This document shows positions 1 through 64,000 of a stretch of 64,000 nucleotides of DNA, one piece after another. The position numbers were made by a program, and so were the translations under genes. Below the pieces are notes generated by a model, which saw nothing but the letters and a program-made list of their open reading frames with translations, made no database searches and was not told where the DNA came from. The stretch's first letter is position 1; every line of letters starts with the position of its first letter. Origin of the DNA: Enteractinococcus helveticum. Its GTDB lineage: Bacteria; Actinomycetota; Actinomycetes; Actinomycetales; Micrococcaceae. Location of the stretch: assembly GCF_001657475.1 (NCBI RefSeq), contig NZ_LXEY01000019.1, forward strand, positions 62,001 through 126,000. Direction: 5' to 3'.

Positions 1-134
1 TGGCCGCACGGGACGGCCTGAATTTCTCCTAAGCTAGGTCAGCCTGTGGGTGCTTTGCGCCAGGATCACGGTGACAGCAACTGTTCTCGATGTTTTATGG
101 AAAGTGTCCACCCGAACTCTGCAGCAGACAGCGA

Positions 135-1502
135 TTAGATTTGCAAAATTGCGCGGGCAATCACAAAGTAAATGATGAGGCCCGTTGCATCCACGAATGT
201 CGAGATAAAAGGGTTGGAAAACACAGCGGGGTCGACTCTAATTGCGCTAGCAATCGTGGGCATGACACCACCGACACAGGCAGCTACGGTGCAGATCGCC
301 AACAGCGTGAGCCCAATGACCACACCGACATTTAGCGCGAAGAAAGCCCACGCAATCAAAAACCCGAGTGCTCCCAACGCGACCCCCAGCATGAACCCGG
401 TGCGTAATTCGCGGGTGAATACTCGGAGAATATCGCGAGGCTGAATATCATCCAAGGCCAGCGCACGAGTCACTGTGGTGGCCGCCTGGTTGCCAGTATT
501 GCCGCCAATGCCAATGAGCAACGGCACAAATAATGCCAACACGCTGACTGCCTCGAGCGTTTCTTCAAATACTGCCATGACTTGCACGGTCAGGGTGGCA
601 CCGATAGCCAAGACCAAAAGCCAGGTAAAACGGCTACGGACAAGGCGCGAGACCGGCGTGGAAAGATACGGTCGACGTAGTGGTTCAACACCACCTTGGC
701 GGGACACATCTTCGGATTCTTCAAACTCGAGAATCCGTACGGCATCGTCGAGGGTGAAAATCCCAACCAGGCGTTCCTCATGGTCCACAATTGATACTGC
801 AAACTGCCCACGCCGTGCGGTGCGTCGGGCCACCACCTCTTCGTCTTCGGAAACCTCTGCTGTCATGGTTGGCTCCATTAAGGTTTCCACGAGTTGGGCG
901 TCGTCGGCGCCCAAAAGTTGTCGCAAACTCACGGCGCCCACAACTCGTCGACCCGAATCGATCACGGGCAGATAGTAGACATTTTCTACGGTGTCTAAAC
1001 GTCGTTGAACTCGATCGAGTCCTTCAGCCGCGGTGTGCCAGGGTCGCAATGTCACAAACTGTGGACTCATCCGGCGGCCAATAGAATCTGCCGGATAGCC
1101 CAATAAAGTAGATGTTTCTTCGCGTTCGTCGTCATCAAGGCCGCGCAACAAACGGGACGCTACCGTAGCGGGAAGTTCGTCGAGCAACCAGACGCGATCG
1201 TCCGGAGCGAGCTGGTTAAAAAGGTCCGTGGTGTCGTGTTCTTGAAGGGCATGCACCAGGTCACTTTGTAAAACTGGTGAAAGTCCTTCGAAAACACGCA
1301 GCGCCAGGTCCTTATCCAACAACCGGTAGACGATAGCTCTGCGCTGGTGGCTGAGCCGTTCAAATATTTTGAGAAGTTGGGCCGGTTTCAGCAGGTTGAT
1401 CTGCCGGGCGACCGTCGTGAGATGCTCTTTGTGGAGGGCGTCCGTGATCGAGCTGATGAGCTCTTGGATGTCTTGGGATTGGGTAGTAGCCACAACAATC
1501 AC
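135..1502 (-). CDS. mgtE: Magnesium transporter MgtE
   Basis: Predicted Mg2+ channel/transporter of the inner membrane. The 455 residues show the MgtE order: a helical N-terminal domain (about 1-130), a CBS-pair domain (about 135-260) that senses cytosolic Mg2+ in this family, and a five-helix pore domain from about residue 285. The family pore motif PLLIGIGGNTGNQA is intact. The far-upstream start is GTG at 1502; a second GTG at 1493 has a slightly better placed purine-rich stretch (AAAGTG), so the start may be nine bases shorter. The gene stands alone, with no recognisable Mg2+ riboswitch in the leader. Family assignment is secure; regulation is unknown. Confidence 0.95.
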   Translation of the reverse strand: MIVVATTQSQDIQELISSITDALHKEHLTTVARQINLLKPAQLLKIFERLSHQRRAIVYRLLDKDLALRVFEGLSPVLQSDLVHALQEHDTTDLFNQLAPDDRVWLLDELPATVASRLLRGLDDDEREETSTLLGYPADSIGRRMSPQFVTLRPWHTAAEGLDRVQRRLDTVENVYYLPVIDSGRRVVGAVSLRQLLGADDAQLVETLMEPTMTAEVSEDEEVVARRTARRGQFAVSIVDHEERLVGIFTLDDAVRILEFEESEDVSRQGGVEPLRRPYLSTPVSRLVRSRFTWLLVLAIGATLTVQVMAVFEETLEAVSVLALFVPLLIGIGGNTGNQAATTVTRALALDDIQPRDILRVFTRELRTGFMLGVALGALGFLIAWAFFALNVGVVIGLTLLAICTVAACVGGVMPTIASAIRVDPAVFSNPFISTFVDATGLIIYFVIARAILQI

Positions 1503-1876
1503 TTTCGTTAATGCGTCGCGGGAAGGTTTTCCGAAATATGGATTGCTGGAGCACTACACATGGGTGGCGGTCTCAACGGACCTCAACCTGATTACTCACG
1601 TGACGCGACAACTAGGTGAGCAAAATGGGTGGCGTCCAGCACGGTACTAGAACATAAACTGTCGTCCATCGTGAAGGACACCTCCCTTGACAGCTTGATC
1701 CCGACGCTTGGCACCGCGCGCTCGGGAGAGACATGTTGGCGCTTCTTCACCATAACATCGTAAATATTGCTGTCGAATCTGACCTTGAGGTTCGTGACGC
1801 TTTATGGCCGCCCCACATGAAGCCGTGACCCAGGCCATTTAGGGTGGAACCCAATTGCTGAATCGAAGGAGCTTTC
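1503..1876. other. Intergenic region mgtE / methyltransferase
   Basis: This 374-base gap separates two divergently transcribed genes. A TTGACA hexamer lies near 1687, but no convincing -10 follows at normal spacing. Short reading frames here lack ribosome sites and recognisable protein features. I see no tRNA or clear riboswitch fold. Confidence 0.5.
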
Positions 1877-2707
1877 TTGCCGTATAAAGAATCCGAACGC
1901 GTGGCCCAGGCCGCCTACGACAGTCAAGACGCCGGTGCGTTCTACTCTCAAATTTGGGGTGGCGACGATATCCACCTGGGCATGTATGCATCACCGGATG
2001 AGCCGATTGCCGAGGCCAGCCACCGCACCATGCAGCACATGATCGACAAGATCACCCAAGGCTCGGTCGATTACGTGGTTGATCTAGGGTCCGGGTATTG
2101 CGGTGCCGCACGATTCCTACACCGCGAGCTGGACGCCGACGTGCTGGCCGTGAACCTCAGTGGCGAGCAAAACGTGCGCGCTCGTCAATTGAACCAGCGG
2201 GACGGACTGGATGAACCAATTACCGTCGTCGATGCCAGCTACAACGAAGTGCCTGCCGAGGATGCCGTCGCGGATCTGGTGTGGTCCCAGGATGCATTTT
2301 TGCACGCGATAGACCGCAAACAACCGTTAGCTGAGGCAGCGCGGGTGCTGAAACCAGGCGGAGAGTTTCTATTTACCGATCCGATGGCCGCCGATGGTGT
2401 GAACCCCGCTGAACTGTCGGGTGTGTTGGCACGGTTGAACCTCAGCTCGCTTGCCTCACCAGGTGACTACAAACAGCTTGCTGCAGAGGTCGGCTTCGAG
2501 GTTGTCGAATTCGAGGATCTAAACGAATACTTGCCGCTGCACTACGGTCGCGTGCTTGAAGAAACTCAAGCTAACGCTGAGGAGCTGTTGAAAACCGCAA
2601 GCCAACAATACTTGGATGGCATGATGAAGGGTCTACAGCACTGGGTTGATGCTGGAAACCGCGGACTACTGTCCTGGGGCATCTTCCACCTGCGCAAACA
2701 AGGATAG
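1877..2707 (+). CDS. Sarcosine/dimethylglycine N-methyltransferase-like SAM methyltransferase
   Basis: Class I SAM-dependent methyltransferase of 276 residues. The N-terminus (YDSQDAGAFYSQIWGGDDIH, then MYASPDEPI) closely resembles sarcosine/dimethylglycine methyltransferases, which make glycine betaine by stepwise methylation of glycine derivatives. SAM motif I is VVDLGSGYCGAARF (about 66-79), and the later LKPGGEFLFTD is the usual post-motif strand. The start is TTG at 1877, preceded by GAAGGAGC. The partner glycine/sarcosine methyltransferase of a full betaine pathway is not in this window, so the substrate is inferred from family resemblance; another small amine is possible. It is transcribed convergently with the response regulator, 7 bases apart. 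Confidence 0.75.
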   Translation: MPYKESERVAQAAYDSQDAGAFYSQIWGGDDIHLGMYASPDEPIAEASHRTMQHMIDKITQGSVDYVVDLGSGYCGAARFLHRELDADVLAVNLSGEQNVRARQLNQRDGLDEPITVVDASYNEVPAEDAVADLVWSQDAFLHAIDRKQPLAEAARVLKPGGEFLFTDPMAADGVNPAELSGVLARLNLSSLASPGDYKQLAAEVGFEVVEFEDLNEYLPLHYGRVLEETQANAEELLKTASQQYLDGMMKGLQHWVDAGNRGLLSWGIFHLRKQG

Positions 2708-2714
2708 CGCTGGG

Positions 2715-3326
2715 CTAAAGCCAACCGTTTTGCTGTGCCACTCGGGCCGCCTCGGTCCGGTTGGTCGTCTGGGTTTTACCGATCGCCGCTGACAGGTGAT
2801 TACGCACCGTCCCGGCCGACAAATGCAGCCGCGCAGCGATGTGTTTGACTGAAGCGCCGACCAGAGCTTCACGCAGCACATCGCACTCGCGGTCCGTTAG
2901 CGGATTGGTACCAGCGCTCAAGGCCTCGGCGGCCAGCACCGGATCGACCGCCCGCCCACCGGCGTGTACGCTGCGAATGGCCTCAGCCAACTGCTCGGCA
3001 GGCGCATCTTTGACCATGAATCCGCGAGCTCCGGATGCCATGGCGCGCTGCAAATATCCGGCACGACCAAACGTCGTCAAAATCAGTATCGCGACGTCGT
3101 CACCATAGGCCTGGTTGATCTGACCGGTTGCGGTGATGCCGTCGACGTCGGGCATTTCAATATCCAACACTGCGACATCAATGGTGTGTTCGCGGATCGC
3201 ATCGACCACCCCGGTGCCATCGGGCAGCTGGGCTACGACGTGCAGATCATCTTCCAGGTTCAACAGCGCGGCCAACCCGGCGCGGACCAGATGCTGGTCA
3301 TCGGCCAGCAGGATGCGAATGGTCAC
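2715..3326 (-). CDS. LuxR-type (NarL/FixJ) response regulator
   Basis: A 203-residue two-component response regulator. The receiver domain (1-120) has the acidic pocket DD at 9-10 and the phospho-acceptor Asp55 in VAVLDIEMPD. The C-terminal LuxR-type helix-turn-helix (about 140-203) contains LTDRECDVLREALVG and the recognition region LSAGTVRNHLSAAIGK. The start ATG overlaps the end of the upstream sensor kinase by 4 bases, so the pair is translationally coupled. It is the last gene of an ABC transporter/kinase/regulator operon and likely controls that transporter, as in peptide- or antibiotic-responsive modules; the signal is unknown. Confidence 0.93.
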   Translation of the reverse strand: MTIRILLADDQHLVRAGLAALLNLEDDLHVVAQLPDGTGVVDAIREHTIDVAVLDIEMPDVDGITATGQINQAYGDDVAILILTTFGRAGYLQRAMASGARGFMVKDAPAEQLAEAIRSVHAGGRAVDPVLAAEALSAGTNPLTDRECDVLREALVGASVKHIAARLHLSAGTVRNHLSAAIGKTQTTNRTEAARVAQQNGWL

Positions 3327-4453
3327 AGTCTCACCTCAACACGGGTCCCGGGTACTAAACGCATGAGCTTCAGGGTACCGCCGGCCGAGACGACGCGGCG
3401 CTGGAGTCCAGCCAAACCGTGGTGGTCTGCGGGGTTGGTGTCGAAGATGCCCACGCCGTCGTCGTCAACGCGGAGCAACATCCGCCCGTCGCATTCGGTA
3501 AGGGTGATGGTGCAGGTGGTGGCGTGGGCGTGGCGAATCACGTTGGTTACGGTCTCGCGGATGACCCAGGCGAAGACCTGTTCTTGGACCAGCGTGAGCC
3601 GGGGCAGGGCATCGGGGCGGTCCAGTGCGATGCCGGCTGCGGTGAGGGCCTGTTCACAGTGGGCGAATTGTTCGGCAAGATCGGGGTGTTGTAAGTCGGT
3701 GACGGCGGTGCGGACCTCGGACAGTGAGCTACGCGCCAGGGATTCGATGTCGGCCAGTTCAGTCTTAGCAGCGGCCAGGTTGGTGTCGATCAGGCGCTGG
3801 GCGAGCTGGACTTTAACGGTGATGGTGGTCAGAGAATGACCCAGCACGTCGTGGACGGTTGCGGCGAGCTCCTCGCGCTGGGCAGCCAGAGCCAGTTGTT
3901 CGGAACGGTCTTGCTGCGTGGCGCCCATTTCCATGCTGATGCGGATGAAGATCATGATGATCGCCGGGGATGCCACCGAGGCGATAAACCAATTGCCGTA
4001 GTCGTCCAGGTTGCCAATCGCTACGATGGCAATCGCACAGAAGAAGAGTATGACGACGGCGATCAGGCCCACGGCGATGCGGTGGTTGAAGATCCAGGTG
4101 GCCATCAAATACGGCACAATGTTAATGATCGCCGTTGGGGTTACCTGGGCCATAATGATCCCGAACACCACTAGAACTGCCGTGTAGACCAGGGTGTTGC
4201 CGGTTCGGTTGAAGCGGGCGATTGGTTCGGGGTGCAGGAAGTTGCGCAGGTAGACGATGAGGAAGGCCACCAGTGCGGCCCAGCCGGCAACTTGGGCTGG
4301 TAGCGGGGCGGTCGTGTTGAGGAATCCGATGACCGTCCAGGCCATAAAGACCAGCCATACCCCGGCGGTAAACACGATGGCCCGACGCTCCGGTGGTGTT
4401 GCAGGAGCCTCGGGCAGGTAGCCGCTGGTGGTGTATTTGGCCAAAGTGCGCAT
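3323..4453 (-). CDS. DesK-type sensor histidine kinase
   Basis: Membrane sensor kinase of about 376 residues when started at ATG 4453, directly after the permease stop. Five or six hydrophobic helices fill residues 25-175. They are followed by a HisKA_3 dimerisation domain with phospho-acceptor His201 (VHDVLGHSL) and a HATPase domain with N-box VIRETVTNVIRHAHA and G-box DDDGVGI. A longer frame to 4546 exists but overlaps the permease by 88 bases and lacks hydrophobic or conserved sequence, so the shorter start is preferred. No large extracellular sensor domain is visible, so it may sense the membrane or the ABC transporter itself. Confidence 0.92.
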   Translation of the reverse strand: MRTLAKYTTSGYLPEAPATPPERRAIVFTAGVWLVFMAWTVIGFLNTTAPLPAQVAGWAALVAFLIVYLRNFLHPEPIARFNRTGNTLVYTAVLVVFGIIMAQVTPTAIINIVPYLMATWIFNHRIAVGLIAVVILFFCAIAIVAIGNLDDYGNWFIASVASPAIIMIFIRISMEMGATQQDRSEQLALAAQREELAATVHDVLGHSLTTITVKVQLAQRLIDTNLAAAKTELADIESLARSSLSEVRTAVTDLQHPDLAEQFAHCEQALTAAGIALDRPDALPRLTLVQEQVFAWVIRETVTNVIRHAHATTCTITLTECDGRMLLRVDDDGVGIFDTNPADHHGLAGLQRRVVSAGGTLKLMRLVPGTRVEVRL

Positions 4454-4458
4454 CGGGG

Positions 4459-5265
4459 TTAGCGGGTCGTCCTGCGCCGTGCACCCAGCAGGCACAGGAT
4501 GCCAAAGATCGCCGTCCATGCACCAATATTTGCTATCAGTAGCCACATGGATTCAAATTCTACCGGGGCACCGGCTTCACTTGGGACGATCAGGCCCTCG
4601 GTCTGGGGCCAGCGGGCGAGCATGGCGGGTCCGTAGAGCGGGGTAAATTTGGCGATGTCTAAGAGCACGCCACCCAGCGGAATGAACAGATTGCCAAAGA
4701 AACCGAAGATGACCAGGAAGCCAGAGGCCGCGCTGACGGCGGTTTCGGAGCGGAACAACAGCGCGAGCGCTAGGCCATAGAGCGAGAACGGAACGGCGAC
4801 CACTAAGGACAGGGCGGCGGAACCGATCCAGTGACCAAACGAATCGAATTGCGCGCCGCTCATGAGGCCAACGACGTAGACGACGAGGATGGGGCTGATG
4901 GCCATGAGCAGGGCTGTGAGCATTTTGCCCACGATGTAGTTGGCATCGGTCAGACCGGTCATGTTCAGTTGGCGGCCCCAACCCATCGAACGTTCCACGG
5001 CGGCCGAACCGGCCATCGAAGTCGTGGCCATCACGGCACCGTAGACGGCCATTGATGTCATCACATAGGCTGACACGTTGCCCTCACCGGCGGGTTGGCC
5101 GCCCTGGTCCATGGCCACACCAAACATCAGATACATGGCGGTGGGCAGGATGACGACGAAGAAGGTTGCATCGGCCATGCGGAAGTTGCGCCAGAATTCC
5201 CAGGCCACAAACTGTAACAGGATCTCGCCCGGAGTTTTTCGTGGCTTGGTCAATGTTGTAGTCAT
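4459..5265 (-). CDS. ABC-2 type transporter permease
   Basis: Integral membrane exporter subunit, 268 residues from ATG 5265 (a good AGGAGGTC site lies 7 bases upstream; a longer frame to 5493 would run far into the ATPase gene). About six hydrophobic segments are visible, with the ABC-2 family pattern of a cytoplasmic N-terminus (residues 1-35), a central region with MTSMAVYGAVMATTSM and a C-terminal helix. The start overlaps the ATPase stop as ATGA. With the neighbouring ATPase it forms an exporter, probably of a drug, peptide or lipid; the substrate cannot be read from the sequence. Confidence 0.9.
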   Translation of the reverse strand: MTTTLTKPRKTPGEILLQFVAWEFWRNFRMADATFFVVILPTAMYLMFGVAMDQGGQPAGEGNVSAYVMTSMAVYGAVMATTSMAGSAAVERSMGWGRQLNMTGLTDANYIVGKMLTALLMAISPILVVYVVGLMSGAQFDSFGHWIGSAALSLVVAVPFSLYGLALALLFRSETAVSAASGFLVIFGFFGNLFIPLGGVLLDIAKFTPLYGPAMLARWPQTEGLIVPSEAGAPVEFESMWLLIANIGAWTAIFGILCLLGARRRTTR

Positions 5266-6185
5266 GATGCGACCTCCTGGGAATCTTGCGTCATGGTGAA
5301 GAACGCTTCTTCGATACCGGGTTGGACAATGGTCAGATGACGGATCAGCCCGGCAGACAGTAGACGTTCGGCGATCCGGTCGGTATTTGGCGTGGTGATC
5401 TGGATGCGATGCAGTTCGGAATTGTAGGTGATCTGGTCGCGCGAGACACCAGCGGTGGCGGCCCACTGGAGCGGATCGGTGTCGCTGATCCACTGTGCGG
5501 CCAGTTTGCGTTGCAGCCCGGCGGTCATGTCGTCGACGCTGCCATCGGCCACGATCTGGCCTTGATTCATAAGCACGACCCGGTCGGCGTAATCATCGGC
5601 TTCGCGCAGATAGTGTGTTGCAAACACGATGGTGCGCCCGCGTTGGGCCTCGGCGTGCATCGTGTCCCAGAAGTCTTTGCGTGCTGTGGCATCCAGTCCG
5701 GCGGTTGGCTCATCGAGGATCAGCAACTGCGGGTTGGTCAGCAGTGCCAGGGCGAAGCGGAGGCGCTGTTTTTGGCCGCCCGAGCATTTCTTGACCTTGC
5801 GGCTTGCGAATCCGGTCACCCCGGCGCGCTGCATCACGTCGTCGACGGGAAGATGCTGGTGGTGGCAGGCGGCAATCATTTTGATGGTCTCACCGATGGT
5901 CAGGTCATCCAGCAGCCCGCCATCTTGCAAGACCGCTCCGATATAGCCCTCACTGGCCGCGCGTTTGGGTGGCATGTCGAAGACTTTGATCGAGCCACGA
6001 CTGGGCTCGGTGAACCCCAGGACCATATCTAACAGGGTGGTTTTGCCGGCTCCGTTGGGGCCAAGCAGGGCCAGTACTTCGCCCGAGTTGATCTTCAGGC
6101 TGACATTGTTGACGGCCGTGAGGTCTCCGAATCGTTTCGTGACTGCTGCAATGCCAATGGCTGGGGGAGAGGCTGAAGTATTCAT
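5262..6185 (-). CDS. ABC transporter ATP-binding protein
   Basis: NatA/DrrA-like nucleotide-binding subunit of 307 residues. Walker A is GPNGAGKT (about 43-50), the signature is CSGGQKQR (Cys in place of the usual Leu), Walker B is LLILDEP and the switch His is in FATHYLREADD. A C-terminal extension of about 85 residues follows the ABC domain, typical of drug or antibiotic exporters. It is the first gene of the minus-strand operon ATPase-permease-kinase-regulator. It powers export by the downstream permease; self-protection or envelope-stress export is inferred from the linked two-component system. Confidence 0.93.
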   Translation of the reverse strand: MNTSASPPAIGIAAVTKRFGDLTAVNNVSLKINSGEVLALLGPNGAGKTTLLDMVLGFTEPSRGSIKVFDMPPKRAASEGYIGAVLQDGGLLDDLTIGETIKMIAACHHQHLPVDDVMQRAGVTGFASRKVKKCSGGQKQRLRFALALLTNPQLLILDEPTAGLDATARKDFWDTMHAEAQRGRTIVFATHYLREADDYADRVVLMNQGQIVADGSVDDMTAGLQRKLAAQWISDTDPLQWAATAGVSRDQITYNSELHRIQITTPNTDRIAERLLSAGLIRHLTIVQPGIEEAFFTMTQDSQEVAS

Positions 6186-6260
6186 GCTTCAATTCTTCCG
6201 TACCAGACCCCGCAGCGGAACAGCCATGCATCATGACTTCGCCATGACAGATGTCATGGT

Positions 6261-7073
6261 TTACCACGTGGTGCGCGCGTAACTGCGTTCGGTCGTAATG
6301 CGAATGACGACGGTCACCACCAGCACCACGGCTGCGGCAAGCAACGCGGCCCAGAAGATAATGGATGATTCGAATTGCCCTTGCATTCGGGCAATCGCCA
6401 ACCAGGTGAGACCCCAGCCAATGGCCAGTGCCGGCGCGATCCGGCCGCGTGAATAGACTGCGAGCACCAAACCGATAATCAACACGACCGCGATGATGGC
6501 TACACCAGCCCATTGCCACCCGGGGAAGGTGTGCACCCCAAAGGTTGCGACCCAGGCGGCGATATTCGCCGTCGTCGCAACACACACCCAGCCCAAATAC
6601 AGGCCAAAGGTGCCGTCGGTGAGCAGGGCATCGGTTTTGGTGTGCGTGCGGGTTTTGCGCAGGATCATTTCAATGCGAACCAGGACGATCAGCAGCACAA
6701 GGATAACCAACACACTGCCCCAGAGGACACCGGCTTGCACCACTGCGATCCAGGCGGCGTTGAGCACAGCCGACAGCGCAGTCCAGGGGCGCAATTGAGC
6801 GTGGCGTTCGGCGTGACGGGAGCCCTGCCGTTGGGCGGGTAACAGCTGATAAATCGCGTACCCGAAAAGCCCGGCGTAGATGATGCTCCAGATACTAAAG
6901 GCAGGCCCGGCGGGAGCCAACGGCGTGGCATCTGCAGACAGCGCGCCGTCGGCGGCCTGATTGATGGGCGTGCCACCGAGTGCGCCACTGCCGAGGAACG
7001 CCAGCCCGATCGCTGCGAGGATGGCGAACACCGTGAGAATCGGCATGAACCAAGAGTGCACTTTCTGTTCCAT
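6261..7073 (-). CDS. TspO/MBR-like tryptophan-rich membrane protein
   Basis: A 270-residue membrane protein with about eight hydrophobic segments. The start is ATG 7073, preceded by GATAGGAGAG; an in-frame extension to 7112 lacks a ribosome site. The region PAGPAFSIWSIIYAGLFGYAIYQ resembles the TspO/MBR family, whose members bind porphyrins or affect tetrapyrrole and carotenoid regulation. It is longer than classic 160-residue TspO, so it belongs to the extended actinobacterial branch. It is divergent from the carotenoid operon and shares its control region. A role in light, oxygen or pigment regulation is plausible but inferred. Confidence 0.75.
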   Translation of the reverse strand: MEQKVHSWFMPILTVFAILAAIGLAFLGSGALGGTPINQAADGALSADATPLAPAGPAFSIWSIIYAGLFGYAIYQLLPAQRQGSRHAERHAQLRPWTALSAVLNAAWIAVVQAGVLWGSVLVILVLLIVLVRIEMILRKTRTHTKTDALLTDGTFGLYLGWVCVATTANIAAWVATFGVHTFPGWQWAGVAIIAVVLIIGLVLAVYSRGRIAPALAIGWGLTWLAIARMQGQFESSIIFWAALLAAAVVLVVTVVIRITTERSYARTTW

Positions 7074-7113
7074 CGGTTCTCTCCTATCTAAAGGGTGCCA
7101 TCGAGTGATCAAC

Positions 7114-7139
7114 AGCTAGTATAGTTAGCCAAGCTAGTA
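7114..7139. promoter_or_regulatory. Divergent crt/tspO-like control region with direct repeats
   Basis: Two copies of AGCTAGTA (7114-7121 and 7132-7139) are spaced 18 bases start to start. Between and across them lie a plus-strand -10-like TATAGT (7120-7125) and a minus-strand -10-like TATACT (complement of 7118-7123). The repeats therefore sit on both likely divergent promoters and could be a regulator site. No good -35 hexamers are seen, which fits activator-dependent promoters. Further downstream, CATGGG (7151-7156) and CCCATG (7170-7175) form a small inverted repeat in the crtE leader. Confidence 0.5.
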
Positions 7140-7225
7140 GCTTGAGTCACCATGGGTGCAGGTTTGAAGCCCATGACCTCTAGTATCGTGCGCTGCCGCC
7201 ACCTACTATTTGATCAGGAGGAGCC

Positions 7226-8287
7226 ATGCGCATCCAGGCCCAATTGACCCCGGACGCCGAATCCGACAAAATATTTGCAGCGGCGATCGATCAACGCCTC
7301 GGCCAGCTGTTGGACGCCCAAATCCAGGGTGCAGCCACCCCGAATATGGCCAAACTGTGGCGCCGGATTAGCCAAGCCATGCAGGGCGGCAAACGGACCC
7401 GGCCAATGCTGGTGAACCTGGGCTACCAGGTGGTCAGCGACGACGCCGATCCGCGCACCATTGAAATTGGGTGCGCTTTTGAACTGTTGCACACCGCACT
7501 GGTAATGCACGATGACATCATCGATCAGGACTTTATTCGCCGCGGCCACCCCACCTTGTCGGCCCATTACCGCGATGCCGCCCTGGCACAGGGCAAGTCC
7601 ACGGCTGCTGCCGAGCATATTGGCAATGCTGCGGCCCTCTTGGCCGGGGATGCGTTGATCGCCGCCGCGATCCAGGTGCTCACTACCGCGTGCACGCAGC
7701 TGGCCAACGGAGAGCAGATCATTGAGGTCTTCCACGCCGCGATCCAACATTCGGCGGCCGGGGAATTCGACGATGTGCTGTTTTCCGCCCACCTGGAATC
7801 CGCGACCCTGGACGACGTGCTGTGCATGCACCGGCTCAAGACGGCTGCCTATTCGTTTGAAGCACCACTGGTGAGCGGTGCTCTGCTTGCCGGCGCCAGT
7901 GACGACGTCGTCGGGCAGTTAGGACGTTTTGCCAATCTCCTGGGCAGTTGTTATCAAATTATCGACGACGTGCTTGGCACATTTGGTGACGAAGCACAGA
8001 CCGGCAAACCCAATGACTCGGATTTGCGCGAGGGCAAAATGACCGTGCTGATCGCGCTGGCCGAGGCCATTGAGTCAGCGGCGGTGCAAGGCTGGCGCAA
8101 CGGTGAGATCAGCAATGACGCGATGCGCGCCCTCTTTGTCAGCCACGATCTTGAAACACAGGCTCGGCAACTGGCCGAGGAGTGTTGTCACCAGGCCCGT
8201 GTGCAACTGGCCGCGCTGCCGCTCCGAGCAGAAGTGCGCACCACATTCCGACGTCTCATTGATGATCTGTTGCGAAGGACCCACTAA
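7226..8287 (+). CDS. crtE: Geranylgeranyl diphosphate synthase
   Basis: Trans-prenyltransferase of 353 residues that extends isoprenyl diphosphates to the C20 precursor GGPP. The first aspartate-rich motif is DDIID (96-100) and the second is DDVLGTFGD (247-255); GGKRTRP (54-60) binds diphosphate. A strong AGGAGG site precedes ATG 7226. It is the first gene of the carotenoid operon, and its TAA shares its last base with the crtB ATG. The family is secure; exact chain length is inferred from the operon context. Confidence 0.95.
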   Translation: MRIQAQLTPDAESDKIFAAAIDQRLGQLLDAQIQGAATPNMAKLWRRISQAMQGGKRTRPMLVNLGYQVVSDDADPRTIEIGCAFELLHTALVMHDDIIDQDFIRRGHPTLSAHYRDAALAQGKSTAAAEHIGNAAALLAGDALIAAAIQVLTTACTQLANGEQIIEVFHAAIQHSAAGEFDDVLFSAHLESATLDDVLCMHRLKTAAYSFEAPLVSGALLAGASDDVVGQLGRFANLLGSCYQIIDDVLGTFGDEAQTGKPNDSDLREGKMTVLIALAEAIESAAVQGWRNGEISNDAMRALFVSHDLETQARQLAEECCHQARVQLAALPLRAEVRTTFRRLIDDLLRRTH

Positions 8288-9171
8288 TGAAACACCCCAC
8301 CGCACTGCACCGATATACCACCGCGGCAGTGGCCAGTTCCGGCAAAGTCATTGGTGAGTATTCGACGTCGTTCGGACTGGCCTGCCGATTTTTGGGAAAA
8401 ACAACCCGGCGCGACATTGGCAACATCTATGCGCTGGTGCGCTTGGCCGATGAAATTGTCGACGGCGTAGCCCAGGAAGCCGGACTGGACGTCAAGGCCA
8501 CCGCCGTAGAACTTGACCGATTAGAAACCCAGACCGAGGCCGCGTTGACCACCGGCTACAGCACGAATCTGGTGGTGCACGCGTTTGCGACGACCGCCCG
8601 GAAACACGATATTTCCACCGAGCTGACCCGACCGTTTTTCCGGTCGATGCGCGCTGACCTGTACCGACAGCAACACACCGAGGCCAGCCTGCAGGAGTAT
8701 ATTTATGGTTCCGCAGAAGTGGTGGGCCTGATGTGCCTGGCGGTGTTCCGCAACATGCCGGGCACGGATACCAGCGACGACGAGTTATTGGTCACCTCGG
8801 CCCGACGACTCGGAGCGGCGTTTCAGAAGGTCAATTTTTTGCGCGACCTAGCCACCGATTACCAGTATCTGGGGCGCTGTTATTTTCCCGGGGTGAATCC
8901 CCAAGATTTTGGGGAGGACCAGAAACGCGAGCTGGTGGCCGAAATTCGTGCGGATCTTGCGGCGGCAACCCCGGGCATGCGAAAGCTTGATCCACGGGCC
9001 CGACTCGGCGTAGAAATGGCCCACCGGCTGTTTAGCGAACTGACCAACACCCTGGATCAACGCCCGGCCTGTGAACTACTGTCCGGTCGGGTTCGGGTCA
9101 ACAATACGCGCAAACTAGCCATCGCCGCACAAACCGTATCCACCACATTGCTGAAGAAAAATAATTCATGA
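8287..9171 (+). CDS. crtB: 15-cis-phytoene synthase
   Basis: Squalene/phytoene synthase family protein of 294 residues that condenses two GGPP molecules to phytoene. The two Mg2+-binding motifs are DEIVD (55-59) and DLATD (187-191), the latter within NFLRDLATDYQYLGRCYFP. It starts at ATG 8287, overlapping the crtE stop by one base, and its own stop overlaps the crtI start, so translation of the three genes is coupled. Confidence 0.95.
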   Translation: MKHPTALHRYTTAAVASSGKVIGEYSTSFGLACRFLGKTTRRDIGNIYALVRLADEIVDGVAQEAGLDVKATAVELDRLETQTEAALTTGYSTNLVVHAFATTARKHDISTELTRPFFRSMRADLYRQQHTEASLQEYIYGSAEVVGLMCLAVFRNMPGTDTSDDELLVTSARRLGAAFQKVNFLRDLATDYQYLGRCYFPGVNPQDFGEDQKRELVAEIRADLAAATPGMRKLDPRARLGVEMAHRLFSELTNTLDQRPACELLSGRVRVNNTRKLAIAAQTVSTTLLKKNNS

Positions 9172-10784
9172 CCATGCAGGACCACACCAAACCCAACGCC
9201 ATCGTGATCGGCGCCGGCGTGGCAGGCCTGGCCACCGCCGGACTGCTGGCACGCGACGGCTACGACGTCACCGTATTTGAAAAAGAACCCCGAATCGGCG
9301 GCCGGGCGGGCGTCCTAGAGGATCAGGGCTTCCGCTGGGATATGGGCCCCTCCTGGTGGCTGATGCCCGGGGCTTTTGAACACTTCTATGAACTGATGGG
9401 CACCACGGTTGCACACGAACTGGACCTGGTGACGCTCAACGATCCGGCGTTCCGCATGTTTACCGAAGGCTTCCCACCACTGGATGTCTCAACCGGCCCG
9501 GCCAATATCATGGCCCTGTTTGAACAACTGGAGCCCGGTGCTGGGGCGGCCGTTGAGAACTATCTGACTGAGATGGGCACCGACTACGGGCTGGCCATAC
9601 AACAGTTTTTGTATACCAACTTCACTGAATTGCGCGGCCTCACCAGTCCGGAAATCATGCGACGTCTGAGACGGCTGGCCCAAAAACTCACCCGAACCCT
9701 CGAATCGGATGTTGCGACCCAATTTAGCGATGTGCGCCTGCGCCAGCTGCTTACCTATGCTGCGGTGTTTTTGTCGTCGGCACCGAATATCACGCCGGCG
9801 TTTTACGGGATCATGAACTACACAACCCTGGTTGAAGGGGTGGCCTATCCGATGGGCGGGTTTAGCACATTTGTGGATTCGCTCTACCGCTTGGCGGTGG
9901 ATGCCGGAGCGCGCATCCACACCGAGACGGCAGTGGAACGCATTCATCACACCGGCTCGCACCGACGACGCCGGGTCGCCGGCGTCACATACCGCAATGC
10001 GACCGGGCAACACCGGTTGATGGCCGATGTAATCGTCTCGTGTGCCGATCGCCACCACACCGAAACTCAATTGGTGTGGGACGCTCGTTCGGCGCGACCC
10101 AAATACTGGCAGCGCGCCAACCCGGGCATGAGTGCCGTGCTGGCCTATCTGGGTGTTGAGGGAGACCTGCCAGAACTGGCGCATCACTCGTTATTCTTTA
10201 GCGCCGACTGGGACGCAGATTTTGACGCCGTCTTTCCGCCCTCCGACCGCCCGGAGCGCAGTGCGTTTTCCAAATCCTTCTACGTTTCCCGTGCTTCGGC
10301 CACCGATCCGAGCGTTGCACCGGAAGGCTATGAGAACCTCTTGATTCTGGTGCCGGTGCCCTCGATGACCAATGGGATCCTGGGCAGTCTGAACCACAGC
10401 GAAGACCCAGAGACCACCGCGATCGTTGACCAGGCGGTTGCACTCATCGCTCAACGTACCGGCGTTGCCGATTTGGCCGAGCGCGTCGTCGTCAAATACA
10501 CGATGGCAACCGGGGATTTTCAGGACATGTTCAACGCCTGGCAAGGTAACGCGCTGGGGCTGGCCCACACCCTGGAACAATCCGCATTTTTCCGCGGTTC
10601 CAATGCCTCCAAATATCTGGGCGGCCTGTATTTTGCTGGAGCGACCACCGTGCCGGGCGTTGGGCTACCGATGTGTTTGATCTCGGCGGAAAACATCGTC
10701 AAACGACTGCGCAACGACACCACGACCTCGCCCATGCCCACCCCGCTGCAACCCAGCGCGGCACCGGCGGCACACAACCGATAA
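9168..10784 (+). CDS. crtI: Phytoene desaturase (lycopene-forming)
   Basis: CrtI-type FAD-dependent desaturase of 538 residues, predicted to take phytoene to lycopene. The N-terminal dinucleotide fold is VIGAGVAGLATAGLLARDG (about 12-30), followed by EKEPRIGGRAG. The C-terminal FAD motif includes YFAGATTVPGVGLPMCLISA, as in bacterial CrtI. The start overlaps the crtB stop (ATGA). The number of desaturation steps is inferred from the lycopene cyclase genes that follow. Confidence 0.95.
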   Translation: MTMQDHTKPNAIVIGAGVAGLATAGLLARDGYDVTVFEKEPRIGGRAGVLEDQGFRWDMGPSWWLMPGAFEHFYELMGTTVAHELDLVTLNDPAFRMFTEGFPPLDVSTGPANIMALFEQLEPGAGAAVENYLTEMGTDYGLAIQQFLYTNFTELRGLTSPEIMRRLRRLAQKLTRTLESDVATQFSDVRLRQLLTYAAVFLSSAPNITPAFYGIMNYTTLVEGVAYPMGGFSTFVDSLYRLAVDAGARIHTETAVERIHHTGSHRRRRVAGVTYRNATGQHRLMADVIVSCADRHHTETQLVWDARSARPKYWQRANPGMSAVLAYLGVEGDLPELAHHSLFFSADWDADFDAVFPPSDRPERSAFSKSFYVSRASATDPSVAPEGYENLLILVPVPSMTNGILGSLNHSEDPETTAIVDQAVALIAQRTGVADLAERVVVKYTMATGDFQDMFNAWQGNALGLAHTLEQSAFFRGSNASKYLGGLYFAGATTVPGVGLPMCLISAENIVKRLRNDTTTSPMPTPLQPSAAPAAHNR

Positions 10785-10799
10785 GGAAAGGACTCATTA

Positions 10800-11150
10800 T
10801 TGGCTCAATACGAGTACCTCATACTCATGGCCGCCTGCGTGGCGATCACCCTGCCCCTAGAGTTTGTGCTGCGGGCCCGGGTGTATCGCCGGTTACCGCT
10901 GATGCTGCCCACGATCCTGGTTGTAGTGGTCGCCTTCGGCGCCTGGGACCTACTGGGTATTGCGCGCGACCACTGGACCTATAACCCGGAGTTTGTGACG
11001 GGCATTCAGTTCGGGATGATCCCGCTGGAAGAGATCGTGTTTTTCATTGTCATCCCGCTGTGCGCACTGCTTAGCTATGAGGGCGTGACCACCGTGTTGA
11101 ACTTTTTCAAACGCAAACGCGCCGAGAAGGGGGCTGGCGATGCTGCCTGA
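10800..11150 (+). CDS. crtYc: Lycopene cyclase subunit, CrtYc/CrtYe type
   Basis: Small membrane protein of 116 residues with three hydrophobic helices, one half of the heterodimeric actinobacterial lycopene cyclase. The family motif PLEE is present near residue 78 (MIPLEEIVFFIVIP). The start is TTG 10800, preceded by AAGGAAAGGA. It overlaps the next subunit gene by 11 bases. In Brevibacterium this pair makes beta-carotene; related subunits make epsilon or C50 rings. Ring type is inferred here from the downstream crtU. Confidence 0.88.
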   Translation: MAQYEYLILMAACVAITLPLEFVLRARVYRRLPLMLPTILVVVVAFGAWDLLGIARDHWTYNPEFVTGIQFGMIPLEEIVFFIVIPLCALLSYEGVTTVLNFFKRKRAEKGAGDAA

Positions 11151-11487
11151 ATATACCGTATTGACCGTGATCGGAATGATCGTCGTCGTCGTGCTGGAAC
11201 TATTTGTGGTGCGCAGCGGGATTTTCCGCAAACCCGCCTACTGGATTGCCCTGGCAATATGCCTGGGGTTCCAAATCCCGGTGGACGGGTGGTTGACCAA
11301 ACTGTCGAATCCGATTGTGATCTATAACCCAGAAATGATGTTGGGCATGCGATTCCCGTGGGATATTCCCATCGAAGATTTCGGCTTTGGTTGGGCCATG
11401 CTCACCGTGACGATCATGGTGTGGCAGGCGCTGAAAAACCGGCGCGCCCGCACAACCCAGGAGGTTGCCGCAGATGTTCCTGGCTGA
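11140..11487 (+). CDS. crtYd: Lycopene cyclase subunit, CrtYd/CrtYf type
   Basis: Second subunit of the heterodimeric lycopene cyclase, 115 residues with three predicted membrane helices and the family motif PIED (WDIPIEDFGFGWAM). The ATG at 11140 lies inside the end of the first subunit gene. No UbiA-type lycopene elongase gene follows, which is what C50-producing clusters usually carry, so C40 ring formation is the better prediction. Confidence 0.88.
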   Translation: MLPEYTVLTVIGMIVVVVLELFVVRSGIFRKPAYWIALAICLGFQIPVDGWLTKLSNPIVIYNPEMMLGMRFPWDIPIEDFGFGWAMLTVTIMVWQALKNRRARTTQEVAADVPG

Positions 11488-12202
11488 CGCATTTACCACC
11501 TCGGCACGGCGCTATGACCTGCTGACCAAACTCAACCCCGGGTATCGGCGTGAATTGCGCAGCGCGACCCGCACGCTTGCCGAACTGCTCGAGGCACCAA
11601 CCGGACGGCGCCCGGTCATTTGGGATCTGGGCTGCGGCACCGGTCTGAGCACCCAGGCCATTTTGGAAACCCTGCCGGATGCGCAGATTGTTGGGGTGGA
11701 TGCCTCGGCCGGGATGTTGGAGACCGCACGAGCAAAATCCTGGCCCGCCGGCACCGCATTTGTACTGGATCGGGTGGAACACCTGGCCGCTAACTCGGCG
11801 CCAGCACTGGCCGACGCCCCCGACGGCGTATTTGCAGCGTACCTGTTGCGCAACCTGCCCGAAGCCGAGCGCACCGCGGCGCTGGCCCGCATTCGTACGC
11901 TCATGAAACCCGGCAGCCCGTTGGTGCTGCAAGACTATTCGGTAACCGAATCAGCGTGGGCCCAAGCCAAATGGACGGCCGTGTGCTTTGCGATCATCAT
12001 CCCGCTGGCCGCCGCCACCGGTGCCCAAATAAGCCTGTTTACTTACCTGTGGCGCTCGGTGCTGCGCAATGACGCAACCCAAACCGTGCTCCAACGCCTG
12101 GAACACGCCGGTTTTGAGCGTGGCACCGTCAGCACAGCACGCGGGTGGCACCGCAAGGTTTTACACACCTACGTGGCGCGCAATCAAGGACGACGTACAT
12201 GA
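11474..12202 (+). CDS. SAM-dependent methyltransferase in carotenoid operon (CrtT-like)
   Basis: Class I methyltransferase of 242 residues with SAM motif I VIWDLGCGTGLSTQAI (about 48-63) and acidic motif II VGVDASAGMLETAR. ATG 11474 is chosen over an in-frame TTG at 11465 because the GGAGG site near 11459 fits ATG spacing. Methyltransferases of this general type (CrtT) occur in isorenieratene clusters of Streptomyces, where their role is unclear. The gene overlaps the crtYd end and the crtU start. A pigment-related or quinone-type substrate is inferred only from position. Confidence 0.7.
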   Translation: MFLADAFTTSARRYDLLTKLNPGYRRELRSATRTLAELLEAPTGRRPVIWDLGCGTGLSTQAILETLPDAQIVGVDASAGMLETARAKSWPAGTAFVLDRVEHLAANSAPALADAPDGVFAAYLLRNLPEAERTAALARIRTLMKPGSPLVLQDYSVTESAWAQAKWTAVCFAIIIPLAAATGAQISLFTYLWRSVLRNDATQTVLQRLEHAGFERGTVSTARGWHRKVLHTYVARNQGRRT

Positions 12203-13782
12203 CCCGAACCACTCAGTACCACGCCGTGCCCAATGCGCCGCGGGATCCGCATGCCGAACGCCTCATCGCCCACCGCGGGCACGACCGCATCGAATCTGCA
12301 CGTTCAGTTGCCGTCGTCGGGGGAGGCATCGCTGGGCTTGCCGCGGCGACAGGACTTGCAGAGCGCGGCGTTGACGTCACCATTTTCGAATCCGCACCAC
12401 AGCTGGGTGGGCGTGTCCGTTCCTGGCCGCTGGGCGACGGGCGCAATATGAGCCGCGGGTTCCACGCATTCTTCCGTCAGTACTACAACCTGCGCGCCCT
12501 GCTGCGCCGCACGGATCCAGCATTGGACCGGCTGGTGGCCGTCACCGACTACCCGCTACAAACCAACACCGGGCTGACCGATTCCTTCGAGTCCATTCCG
12601 CGCACCCCGCCGTTGAATCTGGCGGCCTTTGTGCTGCAAAGTCCCACGTTCCCACTCGCCGGGCTGGCCAAGGTCGATCTCCCTAGCGCCTTTGAACTCA
12701 TTGACCTACAATTCCCCCAGAGCCTGAGCCTCTATGACGGCGAGTCGGCAGCCGCATTCCTGGATCGGCTACGCTTCCCGCACGACGCCCGGCACCTGGC
12801 ACTGGAGGTGTTTGCGCGCTCGTTTTTTGCCGACCCACATGACTTTGCCGCCCGCGAGCTAGTCACCATGTTCCACACATATTTCACCGGCTCAGCCGAG
12901 GGGCTGCTGTTCGATGTGCCGGTCGATGATTTCAACACCAGCCTCTGGGACCCACTCGGCGACTATCTGCGCGATGCGAGCGTGACAATTCACCTGGACT
13001 CCCCGGTTGATGCGCTGCACCAGACCGAACGTGGCTGGCGCGTGAGCACTAGTGTGGGCACGGAACCCTTTGACGCCGTCGTGCTGGCCGCCGACCCTCG
13101 CACCAGTCGTGGCCTCATCGCGGCCCTGGGTGGTGAAACCCAGCAACTAGTCGACCTGCAAGCCCGGGCCGCGCGTCGGACCAACGCCCCGGCGTTTGCG
13201 GTGCTGAGATTGTGGATGTCGGACACGGTTCGTCCGGATCGGCCCGCGTTTTTGGGGACCAGTGGGTACCAGCTGTTGGATAATATTTCGGTGCTGGAAC
13301 GCTTTGAAGCCACCGCCGCAGCATGGACCCAAACCCACAATGGCTCTGTCCTAGAGTTGCACGCCTACGCCGTCGACGCCCCGGCCGATCCCAATTCGCT
13401 GCAGGGCCAGGCTATTCGCGCAGCACTACTGGCCGACATGCGCACGGTATTCCCCGAGACCCACGACATGGAGATCCTCGCCGAGGAATGCCTGCTGGAA
13501 GATGACTGCAGTCTGGCCGATGTGTCCCCGTGGCAGGACCACCCAGAAGTGACCACCGGCATCAACGGTCTGGTGCTTGCCGGCGACTGGATCCGCGCGC
13601 CACTGCCGGTTGCGCTGATGGAACGCGCCGCAACCACCGGTTTGCTGGCGGCCAATGAACTGCTGGCCGGCTGGAACGTCACCGGCCACGACCTGTTCTC
13701 CCCGCCCCGTCGCGGCCTGCTGCGCCGCAGCGCACTGGGTCGGGCGGTCCGCAACATCGTGCAGGCCAACGGTGCCCGATGA
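12199..13782 (+). CDS. crtU: Carotenoid aromatic-ring synthase (beta-carotene desaturase/methyltransferase)
   Basis: FAD-dependent CrtU-type enzyme, 527 residues from ATG 12199, which overlaps the methyltransferase stop (ATGA) and has AAGGA upstream; a frame extending to 12145 is less likely. The N-terminal FAD fold is VAVVGGGIAGLAAATGLAER. The block RGFHAFFRQYYNLRALLRR and the later FHTYFTGSAEGLLFDVP are distinctive of CrtU. These enzymes convert beta-ionone rings to aromatic phi rings by desaturation and methyl shift, giving isorenieratene. This is the key gene indicating aryl carotenoids. Confidence 0.92.
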   Translation: MTRTTQYHAVPNAPRDPHAERLIAHRGHDRIESARSVAVVGGGIAGLAAATGLAERGVDVTIFESAPQLGGRVRSWPLGDGRNMSRGFHAFFRQYYNLRALLRRTDPALDRLVAVTDYPLQTNTGLTDSFESIPRTPPLNLAAFVLQSPTFPLAGLAKVDLPSAFELIDLQFPQSLSLYDGESAAAFLDRLRFPHDARHLALEVFARSFFADPHDFAARELVTMFHTYFTGSAEGLLFDVPVDDFNTSLWDPLGDYLRDASVTIHLDSPVDALHQTERGWRVSTSVGTEPFDAVVLAADPRTSRGLIAALGGETQQLVDLQARAARRTNAPAFAVLRLWMSDTVRPDRPAFLGTSGYQLLDNISVLERFEATAAAWTQTHNGSVLELHAYAVDAPADPNSLQGQAIRAALLADMRTVFPETHDMEILAEECLLEDDCSLADVSPWQDHPEVTTGINGLVLAGDWIRAPLPVALMERAATTGLLAANELLAGWNVTGHDLFSPPRRGLLRRSALGRAVRNIVQANGAR

Positions 13783-15023
13783 CCAAACCCACCGGCTGCC
13801 CCGCCCATTCCGCGGCAGAGTCCAGTGCACGTAAAGCCACCAAACCCGGCGATAAACCCGCCGGGCGCGTCACCAAACACGGCACCATGTGGCGCATCGG
13901 TTCGCTTGCCGCAGCCAAAGACGTCCTGCTGGCCCGCCGAGAAACCATTCAGGCCGGCTTCACCGCCGAATACATCCCGCGCACAGTCTTCCGCAACCAC
14001 CCGATTCTGATCTCCGACGGCCCCCAACACGACGAACAACGTCGCAACGTCGCCCGCTTCTTCGCACCCACCGTCGTCGCCGCCCGCTATAGCGACCTGA
14101 TGACCGCCGTCGTGAACAAAATTATTGCCCAAACCCAGCGCACCGGCACTATCACCGTCGATGAGGTCGCGCTGTACTACACGGTCGAAGTGACCGCCTC
14201 CATCGTTGGCCTTACCCACGCCAAAGTCCCGGCACTGGCCCGCCGGTTAGAAAAATTTTTCCGCCAGCCACCCCTGGACCGTGCCAAACCCCGCCTCGGG
14301 CGCCCCAACCGCCAGTGGATGGCCGCCGCTGCCAACGGGCTGGGCCCCATCGACGGGCTGCTGGTTTTCGACGTCCTGCCCGCCGTGCGTTCGCGGACCA
14401 AAAACCCGCGCGAGGACGTCATCAGCCACCTGATCGAACAGCGCTATAACCTGGCCGACATCCTCGTTGAGTGCGTCACCTACGGGACCGCTGGGATGGT
14501 CACGACCCGAGAATTTATCACCATGGCCTGCTGGCATTTGCTTGACGACGACGCCCTGCGCCAACGCTACCTCGCCGCTGCAGAAGACGAACGACTCGGG
14601 ATGCTGGCCGAAATTATCCGCTTGGAGCCACCCGTGGGCCACCTGTATCGTCGCGTCACCCAAGACTTCACCGCGACCGACCGCGACACCGAATACGGCT
14701 TACAGACCGGGGATTTAGTCGACCTGGATATCCGCCAGACCAACGCCGACCCTGATGCCTTCCCGGCTGCTCCTCTGCAGCTGTGCCCGGGACGCGATCG
14801 GGCCAAAGGCGTCCACGATGTTGGACTCAGCTTCGGTTTTGGCGCCCACGGCTGTCCGGGCCAACCGCTTGCCTTACGGGAAACCGATGCGCTGCTGCAC
14901 CGGCTCCTTGCGCTACCGGTGACGAGGATGAGCGAACCGGCTATCAGCTGGGATGATCTCATCGAAGGCTATAAGCTCCGAGGTCTCACCCTGCACCTGA
15001 GGCAGGGCGTGCCGCTTCCGTAA
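13779..15023 (+). CDS. Cytochrome P450 of the carotenoid operon
   Basis: Bacterial P450 of 414 residues. Landmarks are the I-helix oxygen-binding segment TAGMVTTRE, the K-helix ExxR pair in EIIRLEPP, and the haem Cys loop FGFGAHGCPG near the C-terminus. The start ATG overlaps the crtU stop (ATGA), placing it as last gene of the operon. Brevibacterium linens is reported to use a P450 to hydroxylate isorenieratene on its aromatic rings, so the predicted role is 3-hydroxylation of the phi rings. No ferredoxin gene is adjacent; redox partners must lie elsewhere. Confidence 0.88.
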   Translation: MTKPTGCPAHSAAESSARKATKPGDKPAGRVTKHGTMWRIGSLAAAKDVLLARRETIQAGFTAEYIPRTVFRNHPILISDGPQHDEQRRNVARFFAPTVVAARYSDLMTAVVNKIIAQTQRTGTITVDEVALYYTVEVTASIVGLTHAKVPALARRLEKFFRQPPLDRAKPRLGRPNRQWMAAAANGLGPIDGLLVFDVLPAVRSRTKNPREDVISHLIEQRYNLADILVECVTYGTAGMVTTREFITMACWHLLDDDALRQRYLAAAEDERLGMLAEIIRLEPPVGHLYRRVTQDFTATDRDTEYGLQTGDLVDLDIRQTNADPDAFPAAPLQLCPGRDRAKGVHDVGLSFGFGAHGCPGQPLALRETDALLHRLLALPVTRMSEPAISWDDLIEGYKLRGLTLHLRQGVPLP

Positions 15024-15366
15024 TGCAGCCCGCGCGTATGGGAATCTTCACCACGACACTCCCTAGCTCTGGCCGGGTACTCACTGGGCACTATGGCCTT
15101 TAAAGGTCTTTAAATGGGAACAGGGTAGGAGTACCATTAAGTCACAGCGAGGTCAACAAGCTGAGCCACTGCAACGTGGACCTCTTAAGGGTCTACGTCA
15201 CCCCGCGCGTTCAAGTGCGGTTCATGGAATCTGCATAACTTAAGAGGGATCGCAGCATCATTCATTGACTGATTTCAATGCTCGAGAAAGTGTGAAATAT
15301 TGAGATATTTTCAACTGACTTTACGCCAGATCGTTTAGAGCTCTCAGTACAGAAAGCAGCATTCTC
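15024..15366. other. Intergenic region after the carotenoid operon
   Basis: 343 bases without a supportable gene. A short palindrome CCTTTAAAGG lies near 15099, followed by a repeated CTTTAAA. There is no hairpin with a T-run typical of a strong terminator. The last 100 bases are AT-rich and probably hold the promoter of the next gene. Confidence 0.4.
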
Positions 15367-15762
15367 ATGGAATTTTTTGACTATATGTGGGAGGTAATGG
15401 GCTGGTTCTTCTGGGCTTTCGTCTTCGTAGCCACCATCTTCACTCTCATCATGGTATTTACCGATCTTTTCCGCGATAAAGACCTGAATGGATGGGCCAA
15501 AGCAGTCTGGATCCTGTTTTTAGTCTTTATCCCACTGCTGACGTCCTTGGTCTATCTCATAGCCCGCCATAAGGGGGTCGAGGAACGTGCCGCCAGTGAA
15601 TTCCAGCGGCAAAAAGAAGCCCAGGACCAGTACATTCGTGATGTCGCCAATGTCAGTGTCGCAGATGAGATTACCAAGGCCAAAGGTTTGCTCGATTCAG
15701 GTGCCATTACTCAGCAAGAATTCGACCAGCTGAAAGGTCGGACATTGCAAGGCGCCAGCTAA
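15367..15762 (+). CDS. PLDc_N / SHOCT domain membrane protein
   Basis: A 131-residue protein. The first 75 residues contain two hydrophobic helices of the phospholipase D-nuclease N-terminal (PLDc_N) type (WFFWAFVFVATIFTLIMVF; then WILFLVFIPLLTSLVYLIA). A charged linker is followed by a C-terminal SHOCT module (ITKAKGLLDSGAITQQEFDQ). Such proteins are common in actinobacteria and have no defined function. The ribosome site is weak. It stands alone. Confidence 0.85.
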   Translation: MEFFDYMWEVMGWFFWAFVFVATIFTLIMVFTDLFRDKDLNGWAKAVWILFLVFIPLLTSLVYLIARHKGVEERAASEFQRQKEAQDQYIRDVANVSVADEITKAKGLLDSGAITQQEFDQLKGRTLQGAS

Positions 15763-16096
15763 GAACAACCGCCACCCGGGCGTTTGGTGTCCGCTTCAAC
15801 CGTTGTGAATCAGATGCTCATCCGCCGGGCGGTGTTGTCATACGTGAATGGAACCTTCTCGCGCGATTGCGGGAGACCATTTGTCGATCTTGCCAGAGCA
15901 CTCTGCAGATCTCGAAGATACGAACGACTGGTGTTTCTGATGACGCCGAGCCTCCAGAAGCACCAGTCTCATAGTGCACAGTGTTCTACAAAATAACGCT
16001 CACGGACGGACGAGGATGCATTGGGTGAGACAGCGTCGAATGCATCAACGCAGATGAAGCCACGGTGCAGACCTAAGCGGGAAGACAAGGGGAGCT
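15763..16096. other. Intergenic region before the HerA-like ATPase
   Basis: 334 bases. An open frame of 70 codons (15784-15996) has no ribosome site and no recognisable protein character, so it is not called. The last 20 bases carry AAGGGGAGCT, the ribosome site of the next gene. Nothing else is identified. Confidence 0.4.
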
Positions 16097-17188
16097 ATGA
16101 CATTGCTCAGTATCGGCACGATGATCGACGACTCGGAAATTTCCGTAACCTTAGATGCCCGACGATTTAACCGGCACACGTTTTGGTGTGGTCAGAGCGG
16201 CAGTGGGAAAACATACGCGCTTGGCGTGGTGTTAGAGCAGTTGCTGCTGCACACTGCATTACCAATCGTCATTTTGGACCCCAACGCCGATTTCGTCAGG
16301 ATTCGAGAAACACGGGCAAGTTCTTCAGCTGCTACGGCTAAAAAACTTGCCTCCATGGACCTGAGGGTATTCCGGTCTGGCGATGGTGCAGACGAGCGCT
16401 TACACGCCCGTTATTTGGACCTCTCTACGGCGTCGAAAGCGGCTGTTTTACAACTTGATCCCATCGCTGATGCAGAAGAATATAACGTGTTGCTTCGATC
16501 CGATCAGCTCGTCACAAGTTTTGATACGTCTCAGATGCTGGCAACGTTGCGTTCTTCGGGAGACCCATGGCGATTGAAACTGGCCAACCGTATAGAAAAC
16601 TTGCAAATCCTTGAGTGGGATCTCTGGTCTCGTGGTGGATCATCCGTTGTTGATGTTATCGACGAGCGCCCACGAGCAAGCGTGCTCGACTTGGGAGGAT
16701 TCGCCAACCCTGCAGAGCCAAAGGTTGCAGCCCTAGCGGTTTTAGAACACCTCTGGTCCGAAAGGGAGTCACGACGCCCCATCCTGATCGTCCTTGATGA
16801 GGCACACAACTTGTGCCCACCGGACCCGCAAACCGATGTGGAACACGCTCTGACCAAACAACTGGTGCAGATCGCAGCGGAAGGGCGAAAATTTGGGTTG
16901 TGGTTATTGTTATCTACCCAGCGCCCCACTAAAATTCACCCAAATATCCTATCCCAGTGCGACAACCTGGCTTTGATGCGGATGAACGCCCCACGAGACC
17001 TAGCTGAAATCGCAGAAGTATTCGGCTTCGCATCTGAAGACGCAATCCGCAGGTCTGCACAGTTCCAACAGGGCCAAGCATTTTTTGCCGGGAGTTTCAT
17101 TAGCGAACCGACGTTTGTACAGCTTGGCCAACGGATTACAGAAGAAGCCGGTGGTGATGTTAAAGTCCCGCTACTCGGTGAGCTGTAG
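16097..17188 (+). CDS. HerA/FtsK-like DUF87-type ATPase, orphan
   Basis: A 363-residue P-loop ATPase of the HerA/FtsK superfamily. Walker A is GQSGSGKT (32-39), followed by VILDPNADF; Walker B is PILIVLDEAHNLCPP, and a sensor/arginine region reads LLLSTQRPTKIHPNILSQC. These features match HerA-like helicases annotated with DUF87. It lacks the N-terminal barrel of classical HerA and has no NurA nuclease or other partner beside it. Related stand-alone ATPases appear both in DNA repair/segregation and in antiviral systems, so the role is open. Confidence 0.8.
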   Translation: MTLLSIGTMIDDSEISVTLDARRFNRHTFWCGQSGSGKTYALGVVLEQLLLHTALPIVILDPNADFVRIRETRASSSAATAKKLASMDLRVFRSGDGADERLHARYLDLSTASKAAVLQLDPIADAEEYNVLLRSDQLVTSFDTSQMLATLRSSGDPWRLKLANRIENLQILEWDLWSRGGSSVVDVIDERPRASVLDLGGFANPAEPKVAALAVLEHLWSERESRRPILIVLDEAHNLCPPDPQTDVEHALTKQLVQIAAEGRKFGLWLLLSTQRPTKIHPNILSQCDNLALMRMNAPRDLAEIAEVFGFASEDAIRRSAQFQQGQAFFAGSFISEPTFVQLGQRITEEAGGDVKVPLLGEL

Positions 17189-17552
17189 TTTATATTCCAG
17201 GCTAATTTGAACCTCCTCACACCGCGCCCCGACTGCGTCGTGAATGTGGATAAACATCGCTGCGCAGGCAGTTATCCACAAAATAAACTGAGCCGTGGTT
17301 GCACGCTGTTGACTATGCTTCGCCACCTAATCGGGACTATGACCAAAGCGCTTGGCTATCTCACGTTGAGACCACCCTATCTCGGTGCATAAACGGCCTC
17401 TTGAAAGGGATCTTCATAAGTCTTGTCCAGCTCAGAAAACGACGAACTTTCCCATGCCAGGGCCGGTTGCAAAAGTCGATTAAGTGTGGTATTTAAATAT
17501 TTCACAAAGTGGTAATAGCCTGGTTCGGCAGTCGAAGAAAAGGAGAGTATGT
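17189..17552. other. Intergenic region with two perfect DnaA-box sequences and hsp20 promoter
   Basis: 364 bases without a clear gene. TGTGGATAA (17245-17253) and TTATCCACA (17272-17280) are perfect DnaA boxes in opposite orientation. Near the downstream end lies a promoter-like TTGCAA (17467-17472), 17 bases, TATTTA (17490-17495), suited to drive hsp20. No HspR (HAIR) or CIRCE operator was recognised. Confidence 0.5.
17467..17495 (+). promoter_or_regulatory. Putative sigma-70-type promoter of hsp20
   Basis: TTGCAA and TATTTA separated by 17 bases, about 58 bases before the hsp20 start codon. Inferred from hexamer match and position only. Confidence 0.4.
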
Positions 17553-17981
17553 ATGCTGATGCGAACCGATCCCTTCCGTGAAATTGATCGCCTCACCCAG
17601 CAACTACTGGGCACCACCGGCACAAGGTCGCGTCCGACCATGATGCTCATGGATGCCTGGCGTGAGGGGGACACCTTCCATGTGGAATTCGACTTACCCG
17701 GTGTGGACCCGTCAAGCATTGATCTGGATGTGGAGCGCAATGTCGTCACCGTCACTGCCCACCGTGCACCACTGCCGGACGACGTCGAACGCTTGTCAGC
17801 CGAACGTCCACGCGGCGAGTTCAGTCGCCAACTGGTACTGGGTGAAAACGTCGACACTGACAACATCAAGGCAACGTACGTCGATGGTGTGCTCGCGTTG
17901 GAAATCCCGGTTGCAGAATCTGCGAAACCCCGCAAGATCGAAATCGAGCGTGGCGGCGACACAAGGTCGATCACGTCCTAG
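17553..17981 (+). CDS. Small heat-shock protein, Hsp20 family
   Basis: Alpha-crystallin-type chaperone of 142 residues that would hold unfolding proteins in soluble complexes. ATG 17553 follows AGGAG by seven bases; a longer frame to 17484 is not needed. The N-terminus [19 protein letters not shown] and the core [18 protein letters not shown], with the later [11 protein letters not shown] strand, are typical of actinobacterial Hsp20/Hsp18. The C-terminal I-x-I tail is weakly represented by RKIEIER. The downstream 39-codon ORF may be co-transcribed. Confidence 0.93.
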
Positions 17982-18041
17982 GGCATCTGACCCAGGACTC
18001 CTCAAAGAACTCCCCTATCGTCCGAAAGGAGGCATCTGAAA

Positions 18042-18161
18042 ATGCTAAACAATACCACCCTCTTCAATTCCCTGACCCCTCCCCTTGGCATCCCACCACT
18101 TCAGGTGCCAGAAGACGAGCAGGAGTTTGATTGGGTGCAGGTTTCTGAAACACCCTGCTAA
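18042..18161 (+). CDS. Possible 39-residue peptide gene downstream of hsp20
   Basis: A complete short reading frame from ATG 18042 to TAA, preceded by the near-perfect ribosome site AAAGGAGG (18025-18032) at 9 bases spacing, far better than chance frames nearby. The peptide is acidic in its second half (PEDEQEFDW), proline-rich in the middle (LTPPLGIPPLQVP) and ends in a single Cys (SETPC). It has no signal peptide or membrane helix, and I recognise no family. It lies 60 bases after hsp20 and just before a strong hairpin, so it may share the hsp20 transcript. Confidence 0.5.
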   Translation: MLNNTTLFNSLTPPLGIPPLQVPEDEQEFDWVQVSETPC

Positions 18162-18184
18162 TCCATCAACCTCGTAACGGATGC

Positions 18185-18211
18185 GCCGCGGTCCTGAATC
18201 AGGACCGCGGC
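18185..18211. terminator. Strong hairpin after hsp20 / small ORF
   Basis: Perfect 13-base inverted repeat, 18185-18197 pairing with 18199-18211, rich in G and C. No T-run follows on the plus strand, so termination is inferred. It sits 24 bases after the 39-codon ORF and before the IS630 remnant. Confidence 0.55.
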
Positions 18212-18290
18212 ATATCCGTGATACCAACCAATACGAGGTCCATACCTTTGAGATATTTGGGATATGAGACTGGTGGTGGAGGTGGTAGTG

Positions 18291-19380
18291 ATGCCAAGAA
18301 AACCTGAAGTCTTCGTCCGGGAGTTGTCCATGTCTGAGGGGCAGCGGCTGACCCGTACGTCAAAAGATCCCATCAAATTGCGTCGGGCCACGATTGTGAT
18401 TGCCTCGGCCCAAGGCCACGAAGCGCCCGATATTGCCCGCATGTTTGCGACCACTGAAGGTTCTGTGCGCAAGGTGATCCATGAGTTTCATGACCAATGG
18501 TTTGGTGGTTTGGACCCAAAATGCCAGCAGCGGGCCTCCGGCGAGCATCACGCAAACCATGCGTGAATATATTTGCCGGATCGCCCGCTGTCAACCCGCG
18601 GCTCTGGGGCTGCCCTTTACGGTGTGGAGCCTGACAAAACTGGCCGAATATCTCATCACGCATCGTGTGGTGGAGCGGATCAGCAAAGAAACGCTGCGCC
18701 AGATCCTGAAACATCACGGGATCACCTGGCAACCTACCGAAATGTGAAAAAGCCTCCTAATATCCCGAGTTCCGTCAGAAAATGCAGGCCATCTTGACGC
18801 TCTACGACGATCCGCCGGCCGACGGGCATGTCGTGTGTGTCGATGAGTTCGGCCCACTGAACCTACAGTCGCATCCTGGGCGAGGCTGGTTCCCACAACA
18901 GGGTCCTGCCCGACTGCGAGCAACCTATAGTCGCCACGGCGGAGTCTGGCACATGTTCGGAGCACTAGATTTAGCCACCGACAAGATGTTCTATCGATTC
19001 CGAGACCGCAAACGGTTCCAAGAGTTCCTGGCCTTTCTTCGGCAGCTCCGGCACCGCTACAATGGCAAACTTTATGTGGTCTGAGACAACTTCTCACCCC
19101 ATAAAAAGACCGGAGTCACCAACTGGTGTGTCACCAACAACGTCGAATTGATGTTTACCCCGACCAATGCGTCGTGGCTGAACTGGAGCGAATCTGAATT
19201 CGCGGCCCTACGATACTTTGCCCTCAACGGCAATGATCACCCTGATCACGCCACCCAAGAGTGCACCATCAGCCGCTACATCCGCTGGCAAAACCAACGT
19301 TCCTCACCCAAACGCCACTTCGCCATCGGATCAAAATCCGAAAACCCATTACCTACCCAATGTCGCTTGAGGAGGCACTA
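18291..19380 (+). pseudogene. Degenerate IS630-family transposase
   Basis: Pieces of one IS630-type transposase lie in three frames. Codons from ATG 18291 give the N-terminal helix-turn-helix (MPRKPEVFVRELSMSEGQRL). The frame shifts near 18525 into the linker region (REYICRIARCQPAALGLPFT), and shifts again near 18745. The DDE core follows (VCVDEFGPLNLQSHPGRGW). TGA at 19082 then replaces an expected Trp in the DNFSPH motif, and the same frame continues to about 19380 (FTPTNASWLNWSESEF). At least two frameshifts and one nonsense codon make it non-functional. Terminal repeats could not be fixed; a TA at 19379-19380 may be one insertion edge. Confidence 0.85.
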
Positions 19381-19844
19381 GGTCGCACGGTTCCGGGTCG
19401 CTCCCAGGGTTCAATCGTGCCTGCAACGCCTACAAATAGCGGGTGGACCGGAATGAGCTGTTCGGCGGCCTCAAGTGTTTCAGCATGCTCGGCCAAAAAA
19501 CCCGGTGAACGCTGAAAAAGTTTGGCACGCAGATGCGACAGTTCAAACCCCAGTTGCCCAAAGGTCACGGGAATGACTGCAATGTCGGTTTCTTTTGGGG
19601 AGGAGACAATTCGCGTAGCGTCAAATCGATATCCTCGGGCCATGGCTTCGATATGCAAACCCGCCAGGTAGGCGCCGATCGCCAACTCGGGTTGCGGGTG
19701 GGATTTGAACCGCTCAAGTTGTGGGTGTGCGGTATATCCGCGCGTCCGTCCTAACAACACAGCCTGAGCCAACAGTGCTTCACGCCAGCATGCGACTAAA
19801 GCCTGTCGATCCAATAACGATGGATGCAGCGACCACAACCGCAT
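19353..19844 (-). CDS. Pyrimidine dimer DNA glycosylase (DenV-like)
   Basis: A 163-residue protein of the T4 DenV/pyrimidine dimer glycosylase family, which cuts the glycosyl bond at UV-induced dimers. The N-terminal signature MRLWSLHPSLLDRQALVACW and the following REALLAQAVLLGRT are strongly conserved. The protein reaches its normal end near HPLFVGVAGTIEPWER; the last 13 or so residues may derive from the adjacent IS630 remnant. It starts 3 bases after the ferrochelatase stop, so the two are one transcript. Confidence 0.88.
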   Translation of the reverse strand: MRLWSLHPSLLDRQALVACWREALLAQAVLLGRTRGYTAHPQLERFKSHPQPELAIGAYLAGLHIEAMARGYRFDATRIVSSPKETDIAVIPVTFGQLGFELSHLRAKLFQRSPGFLAEHAETLEAAEQLIPVHPLFVGVAGTIEPWERPGTVRPSASSSDIG

Positions 19845-19846
19845 TC

Positions 19847-21064
19847 TTACGGCACCAATCCTGCAGCCGCTGGACTGAATCCACGACGTACATTCTCACA
19901 GCAGCCTGGTCGGCACACGTCATACCACGGGCCAAGGTCCGTCATCGCAGGTCGATCCACCGGTGCCACTGCGGCGATGCGCTCTTGAATCAGGTCTACT
20001 AAACCGGCGACAAACTCGGGGTGGACTCCCGGAGTTTGGGTCCGTACGGCACGTAGGCCAGCTTCTTCAGCAGCTTCGATTGCTTCTTCGTCGAGATCCC
20101 AGAGTACTTCCATATGGTCGCTCAAAAAGCCTAGCGGCACAATCACCACGGCTTTGATTCCCTCGTCGGGTAGCTCAGCAATGCGATCGCACACATCGGG
20201 TTCCAACCATGGCTGAGAGGCCGGGCCTGAACGAGACTGATAGACCAGTTCCCACTGGGTTTCAGCCCAGGCCGGGCTGGCTTCGCGGAGCTGATCCATA
20301 GTGACTCCACCCACGGCCCGGTGTTGAGCTGCGTATGCTCCGCCCTCACCCAGGCTGAGTTTTTCCGGACCGGAGCGGGCTGCGTCGGTCGTCGGGATGG
20401 AATGCGTTGCAAATAGTACGCGGACTTCTTCGGGGGCTAGTCTTTGATCTGCAAAGTCCTGAAGTGCTGCTTCCACACCTTCCCGAAACGGCGTGACAAA
20501 CCCTGGGTGATCGAAGAATTGTCGAACCTTATCGATGGTCACTTTACCGGCCAAACCGGTAGCTATCAGGGCGCGGGCGAAATCCTCGCGGTACTGGCGG
20601 CAGCTCGAATACGACGAATAGGCGCTGGTGGCGATGGCCAGCAACCGAGTGTGCCCATTGTCTGCGGCCTGTTGGACGGTGTCTTCGAGGTAGGGGGTCC
20701 AGTTGCGGTTACCCCAGTAGACTGGCAGGTCGATGTCGCGGTCGCGCAGTTGAGCTTCAATCGCAGCCCTGAGCTGTTTGTTGTGCTCATTAATCGGGCT
20801 GATCCCGCCGAAATGGCGGTAGTGGGTGGCGACTTCTTCTAATCGCTCATCCGGAATCCCACGACCTGCGGTCACGTTGCGAAGAAAGGGGATAACATCA
20901 TCCTGCCCTTCCGGTCCGCCAAAACCAGCTAATAGGATCGCGTCATAGTCCTGCGGTGTGGTGACATACGGCGCGTTGGTGTCGGAGGCTGGTGAAGCAA
21001 ACGGTACGGGACCGTCGTCGGAATGAAGAATCTCGGTGGGTTCAGTTTGGTTGCTTTCAGACAT
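19847..21064 (-). CDS. hemH: Ferrochelatase (coproporphyrin type)
   Basis: HemH/CpfC family, 405 residues from ATG 21064 (AAGGGGAGCC upstream; a longer frame to 21130 is rejected). In Gram-positive actinobacteria this enzyme inserts Fe2+ into coproporphyrin III. Conserved features are ILLAGFGGPEGQDDVIPFL, HYRHFGGISPINEHN, WGNRNW and the region FATHSIP. The C-terminus has a Cys cluster (WYDVCRPGCCENVRRG) fitting the [2Fe-2S] centre reported for actinobacterial ferrochelatases. It is operonic with the UV glycosylase and divergent from the MarR gene. Confidence 0.93.
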   Translation of the reverse strand: MSESNQTEPTEILHSDDGPVPFASPASDTNAPYVTTPQDYDAILLAGFGGPEGQDDVIPFLRNVTAGRGIPDERLEEVATHYRHFGGISPINEHNKQLRAAIEAQLRDRDIDLPVYWGNRNWTPYLEDTVQQAADNGHTRLLAIATSAYSSYSSCRQYREDFARALIATGLAGKVTIDKVRQFFDHPGFVTPFREGVEAALQDFADQRLAPEEVRVLFATHSIPTTDAARSGPEKLSLGEGGAYAAQHRAVGGVTMDQLREASPAWAETQWELVYQSRSGPASQPWLEPDVCDRIAELPDEGIKAVVIVPLGFLSDHMEVLWDLDEEAIEAAEEAGLRAVRTQTPGVHPEFVAGLVDLIQERIAAVAPVDRPAMTDLGPWYDVCRPGCCENVRRGFSPAAAGLVP

Positions 21065-21193
21065 GGCTCCCCTTGCAATCATGGTTTGTCGCAGATGTAT
21101 GGCTGGGGTGCACTGTAGTATGGGAAACATAGTACTGACACCCCGTTCGGTCGAAACGACTGAATAATTTAGTTAGAACGGCTAATAGTTTCC

Positions 21194-21769
21194 TTGGCTA
21201 ACAATACTCCTAAAACCACTGGTACGTCGAATCGTCGAAGCTCGCGTGAGCTGTCCATGCTGGACCCGCGGATCATGGACCCGGGCCAACAGCTTATTTG
21301 TCTGGATGATTACGCGGCCGAAGAGGTGGACCAGATTGTTGAGGTCATGGAAGCGATGCGCAGGTGGCGAGCGGTGGAGCGTAAACTCAATGATGCCTCG
21401 CGCAAGTACATGCAACTGGGGGAGAATGACATGCGCGCGGTGCGCTACCTGATCGCTATGCAGCGCCATGGGACGCTTGCAACCCCCAGTGACATCGCCC
21501 GACACCTGAGAATCACGACCCCTTCGGTCTCGAAGATGCTTGACCGACTAGTAGCTGGCGACCACATTGAACGCCTGCCGCATCCCCAGGATCGTCGCAG
21601 TACGGCACTGAGGGTCACCAAGGAAACTCAGGCTATTGCGCGGCAGTCGGTTGGACATAACCACGCACTACGGTTTCACGCGATCGGGAGTTTGACCCCG
21701 GAAGAGCGCGCCGCCGTCATCAAATTCTTTGACGCCTTCACAGCCACCGGCACGCAGGGGTCCCAGTAG
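21194..21769 (+). CDS. MarR-family transcriptional regulator
   Basis: A 191-residue winged-helix regulator. The DNA-binding core (about 85-150) includes TPSDIARHLRITTPSVSKMLDRLVAGDHIERLPHPQDRRSTALR, here read as the usual MarR helix pair and wing. The start is uncertain: TTG 21194 has no ribosome site but follows a -10-like TAATAG (21183-21188), allowing a leaderless start; ATG 21257 also lacks a good site. The sequence GTTAGCCAAG over the TTG start (complement of 21193-21202) also occurs in the crt control region. Ligand and targets are unknown. Confidence 0.85.
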   Translation: MANNTPKTTGTSNRRSSRELSMLDPRIMDPGQQLICLDDYAAEEVDQIVEVMEAMRRWRAVERKLNDASRKYMQLGENDMRAVRYLIAMQRHGTLATPSDIARHLRITTPSVSKMLDRLVAGDHIERLPHPQDRRSTALRVTKETQAIARQSVGHNHALRFHAIGSLTPEERAAVIKFFDAFTATGTQGSQ

Positions 21770-21870
21770 CGCCCCTGTCGTCTCGAATGCCGGTTGCATG
21801 CCGCACAAGATTCGTTAGCCTGGGGGTAGGTGTGCGAATCACGCCATATCTTGCGAATTCGGAGGCTGAG

Positions 21871-22461
21871 ATGACTACTGAAGCAAATCCCGCCGGCTAC
21901 ACCTACGACCAAGATCTGCCACCTTCTCCTGTAAGCCGTCAACGGCTCGATGAGCTGCTGACCGACGTCATGTGGGCCGAAGAAGACGTGCCCGCGCTGC
22001 GGCGGGCAGGCGCAATTCTGGCCCCACGCGTAGCTGAGCTCCTGGATATCTGGTACGACTTTATTGGCTCCACGCCGCACCTGGTTGCGGTTTTTCACGG
22101 CCCCGACGGTGAACCGGACGCCGACTACCTGGCGCGGGTTCGTGGCCGTTTTGAACAATGGGTCCTTGATGTGTGCGAGCGCCGCTTCGATGACCGCTGG
22201 CTGGCCTATCAGGAAGAAATCGCGCTCCGTCATCACACGACCAAAAAGAACCAGACCGACGGCGTCGAATCCCCGGCCACCCACGTGCCGATGGCCGATA
22301 TGTTGGCGCTGGTGGTCCCCGTGACCTTATCCATCCGACCCTTCCTGCAAGAGGGCGCAACGAAGGATGACGATGTGGAGGCCATGAATCAAGCCTGGTT
22401 CAAGGCCGTCACCGTGACCCTGGTGCTGTGGTCACGGCCCTACGCCGGCGAACTGTGGTGA
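21871..22461 (+). CDS. Protoglobin-like haem protein
   Basis: A 196-residue single-domain protoglobin. ATG 21871 is preceded by GGAGGCTGAG. Hallmarks are the N-terminal YTYDQDLPPSPVS segment, FHGPDGEPDADYL, and the helix WLAYQEEIALRHHTTKKN, where one His should be the proximal haem ligand. Protoglobins bind O2, CO or NO; here the role could be gas binding or nitrosative stress. It lies about 100 bases after the MarR gene and near a ferrochelatase gene. Confidence 0.88.
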   Translation: MTTEANPAGYTYDQDLPPSPVSRQRLDELLTDVMWAEEDVPALRRAGAILAPRVAELLDIWYDFIGSTPHLVAVFHGPDGEPDADYLARVRGRFEQWVLDVCERRFDDRWLAYQEEIALRHHTTKKNQTDGVESPATHVPMADMLALVVPVTLSIRPFLQEGATKDDDVEAMNQAWFKAVTVTLVLWSRPYAGELW

Positions 22462-22560
22462 TACCACATACCTCCCGGTGATGCGTTACGTGTCGTTCAC
22501 ATTGCAGTGAGTGCCTTAGTCTTGTCGACAACACCGTTTTGACAAGGAAACTCACATACA

Positions 22561-23298
22561 GTGCTCATCGGTATCCTGCTGCTTAGTTTTGTCGCCACCG
22601 CGCTCCAACGTATCACCGGGCTGGGCTTTGCCATGCTCACCGCACCATTTGCGGTCGTCGCCCTCGGAACGCACGAGGGCATCATGCTGATCACCGCCCT
22701 GGCCGTGATCGCCTCGCTGTTCATGCTGCCGGGGATGTGGCGTGACATCAACTGGTCCCGGGTCGCCTGGATTGGCATTCCTGCAACGCTTTCCATCGTC
22801 CCGGCCGCCTGGCTCGGAGCCCATATCGACGGCGCCATTATCTACCTGCTCGTCGGGGTGTTAGTCATCATCGGACTGAGCGCGGCACTGTTTATCCAAG
22901 GTAGCAGCGAACCGGTGACCCATCGTGGTGCCCAGTTGCTCACGGGAATCGGTGCTGGTGCGGGTAGTGTGCTAGCCGGTATCGGGGGACCGGCGATGAC
23001 AATTTTCGGGGTGCTGTCCCGCTGGCCGGTGGCCTCTTTTGCAGCCAGCCTGCAACCGATGTGGGTCATGATCGCCTCGGCCACGCTGGCGGGGCGCTCG
23101 TGGTTCATGGGCTCAACACTTCCAGAGTTGACCTGGTGGATGTGGCTATTCGCCATCGTCGGAATTGCGGTCGGCATGTGGGCTGGTCAACGCGCCCTGG
23201 GCAAGGTCAAAGATCGGGTGGTTTTCGGGATTGTCATCGTGTTGGCCATGATCGGTGCGGTCCTGTCCGTTGTGACCGGTATCAGCCAGCTGGTGTAA
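22561..23298 (+). CDS. TauE/SafE family membrane transporter
   Basis: A 245-residue integral membrane protein with about eight helices, of the TauE/SafE (DUF81) sulfite or organosulfonate exporter family. The start is GTG 22561. The repeats IGAGAGSVLAGIGGPAMTIFG and LQPMWVMI are family-typical. The end overlaps the convergent UvrA-like gene by 17 bases. A degenerate fragment of a close homologue lies at 27672-27875. The substrate is not predictable. Confidence 0.88.
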   Translation: MLIGILLLSFVATALQRITGLGFAMLTAPFAVVALGTHEGIMLITALAVIASLFMLPGMWRDINWSRVAWIGIPATLSIVPAAWLGAHIDGAIIYLLVGVLVIIGLSAALFIQGSSEPVTHRGAQLLTGIGAGAGSVLAGIGGPAMTIFGVLSRWPVASFAASLQPMWVMIASATLAGRSWFMGSTLPELTWWMWLFAIVGIAVGMWAGQRALGKVKDRVVFGIVIVLAMIGAVLSVVTGISQLV

Positions 23299-25642
23299 GC
23301 GCCTGCGCAAAATGGTGGCCGGTCGGGGTATCGGCCTCCAGAAGTTGCAACGGGGTGCCTTCAAAGATGACCCGGCCACCCGCGGCTCCGGCACCCGGCC
23401 CGATATCAATGACCCAATCGGCCGCCGCCACAATATCCAAATCGTGTTCAATCACGATCACTGTCGTGCCAGCATCGACCATCGCATTCAACAGGGTGAC
23501 CAACCGCCCGACGTCGGCGATGTGCAACCCGGTGGTGGGTTCATCGAGCACATAAATCTCGGCGGGTTTGGCCAGACTTGCCACGAGTTTGAGTCGTTGG
23601 CGCTCGCCGCCGGATAACGTAGTCAGGGGTTGGCCAAGCCGAACATATCCCAGCCCAACATCAATGCAGCGTTGGGCAACTTTCGCTGCGGCGGAGATTT
23701 TCACTTGCGTGAAGTACTCGACGGCGGCTTCGGCGGGCAATTCGAGCACATCGGCAATGTTTCTGCCGCCCAGCTCGTAGTGCAAGACCTCGGCGTTGAA
23801 CCGTCGTCCCTGGCACGCCCCGCACACCGTGGACTGGCCCTGCATAAACCCAAAGTCCAAATAGATCGCGCCGGCACCCTGACATTCTGGGCAGGCGCCG
23901 TCGGAATTCGCCGAAAATAACCCGGGTTTGACCCCGTGGGCTTTGGCAAACGCTTTACGAATAGCATCCAGCGCGCCGGTATAGGTCGCTGGATTGGAGC
24001 GGCGCGAACCACGGATGGGGGTTTGATCAATGACCACAACGTCCTGGCGGTCGGCAAGCCCGGCTGCCAGGAGCGTGGATTTCCCAGATCCGGCCACTCC
24101 GGTCACCGTGGTGAGAACCCCGGTGGGAATATCGACCGCGACATCCAGAAGGTTGTGGCGGGTGACGTTCTGAATAGACAGCGTGCCGGTAGGGTTGCGG
24201 AAGTCGGACTTCAGCCCGGTGCGGTGTTCCAGGCTTTCACCGGTGATCGTGCCGGAGGCGCGCAGTCCGTCCAGATCGCCCTGATAGACGACGTCGCCGC
24301 CGTGTTCTCCGGCGCCGGGACCCATATCGATGATGTGATCGGCGATCGCGATGACCCCCGGATGGTGCTCAACGACTAGGACCGTGTTGCCGGCGTCGCG
24401 CAGCTGGAGCAACAAGTTGTTCATCCGCTCGACGTCGGCGGCGTGCAGGCCGGCGGTGGGTTCGTCAAAGACGTAGGTGACATCGGTCAGGGGGGAGCCG
24501 AGTTGGCGGATCATCTTCACACGTTGGGCCTCCCCACCAGAGAGTGTCCCGGAGGCCCGATCAAGACTTAGATACCCCAGGCCGATATCGACGAAGCCTT
24601 GCAGCAGCTGGCGCAGTACGGCCAGCAGCGGTTCGGCCGCAGGCAGGTTGAGGCTGGTGACCCACTGGAGTAGGTCGGCGGAGGACCAGGTGGCCAATTC
24701 GCCGATGTTCACGTCGTCGATGGTCACCGATCGGGCGATGTCGTTGAGTCTGGTGCCGTCACAGTCGTGGCATGTGGTGAACCCGATGGCCCGGTCCACG
24801 AAGGCCCGCACGTGGGGTTGCATGGCTTCGCGATCCTTGGACAGCATGGATTTCCGAATCCGCGGTATGAGTCCCTCGTAGGTGAGGTTCGAGCCTTCAA
24901 ATTTAACCTTCATGGCCTCGGTGTTCAACAACAAGTCGAGTTCTTGTGGGGTGTACTCAGCGATGGGTTTCTGCATCGGGAGACCGGCGGCCCGAAAGAG
25001 GCGGCCGTACCAGCCCTCCATGGAATACCCAGGAACTTTCAGTGCGCCATCGGCCAAGGATTGCTCGGCGTCGTAGAGTTCCGTCAATATAAAATCGGTC
25101 ACGTCACCGCGGCCTTCACACGTCGGACACATGCCACCGGTCATGCTGAAATCTCGGTGCACCGAGGTGGGTTCCTCTCCCTTGACCACGGTCATCCGAC
25201 CCGAGGCCTGGATTGACGGCACATTGAATGCGAAGGCTTGCGGCCCACCGATCTGCGGGGTGCCGAGTCGTGAGTACAAGATGCGCAGTAGCGCCAGCGC
25301 GTCGGTGACCGTGCCAACGGTTGAACGCGGATTGGCGGGCAGCGACTCTTGGTCAATCGCGATCGCGGTGGTCAGGCCGGCCAACTGGTCGACATTCGGT
25401 CGGGTGGTTTGCGGCATGAAGCCCTGAATAAACGTCGAATACGTTTCATTGACCAACCGTTGTGATTCCGCCGCGATCGTGCCAAAGATTAGAGAGGATT
25501 TCCCTGAACCAGAAATCCCGGTGCATACCGTCAGTCGACGTTTCGGGATGCTGACGGTCACGTCGTTGAGGTTGTTCTGGTGAGCACCGACCACCTGGAT
25601 CATATCGGAACGATCCGCCGGATGCGTGGTAGAGGTTTGCAT
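23282..25642 (-). CDS. UvrA-like ABC protein (DrrC/UvrA2 type)
   Basis: A 786-residue tandem ABC ATPase related to UvrA but shorter than the 950-residue repair enzyme, as in UvrA2/DrrC drug-resistance proteins. ATG 25642 has GGAG upstream; a frame to 25729 is possible. Walker A motifs are GISGSGKSS and GVAGSGKST, signatures LSGGEAQR and LSGGERQR, and zinc-type Cys pairs appear in CPTC and in CPEC/CGAC. The UvrB-binding insertion looks reduced. Proteins of this class remove intercalating drugs from DNA or assist repair; the exact role is inferred. Confidence 0.9.
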   Translation of the reverse strand: MQTSTTHPADRSDMIQVVGAHQNNLNDVTVSIPKRRLTVCTGISGSGKSSLIFGTIAAESQRLVNETYSTFIQGFMPQTTRPNVDQLAGLTTAIAIDQESLPANPRSTVGTVTDALALLRILYSRLGTPQIGGPQAFAFNVPSIQASGRMTVVKGEEPTSVHRDFSMTGGMCPTCEGRGDVTDFILTELYDAEQSLADGALKVPGYSMEGWYGRLFRAAGLPMQKPIAEYTPQELDLLLNTEAMKVKFEGSNLTYEGLIPRIRKSMLSKDREAMQPHVRAFVDRAIGFTTCHDCDGTRLNDIARSVTIDDVNIGELATWSSADLLQWVTSLNLPAAEPLLAVLRQLLQGFVDIGLGYLSLDRASGTLSGGEAQRVKMIRQLGSPLTDVTYVFDEPTAGLHAADVERMNNLLLQLRDAGNTVLVVEHHPGVIAIADHIIDMGPGAGEHGGDVVYQGDLDGLRASGTITGESLEHRTGLKSDFRNPTGTLSIQNVTRHNLLDVAVDIPTGVLTTVTGVAGSGKSTLLAAGLADRQDVVVIDQTPIRGSRRSNPATYTGALDAIRKAFAKAHGVKPGLFSANSDGACPECQGAGAIYLDFGFMQGQSTVCGACQGRRFNAEVLHYELGGRNIADVLELPAEAAVEYFTQVKISAAAKVAQRCIDVGLGYVRLGQPLTTLSGGERQRLKLVASLAKPAEIYVLDEPTTGLHIADVGRLVTLLNAMVDAGTTVIVIEHDLDIVAAADWVIDIGPGAGAAGGRVIFEGTPLQLLEADTPTGHHFAQALTPAG

Positions 25643-25819
25643 TGCTCCAGCATATGCTCCACCGCTGCCTGGCACTAGCTCGGCCCACTGTATATCCACT
25701 GGCACTGAGACACTGTGTCCCGTAGTCACATGGACTAAAGTTTATCTGACTGACCTTGCCGCCGGATGGTATTCGAGCGTGCCGTCCGGCTGGGACCGTG
25801 CCGACAGGAAGGACTGGGT

Positions 25820-26977
25820 ATGCCATCCGATTCGCCGCACCGCGAGTCATCTACCGATGACACCACCACTGATCGTCTCGAGGAGCGCCCCGAATCACTG
25901 CGGACCCGGATCATCCGCCGACTCAAGGAACCTGAAACCACCGCCGACCTGCTGCTGGCCAGCAAAGCCGTCATCGCCGGGACCAGTGCGTGGGCCCTAT
26001 CGGTTGGGGTGCTCGGCACCGATGTTGCGTTCATGGCACCGTGGACAGCGTTACTCACAGTCCACGCAACAGTGCACCGTTCGCTCTCACGCGGAGTCCA
26101 AGCCGCCGTCTCTTCGGCGGTCGGAATGGGGCTGGCGTTCGTCATCCTGTATTTTCTGGGCGTCAATATTTGGACGTTCGCCTTGGTATTGTTCATCGGC
26201 CTGATGGGTGCCAGGCTGTCGTGGATTCGTGATGAGGGCATCGCTATCGCCACGACCGCGATCTTCATTTTCACCTCGGATGATCCGATGTTTGCTGATC
26301 GCTTTATCGAGCTCATATTGGGCGTGTCGGTCGGGATCGTCGTCAATATGATGGTGTTACCACCGTTGCGAGACCGGCAAGCTGCACGCTATGTGGATAG
26401 CATCAACCGGCGCATGGGTGCAGTGCTGGTTGATATGGCTGATGAATTTTCCGAAAGCTGGGACGTAGAGCAGGCCGATGCATGGTTAGAAGAGACCCAG
26501 TCGATGAGCGAAGAGCTCAATTCGGCATGGCAAACCGTGCGGTTAGCACGCGAATCACGCCGCGAGAACCCCCGTCGCCTGTTGCGGCGTAAATTCCGCG
26601 ATGAGGATGACGACTTCGACTACGAAGCGGTGCTCAACCGTATCGATGAGGGCATCTCCCATTTACGCAATTTGACCCGCACAATGCGCGAAGCCACCTG
26701 GGCAATCAGCTCCTGGGACGATCGCTTCCGAAAGGGCTGGGTGCGCATCGCACACGATCTGGGGGAGGCCATCGCAGACCCAGACGGAGATGTTCAGGCT
26801 CAAAACGAGCGTTTGGACGAACTCGTTACGGGGATGTCGCACGCTGGTAATTTACCCAATATGCAATGGCCCATGTATGGGGCAATGCTGTCGAGCCTGC
26901 GCCACATTATTCAGATCTTCTCGGATGTCACCTCAAGTCGTGCATCCCGACAAACCCCGGAAGACAACTCAGCCTGA
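25820..26977 (+). CDS. FUSC/ArAE-type membrane protein
   Basis: A 385-residue protein with a cytoplasmic start, about six membrane helices (residues 45-180), and a long helical cytoplasmic C-terminal half (180-385). The organisation matches the aromatic acid exporter (ArAE)/FUSC family. ATG 25820 follows GGAAGGA; an in-frame GTG-type extension to 25766 is not supported. The segment WTALLTVHATVHRSLSRGVQ is family-like. The stop codon sits inside a terminator hairpin. Confidence 0.85.
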   Translation: MPSDSPHRESSTDDTTTDRLEERPESLRTRIIRRLKEPETTADLLLASKAVIAGTSAWALSVGVLGTDVAFMAPWTALLTVHATVHRSLSRGVQAAVSSAVGMGLAFVILYFLGVNIWTFALVLFIGLMGARLSWIRDEGIAIATTAIFIFTSDDPMFADRFIELILGVSVGIVVNMMVLPPLRDRQAARYVDSINRRMGAVLVDMADEFSESWDVEQADAWLEETQSMSEELNSAWQTVRLARESRRENPRRLLRRKFRDEDDDFDYEAVLNRIDEGISHLRNLTRTMREATWAISSWDDRFRKGWVRIAHDLGEAIADPDGDVQAQNERLDELVTGMSHAGNLPNMQWPMYGAMLSSLRHIIQIFSDVTSSRASRQTPEDNSA

Positions 26978-26994
26978 TCTCAACAGATCAGGCT
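26971..26994 (+). terminator. Terminator hairpin overlapping FUSC stop
   Basis: AGCCTGATCT (26971-26980) pairs perfectly with AGATCAGGCT (26985-26994), loop of 4. The stop codon of the FUSC-type gene lies in the left arm. A second inverted repeat (TGCATGTAG 27018-27026 with CTACATGCA 27046-27054) follows. Confidence 0.65.
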
Positions 26995-27122
26995 GGGTGT
27001 CACAGCCGTTGTCCTCGTGCATGTAGCGTGACAAGCTGCGACCCACTACATGCATACCCACCTAGATGAAAGGTCGGCAGTCTGACGAGCCTTGCACTCA
27101 ACGATGCCGAATATGCACGCAG

Positions 27123-27667
27123 TTAATCCCACGTGGCAACTGGTGTTCCCAGTATCGCCTCATCGACCTCGATTCCCAGTCCTGGTGTGGTCCCGGGAAG
27201 GACGCCGCCGTCGACGAAAGTCGCGTCCACCGTTGCCGTTTTGATCGTGACCATGTCCTCACAATTGAGCACGCACCGTAGCAGTTGGTCAGGCACGGTA
27301 GCCCCCAGCTGGAGTATTCCGGAAAAAGCAATCGACGATCCGACGGTGTCTTGGACGCTGACCGTCATGCCGGCGGCCCGGGCGATGTCTCGTTGACGCC
27401 GCCCGGGTGTGAGCCCTCCGGCCTTGGAGATTTTCAAGCCGATGCCATCTGCTGTGCCCATGGCTCCGGCTGTGAAAACATCGGCCTCGGATTGAGCGAG
27501 TTCGTCCAAAATGATCGGATACGGGCTGATTGCCCGTACTGCCTGTGTTTGGAGCCAGGTGCTGCAGGGCGCTTCTAAAACAAAGTCCAGACCGTTTGGG
27601 AGCGAGGCGAAGAGACGTTTTGCTGTCTCTGGGATCAAGCCACCGTTGGCATCTACCAGGTAGAATT
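27123..27667 (-). pseudogene. Enolase-superfamily enzyme, C-terminal fragment
   Basis: The frame from about 27667 to 27123 encodes only the C-terminal half of a mandelate racemase/muconate cycloisomerase-type enzyme. The first visible residues (GEFYLVDANGG) contain the first metal-ligand Asp of the barrel; KISKAGGLTPGRRQRDIARA carries the C-terminal catalytic Lys region of proline-betaine epimerase or hydroxyproline dehydratase-like members. The N-terminal capping domain and first catalytic Lys are absent. The break joins directly to the TauE-like remnant at 27672, so both were cut by one deletion. Confidence 0.8.
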
Positions 27668-27671
27668 CGCC

Positions 27672-27875
27672 GTGTGGCCGATCGCAGCCTTTGCTGTGAG
27701 TCTACAACCCATCTGGGCGATGTGGAGTACCGCGGTCTTGATCAGTCGCTCCAGGATGATGGGTTTCACCCTGCTCGCGCTGGAATGGTGGATGTGAGGC
27801 TTTGCGATGGGTATCGCGCTGGCCATGACCAGGGTAGTACTGTCCGCAGTGACCGGCACTGCCCAACTGGTATAA
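27672..27875 (+). pseudogene. TauE/SafE transporter remnant
   Basis: This stretch reads VWPIAAFAVSLQPIWAMW and continues to AVTGTAQLV-stop, closely matching the C-terminal third of the intact TauE/SafE protein at 22561-23298 (WPVASFAASLQPMW to SVVTGISQLV). TGA at 27795-27797 replaces the second Trp of a WWMW motif, and about 17 to 20 codons are deleted afterwards, while the reading frame is kept. It is the decayed end of a second homologue, not a functional gene. Confidence 0.8.
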
Positions 27876-27879
27876 CCGC

Positions 27880-28812
27880 TTAAGCTGCAACCGCCCGGAG
27901 CTGCTCAATACTGGCTATCAGACGCCCACGCAGCGCCTGCGAGCGTTCAACAAACCCGCGTTGAGCCTGCACATAGGTGGCTTTGCCTTCTGGGGTTTCA
28001 ATACGGATCGGCTCAAATCCCCAATCCGCCAGATCGTAGGGTGAAGCTTGCATATCGACGACGCGAATATCCCAAGCCAACTCGAAACAATCGGCCAGCA
28101 GGGACGAACTGATCGCCGGTAACAGTTTCGAAGCCCACTTATACAGGTCCATATTGGCGTGCAAACACCCGGGCTGTTCGAATTCGACCATCGTGTCGCG
28201 AGTGGGTTGCAGATGATTCATCTGGCGGGCCTCGGGCGCATAGAACCGAAACGCGTCAAAATGTGAACACGAAATCTTGTGGGATTCTACGACGTCGTCC
28301 GTACCTTGTGCGCCCAGCCTAAGTGGCACTGACGCATGTCGGATGCCGTGCACTTCTGAGCGATATGCCATGGCCCATTCGTGCAAACCAAAACAGCTCA
28401 ATTTGGCATCGCGCGACGCGGTGGCGGATAACAACCGCTCCACGAATGCCAACATTTTGGCCCGCTGGCGTCCAAATTCGGTCACATCAACCGTCCATCC
28501 GCCGTGCGGTAACCCGGCCACAGCATCGGGGCTGACCGCACGGTAAAACTTGGTGCCCGCGTGCGGAGCAGGCCTATCGGCGCTCGGGTTGGCAATGATG
28601 CCGCCAGCTCCCGGATGCCAGCGTTTGAGCGCACCGGCTGAGAGATAGTAGTACGAGAACAAAAAATCATAGACCGGGTGCCGCACACCTTGTTTGTGCA
28701 ACTGGAGCAGCGGATCTGTATACGCGCCGATGCGTTGTTTGTGGTCATGCGCCAATGATTGCCACTCCTCGGCGGAAAATACAACGGTTGTATTCATGTC
28801 TGTCGGTTGCAC
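27880..28812 (-). CDS. Conserved actinobacterial protein (often labelled 3-methyladenine DNA glycosylase)
   Basis: A 310-residue soluble protein of a family common in actinobacteria, with the conserved block HPVYDFLFSYYYLSAGALKRWHPG near residue 45 and FGLHEWAMAYR near 145. Databases often name it 3-methyladenine glycosylase, but I see no helix-hairpin-helix or other glycosylase motif, so that name is doubtful. The likely start is GTG 28812, only 6 bases after a -10-like TACACT (28819-28824, minus strand), implying a leaderless mRNA; ATG 28797 is the alternative. Its stop lies close to the TauE remnant. Confidence 0.75.
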   Translation of the reverse strand: MQPTDMNTTVVFSAEEWQSLAHDHKQRIGAYTDPLLQLHKQGVRHPVYDFLFSYYYLSAGALKRWHPGAGGIIANPSADRPAPHAGTKFYRAVSPDAVAGLPHGGWTVDVTEFGRQRAKMLAFVERLLSATASRDAKLSCFGLHEWAMAYRSEVHGIRHASVPLRLGAQGTDDVVESHKISCSHFDAFRFYAPEARQMNHLQPTRDTMVEFEQPGCLHANMDLYKWASKLLPAISSSLLADCFELAWDIRVVDMQASPYDLADWGFEPIRIETPEGKATYVQAQRGFVERSQALRGRLIASIEQLRAVAA

Positions 28813-29114
28813 GGTTCTAGTGTAGAAGCCTTACCGCCGGCGACGCCAACATTGCCCGAAAACCTTGCGTGATGCCCTCAACATGGCCCACCGGCTAAGG
28901 AGTCGAGAAGAGTATTTCACACCGAATGCCGCCGCACATCGTGCATTCCGCCAAGCCCCGATGGACGGAGCCTAGAGCTCATCCACTTGGGCAACCAAAT
29001 ATGCGGGGACCAACCCGGGCCTTAAACGGTGATCGGAGCAACGAAACACCAGCGGGTAGTCATGCGTGTCGAGTAGTGCAGGTTGGCAAGGCGAGGACCA
29101 GGAGGACAGCTGGT
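28813..29114. other. Intergenic region, leaderless promoter and unassigned sequence
   Basis: About 300 bases. The only recognisable signal is TACACT on the minus strand (28819-28824) for the upstream gene. The rest, including a 67-codon frame at 28926, shows no ribosome site or protein-like composition. Confidence 0.4.
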
Positions 29115-30002
29115 TTAGCCCAGTCCTAGAAACTCCTTGATTGCCGGCATTTCTCGGCGCGCTTGAGCCAGCCCGCGTTCATGGGCCGCGTTGAGTTTGG
29201 CCACGTTGCGTTCACCATTGGCTACCGGCATGACCTCAGGAATAAATAGGTACGCTTTGCCCTGACGCTGGAGTTCGAACAGCTTCTCCCGGGTCTGGTT
29301 ATAGCGCCACCAGCGCGTCAATAAGGCATCCGCAACAGCCGGGTACTTGCGGAAATACGTGCGATAGAAAGTCGGAAACTTCTCGGGCTGTTTCCGATAG
29401 TCGCGCTCGCGGGTGAGCACAATCAAGAACCGCTCATATCCCTGTCTTTCAGCAACCGTGATCGGTACGCCACCGTCGGTTCCCAGTGCACCGTCAACAT
29501 ACGTTCGGCCATGGATCTCGACCGGAGGCATGACAATGGGCATCGTCGATGAGGCACGCACTCTGCGCATCAAATCCGGCAGCTGGGGCACATCATCCCG
29601 ACCCCACCAAACAGTGTCCCCGGTTTCGACGTCGAAACCGCCAATACGAAAATCAGCCGGGTTGTCCTGGAACCCGGCCCAATCGTATTCCAACGGCATG
29701 CCGGGCAGGCCGGCTCGTTCGTAAATATACTCGGCATGGAACAGGCCCTTGCCGCGCATAAATGTACGCCAGTCACCAAAATTTGGGTCAGCGGCAAAAT
29801 CGGTGAAGGAGGTGCGCGCTCGCGGTCCGTCGCCGGAAAGATAATTGGCGGTATTGGATGCTCCAGCTGAAATCCCGGCGACAAATGGGGCCCGGATCCC
29901 TTCTTCCAGCAGTGCGACCACCATGCCAGAGGTGTAGGAGGCTCGCATCCCGCCCCCTTCAAAGAGCAACGCAGTGTCATTCAACAGATTGGTGTGGGCC
30001 AT
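29115..30002 (-). CDS. Patatin-like phospholipase
   Basis: A 295-residue patatin-family acyl hydrolase. The oxyanion motif EGGGMRASYTSG lies at 15-26, the nucleophile elbow GISAGAS around 43-49, and the Asp of the catalytic dyad in VDGALGTDGG. This layout matches bacterial DUF6363-type patatins related to E. coli YjjU. ATG 30002 is the only good start. It probably acts on lipids in the cytosol or at the inner membrane face; no partner gene is adjacent. Confidence 0.9.
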   Translation of the reverse strand: MAHTNLLNDTALLFEGGGMRASYTSGMVVALLEEGIRAPFVAGISAGASNTANYLSGDGPRARTSFTDFAADPNFGDWRTFMRGKGLFHAEYIYERAGLPGMPLEYDWAGFQDNPADFRIGGFDVETGDTVWWGRDDVPQLPDLMRRVRASSTMPIVMPPVEIHGRTYVDGALGTDGGVPITVAERQGYERFLIVLTRERDYRKQPEKFPTFYRTYFRKYPAVADALLTRWWRYNQTREKLFELQRQGKAYLFIPEVMPVANGERNVAKLNAAHERGLAQARREMPAIKEFLGLG

Positions 30003-30346
30003 ACTTTCAGCTTAGAACACCTCTGAACTCAAATACTGCTGCAAGTATTACCGTGAGAGGTAGCGCGACAAAACGACTGAGATAAGGGAGGCCACGCCCA
30101 CCGCGACTCGAGGATGGGGACGTCCCGGCAATGGAAATACGATGGCTTGAAGCGTTCATTGCTGTGGCTGAAGAACTACCCTTCGGTAACGCAGCGATAG
30201 GTATCCACAATTCGAATTGATCCTAGTTGGTCGGATGATGACCCAAGATGCGGTTGCTCGGCTGGAAGCTGGCACCTGGATTGAGCCTTTGTTGGTCTAC
30301 CTACAGACTCGACACGGACAGAAATGCAGCCGACACCGTCCCGTGC
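30003..30346. other. Intergenic region with decayed regulator sequence
   Basis: 344 bases between patatin and malate dehydrogenase. It contains the LysR N-terminal fragment listed separately (30131-30220), then coding-like sequence (MMTQDAVARLEAG) that I cannot assign. Nothing here appears functional. Confidence 0.45.
30131..30220 (+). pseudogene. LysR regulator, N-terminal fragment
   Basis: Twenty-nine codons reading MEIRWLEAFIAVAEELPFGN and then diverging to an early stop. The opening is the classic LysR-family N-terminus (first helix and start of the helix-turn-helix). The recognition helix and effector domain are missing, so this is a remnant. Confidence 0.7.
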
Positions 30347-31327
30347 CTAGATGAGGCCTAATTCTGTGACCATGTCGCGCTCCTGGACAAGCTCAGCAGC
30401 GGTTGCATCCATCTTGGCGCGACTGAAATCGTTAATTTCCAGCCCCTGGACGATCTCCCAGTTGCCATGCTTGGTCGTGACCGGAAACGAATACATGAGA
30501 CCCTCGGCAATGCCATAAGAGCCGTCAGACACCACGGCCATTGACGCCCAATCGTCGTCCGGGGTGCCAGACAACCAATCACGAGCAGCATCAATCGTGG
30601 CAGAAGCAGCCGATGCGGCCGATGACGAACCTCGAGCCTCGATAATCGCTGACCCACGGTGGGCCACCGTCGGAATGAAATACTGCTCAATCCATTGCTG
30701 GTCGTTGACAACTTCGGCGGCATGACGACCGGCAATTTCCGCGTGGAAAATATCCGGGTATTGGGTGGCGGAATGATTACCCCAAATTGTCATCTTGCGA
30801 ATATCGCTCACCCGAGAACCTGTCTTAGTCGCCAACTGGCTCACCGCCCGATTATGATCCAATCGCGTCAGTGCACTAAACCGCTCAGCCGGAATGTCTG
30901 GGGCATTTCGCATAGCAATCAACGCATTGGTGTTGGCCGGGTTGCCCGTCACGCCGATCCGCACATCATCGGCAGCTACCGCGTTGAGCGCTTTGCCCTG
31001 TGCAGTAAAGATCGCCCCGTTGGCATCGAGTAAATCCTTACGCTCCATATCCTTCGTCCGCGGACGAGCACCTACTAACAGCGCCAGGTTGACGCCGTCG
31101 AAGATCTGGTCCGCGTTGGTGCCCATCTGGATCGAATCCAGTAACGGAAACGCACAATCATCTAATTCCATGGCCACGCCTTCAAGCGCGTTGATTGCCG
31201 AAGGAATCTCTAACAGCCGCAATTCGACGCATGTTTCAGGGCCAAACAGGGCGCCGGCTGCGATACGGAATAATAAACTATAACCAATTTGTCCTGCGGC
31301 TCCAGTCACCGCAACTTTCATTGCCAT
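30347..31327 (-). CDS. mdh: Malate dehydrogenase
   Basis: NAD-dependent malate dehydrogenase of 326 residues, TCA cycle, cytosolic. The Rossmann motif is [19 protein letters not shown]. The substrate arginines lie in [15 protein letters not shown] and the catalytic His in [12 protein letters not shown]. Both ATG 31327 and ATG 31321 are possible; AAAGGAGC is 5 or 11 bases upstream respectively. Single gene with an intact reading frame among decayed neighbours. Confidence 0.95.
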
Positions 31328-31565
31328 ATGAGCTCCTTTAAACCACGAATTGTTGTGCTCATACGCTCATCTTTACACACCCGCCAACAGAAGGGCAGGG
31401 CTTTAGCCGCGACGCCATCGATCAGCATCCCCGCTGGGTGTGCTGATATTATCGGCGGCGGTAGCCTGAATGCACGTTCTGGATGCTTCAATCGTGCATC
31501 AGTCGGTTGCGGTCGCGGTTTGCTGTTTCCTCGCATATGCCCGGGCCGTGGCAGAGCGTAGAAAA

Positions 31566-32115
31566 CCGTGTGCCCGCCCCGCAGTTCAGCCCCGACGTGT
31601 GGATCCTGGGTTCCTCGCCGTACTCCGCGCAGCTGGCAGCCAAGCTCGGCTGGCCGTATGCTTTCGCGCTACAGTTCGGGGACGCCGATGTTATCACTGC
31701 GCTGCGTATGTATCGCGAGAACTTCCAGCCCTCAGAGTACTTAGCCGAACCCTACACACTGGTGAGCATCGGGGTCGTTGCTCACGACGACGCCCAGGAG
31801 GCCTACCGCCAGGCGTTGACCGCGGCGATGGCCATGCTGCGCATGTTCAAGCGCGAATCCTACAGCCTGTTGCCACCCGAGGAGGTGGAAAACTACGTGA
31901 GTTCGCTCAATGAGCGTCAGGTACTGGAGGTGTACACTCAGCGATTTGTCAATGGAACCGGCGAAGATGTGGCCGCCTCGCTCGACCGGCTCTACGAACA
32001 AACGCAGGCAGATGAGATCATGCTGGTCACCATGGGCTCTTTAGGCGCCGTTCATGTGCGCACCATTGAACTCATTGCCCAGTACTACGGACTGCGGGCA
32101 GGAGTGGTGCACTAG
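31566..32115 (+). pseudogene. LLM flavin-dependent oxidoreductase, C-terminal fragment
   Basis: The frame carries the C-terminal half of a bacterial luciferase-like monooxygenase (PDVWILGSSPYSAQLAAKLG, then YAFALQFG and SLGAVHVRTIELIAQYYGL). The N-terminal half of the barrel, about 130 to 150 residues with the flavin and substrate residues, is missing, and sequence before 31566 does not resemble it. An open frame reaches back to 31483 but lacks a ribosome site. Two intact luciferase-like genes elsewhere in the window show the normal 330 to 370 length. Confidence 0.75.
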
Positions 32116-32414
32116 TCATCCAGCTCGTCCAGTGTCAGCACACCGCGAGCGTGCGGAATGCCCAGGATGTCGTCGGGCCCGTCGGACTGATGTCGATTGA
32201 ACAACCAGCCCGAAGGGCAAAATCCTGTCACGGCCATCGCTACGGCAGCTAACGCAATACCACCGGTGATGACGCCCATAAAAATTGAATCAACAAACAG
32301 TGCGGCGCTAAAAGCCAGCATGACGACGGCGATGATCGCATACGTGATTCGCTCACCACGCCCTGCGTGGCACGCGGCTACAAAGCTCCGAGGGCGTCCT
32401 GTTTCAGAAGTCAT
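32112..32414 (-). CDS. DUF2892 (YgaP-like) small membrane protein
   Basis: A 100-residue protein from ATG 32414 with two adjacent hydrophobic helices and the family element TGFCPSGWLFNR, as in the DUF2892 membrane domain of YgaP. A frame to 32474 exists. ATG 32414 has no ribosome site but follows TACGAT by 6 bases on the minus strand, suggesting a leaderless transcript. Its end overlaps the LLM fragment by 4 bases. Function unknown. Confidence 0.7.
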   Translation of the reverse strand: MTSETGRPRSFVAACHAGRGERITYAIIAVVMLAFSAALFVDSIFMGVITGGIALAAVAMAVTGFCPSGWLFNRHQSDGPDDILGIPHARGVLTLDELDD

Positions 32415-32699
32415 ATGGCTATCGTATGTTGAACCTTCGTGGGCTGAGAGATTGTAGTGTCTTAACGGTGCCAACGGGGCGGGCTGGTTTCCCTTATGGG
32501 AAAACAGGGTGCATAAAATAACTCTACTCCCGGCGTAGTACTCTGGTGTCGTTGAGCGGTGTTATTTGTATATTCAACTAAGCGAGCTAGCGTCCTATCT
32601 AGTTCTAACAGGTTCGCGTGTGTGGAAAAGTCTAGGCTCGCGCAGTTTGGTGCGTTAGGATTAAGGATAAGCCCGCCCCCGAATGCTCAAGGAGCCACG

Positions 32700-32894
32700 A
32701 TGATTGAAGCCTGGATGTCCGCCGACGATATTGCTGAACACCTTGGAGTCACCAAGCACACCATTTACGGGTGGATCAATGACCGCTCCATGCCGGCGCA
32801 CAAGATCGGCCGTCTGTGGAAGTTCAAGGCCTCCGAAGTCGACGAATGGGTACGCACTGGTGGTGCCGCAACCGTTGAAGAAGACGAAGACTAA
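32700..32894 (+). CDS. Excisionase-family helix-turn-helix protein
   Basis: A 64-residue single-domain protein: MIEAWMSADDIAEHLGVTKH, TIYGWINDRSMPAHKIGRLW and a short acidic tail, the MerR-like HTH_17/excisionase fold. AAGGAGCC precedes ATG 32700. Proteins of this type occur with mobile elements, restriction or defence loci, and as BldC-like regulators. Here it is alone, followed by a strong terminator, so its target is unknown. Confidence 0.85.
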   Translation: MIEAWMSADDIAEHLGVTKHTIYGWINDRSMPAHKIGRLWKFKASEVDEWVRTGGAATVEEDED

Positions 32895-32910
32895 ACCGTC
32901 TTTTGAGAAC

Positions 32911-32954
32911 AAAAAAATCCTGGTTTGTGGACGAACACAAACCAGGATTTTTTT
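32911..32954. terminator. Bidirectional intrinsic terminator
   Basis: Seven A residues, ATCCTGGTTTGTG, a six-base loop, CACAAACCAGGAT and seven T residues. The stem is perfect and flanked by an A-run and a T-run, so it can stop transcripts of the HTH gene (plus) and of the convergent gene (minus). Confidence 0.9.
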
Positions 32955-32959
32955 ATCAG

Positions 32960-33511
32960 TTAGTTATCGCTCAGTGGCTGAGGAGTCGGGTTCGTCCACG
33001 GATCCTCGACCGGCTGGGACAGGCGCCATACGGCGTAGGCTGCGCCAGCAGCGGCAACCGTGATACCTAGTACCAACAGACCGCGGCCGGATTTCTTCTT
33101 TTTCTTGGACTGCTTCTTCAGCTGCTTTTCAGCATCCTTGGCCCACTGCTGGGCGGCCTTTTGCAGGCGGCGACCGGATTTCTTGTCACCGGTCACTCGG
33201 GTAATGGCGTCGTTGACGAACCCTGGAAGTTCCGCGTCCTTGATAGCCTTGGCGCTACCACCAGCAACCGGCGCCAGCTGACCGGCAGCGGCAGGAAGGT
33301 AGTCGTCTTGGACTTTGTGTTGGAAGTTTGAGGCGGCGTCACCGACTTTATGTGCGGCATCGGAAAGCGCTTTTGAGGCGGCATCAACGACCGGCGCGGC
33401 GCGATCAGCGGAATCCTGCCACACATGTTCTGCCCAGTCGCGCACGTGCTCTGCGGCTCCAGACACGGTATCTCCCAGCGTTGGTGCTTTGGACTTAGAA
33501 CGTCCCAACAT
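32960..33511 (-). CDS. Conserved helical protein with C-terminal membrane anchor
   Basis: A 183-residue protein from ATG 33511 (GGAGG just upstream). Residues 1-115 are Ala-rich amphipathic helices (apolipoprotein-like), then a strongly basic stretch with KKQSKKKKKSGR, then a single membrane helix (GLLVLGITVAAAGAAYAVWR) and a short acidic tail. Similar proteins are common in Micrococcaceae with no assigned function. A membrane-associated structural role is inferred only. Confidence 0.7.
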   Translation of the reverse strand: MLGRSKSKAPTLGDTVSGAAEHVRDWAEHVWQDSADRAAPVVDAASKALSDAAHKVGDAASNFQHKVQDDYLPAAAGQLAPVAGGSAKAIKDAELPGFVNDAITRVTGDKKSGRRLQKAAQQWAKDAEKQLKKQSKKKKKSGRGLLVLGITVAAAGAAYAVWRLSQPVEDPWTNPTPQPLSDN

Positions 33512-33662
33512 AATTACCTCCATAATAGGGATTGACTACCCCTAGGTTACGCGCTCAAGCCCTTGGTTGCCACGATCTGACGGCGATATCATCCATTTCT
33601 TTAGACAATATGAGGGAGGGGTGAGATCGGGGCCTCCGGGGTTCAAAGATTTCGTGGGTTGC

Positions 33663-33716
33663 CCAGTGAGGTCCACCCTTGTGCTTTCGGTGACACCGGA
33701 ATTGGGTGTGTACTGG
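33663..33716 (+). ncRNA. Candidate structured RNA (bridge-RNA-like) upstream of IS110 transposase
   Basis: Nested pairing: CCAGT (33663-33667) with ACTGG (33712-33716), CACCC (33674-33678) with GGGTG (33704-33708), and TTTCGGT (33685-33691) with ACCGGAA (33695-33701, one wobble). Between the paired blocks are internal loops of 6+3 and 6+2 bases. It ends 35 bases before the transposase start. IS110-group elements encode a bridge RNA with internal loops in this noncoding position; the match is by layout only. Confidence 0.35.
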
Positions 33717-33750
33717 TAGTGCCAGCATTTGACCGTTGAGAGGTCCCGAC

Positions 33751-34878
33751 ATGTTTAACTCTACATTTATTGGCTTGGATGTTCATGCCCGAACGGTGAC
33801 GGCCACGGCATTAAATACTGCTACTGGTGAGATCACCCAAGCCAGGATGACTGCCGACCCCACTGCAGTGACCGCGTGGGTGGAAGGGTTTGGGCCAGAG
33901 GTGCGAGTCACCTACGAGGCCGGGCCTAGCGGGTATGGGTTGGCCCGGCATTTGCTTGCCGGCGGTATTGATTGTGTCATCGCAGCTCCGTCGAAACTAC
34001 TGCGCGCCCCGGCAGATCATGTCAAAACTGATCGCCGCGATGCGCTGGGTTTGGCCAGAATGCTGTCGTTGGGTGAGATCACGCCGGTACGCATTCCCAC
34101 TGTGGAGCAGGAAGGATTGCGCGATGTTTCGCGGGCCCGGCACCGGGCGGTGACTGATCTGGCTCATGCTCGCCAGCGGATTAACGCGATGTTGTTGCGC
34201 CATGGCCTGCATTATGGAGACAAGGCCCGGTGGACTGGAGTGCATTATGCCTGGCTGGCTCGGCAACAACTGGAACCGCCCACCTCACAGATGGCCTTGA
34301 CCGCTGAACTGGAAACCGAAGCCTTATTGGCCGCGCATGTGCACCGTTTGGATGCCGATATCGCCGCGCTGGCCCAGGACTGCGAAGCCACCGCGGTGAT
34401 TCATGCGCTGATGTGCTTCCGAGGGATCTCGTTGACCACCGCCTTCGGGCTGGCCGTGGAGATTGGCGATTTCACCCGGTTTACCGGGGCCACCATTGGC
34501 GCGTATCTGGGGTTGGTGCCCTCGGAGCATTCCAGTGGCGGCTCCCGCAGCCAAGGCTCCATCACCAAAGCCGGTAACTCCTATGCCCGCAAACTGCTCA
34601 TCGAAGCCGCCTGGTCCCATGCCCGGCCCTATACTCGGCCCGGGGCCCGGCTGCGCAAACAACTCGACAAAGTCGATGCCGCCACCCGGATCCGGGCAAT
34701 CGAAGGCAACCAACGCCTCCACCGGGTCTGGACGAACTTTCAAGCCCGCAACAAGCGCAGCCTGAAAGCCAACACGGCAGTGGCGCGGGAACTGGCTGGA
34801 TGGTGTTGGTCAGTGGCCGCGCCCCTGCAACAAAACGCCATGACCTCGACCGCAGCGCAGGAGGCGCCAATGCGCTAG
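33751..34878 (+). CDS. IS110-family transposase
   Basis: Intact transposase of 375 residues from ATG 33751 (GAGAGGT upstream). The N-terminal RuvC-like DEDD domain starts FIGLDVHARTVTATALN and includes TYEAGPSGYGLARHL and KTDRRDALGLARML. The C-terminal Tnp_IS110 domain carries the serine region FRGISLTTAFGLAVEIGDF and GLVPSEHSSGGSRSQGSITK. No frameshift is seen, so the element may still be active. Element boundaries are not certain; noncoding flanks extend at least from about 33600 and to about 35190. Confidence 0.92.
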   Translation: MFNSTFIGLDVHARTVTATALNTATGEITQARMTADPTAVTAWVEGFGPEVRVTYEAGPSGYGLARHLLAGGIDCVIAAPSKLLRAPADHVKTDRRDALGLARMLSLGEITPVRIPTVEQEGLRDVSRARHRAVTDLAHARQRINAMLLRHGLHYGDKARWTGVHYAWLARQQLEPPTSQMALTAELETEALLAAHVHRLDADIAALAQDCEATAVIHALMCFRGISLTTAFGLAVEIGDFTRFTGATIGAYLGLVPSEHSSGGSRSQGSITKAGNSYARKLLIEAAWSHARPYTRPGARLRKQLDKVDAATRIRAIEGNQRLHRVWTNFQARNKRSLKANTAVARELAGWCWSVAAPLQQNAMTSTAAQEAPMR

Positions 34879-35263
34879 ACCCTATCAAACCTGCCTGCGG
34901 GCAGGAGTGGACGAGCCGAGGCAGCATCAGGAGCTGACCCGAGAGCAGCCTATGAGCAACCCGAACACCTGTTCAGGTCACGCTCGATTTTAGACCACGG
35001 GATGCTCCGGTTCGAATAATCGTCATGAGGTACCCAACCCTCGAATATCAGGCTGACCATGCTAGTCGACACGACGCGCCAGCTCGTCCACCCCTGCCAG
35101 CAGGAGCACCACTGCAGACCCCGGACCACACCGCACTAATCCGGGAAAATTTCATAGTGCCCCTTGACAAATAAACCCACATATCAGGCTGCGCGCGTAG
35201 CATTTCGAACTCGCGTTGACTCAAGACTGGGTGAACGCAGTCAATGATGGAAGAATAGCGCTC
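34879..35263. other. IS110 3-prime flank and ppiA upstream region
   Basis: 385 bases without a gene. Early on, CTGCC and GGCAG form a small hairpin near 34893. The 11-mer ATATCAGGCTG occurs twice (35045-35055, 35181-35191). A TTGACA (35164-35169) without a matching -10 may be an element-end promoter half. The right boundary of the IS110 element is probably within this region. The last 40 bases lead into ppiA. Confidence 0.4.
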
Positions 35264-35794
35264 ATGAGTATTGCTACACATAAAGCTGTCATCAAAACCA
35301 ACCGCGGCGACGTCGTCGTCGAACTGTTCGGTAACCACGCCCCCAAGACCGTGGAAAACTTCGTTGGCCTGGCCACCGGCACCAAAGATTGGACCGACCC
35401 GGCCACCGGTGAGGCGAAGTCCGGTGTCCCACTGTACGACGACACCATTTTCCACCGCATCATCTCAGACTTCATGATCCAGGGCGGAGACCCACTGGGC
35501 CGCGGCATCGGCGGACCGGGCTACCAGTTCGAAGATGAATTCCACCCAGAACTGGACTTCAACGAACCATATAAACTGGCCATGGCAAACGCTGGCCCAG
35601 GCACCAACGGTTCCCAGTTCTTCATCACCTCGGTTGCCACCCCATGGTTGCAGAACCGCCACACCATCTTCGGTGAAGTCACCGACGCCGACTCACAGAA
35701 GATTGTTGACGAACTGAATAATGTCCCAACCGGTCCACAGGACCGCCCGGTCAACGATGTGATCATCGAGACCATCGAAATCACCGAACTCTAA
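35264..35794 (+). CDS. ppiA: Peptidyl-prolyl cis-trans isomerase (cyclophilin)
   Basis: Cytosolic cyclophilin of 176 residues. Landmarks include FHRIISDFMIQGGDPLGRG (catalytic Arg region), GPGTNGSQFFITSVATPWL and HTIFGEV. ATG 35264 is used; its ribosome site (GGAAGA) is modest. The ppiA-rhomboid-crgA order is typical of the region near the actinobacterial replication origin. It is 15 bases before the rhomboid gene, probably co-transcribed. Confidence 0.94.
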   Translation: MSIATHKAVIKTNRGDVVVELFGNHAPKTVENFVGLATGTKDWTDPATGEAKSGVPLYDDTIFHRIISDFMIQGGDPLGRGIGGPGYQFEDEFHPELDFNEPYKLAMANAGPGTNGSQFFITSVATPWLQNRHTIFGEVTDADSQKIVDELNNVPTGPQDRPVNDVIIETIEITEL

Positions 35795-35809
35795 GGAATA
35801 CCCTCGTCT

Positions 35810-36781
35810 ATGTCATCCGGTCCAAGCTTTGGTGCCTACCACGACTCCTCGGCAGATCAGCCGACCTGTCCCAGGCATCCGGACCGGGTGACATATGTAC
35901 GATGCCAACGCTGTAACCGTCCGGTGTGTACGGACTGTCAGCGACCCTCACCGGTCGGTGTGCTGTGTGTTGACTGCGTCAGGCAACACCAGCGCTCGAT
36001 TCCGCGCGAGCAGCGCGCCCCACGGTTTACCGACCGACAGGGCAATGCGATTCCGCTGGCCACCTACATCATCATCGGGTTGACCGTGGTGGTGTACGGT
36101 CTGCAGTGGGCAGGCCAAGTCATCCCCAGTTTTCCGGATGTGTCTAGCCTGCTGATGTACTCTCCGCTACATACTTCGGTGGCGGCTCTAGAATTTTCTC
36201 AAGTCACCGGCCAGCCATTATTCCAACCCTGGCGCATGCTGACCTCGGCCCTGGTGCATTCGATGGGCTCACCGCTGCACCTGTTGTTGAATATGGCCGT
36301 GCTGTGGCTGATCGGTCGTCAGATTGAACAATTTCTGGGTGCCGCAAAATTTGTGGCCATCTATATTCTGTCGGCCTTCGGTGGGGCGGTAGCCGTCTTA
36401 TTCCTGGCCGAACCCAACTCGGCAGTTGTGGGAGCCTCCGGTGCGGTCTATGGCCTGTTCGCCGCACTGTGGATGATCGGACGACGCCTGGGTGCCGATA
36501 CCCGCAGCATCACCATTCTGATCATCATCAACTTCGCCTTCTCATTTATATTCTCGGGGATTTCCTGGCAGGGTCACCTGGGTGGTTTCCTCACCGGGCT
36601 GGCTGCTTCCACACCAGTGGTCCTGGCAGATAAGAAACTTGCAGCCGGTGCCACCCCAGAATTGCGCAAGCGCACCAACCGACTCACCTGGCTCGGCCTA
36701 GCGCTCGTCGCCGTCGTGCTCGTGGCCCTAGCGTTCATCGGCGCGCTGCTGATTGACACCCAAGCACTGCTTGGTCACTAG
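35810..36781 (+). CDS. Rhomboid intramembrane serine protease
   Basis: A 323-residue protein. The N-terminus carries a small Cys/His zinc-binding motif (CPRHPDRVTYVRCQRCNRPV, then CTDCQRP and CVDCV). Six or seven membrane helices follow, with the catalytic Ser in GASGAVYGLFAALW and the His in WQGHLGGFLTGL. It cleaves membrane proteins inside the bilayer; natural substrates in actinobacteria are unknown. Its stop directly precedes a DnaA-box cluster. Confidence 0.93.
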   Translation: MSSGPSFGAYHDSSADQPTCPRHPDRVTYVRCQRCNRPVCTDCQRPSPVGVLCVDCVRQHQRSIPREQRAPRFTDRQGNAIPLATYIIIGLTVVVYGLQWAGQVIPSFPDVSSLLMYSPLHTSVAALEFSQVTGQPLFQPWRMLTSALVHSMGSPLHLLLNMAVLWLIGRQIEQFLGAAKFVAIYILSAFGGAVAVLFLAEPNSAVVGASGAVYGLFAALWMIGRRLGADTRSITILIIINFAFSFIFSGISWQGHLGGFLTGLAASTPVVLADKKLAAGATPELRKRTNRLTWLGLALVAVVLVALAFIGALLIDTQALLGH

Positions 36782-36786
36782 CTCAC

Positions 36787-36918
36787 TGTGGACAAGTCGG
36801 CAGTTAACCACAGTTTTCCCACACGGTCTCCACAGGTTATCCACACAAATTGTGGATAACGCTGGCATGTTCAACCAATGCACAGAGTTATCCACAGATT
36901 TATACACAATGTGGAGAA
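36787..36918. promoter_or_regulatory. DnaA-box cluster
   Basis: Four sites match TT(A/G)TCCACA exactly: 36787-36795 (minus), 36837-36845 (plus), 36851-36859 (minus) and 36888-36896 (plus). Near-matches are TTAACCACA (36804-36812), GTCTCCACA (36826-36834) and TTCTCCACA on the minus strand (36910-36918). At least seven boxes fall within about 130 bases between the rhomboid and crgA genes. dnaA and dnaN are not in the window. Confidence 0.7.
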
Positions 36919-36953
36919 TTACATGTGTGTAACTTGGGGATAGCGGTGGAAAA

Positions 36954-37223
36954 CTACTGCCAGCGAGTCATCATGACGAAACCAACCATCGCCAAGCCGA
37001 AGCCGACGACGATATTCCACCCGCCAATACCCGGGATTGGCCACTGACCACCCGGGGCCAGGTAAAACACCATGATCCACACCAGGCCGAGGATCAACAA
37101 GCCAAACATAATGGCCTTGTACCAGACGGGCAGCGGCTCGGGCTGGTCATCAACCGCCATGAGGGCTGCGTCCAATTCGGATTGCTGATTGCGGGGCTTA
37201 CGGGGCTTCTTGGATGATGCCAA
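36954..37223 (-). CDS. crgA: Cell division protein CrgA
   Basis: An 89-residue membrane protein with a basic N-terminus (SSKKPRKPRNQQ) and two helices (VWYKAIMFGLLILGLVWIMV; NIVVGFGLAMVGFVMM) with PGGQWPIPGIGGWN between them, matching CrgA/UPF0233. CrgA recruits divisome and elongation proteins in actinobacteria. The start is TTG 37223 with AGGA upstream. It is divergent from the sortase gene. Confidence 0.93.
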   Translation of the reverse strand: MASSKKPRKPRNQQSELDAALMAVDDQPEPLPVWYKAIMFGLLILGLVWIMVFYLAPGGQWPIPGIGGWNIVVGFGLAMVGFVMMTRWQ

Positions 37224-37320
37224 TGGGAATCCTGTTCAATGCGGGAGCGTATACTAACGACAGTATTCTACGTGGCTATCTCACGTCCCGCAGTGTATCT
37301 TGACCTGAAGGATCAACTGA

Positions 37321-38172
37321 ATGTCAGATGCCGGTGTGCAACCGCTCTCGCGCCGTCAGGCGCACCATCAGTCCACCCGTCGAAAACGCCGCAAACGCCC
37401 ACCGCGCCCAACATTTCTGGGCGTCGTCGGCGAACTGCTCATCACCGCCGGACTCTTCGTCTTGTTATTTGTGGTCTGGGAACTGTACTGGACCAATCTC
37501 GGGGCCAACCGCGAAGCCCAGGCGCACCGCGAGACGATGACCGAATCATTTTCGGAACACTACACCGGCTTTGACGGCAACGGCGCAGACCCTGCGGTTC
37601 CGGGCGTGCCAGGGGAGGCATGGGGGCTGCTGTATGTGCCACGCTTCGGGCCGGACTACGCAGTCCCGGTGCTGGACGGTACCGGCACGGAAATCGACTC
37701 AGCCGTGCTGGGCCGCTACGAAAACTCGCCGGCCCCCGGTGCAGAGGGCAATCTCGGGCTGGCCGGGCACCGCCAAACCTACGGCGCGGTGCTCTGGGAC
37801 ATGGATCAGTTGCAAGAAGGCGACCGCATGTACCTGCAAACCGCCAACGGGTGGTGGGTCTATGAAACCCGCAAGGTCCACATCGTCCAACCCTCTGCAG
37901 TAGAAGTCTTAGACCCCAATCCGCTGGATCCCGGCGGCCCGGCCGATGGGCAATGGCTGACCTTGACCACCTGCCACCCGCCCTACACCGTGCTGGAGCG
38001 CATGATCACCCACGCTGAGCAGGTGGACTTCATCCCGCTGGCCGAGGGACCGCCGGCTGAGATCGCCGACGCCGTCAACACCGCAAATCTTGAACCCGAG
38101 CCCCAAGCCGGTATCCACACCCCAGAACATAATGACGCCGTTCTTCACCACGGCCTGAGCGAGGAGGCCTAG
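37321..38172 (+). CDS. srtE: Class E sortase
   Basis: A 283-residue sortase. A basic N-terminus is followed by one membrane helix (about 40-60) and the beta-barrel catalytic domain. The catalytic Cys lies in LTLTTCHPPYT; the His is in GLAGHRQTYG and the Arg in the LERM region. Class E enzymes attach LAxTG-type proteins to the wall in high-GC Gram-positives. GAAGGA precedes ATG 37321. A 53-codon membrane protein gene follows after one base. Confidence 0.92.
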   Translation: MSDAGVQPLSRRQAHHQSTRRKRRKRPPRPTFLGVVGELLITAGLFVLLFVVWELYWTNLGANREAQAHRETMTESFSEHYTGFDGNGADPAVPGVPGEAWGLLYVPRFGPDYAVPVLDGTGTEIDSAVLGRYENSPAPGAEGNLGLAGHRQTYGAVLWDMDQLQEGDRMYLQTANGWWVYETRKVHIVQPSAVEVLDPNPLDPGGPADGQWLTLTTCHPPYTVLERMITHAEQVDFIPLAEGPPAEIADAVNTANLEPEPQAGIHTPEHNDAVLHHGLSEEA

Positions 38173-38173
38173 T

Positions 38174-38335
38174 ATGTACGCCTGGTTTTTCCACCTGCTG
38201 CCCGGACCTGCCTGGTTCCGCTGGATCCTCGTGCTGGCACTGCTGGCGGTGGTTGTTGTAGTGCTCATGGAGTTTGTCTACCCGTGGATCGCAGAGTTTG
38301 GATTCTTCTCCGATGCGACCCTGGACGTCGAGTAG
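38174..38335 (+). CDS. Small conserved membrane protein next to sortase
   Basis: A 53-residue protein from ATG 38174, preceded by GAGGAGG. It begins MYAWFFHLLPGPAWFRWILV and has one long membrane helix followed by YPWIAEFGFF. Homologous short proteins sit after srtE in many Micrococcales, so this is a real gene despite its size. Its function is not known; partnership with the sortase is inferred from position. Confidence 0.75.
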   Translation: MYAWFFHLLPGPAWFRWILVLALLAVVVVVLMEFVYPWIAEFGFFSDATLDVE

Positions 38336-38371
38336 CCCCACCAGCAGGTCTTTCAGATTTGAAGGAATGTT

Positions 38372-39493
38372 TTGAGTGAACGTGAGGTTGCATTTGATAT
38401 GACCAATTCTGTGCCAACACCAAATCCATCCAATCACCTTGCGACCTCGCTGGATGACGGCGTCGTCGAATTCGGACTCCACACTTTCGGCGACATCACC
38501 CAGGACCTTGAGGGCACCCGCGTGTTGAGTCACGCCGAAGTGCTGCGCAATGTCGTGGCCGAGGGGGTGTTGGCCGATCAGGTGGGTGTCGACGTCATTG
38601 GCGTTGGAGAACACCACCGACCCGATTATTCGGTGTCCGCGCCCGACGTCGTGTTGACCGGCATTGGTGCACAAACTCAGCGCATCAAACTCATTTCGGC
38701 CGTGACCGTACTGTCCTCCGACGATCCGGTGCGTGTGTACCAGCGTTTCGCCACCCTGGATGGGATCACCTCGGGACGCGCCGAGGTCTCACTGGGGCGC
38801 GGCTCATTTATCGAGTCGTTCCCGCTATTCGGCTACGACCTACAAGACTACGAAATCCTCTTTGAAGAAAAGCTCGAACTTTTTGATAAGGTCCGCCGCG
38901 AGGAACCCGTCACATGGTCGGGCAGTACCCGGTCTGCGTTGGAAAATTATTCGATCTTCCCGACGACGGCGCATGAGCACGGCCTACCCACCTGGGTAGC
39001 GGTGGGTGGTTCACCGCAGTCGATCGTGCGCGCAGCAAAATACGGGATGGGCTTGGAGCTTGCGATCATCGGGGGAGCACCCCAACGCTTTGCCCCGCTG
39101 GCCAATCTGTACCGCAAACAAATCGAACAAAACGGCTTCGACCCGCGCCGCATCGCCGTCCACTCACACGGCTATATCGCCGACACCGATGAGGAAGCGA
39201 TGGAGCAGTACTATCCGTACTGGCATCACGCGACCGGCAAGCTTGGCGCCGAGCGTGGTTGGCCAACGCCGACGCCGGAACAGTTTGCTCAAGAGGTTCG
39301 CCACGGCGCCTTGCACCTGGGTTCGCCCGAGACCGTGGCTCGCAAAATCGCAAACACCGTCAAAACCCTGGGTGCCACCCGGTTTGGTATGAAATACGGC
39401 AACGGACGCCTGCCACACGAGTTCATGATGCACTCGATCGAACTCTACGGAACCAAGGTCATCCCGATGGTTCGCGAAATGCTCGCAGAATAA
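38372..39493 (+). CDS. LLM class flavin-dependent oxidoreductase
   Basis: A 373-residue luciferase-like monooxygenase of the F420/FMN barrel family. Conserved segments are VGVDVIGVGEHHRPDYSVSA, LSSDDPVRVYQRFATLD and GRAEVSLGRGSFIESFPLFG. Start TTG 38372 has GAAGGA upstream; ATG 38399 is a fallback. The gene lies where actinobacteria usually carry pabA/trpG between srtE and pknB, so it is probably an insertion in that block. Substrate unknown. Confidence 0.9.
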   Translation: MSEREVAFDMTNSVPTPNPSNHLATSLDDGVVEFGLHTFGDITQDLEGTRVLSHAEVLRNVVAEGVLADQVGVDVIGVGEHHRPDYSVSAPDVVLTGIGAQTQRIKLISAVTVLSSDDPVRVYQRFATLDGITSGRAEVSLGRGSFIESFPLFGYDLQDYEILFEEKLELFDKVRREEPVTWSGSTRSALENYSIFPTTAHEHGLPTWVAVGGSPQSIVRAAKYGMGLELAIIGGAPQRFAPLANLYRKQIEQNGFDPRRIAVHSHGYIADTDEEAMEQYYPYWHHATGKLGAERGWPTPTPEQFAQEVRHGALHLGSPETVARKIANTVKTLGATRFGMKYGNGRLPHEFMMHSIELYGTKVIPMVREMLAE

Positions 39494-39510
39494 TCACCCA
39501 TTGCCACTAC

Positions 39511-39552
39511 CGGCCTCGGTCACAACATTTCGAACTGTTGTGGTCGAGGCCG
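39511..39552 (+). terminator. Hairpin terminator after LLM gene
   Basis: Inverted repeat with arms 39511-39527 and 39536-39552, mostly paired (CGGCCTCG with CGAGGCCG; CACAACA with TGTTGTG). The T-run is weak. Located 18 bases after the oxidoreductase stop. Confidence 0.6.
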
Positions 39553-39681
39553 TAGTTGTCTACGCAAACACTACTTCATCGACACGCCAGTGCATTTGAC
39601 GCCTTTCGACAATAACCTATTGACTCTCTTGGTGAACCTATCGATTAACGATATGTTTAAATCTCCCCAATAGGAGGTCTC

Positions 39682-40173
39682 ATGGAGAAATTCACCATTG
39701 TCATACTCAAAGTGGTGATTGCCCTGTCCCTTGCCGGATCGCTCGTCGTGCAATTCGGACTCTTACCCGTCGTGTGGGCAGAAATGACGCAAGCAGGTGA
39801 GGCCCTGTGGGGTCGGATCGTGCTGATCTCAACCGTGGGCCTGGGTGTGCTCACCATGCAGGTCTTTGCGGTCTGTGTCTGGAAGTTGCTGACGCTGGTA
39901 CGCAAGGGTGCGGTTTTCTCAGCGGTCTCATTTCGCTATGTCAACATCATGATCGGCGCCTTCGTCGCCGCGGCCGTACTGGCCTTTGGCTTGGCCGTCG
40001 CGTTAGCACCGGGGAGCGCGGCGCCTGGGCTGGTCGGGTTGATCTGCGGAGCGTCGCTGGTGCTAGCCGGTATTGCGCTGTTGGTGGTGCTCATGCGGCG
40101 ACTGTTAGTCCAGGCCATCGCCGTCGACACTGATGCACGCCACCTGCGGACCGAATTGGACGTGGTGATCTAA
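39682..40173 (+). CDS. DUF2975 membrane protein
   Basis: A 163-residue protein with four membrane helices and a DUF2975-like layout (KVVIALSLAGSLVVQFGLLP; GVLTMQVFAVCVWKLLTLV). AGGAGGTCTC precedes ATG 39682. It is immediately followed (no gap) by an XRE regulator gene; DUF2975/XRE pairs are widespread and are thought to act together, but the role is unknown. Confidence 0.88.
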   Translation: MEKFTIVILKVVIALSLAGSLVVQFGLLPVVWAEMTQAGEALWGRIVLISTVGLGVLTMQVFAVCVWKLLTLVRKGAVFSAVSFRYVNIMIGAFVAAAVLAFGLAVALAPGSAAPGLVGLICGASLVLAGIALLVVLMRRLLVQAIAVDTDARHLRTELDVVI

Positions 40174-40437
40174 GTGGCCATTATTGTGGATATCGACGTC
40201 ATGTTGGCCCGACGCAAAATGGCCGTCGGCACGCTTGCCGAGCTCGTTGGCATTACGCCAGCAAATCTGTCGGTGCTCAAGAACGGCCGGGCCAAGGCCA
40301 TCCGGTTTACCACGCTCGAGGCGATCTGCAAGGCCTTGGACTGTCAGCCCGGAGACATTCTTCGATGGGAGCCCGATGACGGCGTTGGTGACACGCAGAT
40401 CCAGGTGCAGGGACAACAGCACGGTTCATCCCGCTGA
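40174..40437 (+). CDS. XRE-family helix-turn-helix regulator
   Basis: An 87-residue Cro/CI-type regulator (YozG-like). The helix-turn-helix is KMAVGTLAELVGITPANLSV with LKNGRAKAIRF following, and the C-terminal CQPGDILRWEPDD is typical of this subfamily. Start GTG 40174 immediately follows the DUF2975 stop. It probably controls or pairs with the membrane protein. Confidence 0.9.
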   Translation: MAIIVDIDVMLARRKMAVGTLAELVGITPANLSVLKNGRAKAIRFTTLEAICKALDCQPGDILRWEPDDGVGDTQIQVQGQQHGSSR

Positions 40438-40500
40438 TGCGCTCGGCACGGTTTCGGTATGTGTAACTGGGCACCGGTGGGAAACTGAGAACACCGTGAA

Positions 40501-40543
40501 ATACATATTGCCTGCAGCTGGTGTAGCTGCAGGCAATATGTAT
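40501..40543. terminator. Perfect 19-base hairpin between convergent genes
   Basis: Arms 40501-40519 and 40525-40543 pair perfectly with a five-base loop. It separates the XRE gene (plus) from pknB (minus) and can terminate both. Confidence 0.85.
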
Positions 40544-40557
40544 TGGTCTAAAGCGGT

Positions 40558-42513
40558 CTAATCGCTACCCCAACCGATACCGCGGTTCCAGGGGCCATCT
40601 CTGTCCTCGCCGTCATCGGAGAACCAGTCTCGGCGCTGACTGGCTTCACCGGTCTCCTCGTCATTTTCTGGAGTTGGGGACTCGGACTCAGTTTCTTCGT
40701 CCTGCGGCGTTTCTGTTTCGCTCGGCGTTGGGGTGGGCGTAGGTTCCGGTTTCGGGATAGCAACCCTTAATTCGACCTCGCTGCCCTGAGTAACCGAAGA
40801 ACCAGCCGCTGGCGTTTGCTCGAATACAGTGTTTTCAGGATGGTCATCAGTTTCAACTGTCTCAACGGAGACCGTTAAACCGAGCTCATCGCTCTCGAGA
40901 ATACTGCGAGCTTCGTCTAGGGGCTTGCCTTCTACAGGTGGGACTTCAACTTCACCGGATGAAATCTTCAGTGCGACGGTTGAACCATAGGCCACGGTGG
41001 ATCCTAGGGCCGGATTGGTATCGACGAGTCGATCGCGCGGAATCGTCGCTGAGTTCACATACGTCACGTCAGAGACGGTTAGTCCAAGTTCCTCAAGGGT
41101 GTCGCGCACGGTGGCTTCGGATGCCCCGCGCAGCGAGTCAGGGATCTCGACCTCGTCGGGGCCCAGTGAGATGTTCAGGGTGATTTCGTCGTAGCGTTGC
41201 ATAACGGTGCCGGCAGCCGGTGAGGTGCCAATAGCGCGGTCGCGCTCGACGTCGTCGCTGTGTTCGTATTCCAAAATTGGACGCAGCCCGGCCGTTGTCA
41301 GGGCATTCTGCGCATCGGTTTCTGGCATACCGGACACATCGGGTACATCGACCTGGTTTTCTTCGATGCGGCGCTGTTCGGCTTGATCCCAGAAGTACCA
41401 GCCGGCGGCCCCGCCACCCCCCAGCAGCAGAATGATGATCAGTGCGATCAGCCAGCCACGGCGTTTTTTGCGGGGGCGCTTGTCATCGACGGCATCCATG
41501 TGGCCGGTCATCTCGTAGGACTCGGGGAGTTCCTCACGCGGGGTGAAGATGGAATCGTCCTGCGCGGAGATCGATGACATCGCCTGGGTGGGCTCAGCAT
41601 CGGCGGGTATAACGGCCGGTGGGATGACGGTGGTTGAGTCATCGTCGGTCACGCCAATGCCATCGTAGTGGGCCGAGCGCAGGGCGGTGAGGAATTCTTT
41701 ACCGGACTGGAAGCGCGCCTGAGTGTCTTTGGCCAAGGATTTGGTCAGCACCGACGTCAGTGCGGGAGTAATGTCCGGGTTCAGCGAGGTTGGCGCCGGT
41801 GGTTCTTCGCGAACGTGCTGGTAGGCAACGGCAACGGGGGAGTCACCAACAAACGGCGGACGACCGGTCAACAGCTCGAACAGTACACAGCCCACCGAGT
41901 AGAGGTCGGAGCGGGAGTCGACAGTTTCACCGCGGGCCTGTTCGGGGGAGAGGTACTGTGCTGTGCCCACCACGGCCTGGGTTTGGGTCATGGTTGCCGA
42001 GGAATCGGACAGGGCTCGGGCAATACCAAAGTCCATGACCTTGATGGTTCCGGATTCATCGACCATGACGTTGCCGGGTTTGATGTCGCGGTGCACGATG
42101 TGATTTTCGTGCGAGTAGGCAACCGCGCCCAGAATGCCTTCGGTCCATTCAACGGCGTGGTCGATAGTGACATCACCCTTGCGCAGCAGAGCGCGCAGGG
42201 TGTCGCCGTCGACGTATTCCATGACCATGTAGGGCAATGAGACGCCGGCGTGTTCACCGTTGGGTGGGAGCTCTTCTTCGCCGGTGTCAAACACGGCGAC
42301 GATGTTGGGGTGGTTCAGCGCTGCCGAGGCGTGTGCTTCGCGTTGAAACCGGGTTTGGAATTGCGGGTCGCGCGCGAGGTCCGGGCGCATCATTTTGATG
42401 GCGACGGTACGGCCGAGGCGGGTGTCGTGGCCGATGTAGACATCGGCCATGCCGCCGCGGCCAATTAGCTCGCCGACTTCATAACGACCATTGATAATGC
42501 GTTGTTGGGACAC
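40558..42513 (-). CDS. pknB: Serine/threonine kinase PknB with PASTA repeats
   Basis: Membrane kinase of 651 residues. The N-terminal kinase domain has GRGGMADVY, catalytic HRDIKPGN and metal-binding DFGIA. A juxtamembrane region and one membrane helix (WLIALIIILLLGGGGAAGWY) lead to three extracellular PASTA domains that bind muropeptides, ending in a Thr/Glu/Pro-rich tail. Mycobacterial PknB has four PASTA units, so this one is shorter. It is the last gene of the growth-control operon and phosphorylates wall-synthesis and division regulators. Confidence 0.95.
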   Translation of the reverse strand: MSQQRIINGRYEVGELIGRGGMADVYIGHDTRLGRTVAIKMMRPDLARDPQFQTRFQREAHASAALNHPNIVAVFDTGEEELPPNGEHAGVSLPYMVMEYVDGDTLRALLRKGDVTIDHAVEWTEGILGAVAYSHENHIVHRDIKPGNVMVDESGTIKVMDFGIARALSDSSATMTQTQAVVGTAQYLSPEQARGETVDSRSDLYSVGCVLFELLTGRPPFVGDSPVAVAYQHVREEPPAPTSLNPDITPALTSVLTKSLAKDTQARFQSGKEFLTALRSAHYDGIGVTDDDSTTVIPPAVIPADAEPTQAMSSISAQDDSIFTPREELPESYEMTGHMDAVDDKRPRKKRRGWLIALIIILLLGGGGAAGWYFWDQAEQRRIEENQVDVPDVSGMPETDAQNALTTAGLRPILEYEHSDDVERDRAIGTSPAAGTVMQRYDEITLNISLGPDEVEIPDSLRGASEATVRDTLEELGLTVSDVTYVNSATIPRDRLVDTNPALGSTVAYGSTVALKISSGEVEVPPVEGKPLDEARSILESDELGLTVSVETVETDDHPENTVFEQTPAAGSSVTQGSEVELRVAIPKPEPTPTPTPSETETPQDEETESESPTPENDEETGEASQRRDWFSDDGEDRDGPWNRGIGWGSD

Positions 42514-42612
42514 GGTTTTCCTTAGCGGGCGCTATGCCGCGGCGTGCTCGTCACGGGCGGATGTGCTGCCCAATGGATGTGGTGTTTGAATTTCATGTGA
42601 GTTTTCATTTCG

Positions 42613-44406
42613 TTAATTTTGGTTGGTTGGAGTTCCGGCGACGCTGGTACTACTACGCGTGCGCTCGACACTAGCTTCATCACCAGTGCCGCCATCACCG
42701 GTGGGGGCTTCAGTCTCGACAGGTGGTGATGGCTGTTGCTGGGTTGGTTGCGGTTGCGTCGGCTGAGGCTGTTGCGGTTGTTGCTGGGTTGGTTGCGGTT
42801 GCTCAGGCTGTTGCGACTGCTGTGGTTGTTGCTGGGTTGGTTGCGGTTGCTCAGGCTGTTGCGACTGCTGTGGTTGTTGCTGATTTTGGTTAGGGTCTTG
42901 ATCCGGAGCTGGCACATCTTGATTAAAATCTTGATCTGGAGCCGGCTCAGGTTCACCACCGGTGCCGTTGGAGTAGCTCACACGAATCTCGGAACCCTCT
43001 TCGACCTCGCCGGTCGGGTTCAACGCCAGCACGGTGCCGGCGGATTCTTCGGCGTCGCGCTCAACACGCTCAACCGTAAAGCCCAACTCTTCAAGCTCGT
43101 CGGCAACTTCATCAATATCCCGACCCACGTAATCATCCGGATCGATTGAAACGGTAGCAACAGTCTCGGTCGGTTCGGGCCGCGGTTCCTCATCGGAACC
43201 CAACGAGGCGATCCACAGGCCAATCCCGGTCAGAGCGGCCAAAATGATGACGCCGATGACCGGCCAGAACCACGGGCTGCGTTTCTTCTTGTCTTGGTCA
43301 CCGTATTCGTCGAATTCGGCGGCACCTTCCTCCGGCAGCGCGCTGGGGGCGAGCCCATTGGACTGTGCGGACAACGCGTTATCATCGGTTGGGGTGACAG
43401 GTAAAGCTGCTGTGGCATCCGAGACAGGTGTGCCTTCTGCGGGTACATCCGAAATGACCTGCGTGGCGTCCGGGTCGTTCATGCCCTGGAACTGCTGGGT
43501 GTTGATCAGCTGGGTGGCATCCGAATCGACATTACCCGAGGTGATAAACGGGACCATGCCCGGCACAGCAGTGATCGCAGACTGGGTGTCCTGGCGGCGC
43601 AGAGCCTCGGCTGCTGTGGCCAGTTTGTCGGCGTCGGCAGGGCGGTCCTCGGGCTCCTTGGACAGCATCGACATGATCAACGCACGCACTGGCTCTGGAA
43701 TGGAATCGGGTAGCGGTGGCGGGTCGTCGTTGACCTGGGCCAATGCAATGGCAATTTGAGATTCACCGGTGAAGGGACGGTGGCCGGCTAGGCTTTCGTA
43801 GCCGATGATACCCAGTGAGTAGATATCGGAGGCGCCGGTGGCCTGCTGGCCGGTGGCTTGTTCTGGGGCAAGGTACTGGGCGGTCCCCATGACCTGACCG
43901 GTGGCTGTTAGCGGAACCTGATCGGCAAGGCGGGCAATACCGAAGTCGGTGACTTTGACACGGTTTTTGGCATCGATTATGAGGTTGCCGGGTTTGACGT
44001 CTCGGTGGACAAGACCTTGTGCGTGGGCGGCGGACAGGGCACGTGCGGTCTGGGCAATGATCGACAGGGTGCGATCAGGGGACAGGACCTTTTCGCGGTC
44101 CAGAATAGCGCTCAGTGGATCACCGGGTACCAGTTCCATCACCAGATAACCGGAGCCTTCTTCTTCGCCGTAGTCAAAAACATTGGCCACACCGGGGTGG
44201 TTCAGCAGGGCGGTGTGCTGAGCTTCGGCCCGGAAACGGCGCAGGAAGTTGGGATCCCCCGTATATTCTTCCTTCAAAATCTTGATGGCGATGATCCGAC
44301 CCAGGACGGTGTCGCGTGCTTTCCACACTTCACCCATGCCGCCAATAGCGATCCGATCGGTCAGTTCGTATCGGCCACCTAGCGTCATTCCCGATATTGG
44401 TCTCAC
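42613..44406 (-). CDS. pknA: Serine/threonine kinase PknA-like with Q/P-rich tail
   Basis: A 597-residue kinase: GRYELTDRIAIGGMGEVWKA, HRDVKPGN and DFGIA in the kinase domain, one membrane helix (FWPVIGVIILAALTGIGLWI), one PASTA-like domain, then a long extracellular tail very rich in Gln, Pro and Glu with tandem repeats. Start GTG 44406 overlaps the pbpA stop (GTGA). Together with PknB it controls elongation and division. The tail is probably unstructured wall-spanning sequence. Confidence 0.92.
   Translation of the reverse strand: MRPISGMTLGGRYELTDRIAIGGMGEVWKARDTVLGRIIAIKILKEEYTGDPNFLRRFRAEAQHTALLNHPGVANVFDYGEEEGSGYLVMELVPGDPLSAILDREKVLSPDRTLSIIAQTARALSAAHAQGLVHRDVKPGNLIIDAKNRVKVTDFGIARLADQVPLTATGQVMGTAQYLAPEQATGQQATGASDIYSLGIIGYESLAGHRPFTGESQIAIALAQVNDDPPPLPDSIPEPVRALIMSMLSKEPEDRPADADKLATAAEALRRQDTQSAITAVPGMVPFITSGNVDSDATQLINTQQFQGMNDPDATQVISDVPAEGTPVSDATAALPVTPTDDNALSAQSNGLAPSALPEEGAAEFDEYGDQDKKKRSPWFWPVIGVIILAALTGIGLWIASLGSDEEPRPEPTETVATVSIDPDDYVGRDIDEVADELEELGFTVERVERDAEESAGTVLALNPTGEVEEGSEIRVSYSNGTGGEPEPAPDQDFNQDVPAPDQDPNQNQQQPQQSQQPEQPQPTQQQPQQSQQPEQPQPTQQQPQQPQPTQPQPTQQQPSPPVETEAPTGDGGTGDEASVERTRSSTSVAGTPTNQN
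42776..42871 (-). repeat. 48-base tandem repeat in pknA
   Basis: Two perfect 48-base copies (42776-42823 and 42824-42871), with partial copies on both sides. In protein terms this is a 16-residue QQP/QSQ/EQPQPT unit in the extracellular tail. The unit is a multiple of three, so copy-number change would keep the frame. Confidence 0.9.
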
Positions 44407-45851
44407 TGTTCGACCACCGCCTCCACGATTTTCTTCAGGTTCGTTGCGGTGAGCTGGCTGCCCACCGAATAGTCTGTGTTGCGGTACACCAGCGTGACCG
44501 CCACCTGTGGATCATCTGCCGGTGCAAACCCGGTGATCCACGAGTTTACTTTGCCCTCGGTGCCGGTCTGTCCCGTCCCAGTCTTGGCCGCAATCGGAAT
44601 GGATGACCGGGCTGGCATGGCGGTACCCGACTGGACAACTTCTTTCATCATGCCGGTCATTTGTTCGGCAATCTCTGGTGTGATCGCTTCGGAATACACT
44701 TCCGGCTGCGGCTCTTCCAACACGTTGAGATCCGGACCGCGCACGGTGTCAACCAGCTGCGGCAACATCACGGTGCCGTTATTAGCGATACCCGCCGCTA
44801 CCATGTTCATTTGCAGCGCGGTGGCTTGGACGTCAAACTGGCCCAGGGAAGACTGCGCCAGGTTGGCCTGTGTCATTTCCTCTTCTGGGAAATTCGATGG
44901 CGCCACGGACAGCGGGATCGTAATGGAGCTGTCGTTGAACCCGAAGCGTTCGGCAACATCTAATAGGGCGTCTTGGCCCAGGTCCATGGCGGCCTGTCCG
45001 AACGGGGTGTTACAGGATTGGGCGAAAATCCAGGTTAAATCGGCCGAACCCCGGCCATCACAGATCCCACCTTCGAAGTTGCGAATCGGAGTGCCAGACT
45101 GTGGCAGTTCCAGCACGTCGGGGAACGAAATGCTGCCCTCGGGGGAGTACTCCCCGGATTCCAGCATCGCGATGGCATCAATGAGCTTGAAGGTCGAGCC
45201 CGGTTCGGTTCGGTCGGCGGTCGGCCGGTTTTCATACGGGGAGACCCCGGATTCGACGATCTGGTCCATGTTTTCGGAAGCCTGCGACGTCGAGTGCACG
45301 GCCAGCAAGTTCGTGTCATAGTTCGGGCGTGAGGCCATGGCCAGGATGCGTCCGGTATCTGGTTCTGAGACCACCACCGACGCCACCATCCCCTCGGGGA
45401 GCGCATCATAGGCCGCTTGTTGGGCATCGGGATCAATGGTGAGCTCGACCGAAGCACCCGGGTTTTCCGCACCGGTCAGGGTTTGGCGGATCCGTTCAAT
45501 AAACAGATCATCAGCGGTACCCGACAGCCAACCATTGAGCCGCTGCTCGAGCCCGGTCTGGCCATAGGCCAGCGAATAGAACCCGGTCAGCCCGGAGTAC
45601 AGTTCAGGGTCGTGATAGACCCGCTGGTAGTCAAAGCTTGAGGAATCGCTGGGCACGGACTCGGCAATCGGCTCGCCACCCACCAGGATCGGACCGCGCG
45701 GGCCACCGAACTGCTTATAGAGTTCGCGTGAGTTGGCTTCGTGACTGCGCAGATCATCGGCGGCGATGACTTGCACGTAGCTTGCTGCACCAATGAGCAC
45801 CAGGAAGGCGACGACGACGCCGTACCAGGCGTATCGAATGGATTCATTCAC
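44403..45851 (-). CDS. pbpA: Class B penicillin-binding protein PbpA
   Basis: Transpeptidase of 482 residues that cross-links peptidoglycan. One N-terminal membrane helix (about 8-28), a dimerisation domain, then the catalytic motifs Ser219-x-x-Lys (STFK), SCN (279-281) and KTGTG near 440. Its start shares one base with the rodA stop and its stop overlaps pknA (GTGA), so translation is coupled. It works with RodA as the septum/elongation wall synthase pair. Confidence 0.95.
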   Translation of the reverse strand: MNESIRYAWYGVVVAFLVLIGAASYVQVIAADDLRSHEANSRELYKQFGGPRGPILVGGEPIAESVPSDSSSFDYQRVYHDPELYSGLTGFYSLAYGQTGLEQRLNGWLSGTADDLFIERIRQTLTGAENPGASVELTIDPDAQQAAYDALPEGMVASVVVSEPDTGRILAMASRPNYDTNLLAVHSTSQASENMDQIVESGVSPYENRPTADRTEPGSTFKLIDAIAMLESGEYSPEGSISFPDVLELPQSGTPIRNFEGGICDGRGSADLTWIFAQSCNTPFGQAAMDLGQDALLDVAERFGFNDSSITIPLSVAPSNFPEEEMTQANLAQSSLGQFDVQATALQMNMVAAGIANNGTVMLPQLVDTVRGPDLNVLEEPQPEVYSEAITPEIAEQMTGMMKEVVQSGTAMPARSSIPIAAKTGTGQTGTEGKVNSWITGFAPADDPQVAVTLVYRNTDYSVGSQLTATNLKKIVEAVVEQ

Positions 45852-47272
45852 TAGCGTTCACCCGCCTCTACTGGTTGTCCCGGAACCGCAGCACCGGAGC
45901 CGACACCGGAGGCATTGACCATGGGGCCGGCCACCATGGGGCGGTTGGCGGTGTGCGAAATTAACAACACTAGTCCGATAATCATCCAGTTTGCTAACAG
46001 AGAGGACCCACCGGCGGCCATGAACGGCGTCGTCAGCCCGGTCAGCGGGATGACGCGTAGAACACCACCGACGACGACGAACATCTGGATGGCCATGGCA
46101 CAACCTAGCCCGGCGGCCAACAGTTTGCCGAAGGCATCGCGAGACGACAGGCCGATGCGCATAATGCGGGTTACGAGCATGAAGAAGATCAGCAGGATCG
46201 CAGCCAGGCCGACCAGGCCGAGTTCTTCGCCAAAGGAAGCGATGATCATATCAGAGTTGGCCGCGAACACCAGATCGGGCCGGCCTTCTCCAAGGCCGGA
46301 ACCAAATAGCCCGCCCGAGGCGAGGCCAAACAGGCCCTGGACCACCTGGTGGGAGCCGTGTTCGGCGTAGATCATGTCCATATCGAAAGCATTGAGCCAG
46401 CCGTCGATACGTGCTTGGACGTGTGGGAACAGGTTGACGGCGATGATGCCACCGGCACCGACGGCCACTAGACCCAGGATGATCCAGGATAGCCGCGAGG
46501 TCGCCAGGTAGATCATGGACATGAACAGTCCAAAGAATAGTACGGCTGAACCGAGGTCGCGCTGGAAGACCAGTACACCCATGGCAACCAGCCAGGCGAC
46601 AACCAACGGTCCGAGGTCTTGGATGCGAGGGAAGGTCAGCGGACCAAGTTTGCGGCCGGCTAGGAGGATCAGATCGCGGTTGGCGCTCAAATATGAGGCA
46701 AAGAAAATGGCCAGGGTCAGTTTGGCGACTTCGCCGGGCTGGAAGGAGCCAATGCCAAGGTTGACCCAGATCCGAGCACCATAGATTTCCACGCCGATAA
46801 AGGGCAGAAACGGCAGGATCAGCAGGATGGCTGAAGCTAGCAGCCACACGTAGGTGAACCGGCGCATGTGGCGGTAGTCGATGATGAACCAGACAATAGC
46901 CATCGAAATGATGACCGACAGTGCCGTCCACAACAGCTGGTTATTAGCTAGATTTGTGCCCGGGGGGACCAGATCGAGCCGGTGAATCATGGCCAGGCCC
47001 AGCCCGTTGAGGGTCAGGGCGAGCGGCAGAATGTATTGGTCGGCAAATGGTGCGCGCAACCGCAGCACAATGTGAAAGGCCATGGCCAGGGCAAACATAA
47101 CGCCCAGCTGCACCCAGTATTGGGTGTCCAGGGTCTGGTCCATGCCCAGCCCGGAAAGCATGTAGGCGCCCGAACCGATCGCCACGGCCATCACCATCAG
47201 TAAGATTTTGGTGATGCGCAGTGGCTTTTTGACCGGCTGGTCGGTCTCGGCGGAGTCGATAGTGTTTGTCAT
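45851..47272 (-). CDS. rodA: SEDS glycosyltransferase RodA/FtsW-type
   Basis: A 473-residue integral membrane protein with about ten helices, the SEDS peptidoglycan polymerase. Conserved blocks include YGARIWVNLGIGSFQPGEVAKL, here a RodA/FtsW hallmark, and the region FQRDLGSAVLFFG. One-base overlap with both pstP and pbpA. It polymerises glycan strands that PbpA cross-links. Confidence 0.94.
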   Translation of the reverse strand: MTNTIDSAETDQPVKKPLRITKILLMVMAVAIGSGAYMLSGLGMDQTLDTQYWVQLGVMFALAMAFHIVLRLRAPFADQYILPLALTLNGLGLAMIHRLDLVPPGTNLANNQLLWTALSVIISMAIVWFIIDYRHMRRFTYVWLLASAILLILPFLPFIGVEIYGARIWVNLGIGSFQPGEVAKLTLAIFFASYLSANRDLILLAGRKLGPLTFPRIQDLGPLVVAWLVAMGVLVFQRDLGSAVLFFGLFMSMIYLATSRLSWIILGLVAVGAGGIIAVNLFPHVQARIDGWLNAFDMDMIYAEHGSHQVVQGLFGLASGGLFGSGLGEGRPDLVFAANSDMIIASFGEELGLVGLAAILLIFFMLVTRIMRIGLSSRDAFGKLLAAGLGCAMAIQMFVVVGGVLRVIPLTGLTTPFMAAGGSSLLANWMIIGLVLLISHTANRPMVAGPMVNASGVGSGAAVPGQPVEAGER

Positions 47273-48723
47273 TAGGGGTTGCCTCCTGTTGCGCCGGCGG
47301 TGGCTCCGGCTATTGAGGCGGATGCGGTGACGCCGTTGGCGGCCAAGGGGATGGAATCATCGGGCGGATCGGATGGTGAGACCGGCGGGGCCTCGGGGAT
47401 CAGCGCGGCTTCCAAATCTACCAAGATTTCGCGGGCATGGTTCAGGTCCTGGGCCGGTAATCCGGCCTCAATACGCTGACGGCTGTATCCGGGTAAACGC
47501 GACAGTGGGATCTCAGTTGATTCTTCAACCGAAGACAGTTCAAGCGGGCCAATTGACTGCGGTACGCCCTGGAAAATTGCGACGTGGTCATCCGTGGTTC
47601 CGACATAATATTGTCCGCGAATCCACAGGAAGCCCACAGCTAAGGACGTCGCAAACAGGATTAAAAACACCCCGAACATGGTCAGCAGTGGCCAGGAGCG
47701 ACGTTCGGATGGCACCGCATCCTCGTCGAGCTCCGCGGCCCCCTGCGCCTGCGGGGCGGCGGTGGCTTCGGAGGCACCGTGCAGCAGGGCTGCGGCACGC
47801 TTCTGGGAAGACGACCGGGTGACGATGGGGATCTGGTCGGTATCCGTGGCAAGTTCTGCAGCACCGACCAGCAGGTGTGGACGCGATCCCAGATCGGCGC
47901 GCAGTAGTGCGGCCGAGACTGTTTCGCCGTTGGTGGCATTAGAGACTTGTAGTGCCGATTCGGTGAGCTCATCGTTCTTGGGATTGTCATCGACGGTGAC
48001 TTCGGCTTCGGCGGTTTCAAAGACCACGATCGTGACGTTATCCGGTGCACCCCGGGCCAGGGTTTCATCCACCAGATCGCGGCAAATTTCATCAAGTGCT
48101 TTATCCGCGCGCAACAGCCGCTCAATGGTCGCATCATCGACGACGGCGTTGAGCCCGTCGGAGCACAGCATCCAGCGTTCACCGGGCTGGGTTTCAAAAG
48201 ACGTGACATCCAGTTCTGGGGAGGCATCGACGTCACCCAGTACGCGCATCAGCACGTTTTTGTGTGGGTGGGATTCGGCGTCCTCGGGGTTTAGTCGGCC
48301 TTCATCGATCAGGCGCTGCACGAAGGTGTGATCGGCCGAGAGCTGTTCGAAGACATTGTTTTTGATGCGATAAGCGCGCGAGTCGCCGATGTGCGCCATG
48401 TGCAAAACGTTATTGTCCACCAACACGGCGGTACAGGTGGTGCCCATGCCCGCAAGTTTGGGGTTGTCGTGCACCAGGTCGTTGAGAATCAGGTTGGCCG
48501 ACTGAATTTCATCGGCCAGCATGGTGCCCGGGTCGGGGTGATCATTGCGATCCAACGGAGCTAGATCAAGCACCACGGAAGCTGAAGCAACATCGCCGCC
48601 AACGTGTCCACCCATGCCATCGGCCACCACTGCTAAGTAGCGGCCCACATAGGCGGAGTCGTCGTTTTTTGACCGTACTCGTCCAACGTCCGAGCGGGCA
48701 GCGAAGTTCAGCTGAAGGGCCAT
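47272..48723 (-). CDS. pstP: PP2C-type protein phosphatase PstP
   Basis: A 483-residue Ser/Thr phosphatase. The N-terminal PP2C domain has RSKNDDSAYV, DGMGGHVGGD, HIGDSRAYR and SDGLNAVVDD, with the metal-binding Asp residues in place. One membrane helix follows (about 325-345), then an extracellular C-terminal domain. It reverses PknA/PknB phosphorylation, as in other actinobacteria. Gene order matches the conserved operon. Confidence 0.95.
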   Translation of the reverse strand: MALQLNFAARSDVGRVRSKNDDSAYVGRYLAVVADGMGGHVGGDVASASVVLDLAPLDRNDHPDPGTMLADEIQSANLILNDLVHDNPKLAGMGTTCTAVLVDNNVLHMAHIGDSRAYRIKNNVFEQLSADHTFVQRLIDEGRLNPEDAESHPHKNVLMRVLGDVDASPELDVTSFETQPGERWMLCSDGLNAVVDDATIERLLRADKALDEICRDLVDETLARGAPDNVTIVVFETAEAEVTVDDNPKNDELTESALQVSNATNGETVSAALLRADLGSRPHLLVGAAELATDTDQIPIVTRSSSQKRAAALLHGASEATAAPQAQGAAELDEDAVPSERRSWPLLTMFGVFLILFATSLAVGFLWIRGQYYVGTTDDHVAIFQGVPQSIGPLELSSVEESTEIPLSRLPGYSRQRIEAGLPAQDLNHAREILVDLEAALIPEAPPVSPSDPPDDSIPLAANGVTASASIAGATAGATGGNP

Positions 48724-48725
48724 CG

Positions 48726-49208
48726 TTATGCCTTCAGCTCCATCACGGTTTTACCAATGCGCACCGGGGTGCCCGGGTCAATGGCCATGGTGCGGGTCAA
48801 TTGATTACCCTGCACAAAGGTTCCGTTGGTGGAGCCGAGGTCTTCCAAAAACCAGCGACTACCTTGAGGGAAAAGTCTGGCGTGCCGACCCGAAGCATAA
48901 TCATCTTCTAATACAAGTCCGGCGTCCTGGGCCCGGCCAATCAACAGTGGTTGGCCACCCAGTTGAATGGTGCGTCCGGCTAACGGCCCTTCGGTTACCA
49001 CGAGTTTGGTAGCTAATGCCCGCGTTGGTGGTAGGGGTGTATCAGTATTGGACGAAGAGACTGGTTCGTCTTTTTTCTTCCGTCGGGTCAGGCGTGCAGG
49101 TCGGGCAATCTGTAGGGAACGACCCTGGGATGTAACCACAGAGAATACAAAAATCCACAGTAGGGCAAGCAGCCCAAATCGCAGCGCAGTAATCGCCAAT
49201 TCGCTCAC
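48726..49208 (-). CDS. fhaB: FHA-domain protein FhaB
   Basis: A 160-residue protein: one N-terminal membrane helix (LRFGLLALLWIFVFSVVTS), a charged linker and a C-terminal FHA domain with ASGRHARLFPQGSRWFLEDLGSTNGT as the phospho-threonine-binding core. Start GTG 49208. FhaB (FipA partner in mycobacteria) links kinase signalling to the division machinery. Confidence 0.93.
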   Translation of the reverse strand: MSELAITALRFGLLALLWIFVFSVVTSQGRSLQIARPARLTRRKKKDEPVSSSNTDTPLPPTRALATKLVVTEGPLAGRTIQLGGQPLLIGRAQDAGLVLEDDYASGRHARLFPQGSRWFLEDLGSTNGTFVQGNQLTRTMAIDPGTPVRIGKTVMELKA

Positions 49209-49211
49209 GGG

Positions 49212-50006
49212 CTACCTCCGGGGCTGGGTTGTTGTATCGGGGGCGAGTCGGAAAATGATGGTTGTCCGACCGGCGGTAATAATATCACCGTGGTGCAAAT
49301 CTACCGAGTTTCCCGCTTTCTGCCCGTTGACATAAAACCCATTGGTTGACCCCAGATCCACGGCAGACACACGGTCTCCGGCAACCCGTATTTCCAGGTG
49401 TCGACGCGACATTCCAGGATCGCCCACCGTGATGTCGACGTCCGAGGATCGTCCAATTACCGCAGATGCCGAGTTAATCGCATAGCGTGTGCCTTCAATT
49501 TCCACGACGGGCCGCCAACTGGTGCGATCCACCTGCATGCCTGGGTCTGTCATTTCAGTCGGTGGCTGTACTGCTGCCGAGGTGACCTGTTTATTCGGCG
49601 TATAGGTAATGGGCTGGCCCGGATCAAGGTCCTCAGCCGCCTCGGAACTCGAGGTGATTTCCATATCCCCGCGCTCGACATCTTCATCGGCCACAAAGGT
49701 CACACGTACTGGCCCAGAAAGGGAATAGCCCTGCACAGATGCATGTCGGATGGCCTCATCACAGAGTTCTTCGGCCAAAGCACGGCCCCATTGTTGAACC
49801 TGTGGGAAATCTTCTTCAGAAAACGCGATGGTGTACACGTTGGGCACAAGCGTGCGTTCTTGAGAAATGGTGACGGCGCGATGATCCATTTCAGTGCGCA
49901 TCGCATTGGTTACTTCGACCGGCTTGATGCGTTTGGAGCCGCCCGCCGAGAAGATTTTCCGCACGCTGCGTTCCAGAAGGTTCTCTAGACCATCCAAGAT
50001 GCCCAC
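49212..50006 (-). CDS. fhaA: FHA-domain protein FhaA
   Basis: A 264-residue protein with an N-terminal DUF3662 domain (1-115; VPNVYTIAFSEEDF) and a C-terminal FHA domain (about 165-255) with the core MSRRHLEIR and DLGSTNGFYVNG. Start GTG 50006 has GGAAGGAG upstream. It is the first gene of the fhaA-fhaB-pstP-rodA-pbpA-pknA-pknB operon and binds phosphorylated wall-synthesis regulators. Confidence 0.95.
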   Translation of the reverse strand: MGILDGLENLLERSVRKIFSAGGSKRIKPVEVTNAMRTEMDHRAVTISQERTLVPNVYTIAFSEEDFPQVQQWGRALAEELCDEAIRHASVQGYSLSGPVRVTFVADEDVERGDMEITSSSEAAEDLDPGQPITYTPNKQVTSAAVQPPTEMTDPGMQVDRTSWRPVVEIEGTRYAINSASAVIGRSSDVDITVGDPGMSRRHLEIRVAGDRVSAVDLGSTNGFYVNGQKAGNSVDLHHGDIITAGRTTIIFRLAPDTTTQPRR

Positions 50007-50242
50007 TCGGCACTCCTTCCAACGTGTTCATTTCAAGCCCGGCGGTAAATATCCCACAGTAGTTTGACGCCGAGTATTTGTCACATGCAGTTACATTTTC
50101 TCATATCACACTGCTCAATACACGAAGCGCTTAGTCAGCCCGGAAATATGAGGGTAAGGAAAATGTCGATTGGCGTTAGAGGGCTAATTGTGTTTATACT
50201 ATAGATCGTGCTTACAGCCGATGCTGTAAAAACATGTCACTC

Positions 50243-50326
<84 letters not shown>

Positions 50327-50335
50327 CCGAGTAGA

Positions 50336-50386
50336 AACAGCCTCTGAACGGAAGAAATTCTGGTCAGAGGCTGTTTTATTTTATTG
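50336..50386. terminator. Terminator between tRNA-Leu and Fic gene
   Basis: AACAGCCTCTGA (50336-50347) pairs with TCAGAGGCTGTT (50364-50375), followed by a T-rich run on the plus strand. It stops tRNA transcription and overlaps the 3-prime end of the convergent gene. Confidence 0.75.
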
Positions 50387-51340
50387 GTCCAGCATATTCA
50401 TGACGAGCGTGATCATCAATTTCTTTTCTTCAGGCTTGCTGATGGACAGTAATAGCGTCAGAGCGGCGAGTGCGCTATTTGATATGCGTAGCTGCCCCTG
50501 CGATCCACGTAGTAGCTCATTTTTGTTGAGGAAAGTCACGAAGAGGGCCGCAGCTGATCGTTTATTGCCATCTGCCATCGGATGATCCTTAATCACCAAA
50601 TACAGCAGATTTGCTGCCTTTTCCTCGGCGCTCGGATAAAGGTCTTGACCAGCAAAGGTTTGATAGATGGTACTCACGATGCCTGCAAGAGCATCTCCGC
50701 GTTCTCTGCCGAAAAGAGTGTTCTCAGGAAATTGAGTAGCGAGCTCGTCGATAATCGAGCGAGCTTCCTCATACGTAAGTTGCCACCTGGGGGCGGTACC
50801 TTCGGGTGGAAGGAGAGTCTGTTCATCGTAACGTTGAAGCAGTCGTAACCCCGGCAAATAGTGCGAAAGTACTTCGGCAACGCCATTGAGGACATCATCC
50901 TCAGAACGCTGGAGGATCTCGACGACCGACCCCAGCTGCTCAAGGCGTCTGTGATTAATGGCGACACCTTGAACCAAGTATTCTTTGATCCGTTTAGTGG
51001 CCCAAATGCGGAACTTCGTGGCGGTAGCAGATCTAACCCGGTAACCAACCGAAATGATCATGTCCAGGTTGTAGTGCGGGATCGAACGCCGGACCGTTCG
51101 GGACCCTTCCTGGCGAACCTGTAAGAAATCCTGACAGGTTGCTACCTCTTGCAATTCCCCTTCTCTGTATACGTTTCGGATGTGCTGAACGATATTTTCA
51201 CGCGTGGTGCTAAAGAGTCCGGCGAGTTGCTGTTGGGTCAGCCATACAGTTTCGCCTTGCAACCGAACATCGACTTGTGCCAGGCCGTCTTCCGAGGTGT
51301 AGAACAGTATCTCACTGTCTGAAGTACCTGTTGTTGTCAT
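50381..51340 (-). CDS. RhuM/Fic-domain protein
   Basis: A 319-residue protein with an N-terminal RhuM-like domain (WLTQQQLAGLFSTTRENIVQ) and a C-terminal Fic/Doc domain. The Fic core HPMADGNKRSAAALF, near residue 250, is intact: His, acidic Asp, Gly-Asn and Arg. Fic enzymes attach nucleotides or phosphate to target proteins; RhuM-Fic fusions are often mobile or linked to defence and toxin-antitoxin loci. It lies directly after tRNA-Leu and has no adjacent antitoxin. Confidence 0.85.
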   Translation of the reverse strand: MTTTGTSDSEILFYTSEDGLAQVDVRLQGETVWLTQQQLAGLFSTTRENIVQHIRNVYREGELQEVATCQDFLQVRQEGSRTVRRSIPHYNLDMIISVGYRVRSATATKFRIWATKRIKEYLVQGVAINHRRLEQLGSVVEILQRSEDDVLNGVAEVLSHYLPGLRLLQRYDEQTLLPPEGTAPRWQLTYEEARSIIDELATQFPENTLFGRERGDALAGIVSTIYQTFAGQDLYPSAEEKAANLLYLVIKDHPMADGNKRSAAALFVTFLNKNELLRGSQGQLRISNSALAALTLLLSISKPEEKKLMITLVMNMLDQ

Positions 51341-51457
51341 CGTTGTGCTCGCTTTCTCGCGCTTGTTGGCCCAGTCTAACGACGGGTACCTCGGCCGAGA
51401 TCACAGCCAGGTGCGAATGTGGATTACTTCATGAATCACGACGGACGAAGGCTGCCA

Positions 51458-52192
51458 TTACGGTGTTTTACGGCGCAGGGTCAGGGACGCAAGTATTAGC
51501 GCAGCAAGTGCAAATGCGGCGACGATCGACAACGGTACGAAAAGATCAGCGCCTGCATCACCTGAGGTGACCGCATTAATCGCATCGATCGCATGACTTA
51601 GCGGTAGCCAGTCCGAAATGGCTTCGAGCACATCTGGCATATCCTCACGTGGCATGAATAGGCCACCCAGAATGATCTGCGGGAAAACCAATAGTGGCAT
51701 AAATTGCACGGCCTGGAACTCGGTGCGGGCAAAGGCACTGGCTAATAGACCAAGGGCTGTGCCCAAAATGGCATCAACGACGGCGACGAGGCCAAGCTGC
51801 CAGACCGGGCCCTCAACGGAGAGCCCGCACACGACCACCGCGAACGTCACGGTAATGACGGCTTGCAGTGTGGCCATGAGTCCGAAGGCCAAACCGTAGC
51901 CGATGATGAAGTCTGGTTTGTTCATCGTCGTCGTCATTAATCGTTCGAGTGTGCCCGAGCGACGTTCCCGAAGTGTGGTGATTGAGGTGATGACAAACAT
52001 CAAAATAAATGGGAACAGTGCCAGTAGTGGGCCGCCGTAGAGATCAAAGACTCCGGGTTGGGCGTCAAAGAGCCAGGCGAAGAGTCCGACCAGCAGGCTG
52101 GGTGCAACCAGCAGTAACACGATGGAACGTGGATCGTGGCTGAGCTGTTTGAGCACGCGCGCGGTGGTTGCCAGGGTGCGATTCGGACTCAT
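51458..52192 (-). CDS. ABC-2 type transporter permease
   Basis: A 244-residue membrane subunit with about six helices, ABC-2 type. Conserved features include ALFPFILMFVITSITTLRERRSG and the region FPQIILGGLFMPR. Start overlaps the ATPase stop as ATGA. It pairs with the adjacent ATPase as an exporter; the substrate is unknown. Confidence 0.9.
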   Translation of the reverse strand: MSPNRTLATTARVLKQLSHDPRSIVLLLVAPSLLVGLFAWLFDAQPGVFDLYGGPLLALFPFILMFVITSITTLRERRSGTLERLMTTTMNKPDFIIGYGLAFGLMATLQAVITVTFAVVVCGLSVEGPVWQLGLVAVVDAILGTALGLLASAFARTEFQAVQFMPLLVFPQIILGGLFMPREDMPDVLEAISDWLPLSHAIDAINAVTSGDAGADLFVPLSIVAAFALAALILASLTLRRKTP

Positions 52193-52986
52193 GACGGCTC
52201 CTGCTGCGCGGCGTGTTTGCCATGAGGCTGATCTGATGGGCCCTCGGAACGCGTGATGAGTGCAAGAAATGCGGCATCGGGATTGTCTGTGCCGGTGTCT
52301 TCCAACAGACCGGTGGGGGTGGTGTCGGCGATGATTGATCCGTTGCGCAGCAGCAGCAGACGGTCACAGCGCGATGCTTCATCCATGACGTGGCTGGTGA
52401 CCAAGACGGTGATGCCGCTCTCGGCGAGGCTACGAAACAACATCCAGAGTTCTTGACGCAGTGTTGGGTCGAGCCCGACAGTGGGTTCATCAAGCACGAT
52501 GAGCTCGGGTTCGCCGAGTAGGGTCACCGCAAGGGAGACTCGACTGCGCTGTCCGCCGCTGAGATGCACCACTAAACTGCGCATATGCGAACTCAGCCCG
52601 ACCTCTTGTGCCACCCGCTCGGTTTCCTCACGGTCGGCACCGACAATCCGGGCGAAGTATTCGAGATTCTGTCGCACCGTGAGATCGTCATACACGGATG
52701 CGGCCTGGGTGTCGTAGGAGACTAGACGTCGCAGTGCACGAGTGCCCGCCGGTTGTCCGAGAACCTCGACGGTGCCGCCTTGAATCTTTTGCACCCCGAC
52801 GACGGCGCGCATCAACGTGGTTTTGCCGCAGCCAGAGGGCCCGAGTAATCCGGTGATCTGGCCACGAGGGATTTCTAGATTCAGGCCGTCGAAAACCACC
52901 GTGCGACCGCGTTTGATTCGAAGGTTGCGGATCGTGACCGCAGATGATGCATGAACCGACGAAGAGTCGGCCAACTTTGGTGGCAT
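52189..52986 (-). CDS. ABC transporter ATP-binding protein
   Basis: A 265-residue ATPase from ATG 52986. Walker A is GPSGCGKT, signature LSGGQRSRVSLA, Walker B LIVLDEPTVGLDP, and switch His in VTSHVMDEASRCD. No clear ribosome site precedes the ATG; a GTG at 53043 gives a longer but less typical N-terminus. It forms an exporter with the next gene; pairings like this often export drugs. Confidence 0.9.
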   Translation of the reverse strand: MPPKLADSSSVHASSAVTIRNLRIKRGRTVVFDGLNLEIPRGQITGLLGPSGCGKTTLMRAVVGVQKIQGGTVEVLGQPAGTRALRRLVSYDTQAASVYDDLTVRQNLEYFARIVGADREETERVAQEVGLSSHMRSLVVHLSGGQRSRVSLAVTLLGEPELIVLDEPTVGLDPTLRQELWMLFRSLAESGITVLVTSHVMDEASRCDRLLLLRNGSIIADTTPTGLLEDTGTDNPDAAFLALITRSEGPSDQPHGKHAAQQEPS

Positions 52987-53168
52987 AGGATAATCATTCC
53001 ACGCCCAACTCACATGCTCAATACCTTCAAATTTCGTGCGCACGATGCAATGAAAGTCGTTGTATGTCCCACGCTACGAAAAAAAGACGTTATGGCAATA
53101 CTCGTCGTGGAGACATCTCAGGTCGAATCATGACAGAGCGTAGGGCGCACAATCCAGGCAAACGAAAC

Positions 53169-53196
53169 TATAATGTGTACACAGAGAGTACATATT
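53169..53196 (+). promoter_or_regulatory. Antitoxin promoter with palindromic operator
   Basis: A perfect -10 TATAAT (53169-53174), overlapped by the palindrome TGTGTACACA and followed by a second TACATA half about 7 bases later. Phd/YefM-type antitoxins repress their own promoters through TGTACA-like half sites, so this is a likely autoregulatory operator. Confidence 0.6.
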
Positions 53197-53215
53197 TAAG
53201 CAGGACGGGGTGGTC

Positions 53216-53488
53216 ATGACCAAGAATGTTGGAGTGCGTGAGTTTCGTCAGGATCTTGCTGATTACATAGACGGAGACGAGCCTGTGACGGTTACCCGAC
53301 ATGGTCATCCAGTGGGTGTGTTCATTCCAACTCGTGGTGACCGAGCGGAAATTATTACAGCCTATGAAACGGCGACTAAGAGGCTGCATAAACTTATGGC
53401 TGAGTCTGGAGTCGGTGAAGACGAGATAATCGAAGAGTTCGACGCCGTTCGGAAAGGCAACGTCAGGTCGCAGCCAGAGGCGTCCTAA
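53216..53488 (+). CDS. Phd/YefM-type antitoxin
   Basis: A 90-residue antitoxin from ATG 53216 (GTG 53210 is also in frame). The N-terminal Phd fold is VGVREFRQDLADYIDGDEPV with TRHGHPVGVFIPT following, which binds DNA; the acidic C-terminus would bind the toxin. No complete toxin gene follows; only a PIN-domain stub is present. It is therefore an orphan antitoxin. Confidence 0.88.
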   Translation: MTKNVGVREFRQDLADYIDGDEPVTVTRHGHPVGVFIPTRGDRAEIITAYETATKRLHKLMAESGVGEDEIIEEFDAVRKGNVRSQPEAS

Positions 53489-53493
53489 GCCTG

Positions 53494-53610
53494 ATGATGG
53501 CTTCACGAATTTTCCTCGAGTGCCCGATCTGGACTGTTGATCAGGATTTCTTCGGCGTCGGCATAGCAACGTGGACGAGTCGGACTGTCGAACTCTATTT
53601 TCGTAGTTGA
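53494..53610 (+). pseudogene. PIN-domain toxin remnant (VapC-like)
   Basis: Thirty-eight codons ending in CPIWTVDQDFFGVGIATWTS and VELYFRS, matching the C-terminal end of PIN-domain toxins paired with Phd/YefM antitoxins. The first about 100 residues, including the catalytic Asp cluster, are absent, so the toxin is inactive. It begins 6 bases after the antitoxin stop, in the correct place for a toxin gene. Confidence 0.7.
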
Positions 53611-53682
53611 AATTTTGCAGCACAGGGATCCGTGGTTCGTTAAGTCCAGTTGCTGCGGATGAGTCGTTGAAACTGCTCTGAG

Positions 53683-54321
53683 CTATGGAGCCCATGCAAT
53701 GGCACGGATGGGTGAACCATCAAGCCCTTGCAAGGAAAGAGGAAGAATGCTCATCTGCACCTGAAGGGGGAGTTTGGTGAGGTTGCGAAGGTTTTCAACG
53801 ATGATGCCACCGCTGCCTAGCCAGAACTGGTGGACGGGGAAAGTGTCGGCCGCCTCGGCTGTGGGGTCGGGGCTCAGCGTGTCCACACCTAGAACTCGGG
53901 CGCCCCGCTGCCAGAGGAGTTCCGCCAGACCTACTTCTATATAGGGGTGGCGTTCTCGCTGCGGTGTATGAAAATACTGGTCCCAGCCGGTCACGATACA
54001 CACAATATTTGGCAGCTGATTCGGGATCTGGGCCAGGTTGTCGCGGCCGATGGGTTGTTCGGCTGCTGCTTCGTGGCGCAGCTGGAGGACCGTGGCGGAA
54101 CCGTGGAGAAGTGCGACATCTAATTGGTCAACAGTTTGCCCGTTTGGGATGCTGTGTGAGGGTGCATCTAAATGCGTCCCGGTGTGGGTGCCAAAGTGCA
54201 GTCCGGTGACTTCTGCACCATCGGCCGGGATAGTCAGCGCTGAGTCGAACTCAACCTGTGGATCTCCCGGATAGATCGGCATGCCCGGATAGATGGGGTG
54301 GCTGAGATCAAACATCGTCAT
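53683..54321 (-). CDS. Cyclase-family metal hydrolase (kynurenine formamidase-like)
   Basis: A 212-residue protein of the cyclase/KynB family, with the metal-binding motif FGTHTGTHLDAPSH and VDTLSPDP. ATG 54321 overlaps the TetR stop (ATGA). Members hydrolyse formamides or other small cyclic substrates. With TetR it forms an operon opposite a membrane protein gene. The true substrate is unknown. Confidence 0.88.
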   Translation of the reverse strand: MTMFDLSHPIYPGMPIYPGDPQVEFDSALTIPADGAEVTGLHFGTHTGTHLDAPSHSIPNGQTVDQLDVALLHGSATVLQLRHEAAAEQPIGRDNLAQIPNQLPNIVCIVTGWDQYFHTPQRERHPYIEVGLAELLWQRGARVLGVDTLSPDPTAEAADTFPVHQFWLGSGGIIVENLRNLTKLPLQVQMSILPLSLQGLDGSPIRAIAWAP

Positions 54322-54902
54322 TGTGGTGACTCCCAAATGAGCGAGGCTGCGGATCGTAAGGCGGCAACAAAGGCAGTCTCATGATCGGTGGCGTTGTCAT
54401 AGGAGCCGGTAAGGCCTGCTAATTCCAAACTGACGAGACCGTGAATATAGGCCCACAGTCGATAGGCTCGCATATTCGCTTCGGAGGTTTCCAGCTGTGC
54501 GGCACGTTGCACAGCGGTCACGAGCATGCCAAATGTTTCATCAACGTGTTCGGTCGTGTCAGAACCGTAGACGTCGTTGAACATCACTCGATAATAATGC
54601 GGATTGTCCAGTGCGTTGGTTCGATAGGCTTTTCCCAGCTCCAACAGATCCGCTGCGGGGTCATCGGTGTGGGCTACGGATTGTAGATGCTCGGCAAATC
54701 GCGTAAAGCCTTCGATAACGACGGCTTCGATGAGGGCTTCGCGACTACCAAAGAGTGCATAGATGGCGGCGGTGGTGGTGCCAGCTGCTGTGGCAACTTT
54801 GCGCATCGATAGTGCCTCGGCGCCTTGCTGGGCGATGATCTCTGAAGAAACCTCAAGCAGTCGTCGTCGAACCGTTTCGTCGTGGATTCGTGGTCTAGCC
54901 AT
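54318..54902 (-). CDS. TetR-family transcriptional regulator
   Basis: A 194-residue TetR-type repressor. The N-terminal helix-turn-helix reads ALSMRKVATAAGTTTAAIYA with LFGSREALIEAV following, and the C-terminal TetR_C-like domain is helical. It is divergent from the membrane protein at 54986 and very likely binds the palindrome between them. It also controls its own operon with the cyclase gene. Confidence 0.92.
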   Translation of the reverse strand: MARPRIHDETVRRRLLEVSSEIIAQQGAEALSMRKVATAAGTTTAAIYALFGSREALIEAVVIEGFTRFAEHLQSVAHTDDPAADLLELGKAYRTNALDNPHYYRVMFNDVYGSDTTEHVDETFGMLVTAVQRAAQLETSEANMRAYRLWAYIHGLVSLELAGLTGSYDNATDHETAFVAALRSAASLIWESPQ

Positions 54903-54934
54903 TTTCTGAGTCTATAGTATTGCGCGACGTTTTA

Positions 54935-54958
54935 TTACAGTGTTATATTACACTGTAA
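54935..54958. promoter_or_regulatory. TetR operator palindrome
   Basis: TTACAGTGT (54935-54943), six bases, ACACTGTAA (54950-54958): a perfect nine-base inverted repeat in the divergent gap of tetR and the next gene. It sits 32 bases upstream of the TetR start and 27 bases before the membrane protein start. A classic self-regulatory TetR site. Confidence 0.8.
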
Positions 54959-54985
54959 GGAAACGTTACCCCGAGGGTGTCTGCA

Positions 54986-55396
54986 ATGTTTGAACTCTCT
55001 GATCCAGCTCGTATCACCGCTGGCTTCGTGTTATTAGCAGCTATTACCGTGACCACCGGCGGCTACCTGCTGACCCGGATCTCGCAGGGAAAAATGGAAG
55101 CCACGGGCTTCCAGAAATCGTTTTACCGTGCGGGCCATGCCCATGCGGGTGTGCTCATTATTCTTGGACTGGTGTGCCTCATACTCACGGAAGCCTCGTC
55201 GCTGACCGGTGGTTGGCTCTGGCTGAGCCGAACCGGCGTGCTGATTTCCGCCATCTTGATGCCAGCGGGATTTTTCTTCTCGGCCATGGGCAAAGGACGA
55301 ACACAACCCAGTGCGTGGATCACCTTACTGTGGATCGGCGCGGTATTTCTGATCTCGGGACTAGCAGCCTGTGGGATCGGGTTGCTCGTCAGCTAG
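54986..55396 (+). CDS. TetR-regulated small membrane protein
   Basis: A 136-residue protein from ATG 54986 (GAGGGTG upstream; GTG 54977 is in frame) with four membrane helices. Conserved elements TTGGYLLTRI and YRAGHAHAGVLIILGLV recur in many actinobacterial homologues of unknown function. Opposite the TetR gene with a shared operator, so a drug or stress response is inferred. Confidence 0.75.
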   Translation: MFELSDPARITAGFVLLAAITVTTGGYLLTRISQGKMEATGFQKSFYRAGHAHAGVLIILGLVCLILTEASSLTGGWLWLSRTGVLISAILMPAGFFFSAMGKGRTQPSAWITLLWIGAVFLISGLAACGIGLLVS

Positions 55397-55525
55397 GTTT
55401 AGATTCCAGCGAGATGACCACATAAGTCTCTGGTTCCTAGGGCTGGCCTGTTCAGGCAGCTAGGCTGCAGACAATGATTCTGCTGCCTTCAAGCAGCTTG
55501 GGCTATCGAAAGGAAACCGTCGACG

Positions 55526-56515
55526 TTGTCTGTACCGCTGAGCATTCTCGATCTTGTCTCCATCTCTGAAGGATCCACCGCCCGCGATGCGATTACTGCC
55601 TCGATGGCTTCGGCCAAACTCGCCGATGATCTCGGGTATCGACGTCTGTGGTTCGCAGAACACCACAACACTCCAAACCTAGCGGCCAGCTCCACCGCAC
55701 TGCTGATTTCTCAGGCTGCAGCGGTCACTGAAAAGATTCGGGTCGGCTCCGGTGGCGTGATGTTGCCAAATCACGCACCGCTGATGGTTGCTGAACAATA
55801 TGGCACCTTGGCGAATATGCACGGGGATCGCATTGACTTGGGACTGGGCAGAGCCCCCGGCACCGATATGATGACGGCGCAGGCCTTGAGTCGATCATCT
55901 GCTGAGCCCCAGGCATTTGCGCAGAATATTTATGACATGCAAGGGTGGTTTGGCGAAAACGGCACCGCGTATAGCGTGCCCATTGTCTCGGCAGTTTCAA
56001 CAAATACCAATGTGCCCATCTGGGTCCTGGGATCAACCGTCAATGGTGCGTCAATTGCAGGACAATTAGGCCTACCGTTCTCGATTGCATCGCATTTTGC
56101 TCCCGATCAAATTGACCAAGCTATCCAGGTGTACCGCGAAGCATTTACTACCGAATCAGCCACAGCCCAGATTGAGGAACCATATGTCATGGCGGGCATC
56201 AATGTGATGGTCGCCGATACCGAGGAACAAGCCGAGCGCGAGTTCACTGTGGTCCAGCAAATGTTCCAGGATATCCACACCGGACAACGCCGACGGCTAC
56301 AGCCACCGGTGGAGCCTCATCAGCTCACCGGCGTCGGCGCGGCGGAGCATTCAATGCTGCGTATTAAGGCTGTTGGCTCACCTCAGACGGTGAAAACTCA
56401 GCTTGATGACTTCGTGGCACGAACCGGGGCGGATGAGCTCATCACGGTCACTTACGCCTATGACCCAGCGGTCCGTGACCGGTCCTATGAATTATTGGCA
56501 GACGTCTGGTTCTAA
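55526..56515 (+). CDS. LLM class flavin-dependent oxidoreductase
   Basis: A 329-residue luciferase-like monooxygenase with LGYRRLWFAEHHNTPNLAAS, VGSGGVMLPNHAPLMVAEQ and YGTLANMHGDRIDLGLGRAP. Start TTG 55526 with AGGAAA upstream. Related proteins use FMNH2 or F420 on diverse substrates; a specific one is not predicted. Confidence 0.9.
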   Translation: MSVPLSILDLVSISEGSTARDAITASMASAKLADDLGYRRLWFAEHHNTPNLAASSTALLISQAAAVTEKIRVGSGGVMLPNHAPLMVAEQYGTLANMHGDRIDLGLGRAPGTDMMTAQALSRSSAEPQAFAQNIYDMQGWFGENGTAYSVPIVSAVSTNTNVPIWVLGSTVNGASIAGQLGLPFSIASHFAPDQIDQAIQVYREAFTTESATAQIEEPYVMAGINVMVADTEEQAEREFTVVQQMFQDIHTGQRRRLQPPVEPHQLTGVGAAEHSMLRIKAVGSPQTVKTQLDDFVARTGADELITVTYAYDPAVRDRSYELLADVWF

Positions 56516-56558
56516 TCGCAGCTCGATGAACTAGAGTCTTGGGCAATCCAAGGTGAGC

Positions 56559-57122
56559 ATGATGGCTGAGGCAGACGAATTTCTTGAATCCATATGGCAG
56601 TCGATGACCGATGCGGCGACACTGCCGGGTCACGGGTTGTCGCTGATGAATGTCGCGACCATCGGTCGCAATGGTGGGCCCCGGGCGCGATCCGTCATTT
56701 TGCGTGACTTTGCGCGCTCGCCGGAACGCCTTTGCTTTGCCACACACGCTTTATCAGAGAAAGTGGCAGAAATTCGAGCCAATTCAGCAGTCGCAGCGAC
56801 CTGCTACGACCGCAAGCGGTCATTACAACTGCGCTTCGAAGGCACAGCTACGATTATTGCGGATGATGCTGAGCGCTGGCGCGCTTGGCAACGCCTGGCA
56901 CCCCACAGTCAGCAACAGTACGTTTCGCTGGCCACCCCAGGTGCGCCATTGACAACTCATGAGCCCCTTGAAGATGATGCATCGACTGCGTTTCAACGTT
57001 TCGCCTGGATCAGTCTCGAGTTGCGAAGTCTGGAGTGGCTAGCCCTCAGTACTGCACCGCATACTCGCTGGCAGTTCGAGCTGTTAAGCAGCGGCTGGAA
57101 CGGTCAGCGCGTCATCCCATAG
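56559..57122 (+). CDS. Pyridoxamine-phosphate-oxidase-like flavoprotein
   Basis: A 187-residue split-barrel protein of the PNPOx-like family. The FMN-binding region is GGPRARSVILRDFARSPERL, and RSLQLRFEGTATI forms the core. Alternative ATG at 56562. It may be a general flavin or F420-dependent enzyme rather than true PdxH, because the PdxH C-terminal dimerisation motif is altered. Convergent with the GerW-like gene, 5 bases apart. Confidence 0.78.
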   Translation: MMAEADEFLESIWQSMTDAATLPGHGLSLMNVATIGRNGGPRARSVILRDFARSPERLCFATHALSEKVAEIRANSAVAATCYDRKRSLQLRFEGTATIIADDAERWRAWQRLAPHSQQQYVSLATPGAPLTTHEPLEDDASTAFQRFAWISLELRSLEWLALSTAPHTRWQFELLSSGWNGQRVIP

Positions 57123-57126
57123 GCAC

Positions 57127-57471
57127 CTATTGTTTGAGGGCTTTGACGATGCGTGTTAGGACAAAACCGCCGACACACGCCAGCGGGATGCTTACGGCCA
57201 GTAATGCAACAGTATTGGGTTCAAAACGGGTGGTGCCGTTGCGGGTAATGTAGGCGCCCACCGGTACGGACATACCGCCACCACCGCCGCCACTTCCGGT
57301 ATCACCGGTCTTTTCGGGGTCGTTACTGTCAGCCTCTCCGCCACCGAAACCAAAATTGACGAGCGCGACCGGAATGGTCGTGGCACCGTCCACTTCGATG
57401 GGTGTTCCATAAGAATTCTTGACACCGATGTTGGAGAGTTTTTCGGCCAATTGCGCTGTAAGTGGTTCCAT
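57127..57471 (-). CDS. GerW/YtfJ-family protein
   Basis: A 114-residue protein of the GerW (YtfJ) family. It has a conserved beta fold (YGTPIEVDGATTIPVALVNFG), a Gly-rich linker (GSGGGGGGMSVPVGAYI) and a C-terminal hydrophobic helix. In Bacillus YtfJ acts in spore germination; actinobacterial copies are widespread in non-sporulating cells, so the role is unknown. Confidence 0.82.
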   Translation of the reverse strand: MEPLTAQLAEKLSNIGVKNSYGTPIEVDGATTIPVALVNFGFGGGEADSNDPEKTGDTGSGGGGGGMSVPVGAYITRNGTTRFEPNTVALLAVSIPLACVGGFVLTRIVKALKQ

Positions 57472-57740
57472 GGCTTCAGTTTAACGGTCCCAAACCCAAA
57501 AATGCAGGAGATCGGGAGATGGTTTGTGTGAAGCAAGCTCGGATCATGACGTCAAACAATACAGACTGTCTGGGTGGCCGTAACATTTACGGTATCCGTT
57601 CGGAGCACAACCAGGCGATGAGCTGGCAGAATCATTGCAGAATATGAAAATCGCTGCAATGACAACAGTGCGATGCATCACTCAGGCGATAGGGTTGGTG
57701 AAGTTGTAACCATGTAGAGACCACGTGACAAGGGCGTCAT

Positions 57741-58823
57741 ATGAAAGACACGCTACGCATCGCCGGGGTATACGTCGGCACCATTATCGGAGCAGGGTAT
57801 GCCTCTGGCCAGGAAATCCTGCAGTTTTTCACCGGCTACGGCTGGTGGGGCATCCTGGGCACCGTCGTCACCATGATCCTCTACCCGGTGCTGGGCTACT
57901 ACCTGGTGGTGCTGGGCAAGCGGGTCAAGGCCTGGTCGCATAAAAGCGTGATTTACCACATCTGCGGGAAGTATCTGGGCGTCGTCGTCGATATTCTGCT
58001 GGCCTTTTTCCTCTTTGGCGTGGGCGTGATCATGATCGCCGGTTCCGGATCGCTGTTCCAACAGCAATTCGGGATTCCACCTGTTGCCGGATATGCACTC
58101 ATGACGGCGTTGGTGATTGCCGCACTGTTGCTGAGTTTGCGCCGGGTGTTAGACATCATCAGTATTTTGGCACCGTTGGCCTTCGTGTTGATCATCGCGC
58201 TCGCAGCCTATGCCGCCGTAACTGCGGATACTTCGGGGGTGGATTTGGAGGCCGTGGCGGCCACACAGCAGGAATTGGCCTCCCCTCACTGGTTGCTGTC
58301 GGCATTTTTGCACGTGTCCTTTAACGTCGCGATTACGGTGAGCATCCTGGCGATCATAGGGGCCACCGAGCGGAACTATAAGGCAGCCAAACGCGGGGCG
58401 GTCCTGGGTGGTATTCTGCTGGGCCTCATCGCACTGGTGATCAATTTGGCCCTGTACCTGAATGTTGATGAACTCGTTGGCACCGATATGCCGATGCTGA
58501 TCATCGCCACCGAATTACACCCCTTCATTGGGGTCGCGATGTCGCTGGTGCTGTTGGCCATGATCTTCAATACCGCAGTCCCGACGTTATATAGCTTTAC
58601 CGCGCGGTTTTTCACCGTTGAGACCCGCAGCTTCCGCATTGCCGCGGTCCTCGTTGGTCTTGCAGCCTTTGGCCTTGGGTTCGTTGGGTTTACCACGCTG
58701 GTGGGCACGGTATATCCGCTGTTGGGCTACCTGGGATTCGTGATCTTTATTTCTATGGCGGTCAACCTAATCCGGACTCGACGAAAACCGGTGGAAGCCG
58801 AGCAATTTGTGTTTACCGACTAG
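57741..58823 (+). CDS. YkvI-type membrane transporter
   Basis: A 360-residue integral membrane protein with ten predicted helices and the APC-superfamily fold. GTIIGAGYASGQEILQFFTG (residues 13-32) matches the unwound first helix of the fold. Members are uncharacterised; amino acid or Na+-coupled transport is inferred from the fold only. Confidence 0.85.
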   Translation: MKDTLRIAGVYVGTIIGAGYASGQEILQFFTGYGWWGILGTVVTMILYPVLGYYLVVLGKRVKAWSHKSVIYHICGKYLGVVVDILLAFFLFGVGVIMIAGSGSLFQQQFGIPPVAGYALMTALVIAALLLSLRRVLDIISILAPLAFVLIIALAAYAAVTADTSGVDLEAVAATQQELASPHWLLSAFLHVSFNVAITVSILAIIGATERNYKAAKRGAVLGGILLGLIALVINLALYLNVDELVGTDMPMLIIATELHPFIGVAMSLVLLAMIFNTAVPTLYSFTARFFTVETRSFRIAAVLVGLAAFGLGFVGFTTLVGTVYPLLGYLGFVIFISMAVNLIRTRRKPVEAEQFVFTD

Positions 58824-58911
58824 CGGTTGTTCTGTGCAGGCCCCTGCCGCTGACAAGGCGGGTGGGGTAGTCTCGGTGATACAACACTGACGTGACGGAA
58901 AGGACATTCCG

Positions 58912-59837
58912 ATGGTCGCAGTTGTTGAAACCCGCGCCCTGACGAAACTCTACGGTCGACATTTGGCGGTCCAAGATATCGACTTGCAGGTGCACCGCGG
59001 ATCGGTCTTCGGTTTGATCGGACCCAACGGGGCTGGCAAAACCACGGTATTGCGCATGCTGGTGGATATTATTCGTCCTAGCGCCGGCGAATTGACGGTC
59101 CTGGGGGATTCGCCCCGCCGGGCGGGCGCTGGCATGCGGCGTCGCATCGGGTATCTGCCAGGCGATGTGAACCTCACCGCCCGGCTCTCCGGGCGCACAT
59201 TTTTACACCACATTGCCCAGCTCAGTGGCACGGTTGCCGAACGCAAAATTGACCAGCTCGCCGAGCGACTCGAACTGGACATGACCCGTCCGGTCCGGGA
59301 TCTGTCCAAGGGCAATAAACAAAAACTGGGCCTCATCCAGGCATTCATGCACGAACCCGAGCTGCTCATCTTGGATGAGCCGACCAGCGGTCTGGACCCG
59401 CTGATGCACGCGAATTCTTGGCCATGGTGCGTGAAGCCTCCAGTGCGGGCCAAACGGTTGTGCTCAGCTCGCATATCTTGAGCGAAATCCAACACGCCGC
59501 CGACGACGTTGCAGTGCTTGCCCAGGGCAGAGTGGTCGCCCACGGCGATGTCGCGTCACTGCGGCTGACCAGTGTGGCCCGGCTGGGCGCGGTGATCGCC
59601 GACGTCGATGCGGTCACACTGCACACACGCATGCACGCACTGGAGCAGCTGGAAGATCTTCATATCCAATCCACCGGAGACGAACACGTCCATCGGTTGA
59701 CCGCAACCATTCGCGGCGACATTGATCCGGTGGTCAAAGCGCTTGCCGCATTCCGGGTTCGAGACTTGACCGTGGAAGAGCCCGATCTTGAAGAGTCCAT
59801 CATCGATCTCTATTCTCGAACGGAGCAGGTCCAATGA
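58912..59837 (+). pseudogene. ABC transporter ATPase, frameshifted
   Basis: Codons 58912 to about 59408 encode the first part of an ABC ATPase (Walker A GPNGAGKT, signature LSKGNKQKLGL, Walker B LLILDEPTSGLDP). One G is missing after 59408 (CTGATGCA then CGCGAA); the remainder of the protein (EFLAMVREASSAGQTVVLSS, HILSEIQHA) then continues in another frame to 59837. A single-base deletion or a sequencing error could explain it. No slippery heptamer is visible at the shift, so programmed frameshifting is unlikely. Confidence 0.8.
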
Positions 59838-60661
59838 CGCATGCCACTCCACAAGCGAGTAGAACAACAACCTTTGGCCGGGTGTTCCTTCGTCTGGTCT
59901 TTGATGGCTGGCGAGGCATGCTCGGTTGGATCATCGGCATTGCCGCCGTGCTGGGACTGTACCTGCCGCTCTACCCCTCAATCGCTTCGCCGCAGATGAC
60001 CGAACTGCTCAATAATCTGCCGACCGAACTCGTTGAGGTGCTTGGCTATGACGATATTGTCACCGGGGCAGGATATACCCAGGCCACGTTCTTTGGGCTG
60101 CTGGGCTATGTGCTCATGGTCATTGCCACAACAGCCTGGGGTGCAGCCTTCATTGCCGGCACCGAAGAAACCGGTCGGCTTGAACTCACACTGGCCCATG
60201 CGGTCGGGCGGGTGCAATACGCCGTGGAAAGTATCGCAGCACTATTAGCAAAAATCTTGGTCCTGGCGCTTGTGGTTTATGTGATGATCTGGGCGCTGAA
60301 TGAACCATCTGAGCTCAACTTATCGGCGGTCAACCTGCTGGCCGGAACAATCGCCTGGGCAAGTTTGGGGCTACTATCCGGCACCGCCGCGTTAGCCATC
60401 GGTGCGCTGAGCGGCCGCAGAATGTGGGCGATTGCAGCCGGTGCCGGCATTGCGGTGATCAGTTACGTGTTCGACGCCGTAGGCAACACCAATAAAGACC
60501 TCCAGTGGCTCTACAATCTCTCGCCTTATCACTGGGCCTACGGCAATAGTCCACTGGCCGAAGGCTTCGACTGGCCCGGATTTGCTCTCGTGTGGGCACT
60601 ATGTGCCATATTCATCGGGCTCACCATCGCTGGTCTGGCCCGGCGTGACATCCTGGGCTGA
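59834..60661 (+). CDS. ABC transporter permease
   Basis: A 275-residue ABC-2-like membrane subunit with about six helices (LGWIIGIAAVLGLYLPLYPS; ATFFGLLGYVLMVIATTAWG). ATG 59834 overlaps the stop of the frameshifted ATPase. It would form an exporter with that ATPase; if the frameshift is real, the transporter is dead unless another ATPase serves it. Confidence 0.87.
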   Translation: MTHATPQASRTTTFGRVFLRLVFDGWRGMLGWIIGIAAVLGLYLPLYPSIASPQMTELLNNLPTELVEVLGYDDIVTGAGYTQATFFGLLGYVLMVIATTAWGAAFIAGTEETGRLELTLAHAVGRVQYAVESIAALLAKILVLALVVYVMIWALNEPSELNLSAVNLLAGTIAWASLGLLSGTAALAIGALSGRRMWAIAAGAGIAVISYVFDAVGNTNKDLQWLYNLSPYHWAYGNSPLAEGFDWPGFALVWALCAIFIGLTIAGLARRDILG

Positions 60662-60762
60662 TCCTGCGGGATAGTCAGGACGACGGCGGCCATGGTAGCA
60701 ACCAGTGATGCGCTCATGATGACGCCGATCAGTCCCGGCATTCGGGACATGACAGTGAAAAA

Positions 60763-60797
60763 GCTTGTGGGCCCGTGATGATCACGGGCCCACAAGC
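60763..60797 (+). terminator. Strong terminator after ABC permease
   Basis: Perfect 17-base arms, 60763-60779 and 60781-60797, centred on one base, in a GC-rich stretch. A second repeat (CGGTTGTTCAG 60811-60821, CTGAACAACCG 60840-60850) follows and may act for the convergent gene. Confidence 0.75.
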
Positions 60798-60896
60798 CGG
60801 TGTGTTGATCCGGTTGTTCAGGCGGAAGGTCGGTCAATACTGAACAACCGAAGACTTATTGCACTTCAGACCATCATGGATGGCGCGTTGACTGAA

Positions 60897-61469
60897 CTAG
60901 GCGTTTGCGACAACTGACTGCTGGGCGCGAACGCTCTGCATGGCGGCGCCCCAGACGATGAGCTGGTCAAACATTGGCCCAACTGAAGCAGCCTGGAGTT
61001 CGGTTGGTTTGAAAGTCGAGAAGTTTTCGAAGTCGGTGAACAGCGAGAACATGCCCTGTTTCTGGACGTGAGCGATCTGGAGTTCCGACAGAATACCGCG
61101 TAGGTGCTCAACAGCGCGAACACCGAAAGCCGATCCATAGCCGACAATGCCAGCGGCCTTGTTATTGAGCTCAGGGTTCAAGTACGACAGAGCATTTGCC
61201 AGGGCTGGAGTTACCGAGTGGTTGTATTCACCGGTCACGAAAACGTAGCCATCAAATTCGGCCATTTTGGCGGACCAAGCCTTGGAGTGTTCCTTGGTGT
61301 TTTATCCTGGGAAGGATTCGTCAAATACGGGCAGATTGTAATCAGCGACGTCGACCAATTCGTATTCTGCGTCGCCACGCTGTGCAGCGTAGTCGACCAA
61401 CCAGTCGGCGACACCGCGGTTGATGCGGCCTGGGCGGGTGGAACCGGTAACGATAGCGATTTTCAGCAC
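60897..61469 (-). pseudogene. NADPH-dependent FMN reductase with internal stop
   Basis: Starting at GTG 61469 (GGAGATATCC upstream), the frame reads LKIAIVTGSTRPGRINRGVA, the flavodoxin-like P-loop of NADPH-dependent FMN reductases, and continues in one frame to 60897. A TAA at 61302-61304 interrupts it after PVFDESFPG. Everything after the stop (HSKAWSAKMAEFDGYVFVTG, EYNHSVTPAL) is well conserved. One nonsense change therefore separates it from an intact 190-residue gene; a sequencing error is possible. Confidence 0.82.
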
Positions 61470-61632
61470 GGATATCTCCTGGGATCAAAACTCATGTAGT
61501 TCAAATTTGAATTATTTGACTTCTTGAGTATGCCATCCTGAGAAACTTGACGCAAATTTCGTTGCCCTGTGGGTGAAATTGCTAGGGTGGTTGTGGCTAC
61601 ACTCCCAGCTGACTACTTGTTATAAGGACCCT

Positions 61633-62841
61633 ATGGCCCGGCCAAATTCAATAGAAGTCTTTCGCACCTTCCTCAAACTTGGTCTGACCTCCTTTGGTGG
61701 GCCGGTAGCTCACCTGGGGTATTTTCGTAATGAACTCGTGATCCGTCGCAAGTGGCTAACCGAAGAGCATTACGGCCAGCTGGTCGCGCTGTGTCAGTTT
61801 CTGCCCGGTCCTGCATCGAGTCAGGTAGGTTTCGCGCTGGGGCTGCTGCGAGGCGGATACCGGGGTGGCTTAGCCGCATGGGTCGCATTCACTGTGCCCT
61901 CGGCCCTGCTGTTGATTTTATTTGCCATCGGTGCAGTGAATCTGGACGGCGCTGTTGGCCAAGGCCTGATGGTCGGGCTGAAAGCCGTAGCGGTTGCTGT
62001 TGTCGCCCACGCAGTGTGGGGTATGGCCAAAGCTCTCACACCGGATGTCCGTAGGATCGTTATCGGACTCGCTGCCGTGGGACTTGCACTGTTCTTGCCA
62101 GGAAATTTGGGGCAAATCGTCGCCATCGTAGTCGGTCTAGTCCTGGGCATGCTGTGGTGCCGCAACATTTTGGGCTCCAGCCTGCCACCGTTGACCGTGG
62201 CGATTTCCAAGCGCGTAGGGATAATCTGTGCTGCGTTATTTGTCGTGCTCCTGGTCGGGTTACCCGTCCTGACGGCCATACTGGAAAACCCGTGGGTGAG
62301 TTTGACCGATGCGTTTTATCGCGCCGGAGCACTAGTTTTCGGCGGGGGACACGTGGTGCTACCGCTATTGCAAGGCGAGCCTGCGGTGGTGGAAGCGGTG
62401 ACTCAAGATCAATTCCTGGCTGGTTATGGTGCCGCTCAAGCCGTCCCCGGACCATTATTTACCTTTGCCGCCTACTTAGGATTTGAGATGGGCACTGGAT
62501 CGGCTCCCTGGCTCAGCGCTACAGTCGCACTGGTCGCAATTTTCCTGCCCGGCATCCTGTTGTTACTGGCGGTTCTACCGTTTTGGGGCCAACTCCAACA
62601 GAACAGTCTGGTCCGGGCTGGCGTGGCCGGTGCAAATGCTGCCGTGGTGGGCATCCTTGCTGCAGCACTGATCCATCCAATCATCACATCAGGCATCACT
62701 GGTATCGCACCATTGATCATTGCGGTCGGGTGTTTTGTGCTCCTGATGTTTGCAAAACTGCCCGCCTGGGCCGTGGTCCTGATTGGTGGGCTGGGTGGTG
62801 TGCTCGCTGCTGTGTCGGACATTGGGATGGGTTGGGGATAA
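61633..62841 (+). CDS. Chromate transporter-like protein ChrA
   Basis: A 402-residue membrane protein from ATG 61633 (AAGGA upstream; a frame to 61573 is not needed). Two related halves of CHR family helices: LGLTSFGGPVAHLGYFRNEL and CQFLPGPASSQVGFALGLLRGGYRGG in the first, FGGGHVVLPLLQ and AVPGPLFTFAAYLG in the second. Members export chromate or other anions. It is a single gene with its own leader. Confidence 0.92.
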   Translation: MARPNSIEVFRTFLKLGLTSFGGPVAHLGYFRNELVIRRKWLTEEHYGQLVALCQFLPGPASSQVGFALGLLRGGYRGGLAAWVAFTVPSALLLILFAIGAVNLDGAVGQGLMVGLKAVAVAVVAHAVWGMAKALTPDVRRIVIGLAAVGLALFLPGNLGQIVAIVVGLVLGMLWCRNILGSSLPPLTVAISKRVGIICAALFVVLLVGLPVLTAILENPWVSLTDAFYRAGALVFGGGHVVLPLLQGEPAVVEAVTQDQFLAGYGAAQAVPGPLFTFAAYLGFEMGTGSAPWLSATVALVAIFLPGILLLLAVLPFWGQLQQNSLVRAGVAGANAAVVGILAAALIHPIITSGITGIAPLIIAVGCFVLLMFAKLPAWAVVLIGGLGGVLAAVSDIGMGWG

Positions 62842-63027
62842 GCCGAAGATTCGGCGCTGGGATGCTCGAATCGTTGATTCGGGGGTCTATGGCGTAGACT
62901 GCCAACAGCCAGCTGATCGGGAACTTCCCCATCGGTGCCGGCCAGTACCGCGTTGAGTGGCCTTTGTATAGTCGCTCCGCCTGTGCCAGGGCCGGGTCTT
63001 CCATTTACCCGGACGGATTCATTTTTC

Positions 63028-64000
63028 GTGACTTCTCTTGATTACGCCGCCAAAACTGGCGGTTCATCCACTATGCCTTCTTCTGCAATTGATAGTTCAG
63101 AAAACGGCTTTACCCAACTTGGTGTTCCTACCGAACTCGCCGCCGCCCTTGCGGCACAAGACATTACCTCTCCTACCCCAATTCAAGCCGCAACGCTGCC
63201 AGATTCACTGGCCGGTCGCGACGTGTTGGGCCGCGGGCGCACCGGATCGGGCAAATCGATTGCCTTCATGCTGCCCACTACCGCCCGGCTGAATAACGGC
63301 GGAACTGCAACGGCTCGACGTCCGCGCTCACTTGTGCTGGCACCGACCCGAGAGCTAGCGCTGCAACTTGCCGAAACCTTCGAACCGCTGGGCGCTGCAA
63401 GCGGCCTCAAATCCGCCACCGTATTCGGTGGCGTAGGACAAAACCCACAGGTCAGGGCATTACGCCGCGGCGTTGATGTGTTGGTCGCCTGCCCGGGGCG
63501 CCTGCTTGATCTGATCGGTCAAGGCCACGCCGATCTATCAGAGATCGAAGTACTCGTCATCGACGAAGCCGATCACATGGCGGATATGGGCTTTTTGCCG
63601 CTGGTCCGACGTATCCTGGATCAGGTGCCGGCCAGAGCTCAGAAGATGCTGTTCTCCGCCACGCTTGATGCCGGTGTCAACGGCCTGGTGAAGCGCTACC
63701 TGAAAAACCCGGTCGCGCATGAAGCGGATTCTGCGGTGTCACCGGTGGCCAAAATGGATCACCACGTCATCACGGTTGATTCGGATGAACGGCTTCGCAC
63801 CCTGGCCAACCTGTGTGCAGCCGAAGGCCGCACCATCGTCTTTACCCGCACCAAACACGGCGCCAAACGCACGGCCAAACAACTGCGCCAACGCGGCGTG
63901 ACCGCGCTGGAACTGCACGGCAACCTGTCGCAAAATGCGCGAACCCGCAACCTGCAGGCCTTCCATGACGGTGCTGCCGGAACCCTGGTGGCCACCGATA
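63028..64000 (+). CDS. DEAD-box RNA helicase, partial at window end
   Basis: Starts at GTG 63028 or ATG 63073 and is open to the last base, at least 324 codons. The Q motif is GFTQLG with PTPIQ; motif I GRTGSGKS, Ia PTRELA, II DEAD in VIDEADHMADMGF, III SAT in MLFSATL, and the start of the second RecA domain (TIVFTRTKHGAKRTAKQL, then ELHGN). ATP-dependent RNA unwinding, probably RhlE/CshA-like. The C-terminus lies beyond the window. Confidence 0.92.
   Translation, partial: MTSLDYAAKTGGSSTMPSSAIDSSENGFTQLGVPTELAAALAAQDITSPTPIQAATLPDSLAGRDVLGRGRTGSGKSIAFMLPTTARLNNGGTATARRPRSLVLAPTRELALQLAETFEPLGAASGLKSATVFGGVGQNPQVRALRRGVDVLVACPGRLLDLIGQGHADLSEIEVLVIDEADHMADMGFLPLVRRILDQVPARAQKMLFSATLDAGVNGLVKRYLKNPVAHEADSAVSPVAKMDHHVITVDSDERLRTLANLCAAEGRTIVFTRTKHGAKRTAKQLRQRGVTALELHGNLSQNARTRNLQAFHDGAAGTLVATD

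What the first reader, a model, noticed from the sequence alone, without database searches (positions are those of the whole stretch)
36787..36918. DnaA-box cluster between rhomboid and crgA
Four perfect and at least three near-perfect DnaA boxes lie within 130 bases in an origin-proximal type gene block, but dnaA and dnaN are not next to it. This is more boxes than expected by chance and could be a second part of oriC, a DnaA-titrating site like datA, or a regulatory region controlling crgA expression by DnaA.
Basis: partly seen in the sequence, partly recalled or inferred. Interest (0 to 1): 0.65.

Follow-up and report, generated by a model that had tools for sequence, protein, structure and literature searches.

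The report
Ancient DnaA-binding control site near crgA
Between two genes of an actinobacterium lies a short DNA element, recurring in many actinobacteria, that looks built to hold the replication starter protein DnaA away from the replication origin, and its apparent counterpart in mycobacteria is already known to bind DnaA.

Summary
The box cluster is real: 7 boxes in 132 bp at the stated coordinates (4 fit TTRTCCACA exactly, 3 with one mismatch). It is the only listed place in the draft genome with three exact TTATCCACA within 60 bp. It lies between the 3' ends of convergent rhomboid and crgA genes, so it is not a crgA promoter. Over 124 crgA loci, 121 exact boxes fall within 400 bp beyond the crgA stop; no locus has one in the 400 bp upstream. 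The cluster contains a 51-bp composite element: a palindrome (TTACACNNGTGTAA), then three boxes arranged -> 10 bp <- 12/13 bp <-. It recurs at crgA or rhomboid in many Actinomycetes and some genomes of other classes, and in this genus (Enteractinococcus) also upstream of dnaB. In three measurable genus members dnaA is 150-331 kb from crgA, so the site is unlikely to be part of oriC. The apparent M. tuberculosis counterpart (Rv0010c-Rv0011c) is a published DnaA-binding site affecting cell length. Best reading: a DnaA-control site, probably a sink or inactivator like datA. A DARS-like reactivator is the main rival, because the box geometry resembles the E. coli DARS core. DnaA binding and function in this organism are inferred.

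The parts
36782..36953 (.). spacer between the convergent 3' ends of rhomboid and crgA, 172 bp, GC 0.45
36883..36933 (-). composite element (profile R1 match, 47.4 bits): palindrome plus three DnaA boxes
   Evidence: the window is one of the 38 training sequences
36919..36932 (.). palindrome TTACACACATGTAA on the minus strand, consensus TTACACNNGTGTAA
36910..36918 (-). DnaA box 1 (TTCTCCACA), starts right after the palindrome
36900..36908 (+). DnaA box 2 (TTATACACA), convergent with box 1, offset 10
36888..36896 (+). DnaA box 3 (exact TTATCCACA), offset 12 from box 2
36851..36859 (-). DnaA box 4 (exact), first box of the second, genus-level triple
36837..36845 (+). DnaA box 5 (exact), convergent with box 4, offset 14 as in the E. 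coli DARS1/DARS2 stretches examined
36826..36834 (+). weak box (GTCTCCACA, two mismatches), offset 11 from box 5, closes the second triple
36804..36812 (+). DnaA box TTAACCACA (one mismatch)
36787..36795 (-). DnaA box TTGTCCACA (exact for TTRTCCACA)
36954..37223 (-). crgA (Pfam CrgA, E 1.4e-24), 3' end faces the element
35810..36781 (+). rhomboid-family gene, 3' end faces the element
35216..35794 (+). ppiA-type cyclophilin, part of the conserved neighbourhood

Best explanation
A chromosomal DnaA-control site. DnaA is expected to bind the convergent box pair and its third box cooperatively, next to a palindrome that probably holds a second DNA-binding protein. In 24 of the 38 relatives whose best element match (E<=1e-5) shares a contig with dnaA, it lies 13-25 kb from dnaA, so it is copied soon after initiation; doubling such a site would bind, and perhaps inactivate, DnaA and discourage a second firing (datA-like negative feedback). 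In this genus the crgA copy is 150-331 kb from dnaA where measurable and has a second set of boxes, while further element copies lie upstream of dnaB, 35-50 kb from dnaA. Shown here: the boxes, the element's architecture, its recurrence and its position. Shown by others for the apparent mycobacterial counterpart: DnaA binding in vitro and in vivo and a cell-length phenotype of site mutants. Inferred: DnaA binding in this organism, a partner protein, and the sign of the effect (sink or inactivation rather than reactivation).
For: 121 exact boxes 0-400 bp beyond the crgA stop, 2 in the 1200 bp before it, 0 of 124 loci with one in the 400 bp upstream, 1 reversed-pattern control (which corrects). 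Palindrome within <=2 mismatches in 52 of 124 loci against 13 of 2480 shuffles. R1 matches in 59 of 59 relatives at E<=0.1, 47 of 59 at E<=1e-5, and in 96 of 197 class genomes at E<=1e-5, 72 of the 85 whose crgA place was printed lying within 700 bp of it. Where crgA lies 115 and 128 kb from dnaA (G033, G014), or on another contig (G012, G013), an element is still 14-20 kb from dnaA. Literature: the apparent counterpart in M. tuberculosis and M. smegmatis is one of five DnaA-bound regions, another being upstream of dnaB; site mutants have longer cells (PMC7738170, section 9 and passages). B. subtilis and S. coelicolor DnaA-box clusters repress untimely initiation (cited in PMC4585315 and PMC5742627, passages).
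Against: No binding or function was tested in this organism. In this genus and in G009 (109 kb) the crgA copy is not close to dnaA, and G009 shows no match elsewhere at E<=0.1, which weakens the dosage argument; 14 of 38 measurable best matches lie outside 13-25 kb from dnaA. The E. coli datA stretch examined has widely spaced boxes and not this geometry. 101 of 197 class genomes have no R1 match at E<=1e-5; the four Streptomyces-like loci have boxes there but in another arrangement. Symmetric covariation in the palindrome barely exceeds shuffles (score reached by 30 of 500), so a bound dimer is not demonstrated. Nine mycobacterial matches lie in stretches without crgA, ppiA or rhomboid hits.
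Confidence: 0.55

Rival explanations
1. A DARS-like site: DnaA oligomers on the -> <- <- triple promote ADP release and regenerate ATP-DnaA, with the palindrome-binding protein in the role of IHF/Fis.
For: Order and orientation -> <- <- and the 12-bp tandem step equal those of the E. coli DARS1 and DARS2 stretches, which both read 14/12; the genus carries a second triple with 14/11-12 in 7 of 8 loci. DARS cores hold three DnaA boxes needed for nucleotide exchange, DARS2 with partner-protein sites (PMC4245941, passages).
Against: The widespread triple has a convergent offset of 10, not 14; offset 14 occurs once among the box pairs of the other 116 loci. Resemblance in short boxes can be chance, and the 14/12 readings in E. 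coli include boxes with 2 mismatches to the consensus used.
Confidence: 0.2
2. A chromosome-organisation site: DnaA and the palindrome-binding protein tether or position the origin domain, without changing DnaA activity.
For: Origin-side position in 24 of 38 measurable relatives; the palindrome is rare (2 matches with <=1 mismatch in 800 kb of G005 samples, one of them the element) yet also occurs within 2 mismatches in 5 of 8 genus oriC regions checked.
Against: parS sites, the known origin anchors (recalled), lie by dnaA and not here in G003, G005, G006 and G008; the M. tuberculosis phenotype resembles that of dnaA variants.
Confidence: 0.1
3. A transcriptional device: a bidirectional roadblock or terminator for the convergent rhomboid and crgA transcripts, or a regulator of crgA.
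For: Convergent genes; both strands of the spacer fold better than shuffles (z -5.0 and -5.2).
Against: Inverted boxes give hairpins automatically; no terminator- or promoter-like site was found in the spacer; in 9 of 9 intervals fetched where crgA is not next to rhomboid, the boxes stay by the rhomboid 3' end; flanking-gene expression is unchanged in M. tuberculosis dnaA mutants.
Confidence: 0.08
4. A second replication origin, or the distal half of a bipartite oriC.
For: Dense boxes; spacer GC 0.45 against 0.58 for the window.
Against: dnaA-dnaN spacer with its own cluster plus nearby parS in genus members; 150-331 kb separation, far beyond bipartite origins, which one review gives as up to about 2000 bp (PMC4285127, passages).
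Confidence: 0.04

Closest known systems
M. tuberculosis / M. smegmatis DnaA site Rv0010c-Rv0011c (PMC7738170; Rv0011c = crgA is recalled)
   Same: Adjacent to crgA; cluster with a small palindrome made of two DnaA-like boxes; the region upstream of dnaB is also bound. The paper says the site has no obvious correspondence in other species.
   Different: There the site is upstream of Rv0010c on the same strand as Rv0011c; here the neighbour is a convergent rhomboid gene. The parts of the paper read do not describe a class-wide element.
E. coli DARS1 and DARS2 core
   Same: Three boxes -> <- <- with a 12-bp tandem step; the genus-level second triple also has the 14-bp convergent step.
   Different: The widespread convergent step is 10 bp; no IHF or Fis site tested; that DARS sites are not origin-proximal is recalled.
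E. coli datA
   Same: Non-coding DnaA-box cluster outside oriC, proposed negative role.
   Different: datA boxes are far apart in the stretch examined; datA works with IHF (PMC4245941, passages).
S. coelicolor DnaA-box clusters (Smulczyk-Krawczyszyn 2006, not held; seen only as cited)
   Same: Actinobacterial box clusters near oriC that repress untimely initiation.
   Different: Whether one of the published clusters is the crgA spacer is recall (cosmid name), not tested.

Membership tests
Counterpart of the mycobacterial DnaA site at crgA | lies in the spacer at the 3' side of crgA | tested here: met
Counterpart of the mycobacterial DnaA site at crgA | same composite sequence as at crgA of mycobacterial genomes | tested here: met
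   (named Mycobacterium/Mycolicibacterium loci); M. tuberculosis itself was not fetched
Counterpart of the mycobacterial DnaA site at crgA | bound by DnaA | not testable with these tools
   published for mycobacteria only
DARS | three core boxes -> <- <- with offsets 14 and 12 | tested here: inconclusive
   widespread triple 10/12-13: not met; genus triple 14/11-12 in 7 of 8: met within 1 bp
DARS | promotes ADP release from DnaA | not testable with these tools
   needs purified DnaA
datA | box arrangement of E. coli datA | tested here: not met
datA | stimulates DnaA-ATP hydrolysis / lowers initiation | not testable with these tools
   needs assay
oriC | next to dnaA/dnaN and parS | tested here: not met
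   genus members; in this genome dnaA is on another contig
oriC | replication starts there | tested here: inconclusive
   skew in G005 uninformative

The most novel reading that the evidence does not exclude
A control element ancestral to much of Actinomycetota, with one defined layout (partner-protein palindrome plus -> <- <- DnaA triple), switches the activity of DnaA, and is duplicated upstream of dnaB in some genera. The 'cryptic' DnaA site found under convergent mutation in clinical M. tuberculosis would be its mycobacterial copy, so that drug-tolerant strains have weakened an ancient replication-timing switch.
Probability: 0.3. Interest if true: 0.82.

Novelty: new variant of a known kind. 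Interest (0 to 1): 0.62.

Why it matters
How actinobacteria limit DnaA is poorly known (recalled). A sequence-defined element with a fixed address gives a testable candidate, suggests a reason why a mycobacterial DnaA site without known counterpart exists, and offers a bait for finding the protein that binds the palindrome.

Tried and rejected
GC and AT skew over 40 stretches of 20 kb of G005 (about 27% of it), raw and corrected for coding strand at fourfold sites: best origin fit R2 0.02, dnaA 0.004, crgA 0.002; rejected as uninformative.

First spacer tally was wrong because the stop sign was included in the query; corrected. One search anchored crgA by tblastn and misplaced it in three loci (L029, L057, L142); one search repeats the counts from the Pfam places and its numbers are the ones used (119 became 121, 68 became 69, 78 became 80, palindrome 51 became 52; shuffles 12 became 13). 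Searches used the older anchors; one search repeats the pair counts with changes of at most one per class. A search for two exact boxes in the same direction within 30 bp found none in the genome.

Hairpin or RNA-gene reading: Rfam none in 36000-38000; folding z about -5 explained by inverted boxes. Palindrome as a structured stem: covariation not convincing. MtrA as binder of the palindrome: considered; the passages of PMC5487470 gave no motif to test. HigA2 of M. tuberculosis binds ATCAC-N6-GTGAT, including a site upstream of Rv0010c which its authors equate with the DnaA site (PMC11205783, passages); a lead, but nothing here shows it is a class-wide partner.

Paper searches (10) listed no paper that I recognised as describing the class-wide element; I judged by listings and by the passages read of nine papers. 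Most subscription papers are not held, so absence from print is not claimed beyond these searches.

Full report
OBSERVATION. The spacer 36782-36953 holds seven DnaA boxes with at most one mismatch to TTATCCACA within 36787-36918, three of them exact; the box at 36787 (TTGTCCACA) is exact for the actinobacterial form TTRTCCACA. In the window, 20 such boxes are seen against 9.25 expected. In 20,000 Markov sequences of the spacer's own composition none reached seven. In the whole draft genome (3.67 Mb, 117 contigs, completeness 98.96, contamination 6.11) there are 67 exact boxes against 13 for the reversed pattern; reading the printed list, this is the only spot with three within 60 bp, the dnaA-dnaN spacer having two.

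PLACE. Rhomboid (35810-36781, +) and crgA (36954-37223, -) converge on the spacer, so neither gene starts there. dnaA is on contig C108, the window on C19. In the three same-genus genomes with crgA and dnaA on one contig these are 150 kb (G003), 233 kb (G006) and 2602 kb apart along a single contig, or about 331 kb if it is circular (G005). parS sites lie about 5-9 kb from dnaA in G003, G005, G006 and G008; in this genome one of five is on the dnaA contig and four are on contig C103. In many other genera crgA is 13-25 kb from dnaA, with exceptions. Replication skew in G005 was uninformative.

CONSERVATION AT CRGA. I read 124 crgA loci: the window, the 56 other genomes with CrgA among the 59 of the relatives search, and 67 further class-wide loci out of 196 genomes with CrgA, namely 27 of the best-scoring ones and 40 picked by hand for variety from the rest of the list. 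With crgA placed by its Pfam match, exact TTRTCCACA boxes per 100 bp beyond the crgA stop number 57, 45, 13 and 6; the 1200 bp before the stop hold 2; the reversed pattern gives 1 in -1200 to +1200. At least one exact box within 400 bp beyond the stop: 69 of 124; in the 400 bp upstream of crgA: 0 of 124. Two or more boxes with <=1 mismatch: 80 of 124 against 4 of 124 (correcting). The 7 other same-genus loci with crgA and the window have 5-8 boxes in the spacer. Many family members without a box near crgA have no rhomboid match next to it; in the 9 such intervals fetched (of a larger group) the boxes or the palindrome and a profile match (E 1.6e-4 or better in 1.1 Mb) lie about 1.8-6 kb from crgA, by the rhomboid 3' end.

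THE ELEMENT. Downstream of crgA a palindrome TTACACNNGTGTAA is followed at once by boxes. Best match with <=2 mismatches in 52 of 124 loci; in 2480 block-shuffled copies 13. 74 of 124 loci have, on either strand, a palindrome with <=3 mismatches and at least one box within the next 48 bp (older anchors). From 38 of these 74, chosen by eye for a clean layout, I made alignment A1, consensus AATTACACnnGTGTAATTCnTCCCCAnTGGGGATAAnACCTGTGGATAACT, and a sequence-only profile R1. Box geometry: convergent pairs peak at offset 10, tandem pairs at 12-13, and convergent pairs again at the sum 22-23. In some loci the third box sits on the palindrome side, giving the mirror order. Within the genus the palindrome and the first box pair are nearly unchanged while the rest varies. 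The genus also has a second triple ->14<-11/12<- in 7 of 8 loci; the E. coli stretches taken as DARS1 (bioD-uvrB) and DARS2 (upstream of mutH, beside a primer given in PMC4585315) both read ->14<-12<-. The datA stretch does not share this. The places of DARS1 and datA are recalled.

HOW WIDE. R1 over 59 relatives (own included): a match in all at E<=0.1, in 47 at E<=1e-5. R1 over 197 class genomes: 96 at E<=1e-5; of their 96 best hits 85 have a printed crgA place, 72 of them within 700 bp, 5 at 0.7-10 kb, 8 farther or on another contig; 101 genomes have no match at that level, under the stricter filters of a large search. R1 over 119 phylum genomes: 22 at E<=1e-5, 14 of them outside the class; loci were given for 12 of those 14. 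I scanned one small ORF each in 8 of the 12 with Pfam and all 8 are CrgA, within about 400 bp of the element; the other 4 were not scanned, three of them (L253, L260, L262) showing the sortase neighbour and one (L264) dnaA. These searches use a profile trained on crgA loci. As a negative control, the 40 stretches of G005 give R1 matches up to E 1 only in the crgA (L097) and dnaA (L104) stretches.

SECOND COPIES. In the genus, element copies lie between dnaB and a yggS-like gene, upstream of dnaB: two in opposite directions in G000, G003 and G005, one above the threshold in G006 (L203-L206), 35-50 kb from dnaA in the five genomes where this could be measured; another genus (G024, L231) has one there too. 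The genus oriC contains the palindrome with 1-2 mismatches in 5 of 8 regions checked and a convergent box pair at offset 10 in some. Of 38 relatives whose best match at E<=1e-5 shares a contig with dnaA, 24 have it 13-25 kb away. Where crgA is 115 or 128 kb from dnaA (G033, G014), or on another contig (G012, G013), an element lies 14-20 kb from dnaA; G009 and this genus are counter-examples, with the best copy at crgA and far from dnaA.

MECHANISM. Published work on mycobacteria gives the direct link: DnaA binds five regions in vitro in M. tuberculosis, with homologous regions bound in vivo in M. [quoted passage not shown] convergent clinical changes, all but one, fall in a small palindrome of two DnaA-like boxes; site mutants have longer cells like dnaA variants; neither flanking gene changes in dnaA mutants; the authors name titration and nucleotide exchange as options (PMC7738170, section 9 and passages). 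Rv0011c being crgA is recalled. Box clusters near oriC repress untimely initiation in B. subtilis and S. coelicolor (cited in PMC4585315 and PMC5742627, passages). In E. coli position matters for datA and the DARS sites, and strong transcription through them harms their function (PMC5010248, abstract and section 10), which fits a place between convergent genes. I favour a DnaA sink or inactivator; the box geometry argues for DARS-like reactivation as the main alternative. Nothing here decides the sign.

NOVELTY. DnaA-box control sites are known, and the mycobacterial site is known. New here, as far as the ten paper searches show, are the class-wide composite layout, its address at the rhomboid/crgA spacer, its extra copies, and the link between these and the mycobacterial site.

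Noticed in passing
window 17245-17280: Two exact, oppositely directed DnaA boxes 27 bp apart between a HerA-like ATPase gene (Pfam DUF87) and an ORF that looks like a small heat-shock protein by eye (scanned on the wrong strand, so not confirmed); G003 (L208 near 1472-1508) has a similar pair with only weak sequence similarity. Not the composite element.
   Followed up: partly
L203-L206, L231, L243: One or two copies of the element between dnaB and a yggS-like gene, suggesting DnaA acts on dnaB in this genus and at least one other.
   Followed up: partly
L271, L278, L284, L286, L288, L298, L313, L328, L331: Mycobacterial matches to the element pattern in stretches without crgA, ppiA or rhomboid hits, in several different gene neighbourhoods.
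   Followed up: partly
G000 contigs C3, C6, C11, C109 position 23-31 and C108 23944-23952: Five contigs end 22 bases beyond an exact DnaA box, which suggests that the assembly breaks at a repeat carrying one; one of these contigs is the dnaA contig.
   Followed up: no
L207 near 1522-1546 (G000:C22:60722-60746): A further pair of exact, oppositely directed DnaA boxes; no profile match up to E 1.
   Followed up: no
window 33736-34878: IS110-family transposase gene beside ppiA, in a genus where the dnaA-crgA block has been split.
   Followed up: no
L001, L104, L198-L200: The element's palindrome also occurs in the dnaA-dnaN region of some genus members, within 1-2 mismatches (5 of 8 checked).
   Followed up: partly
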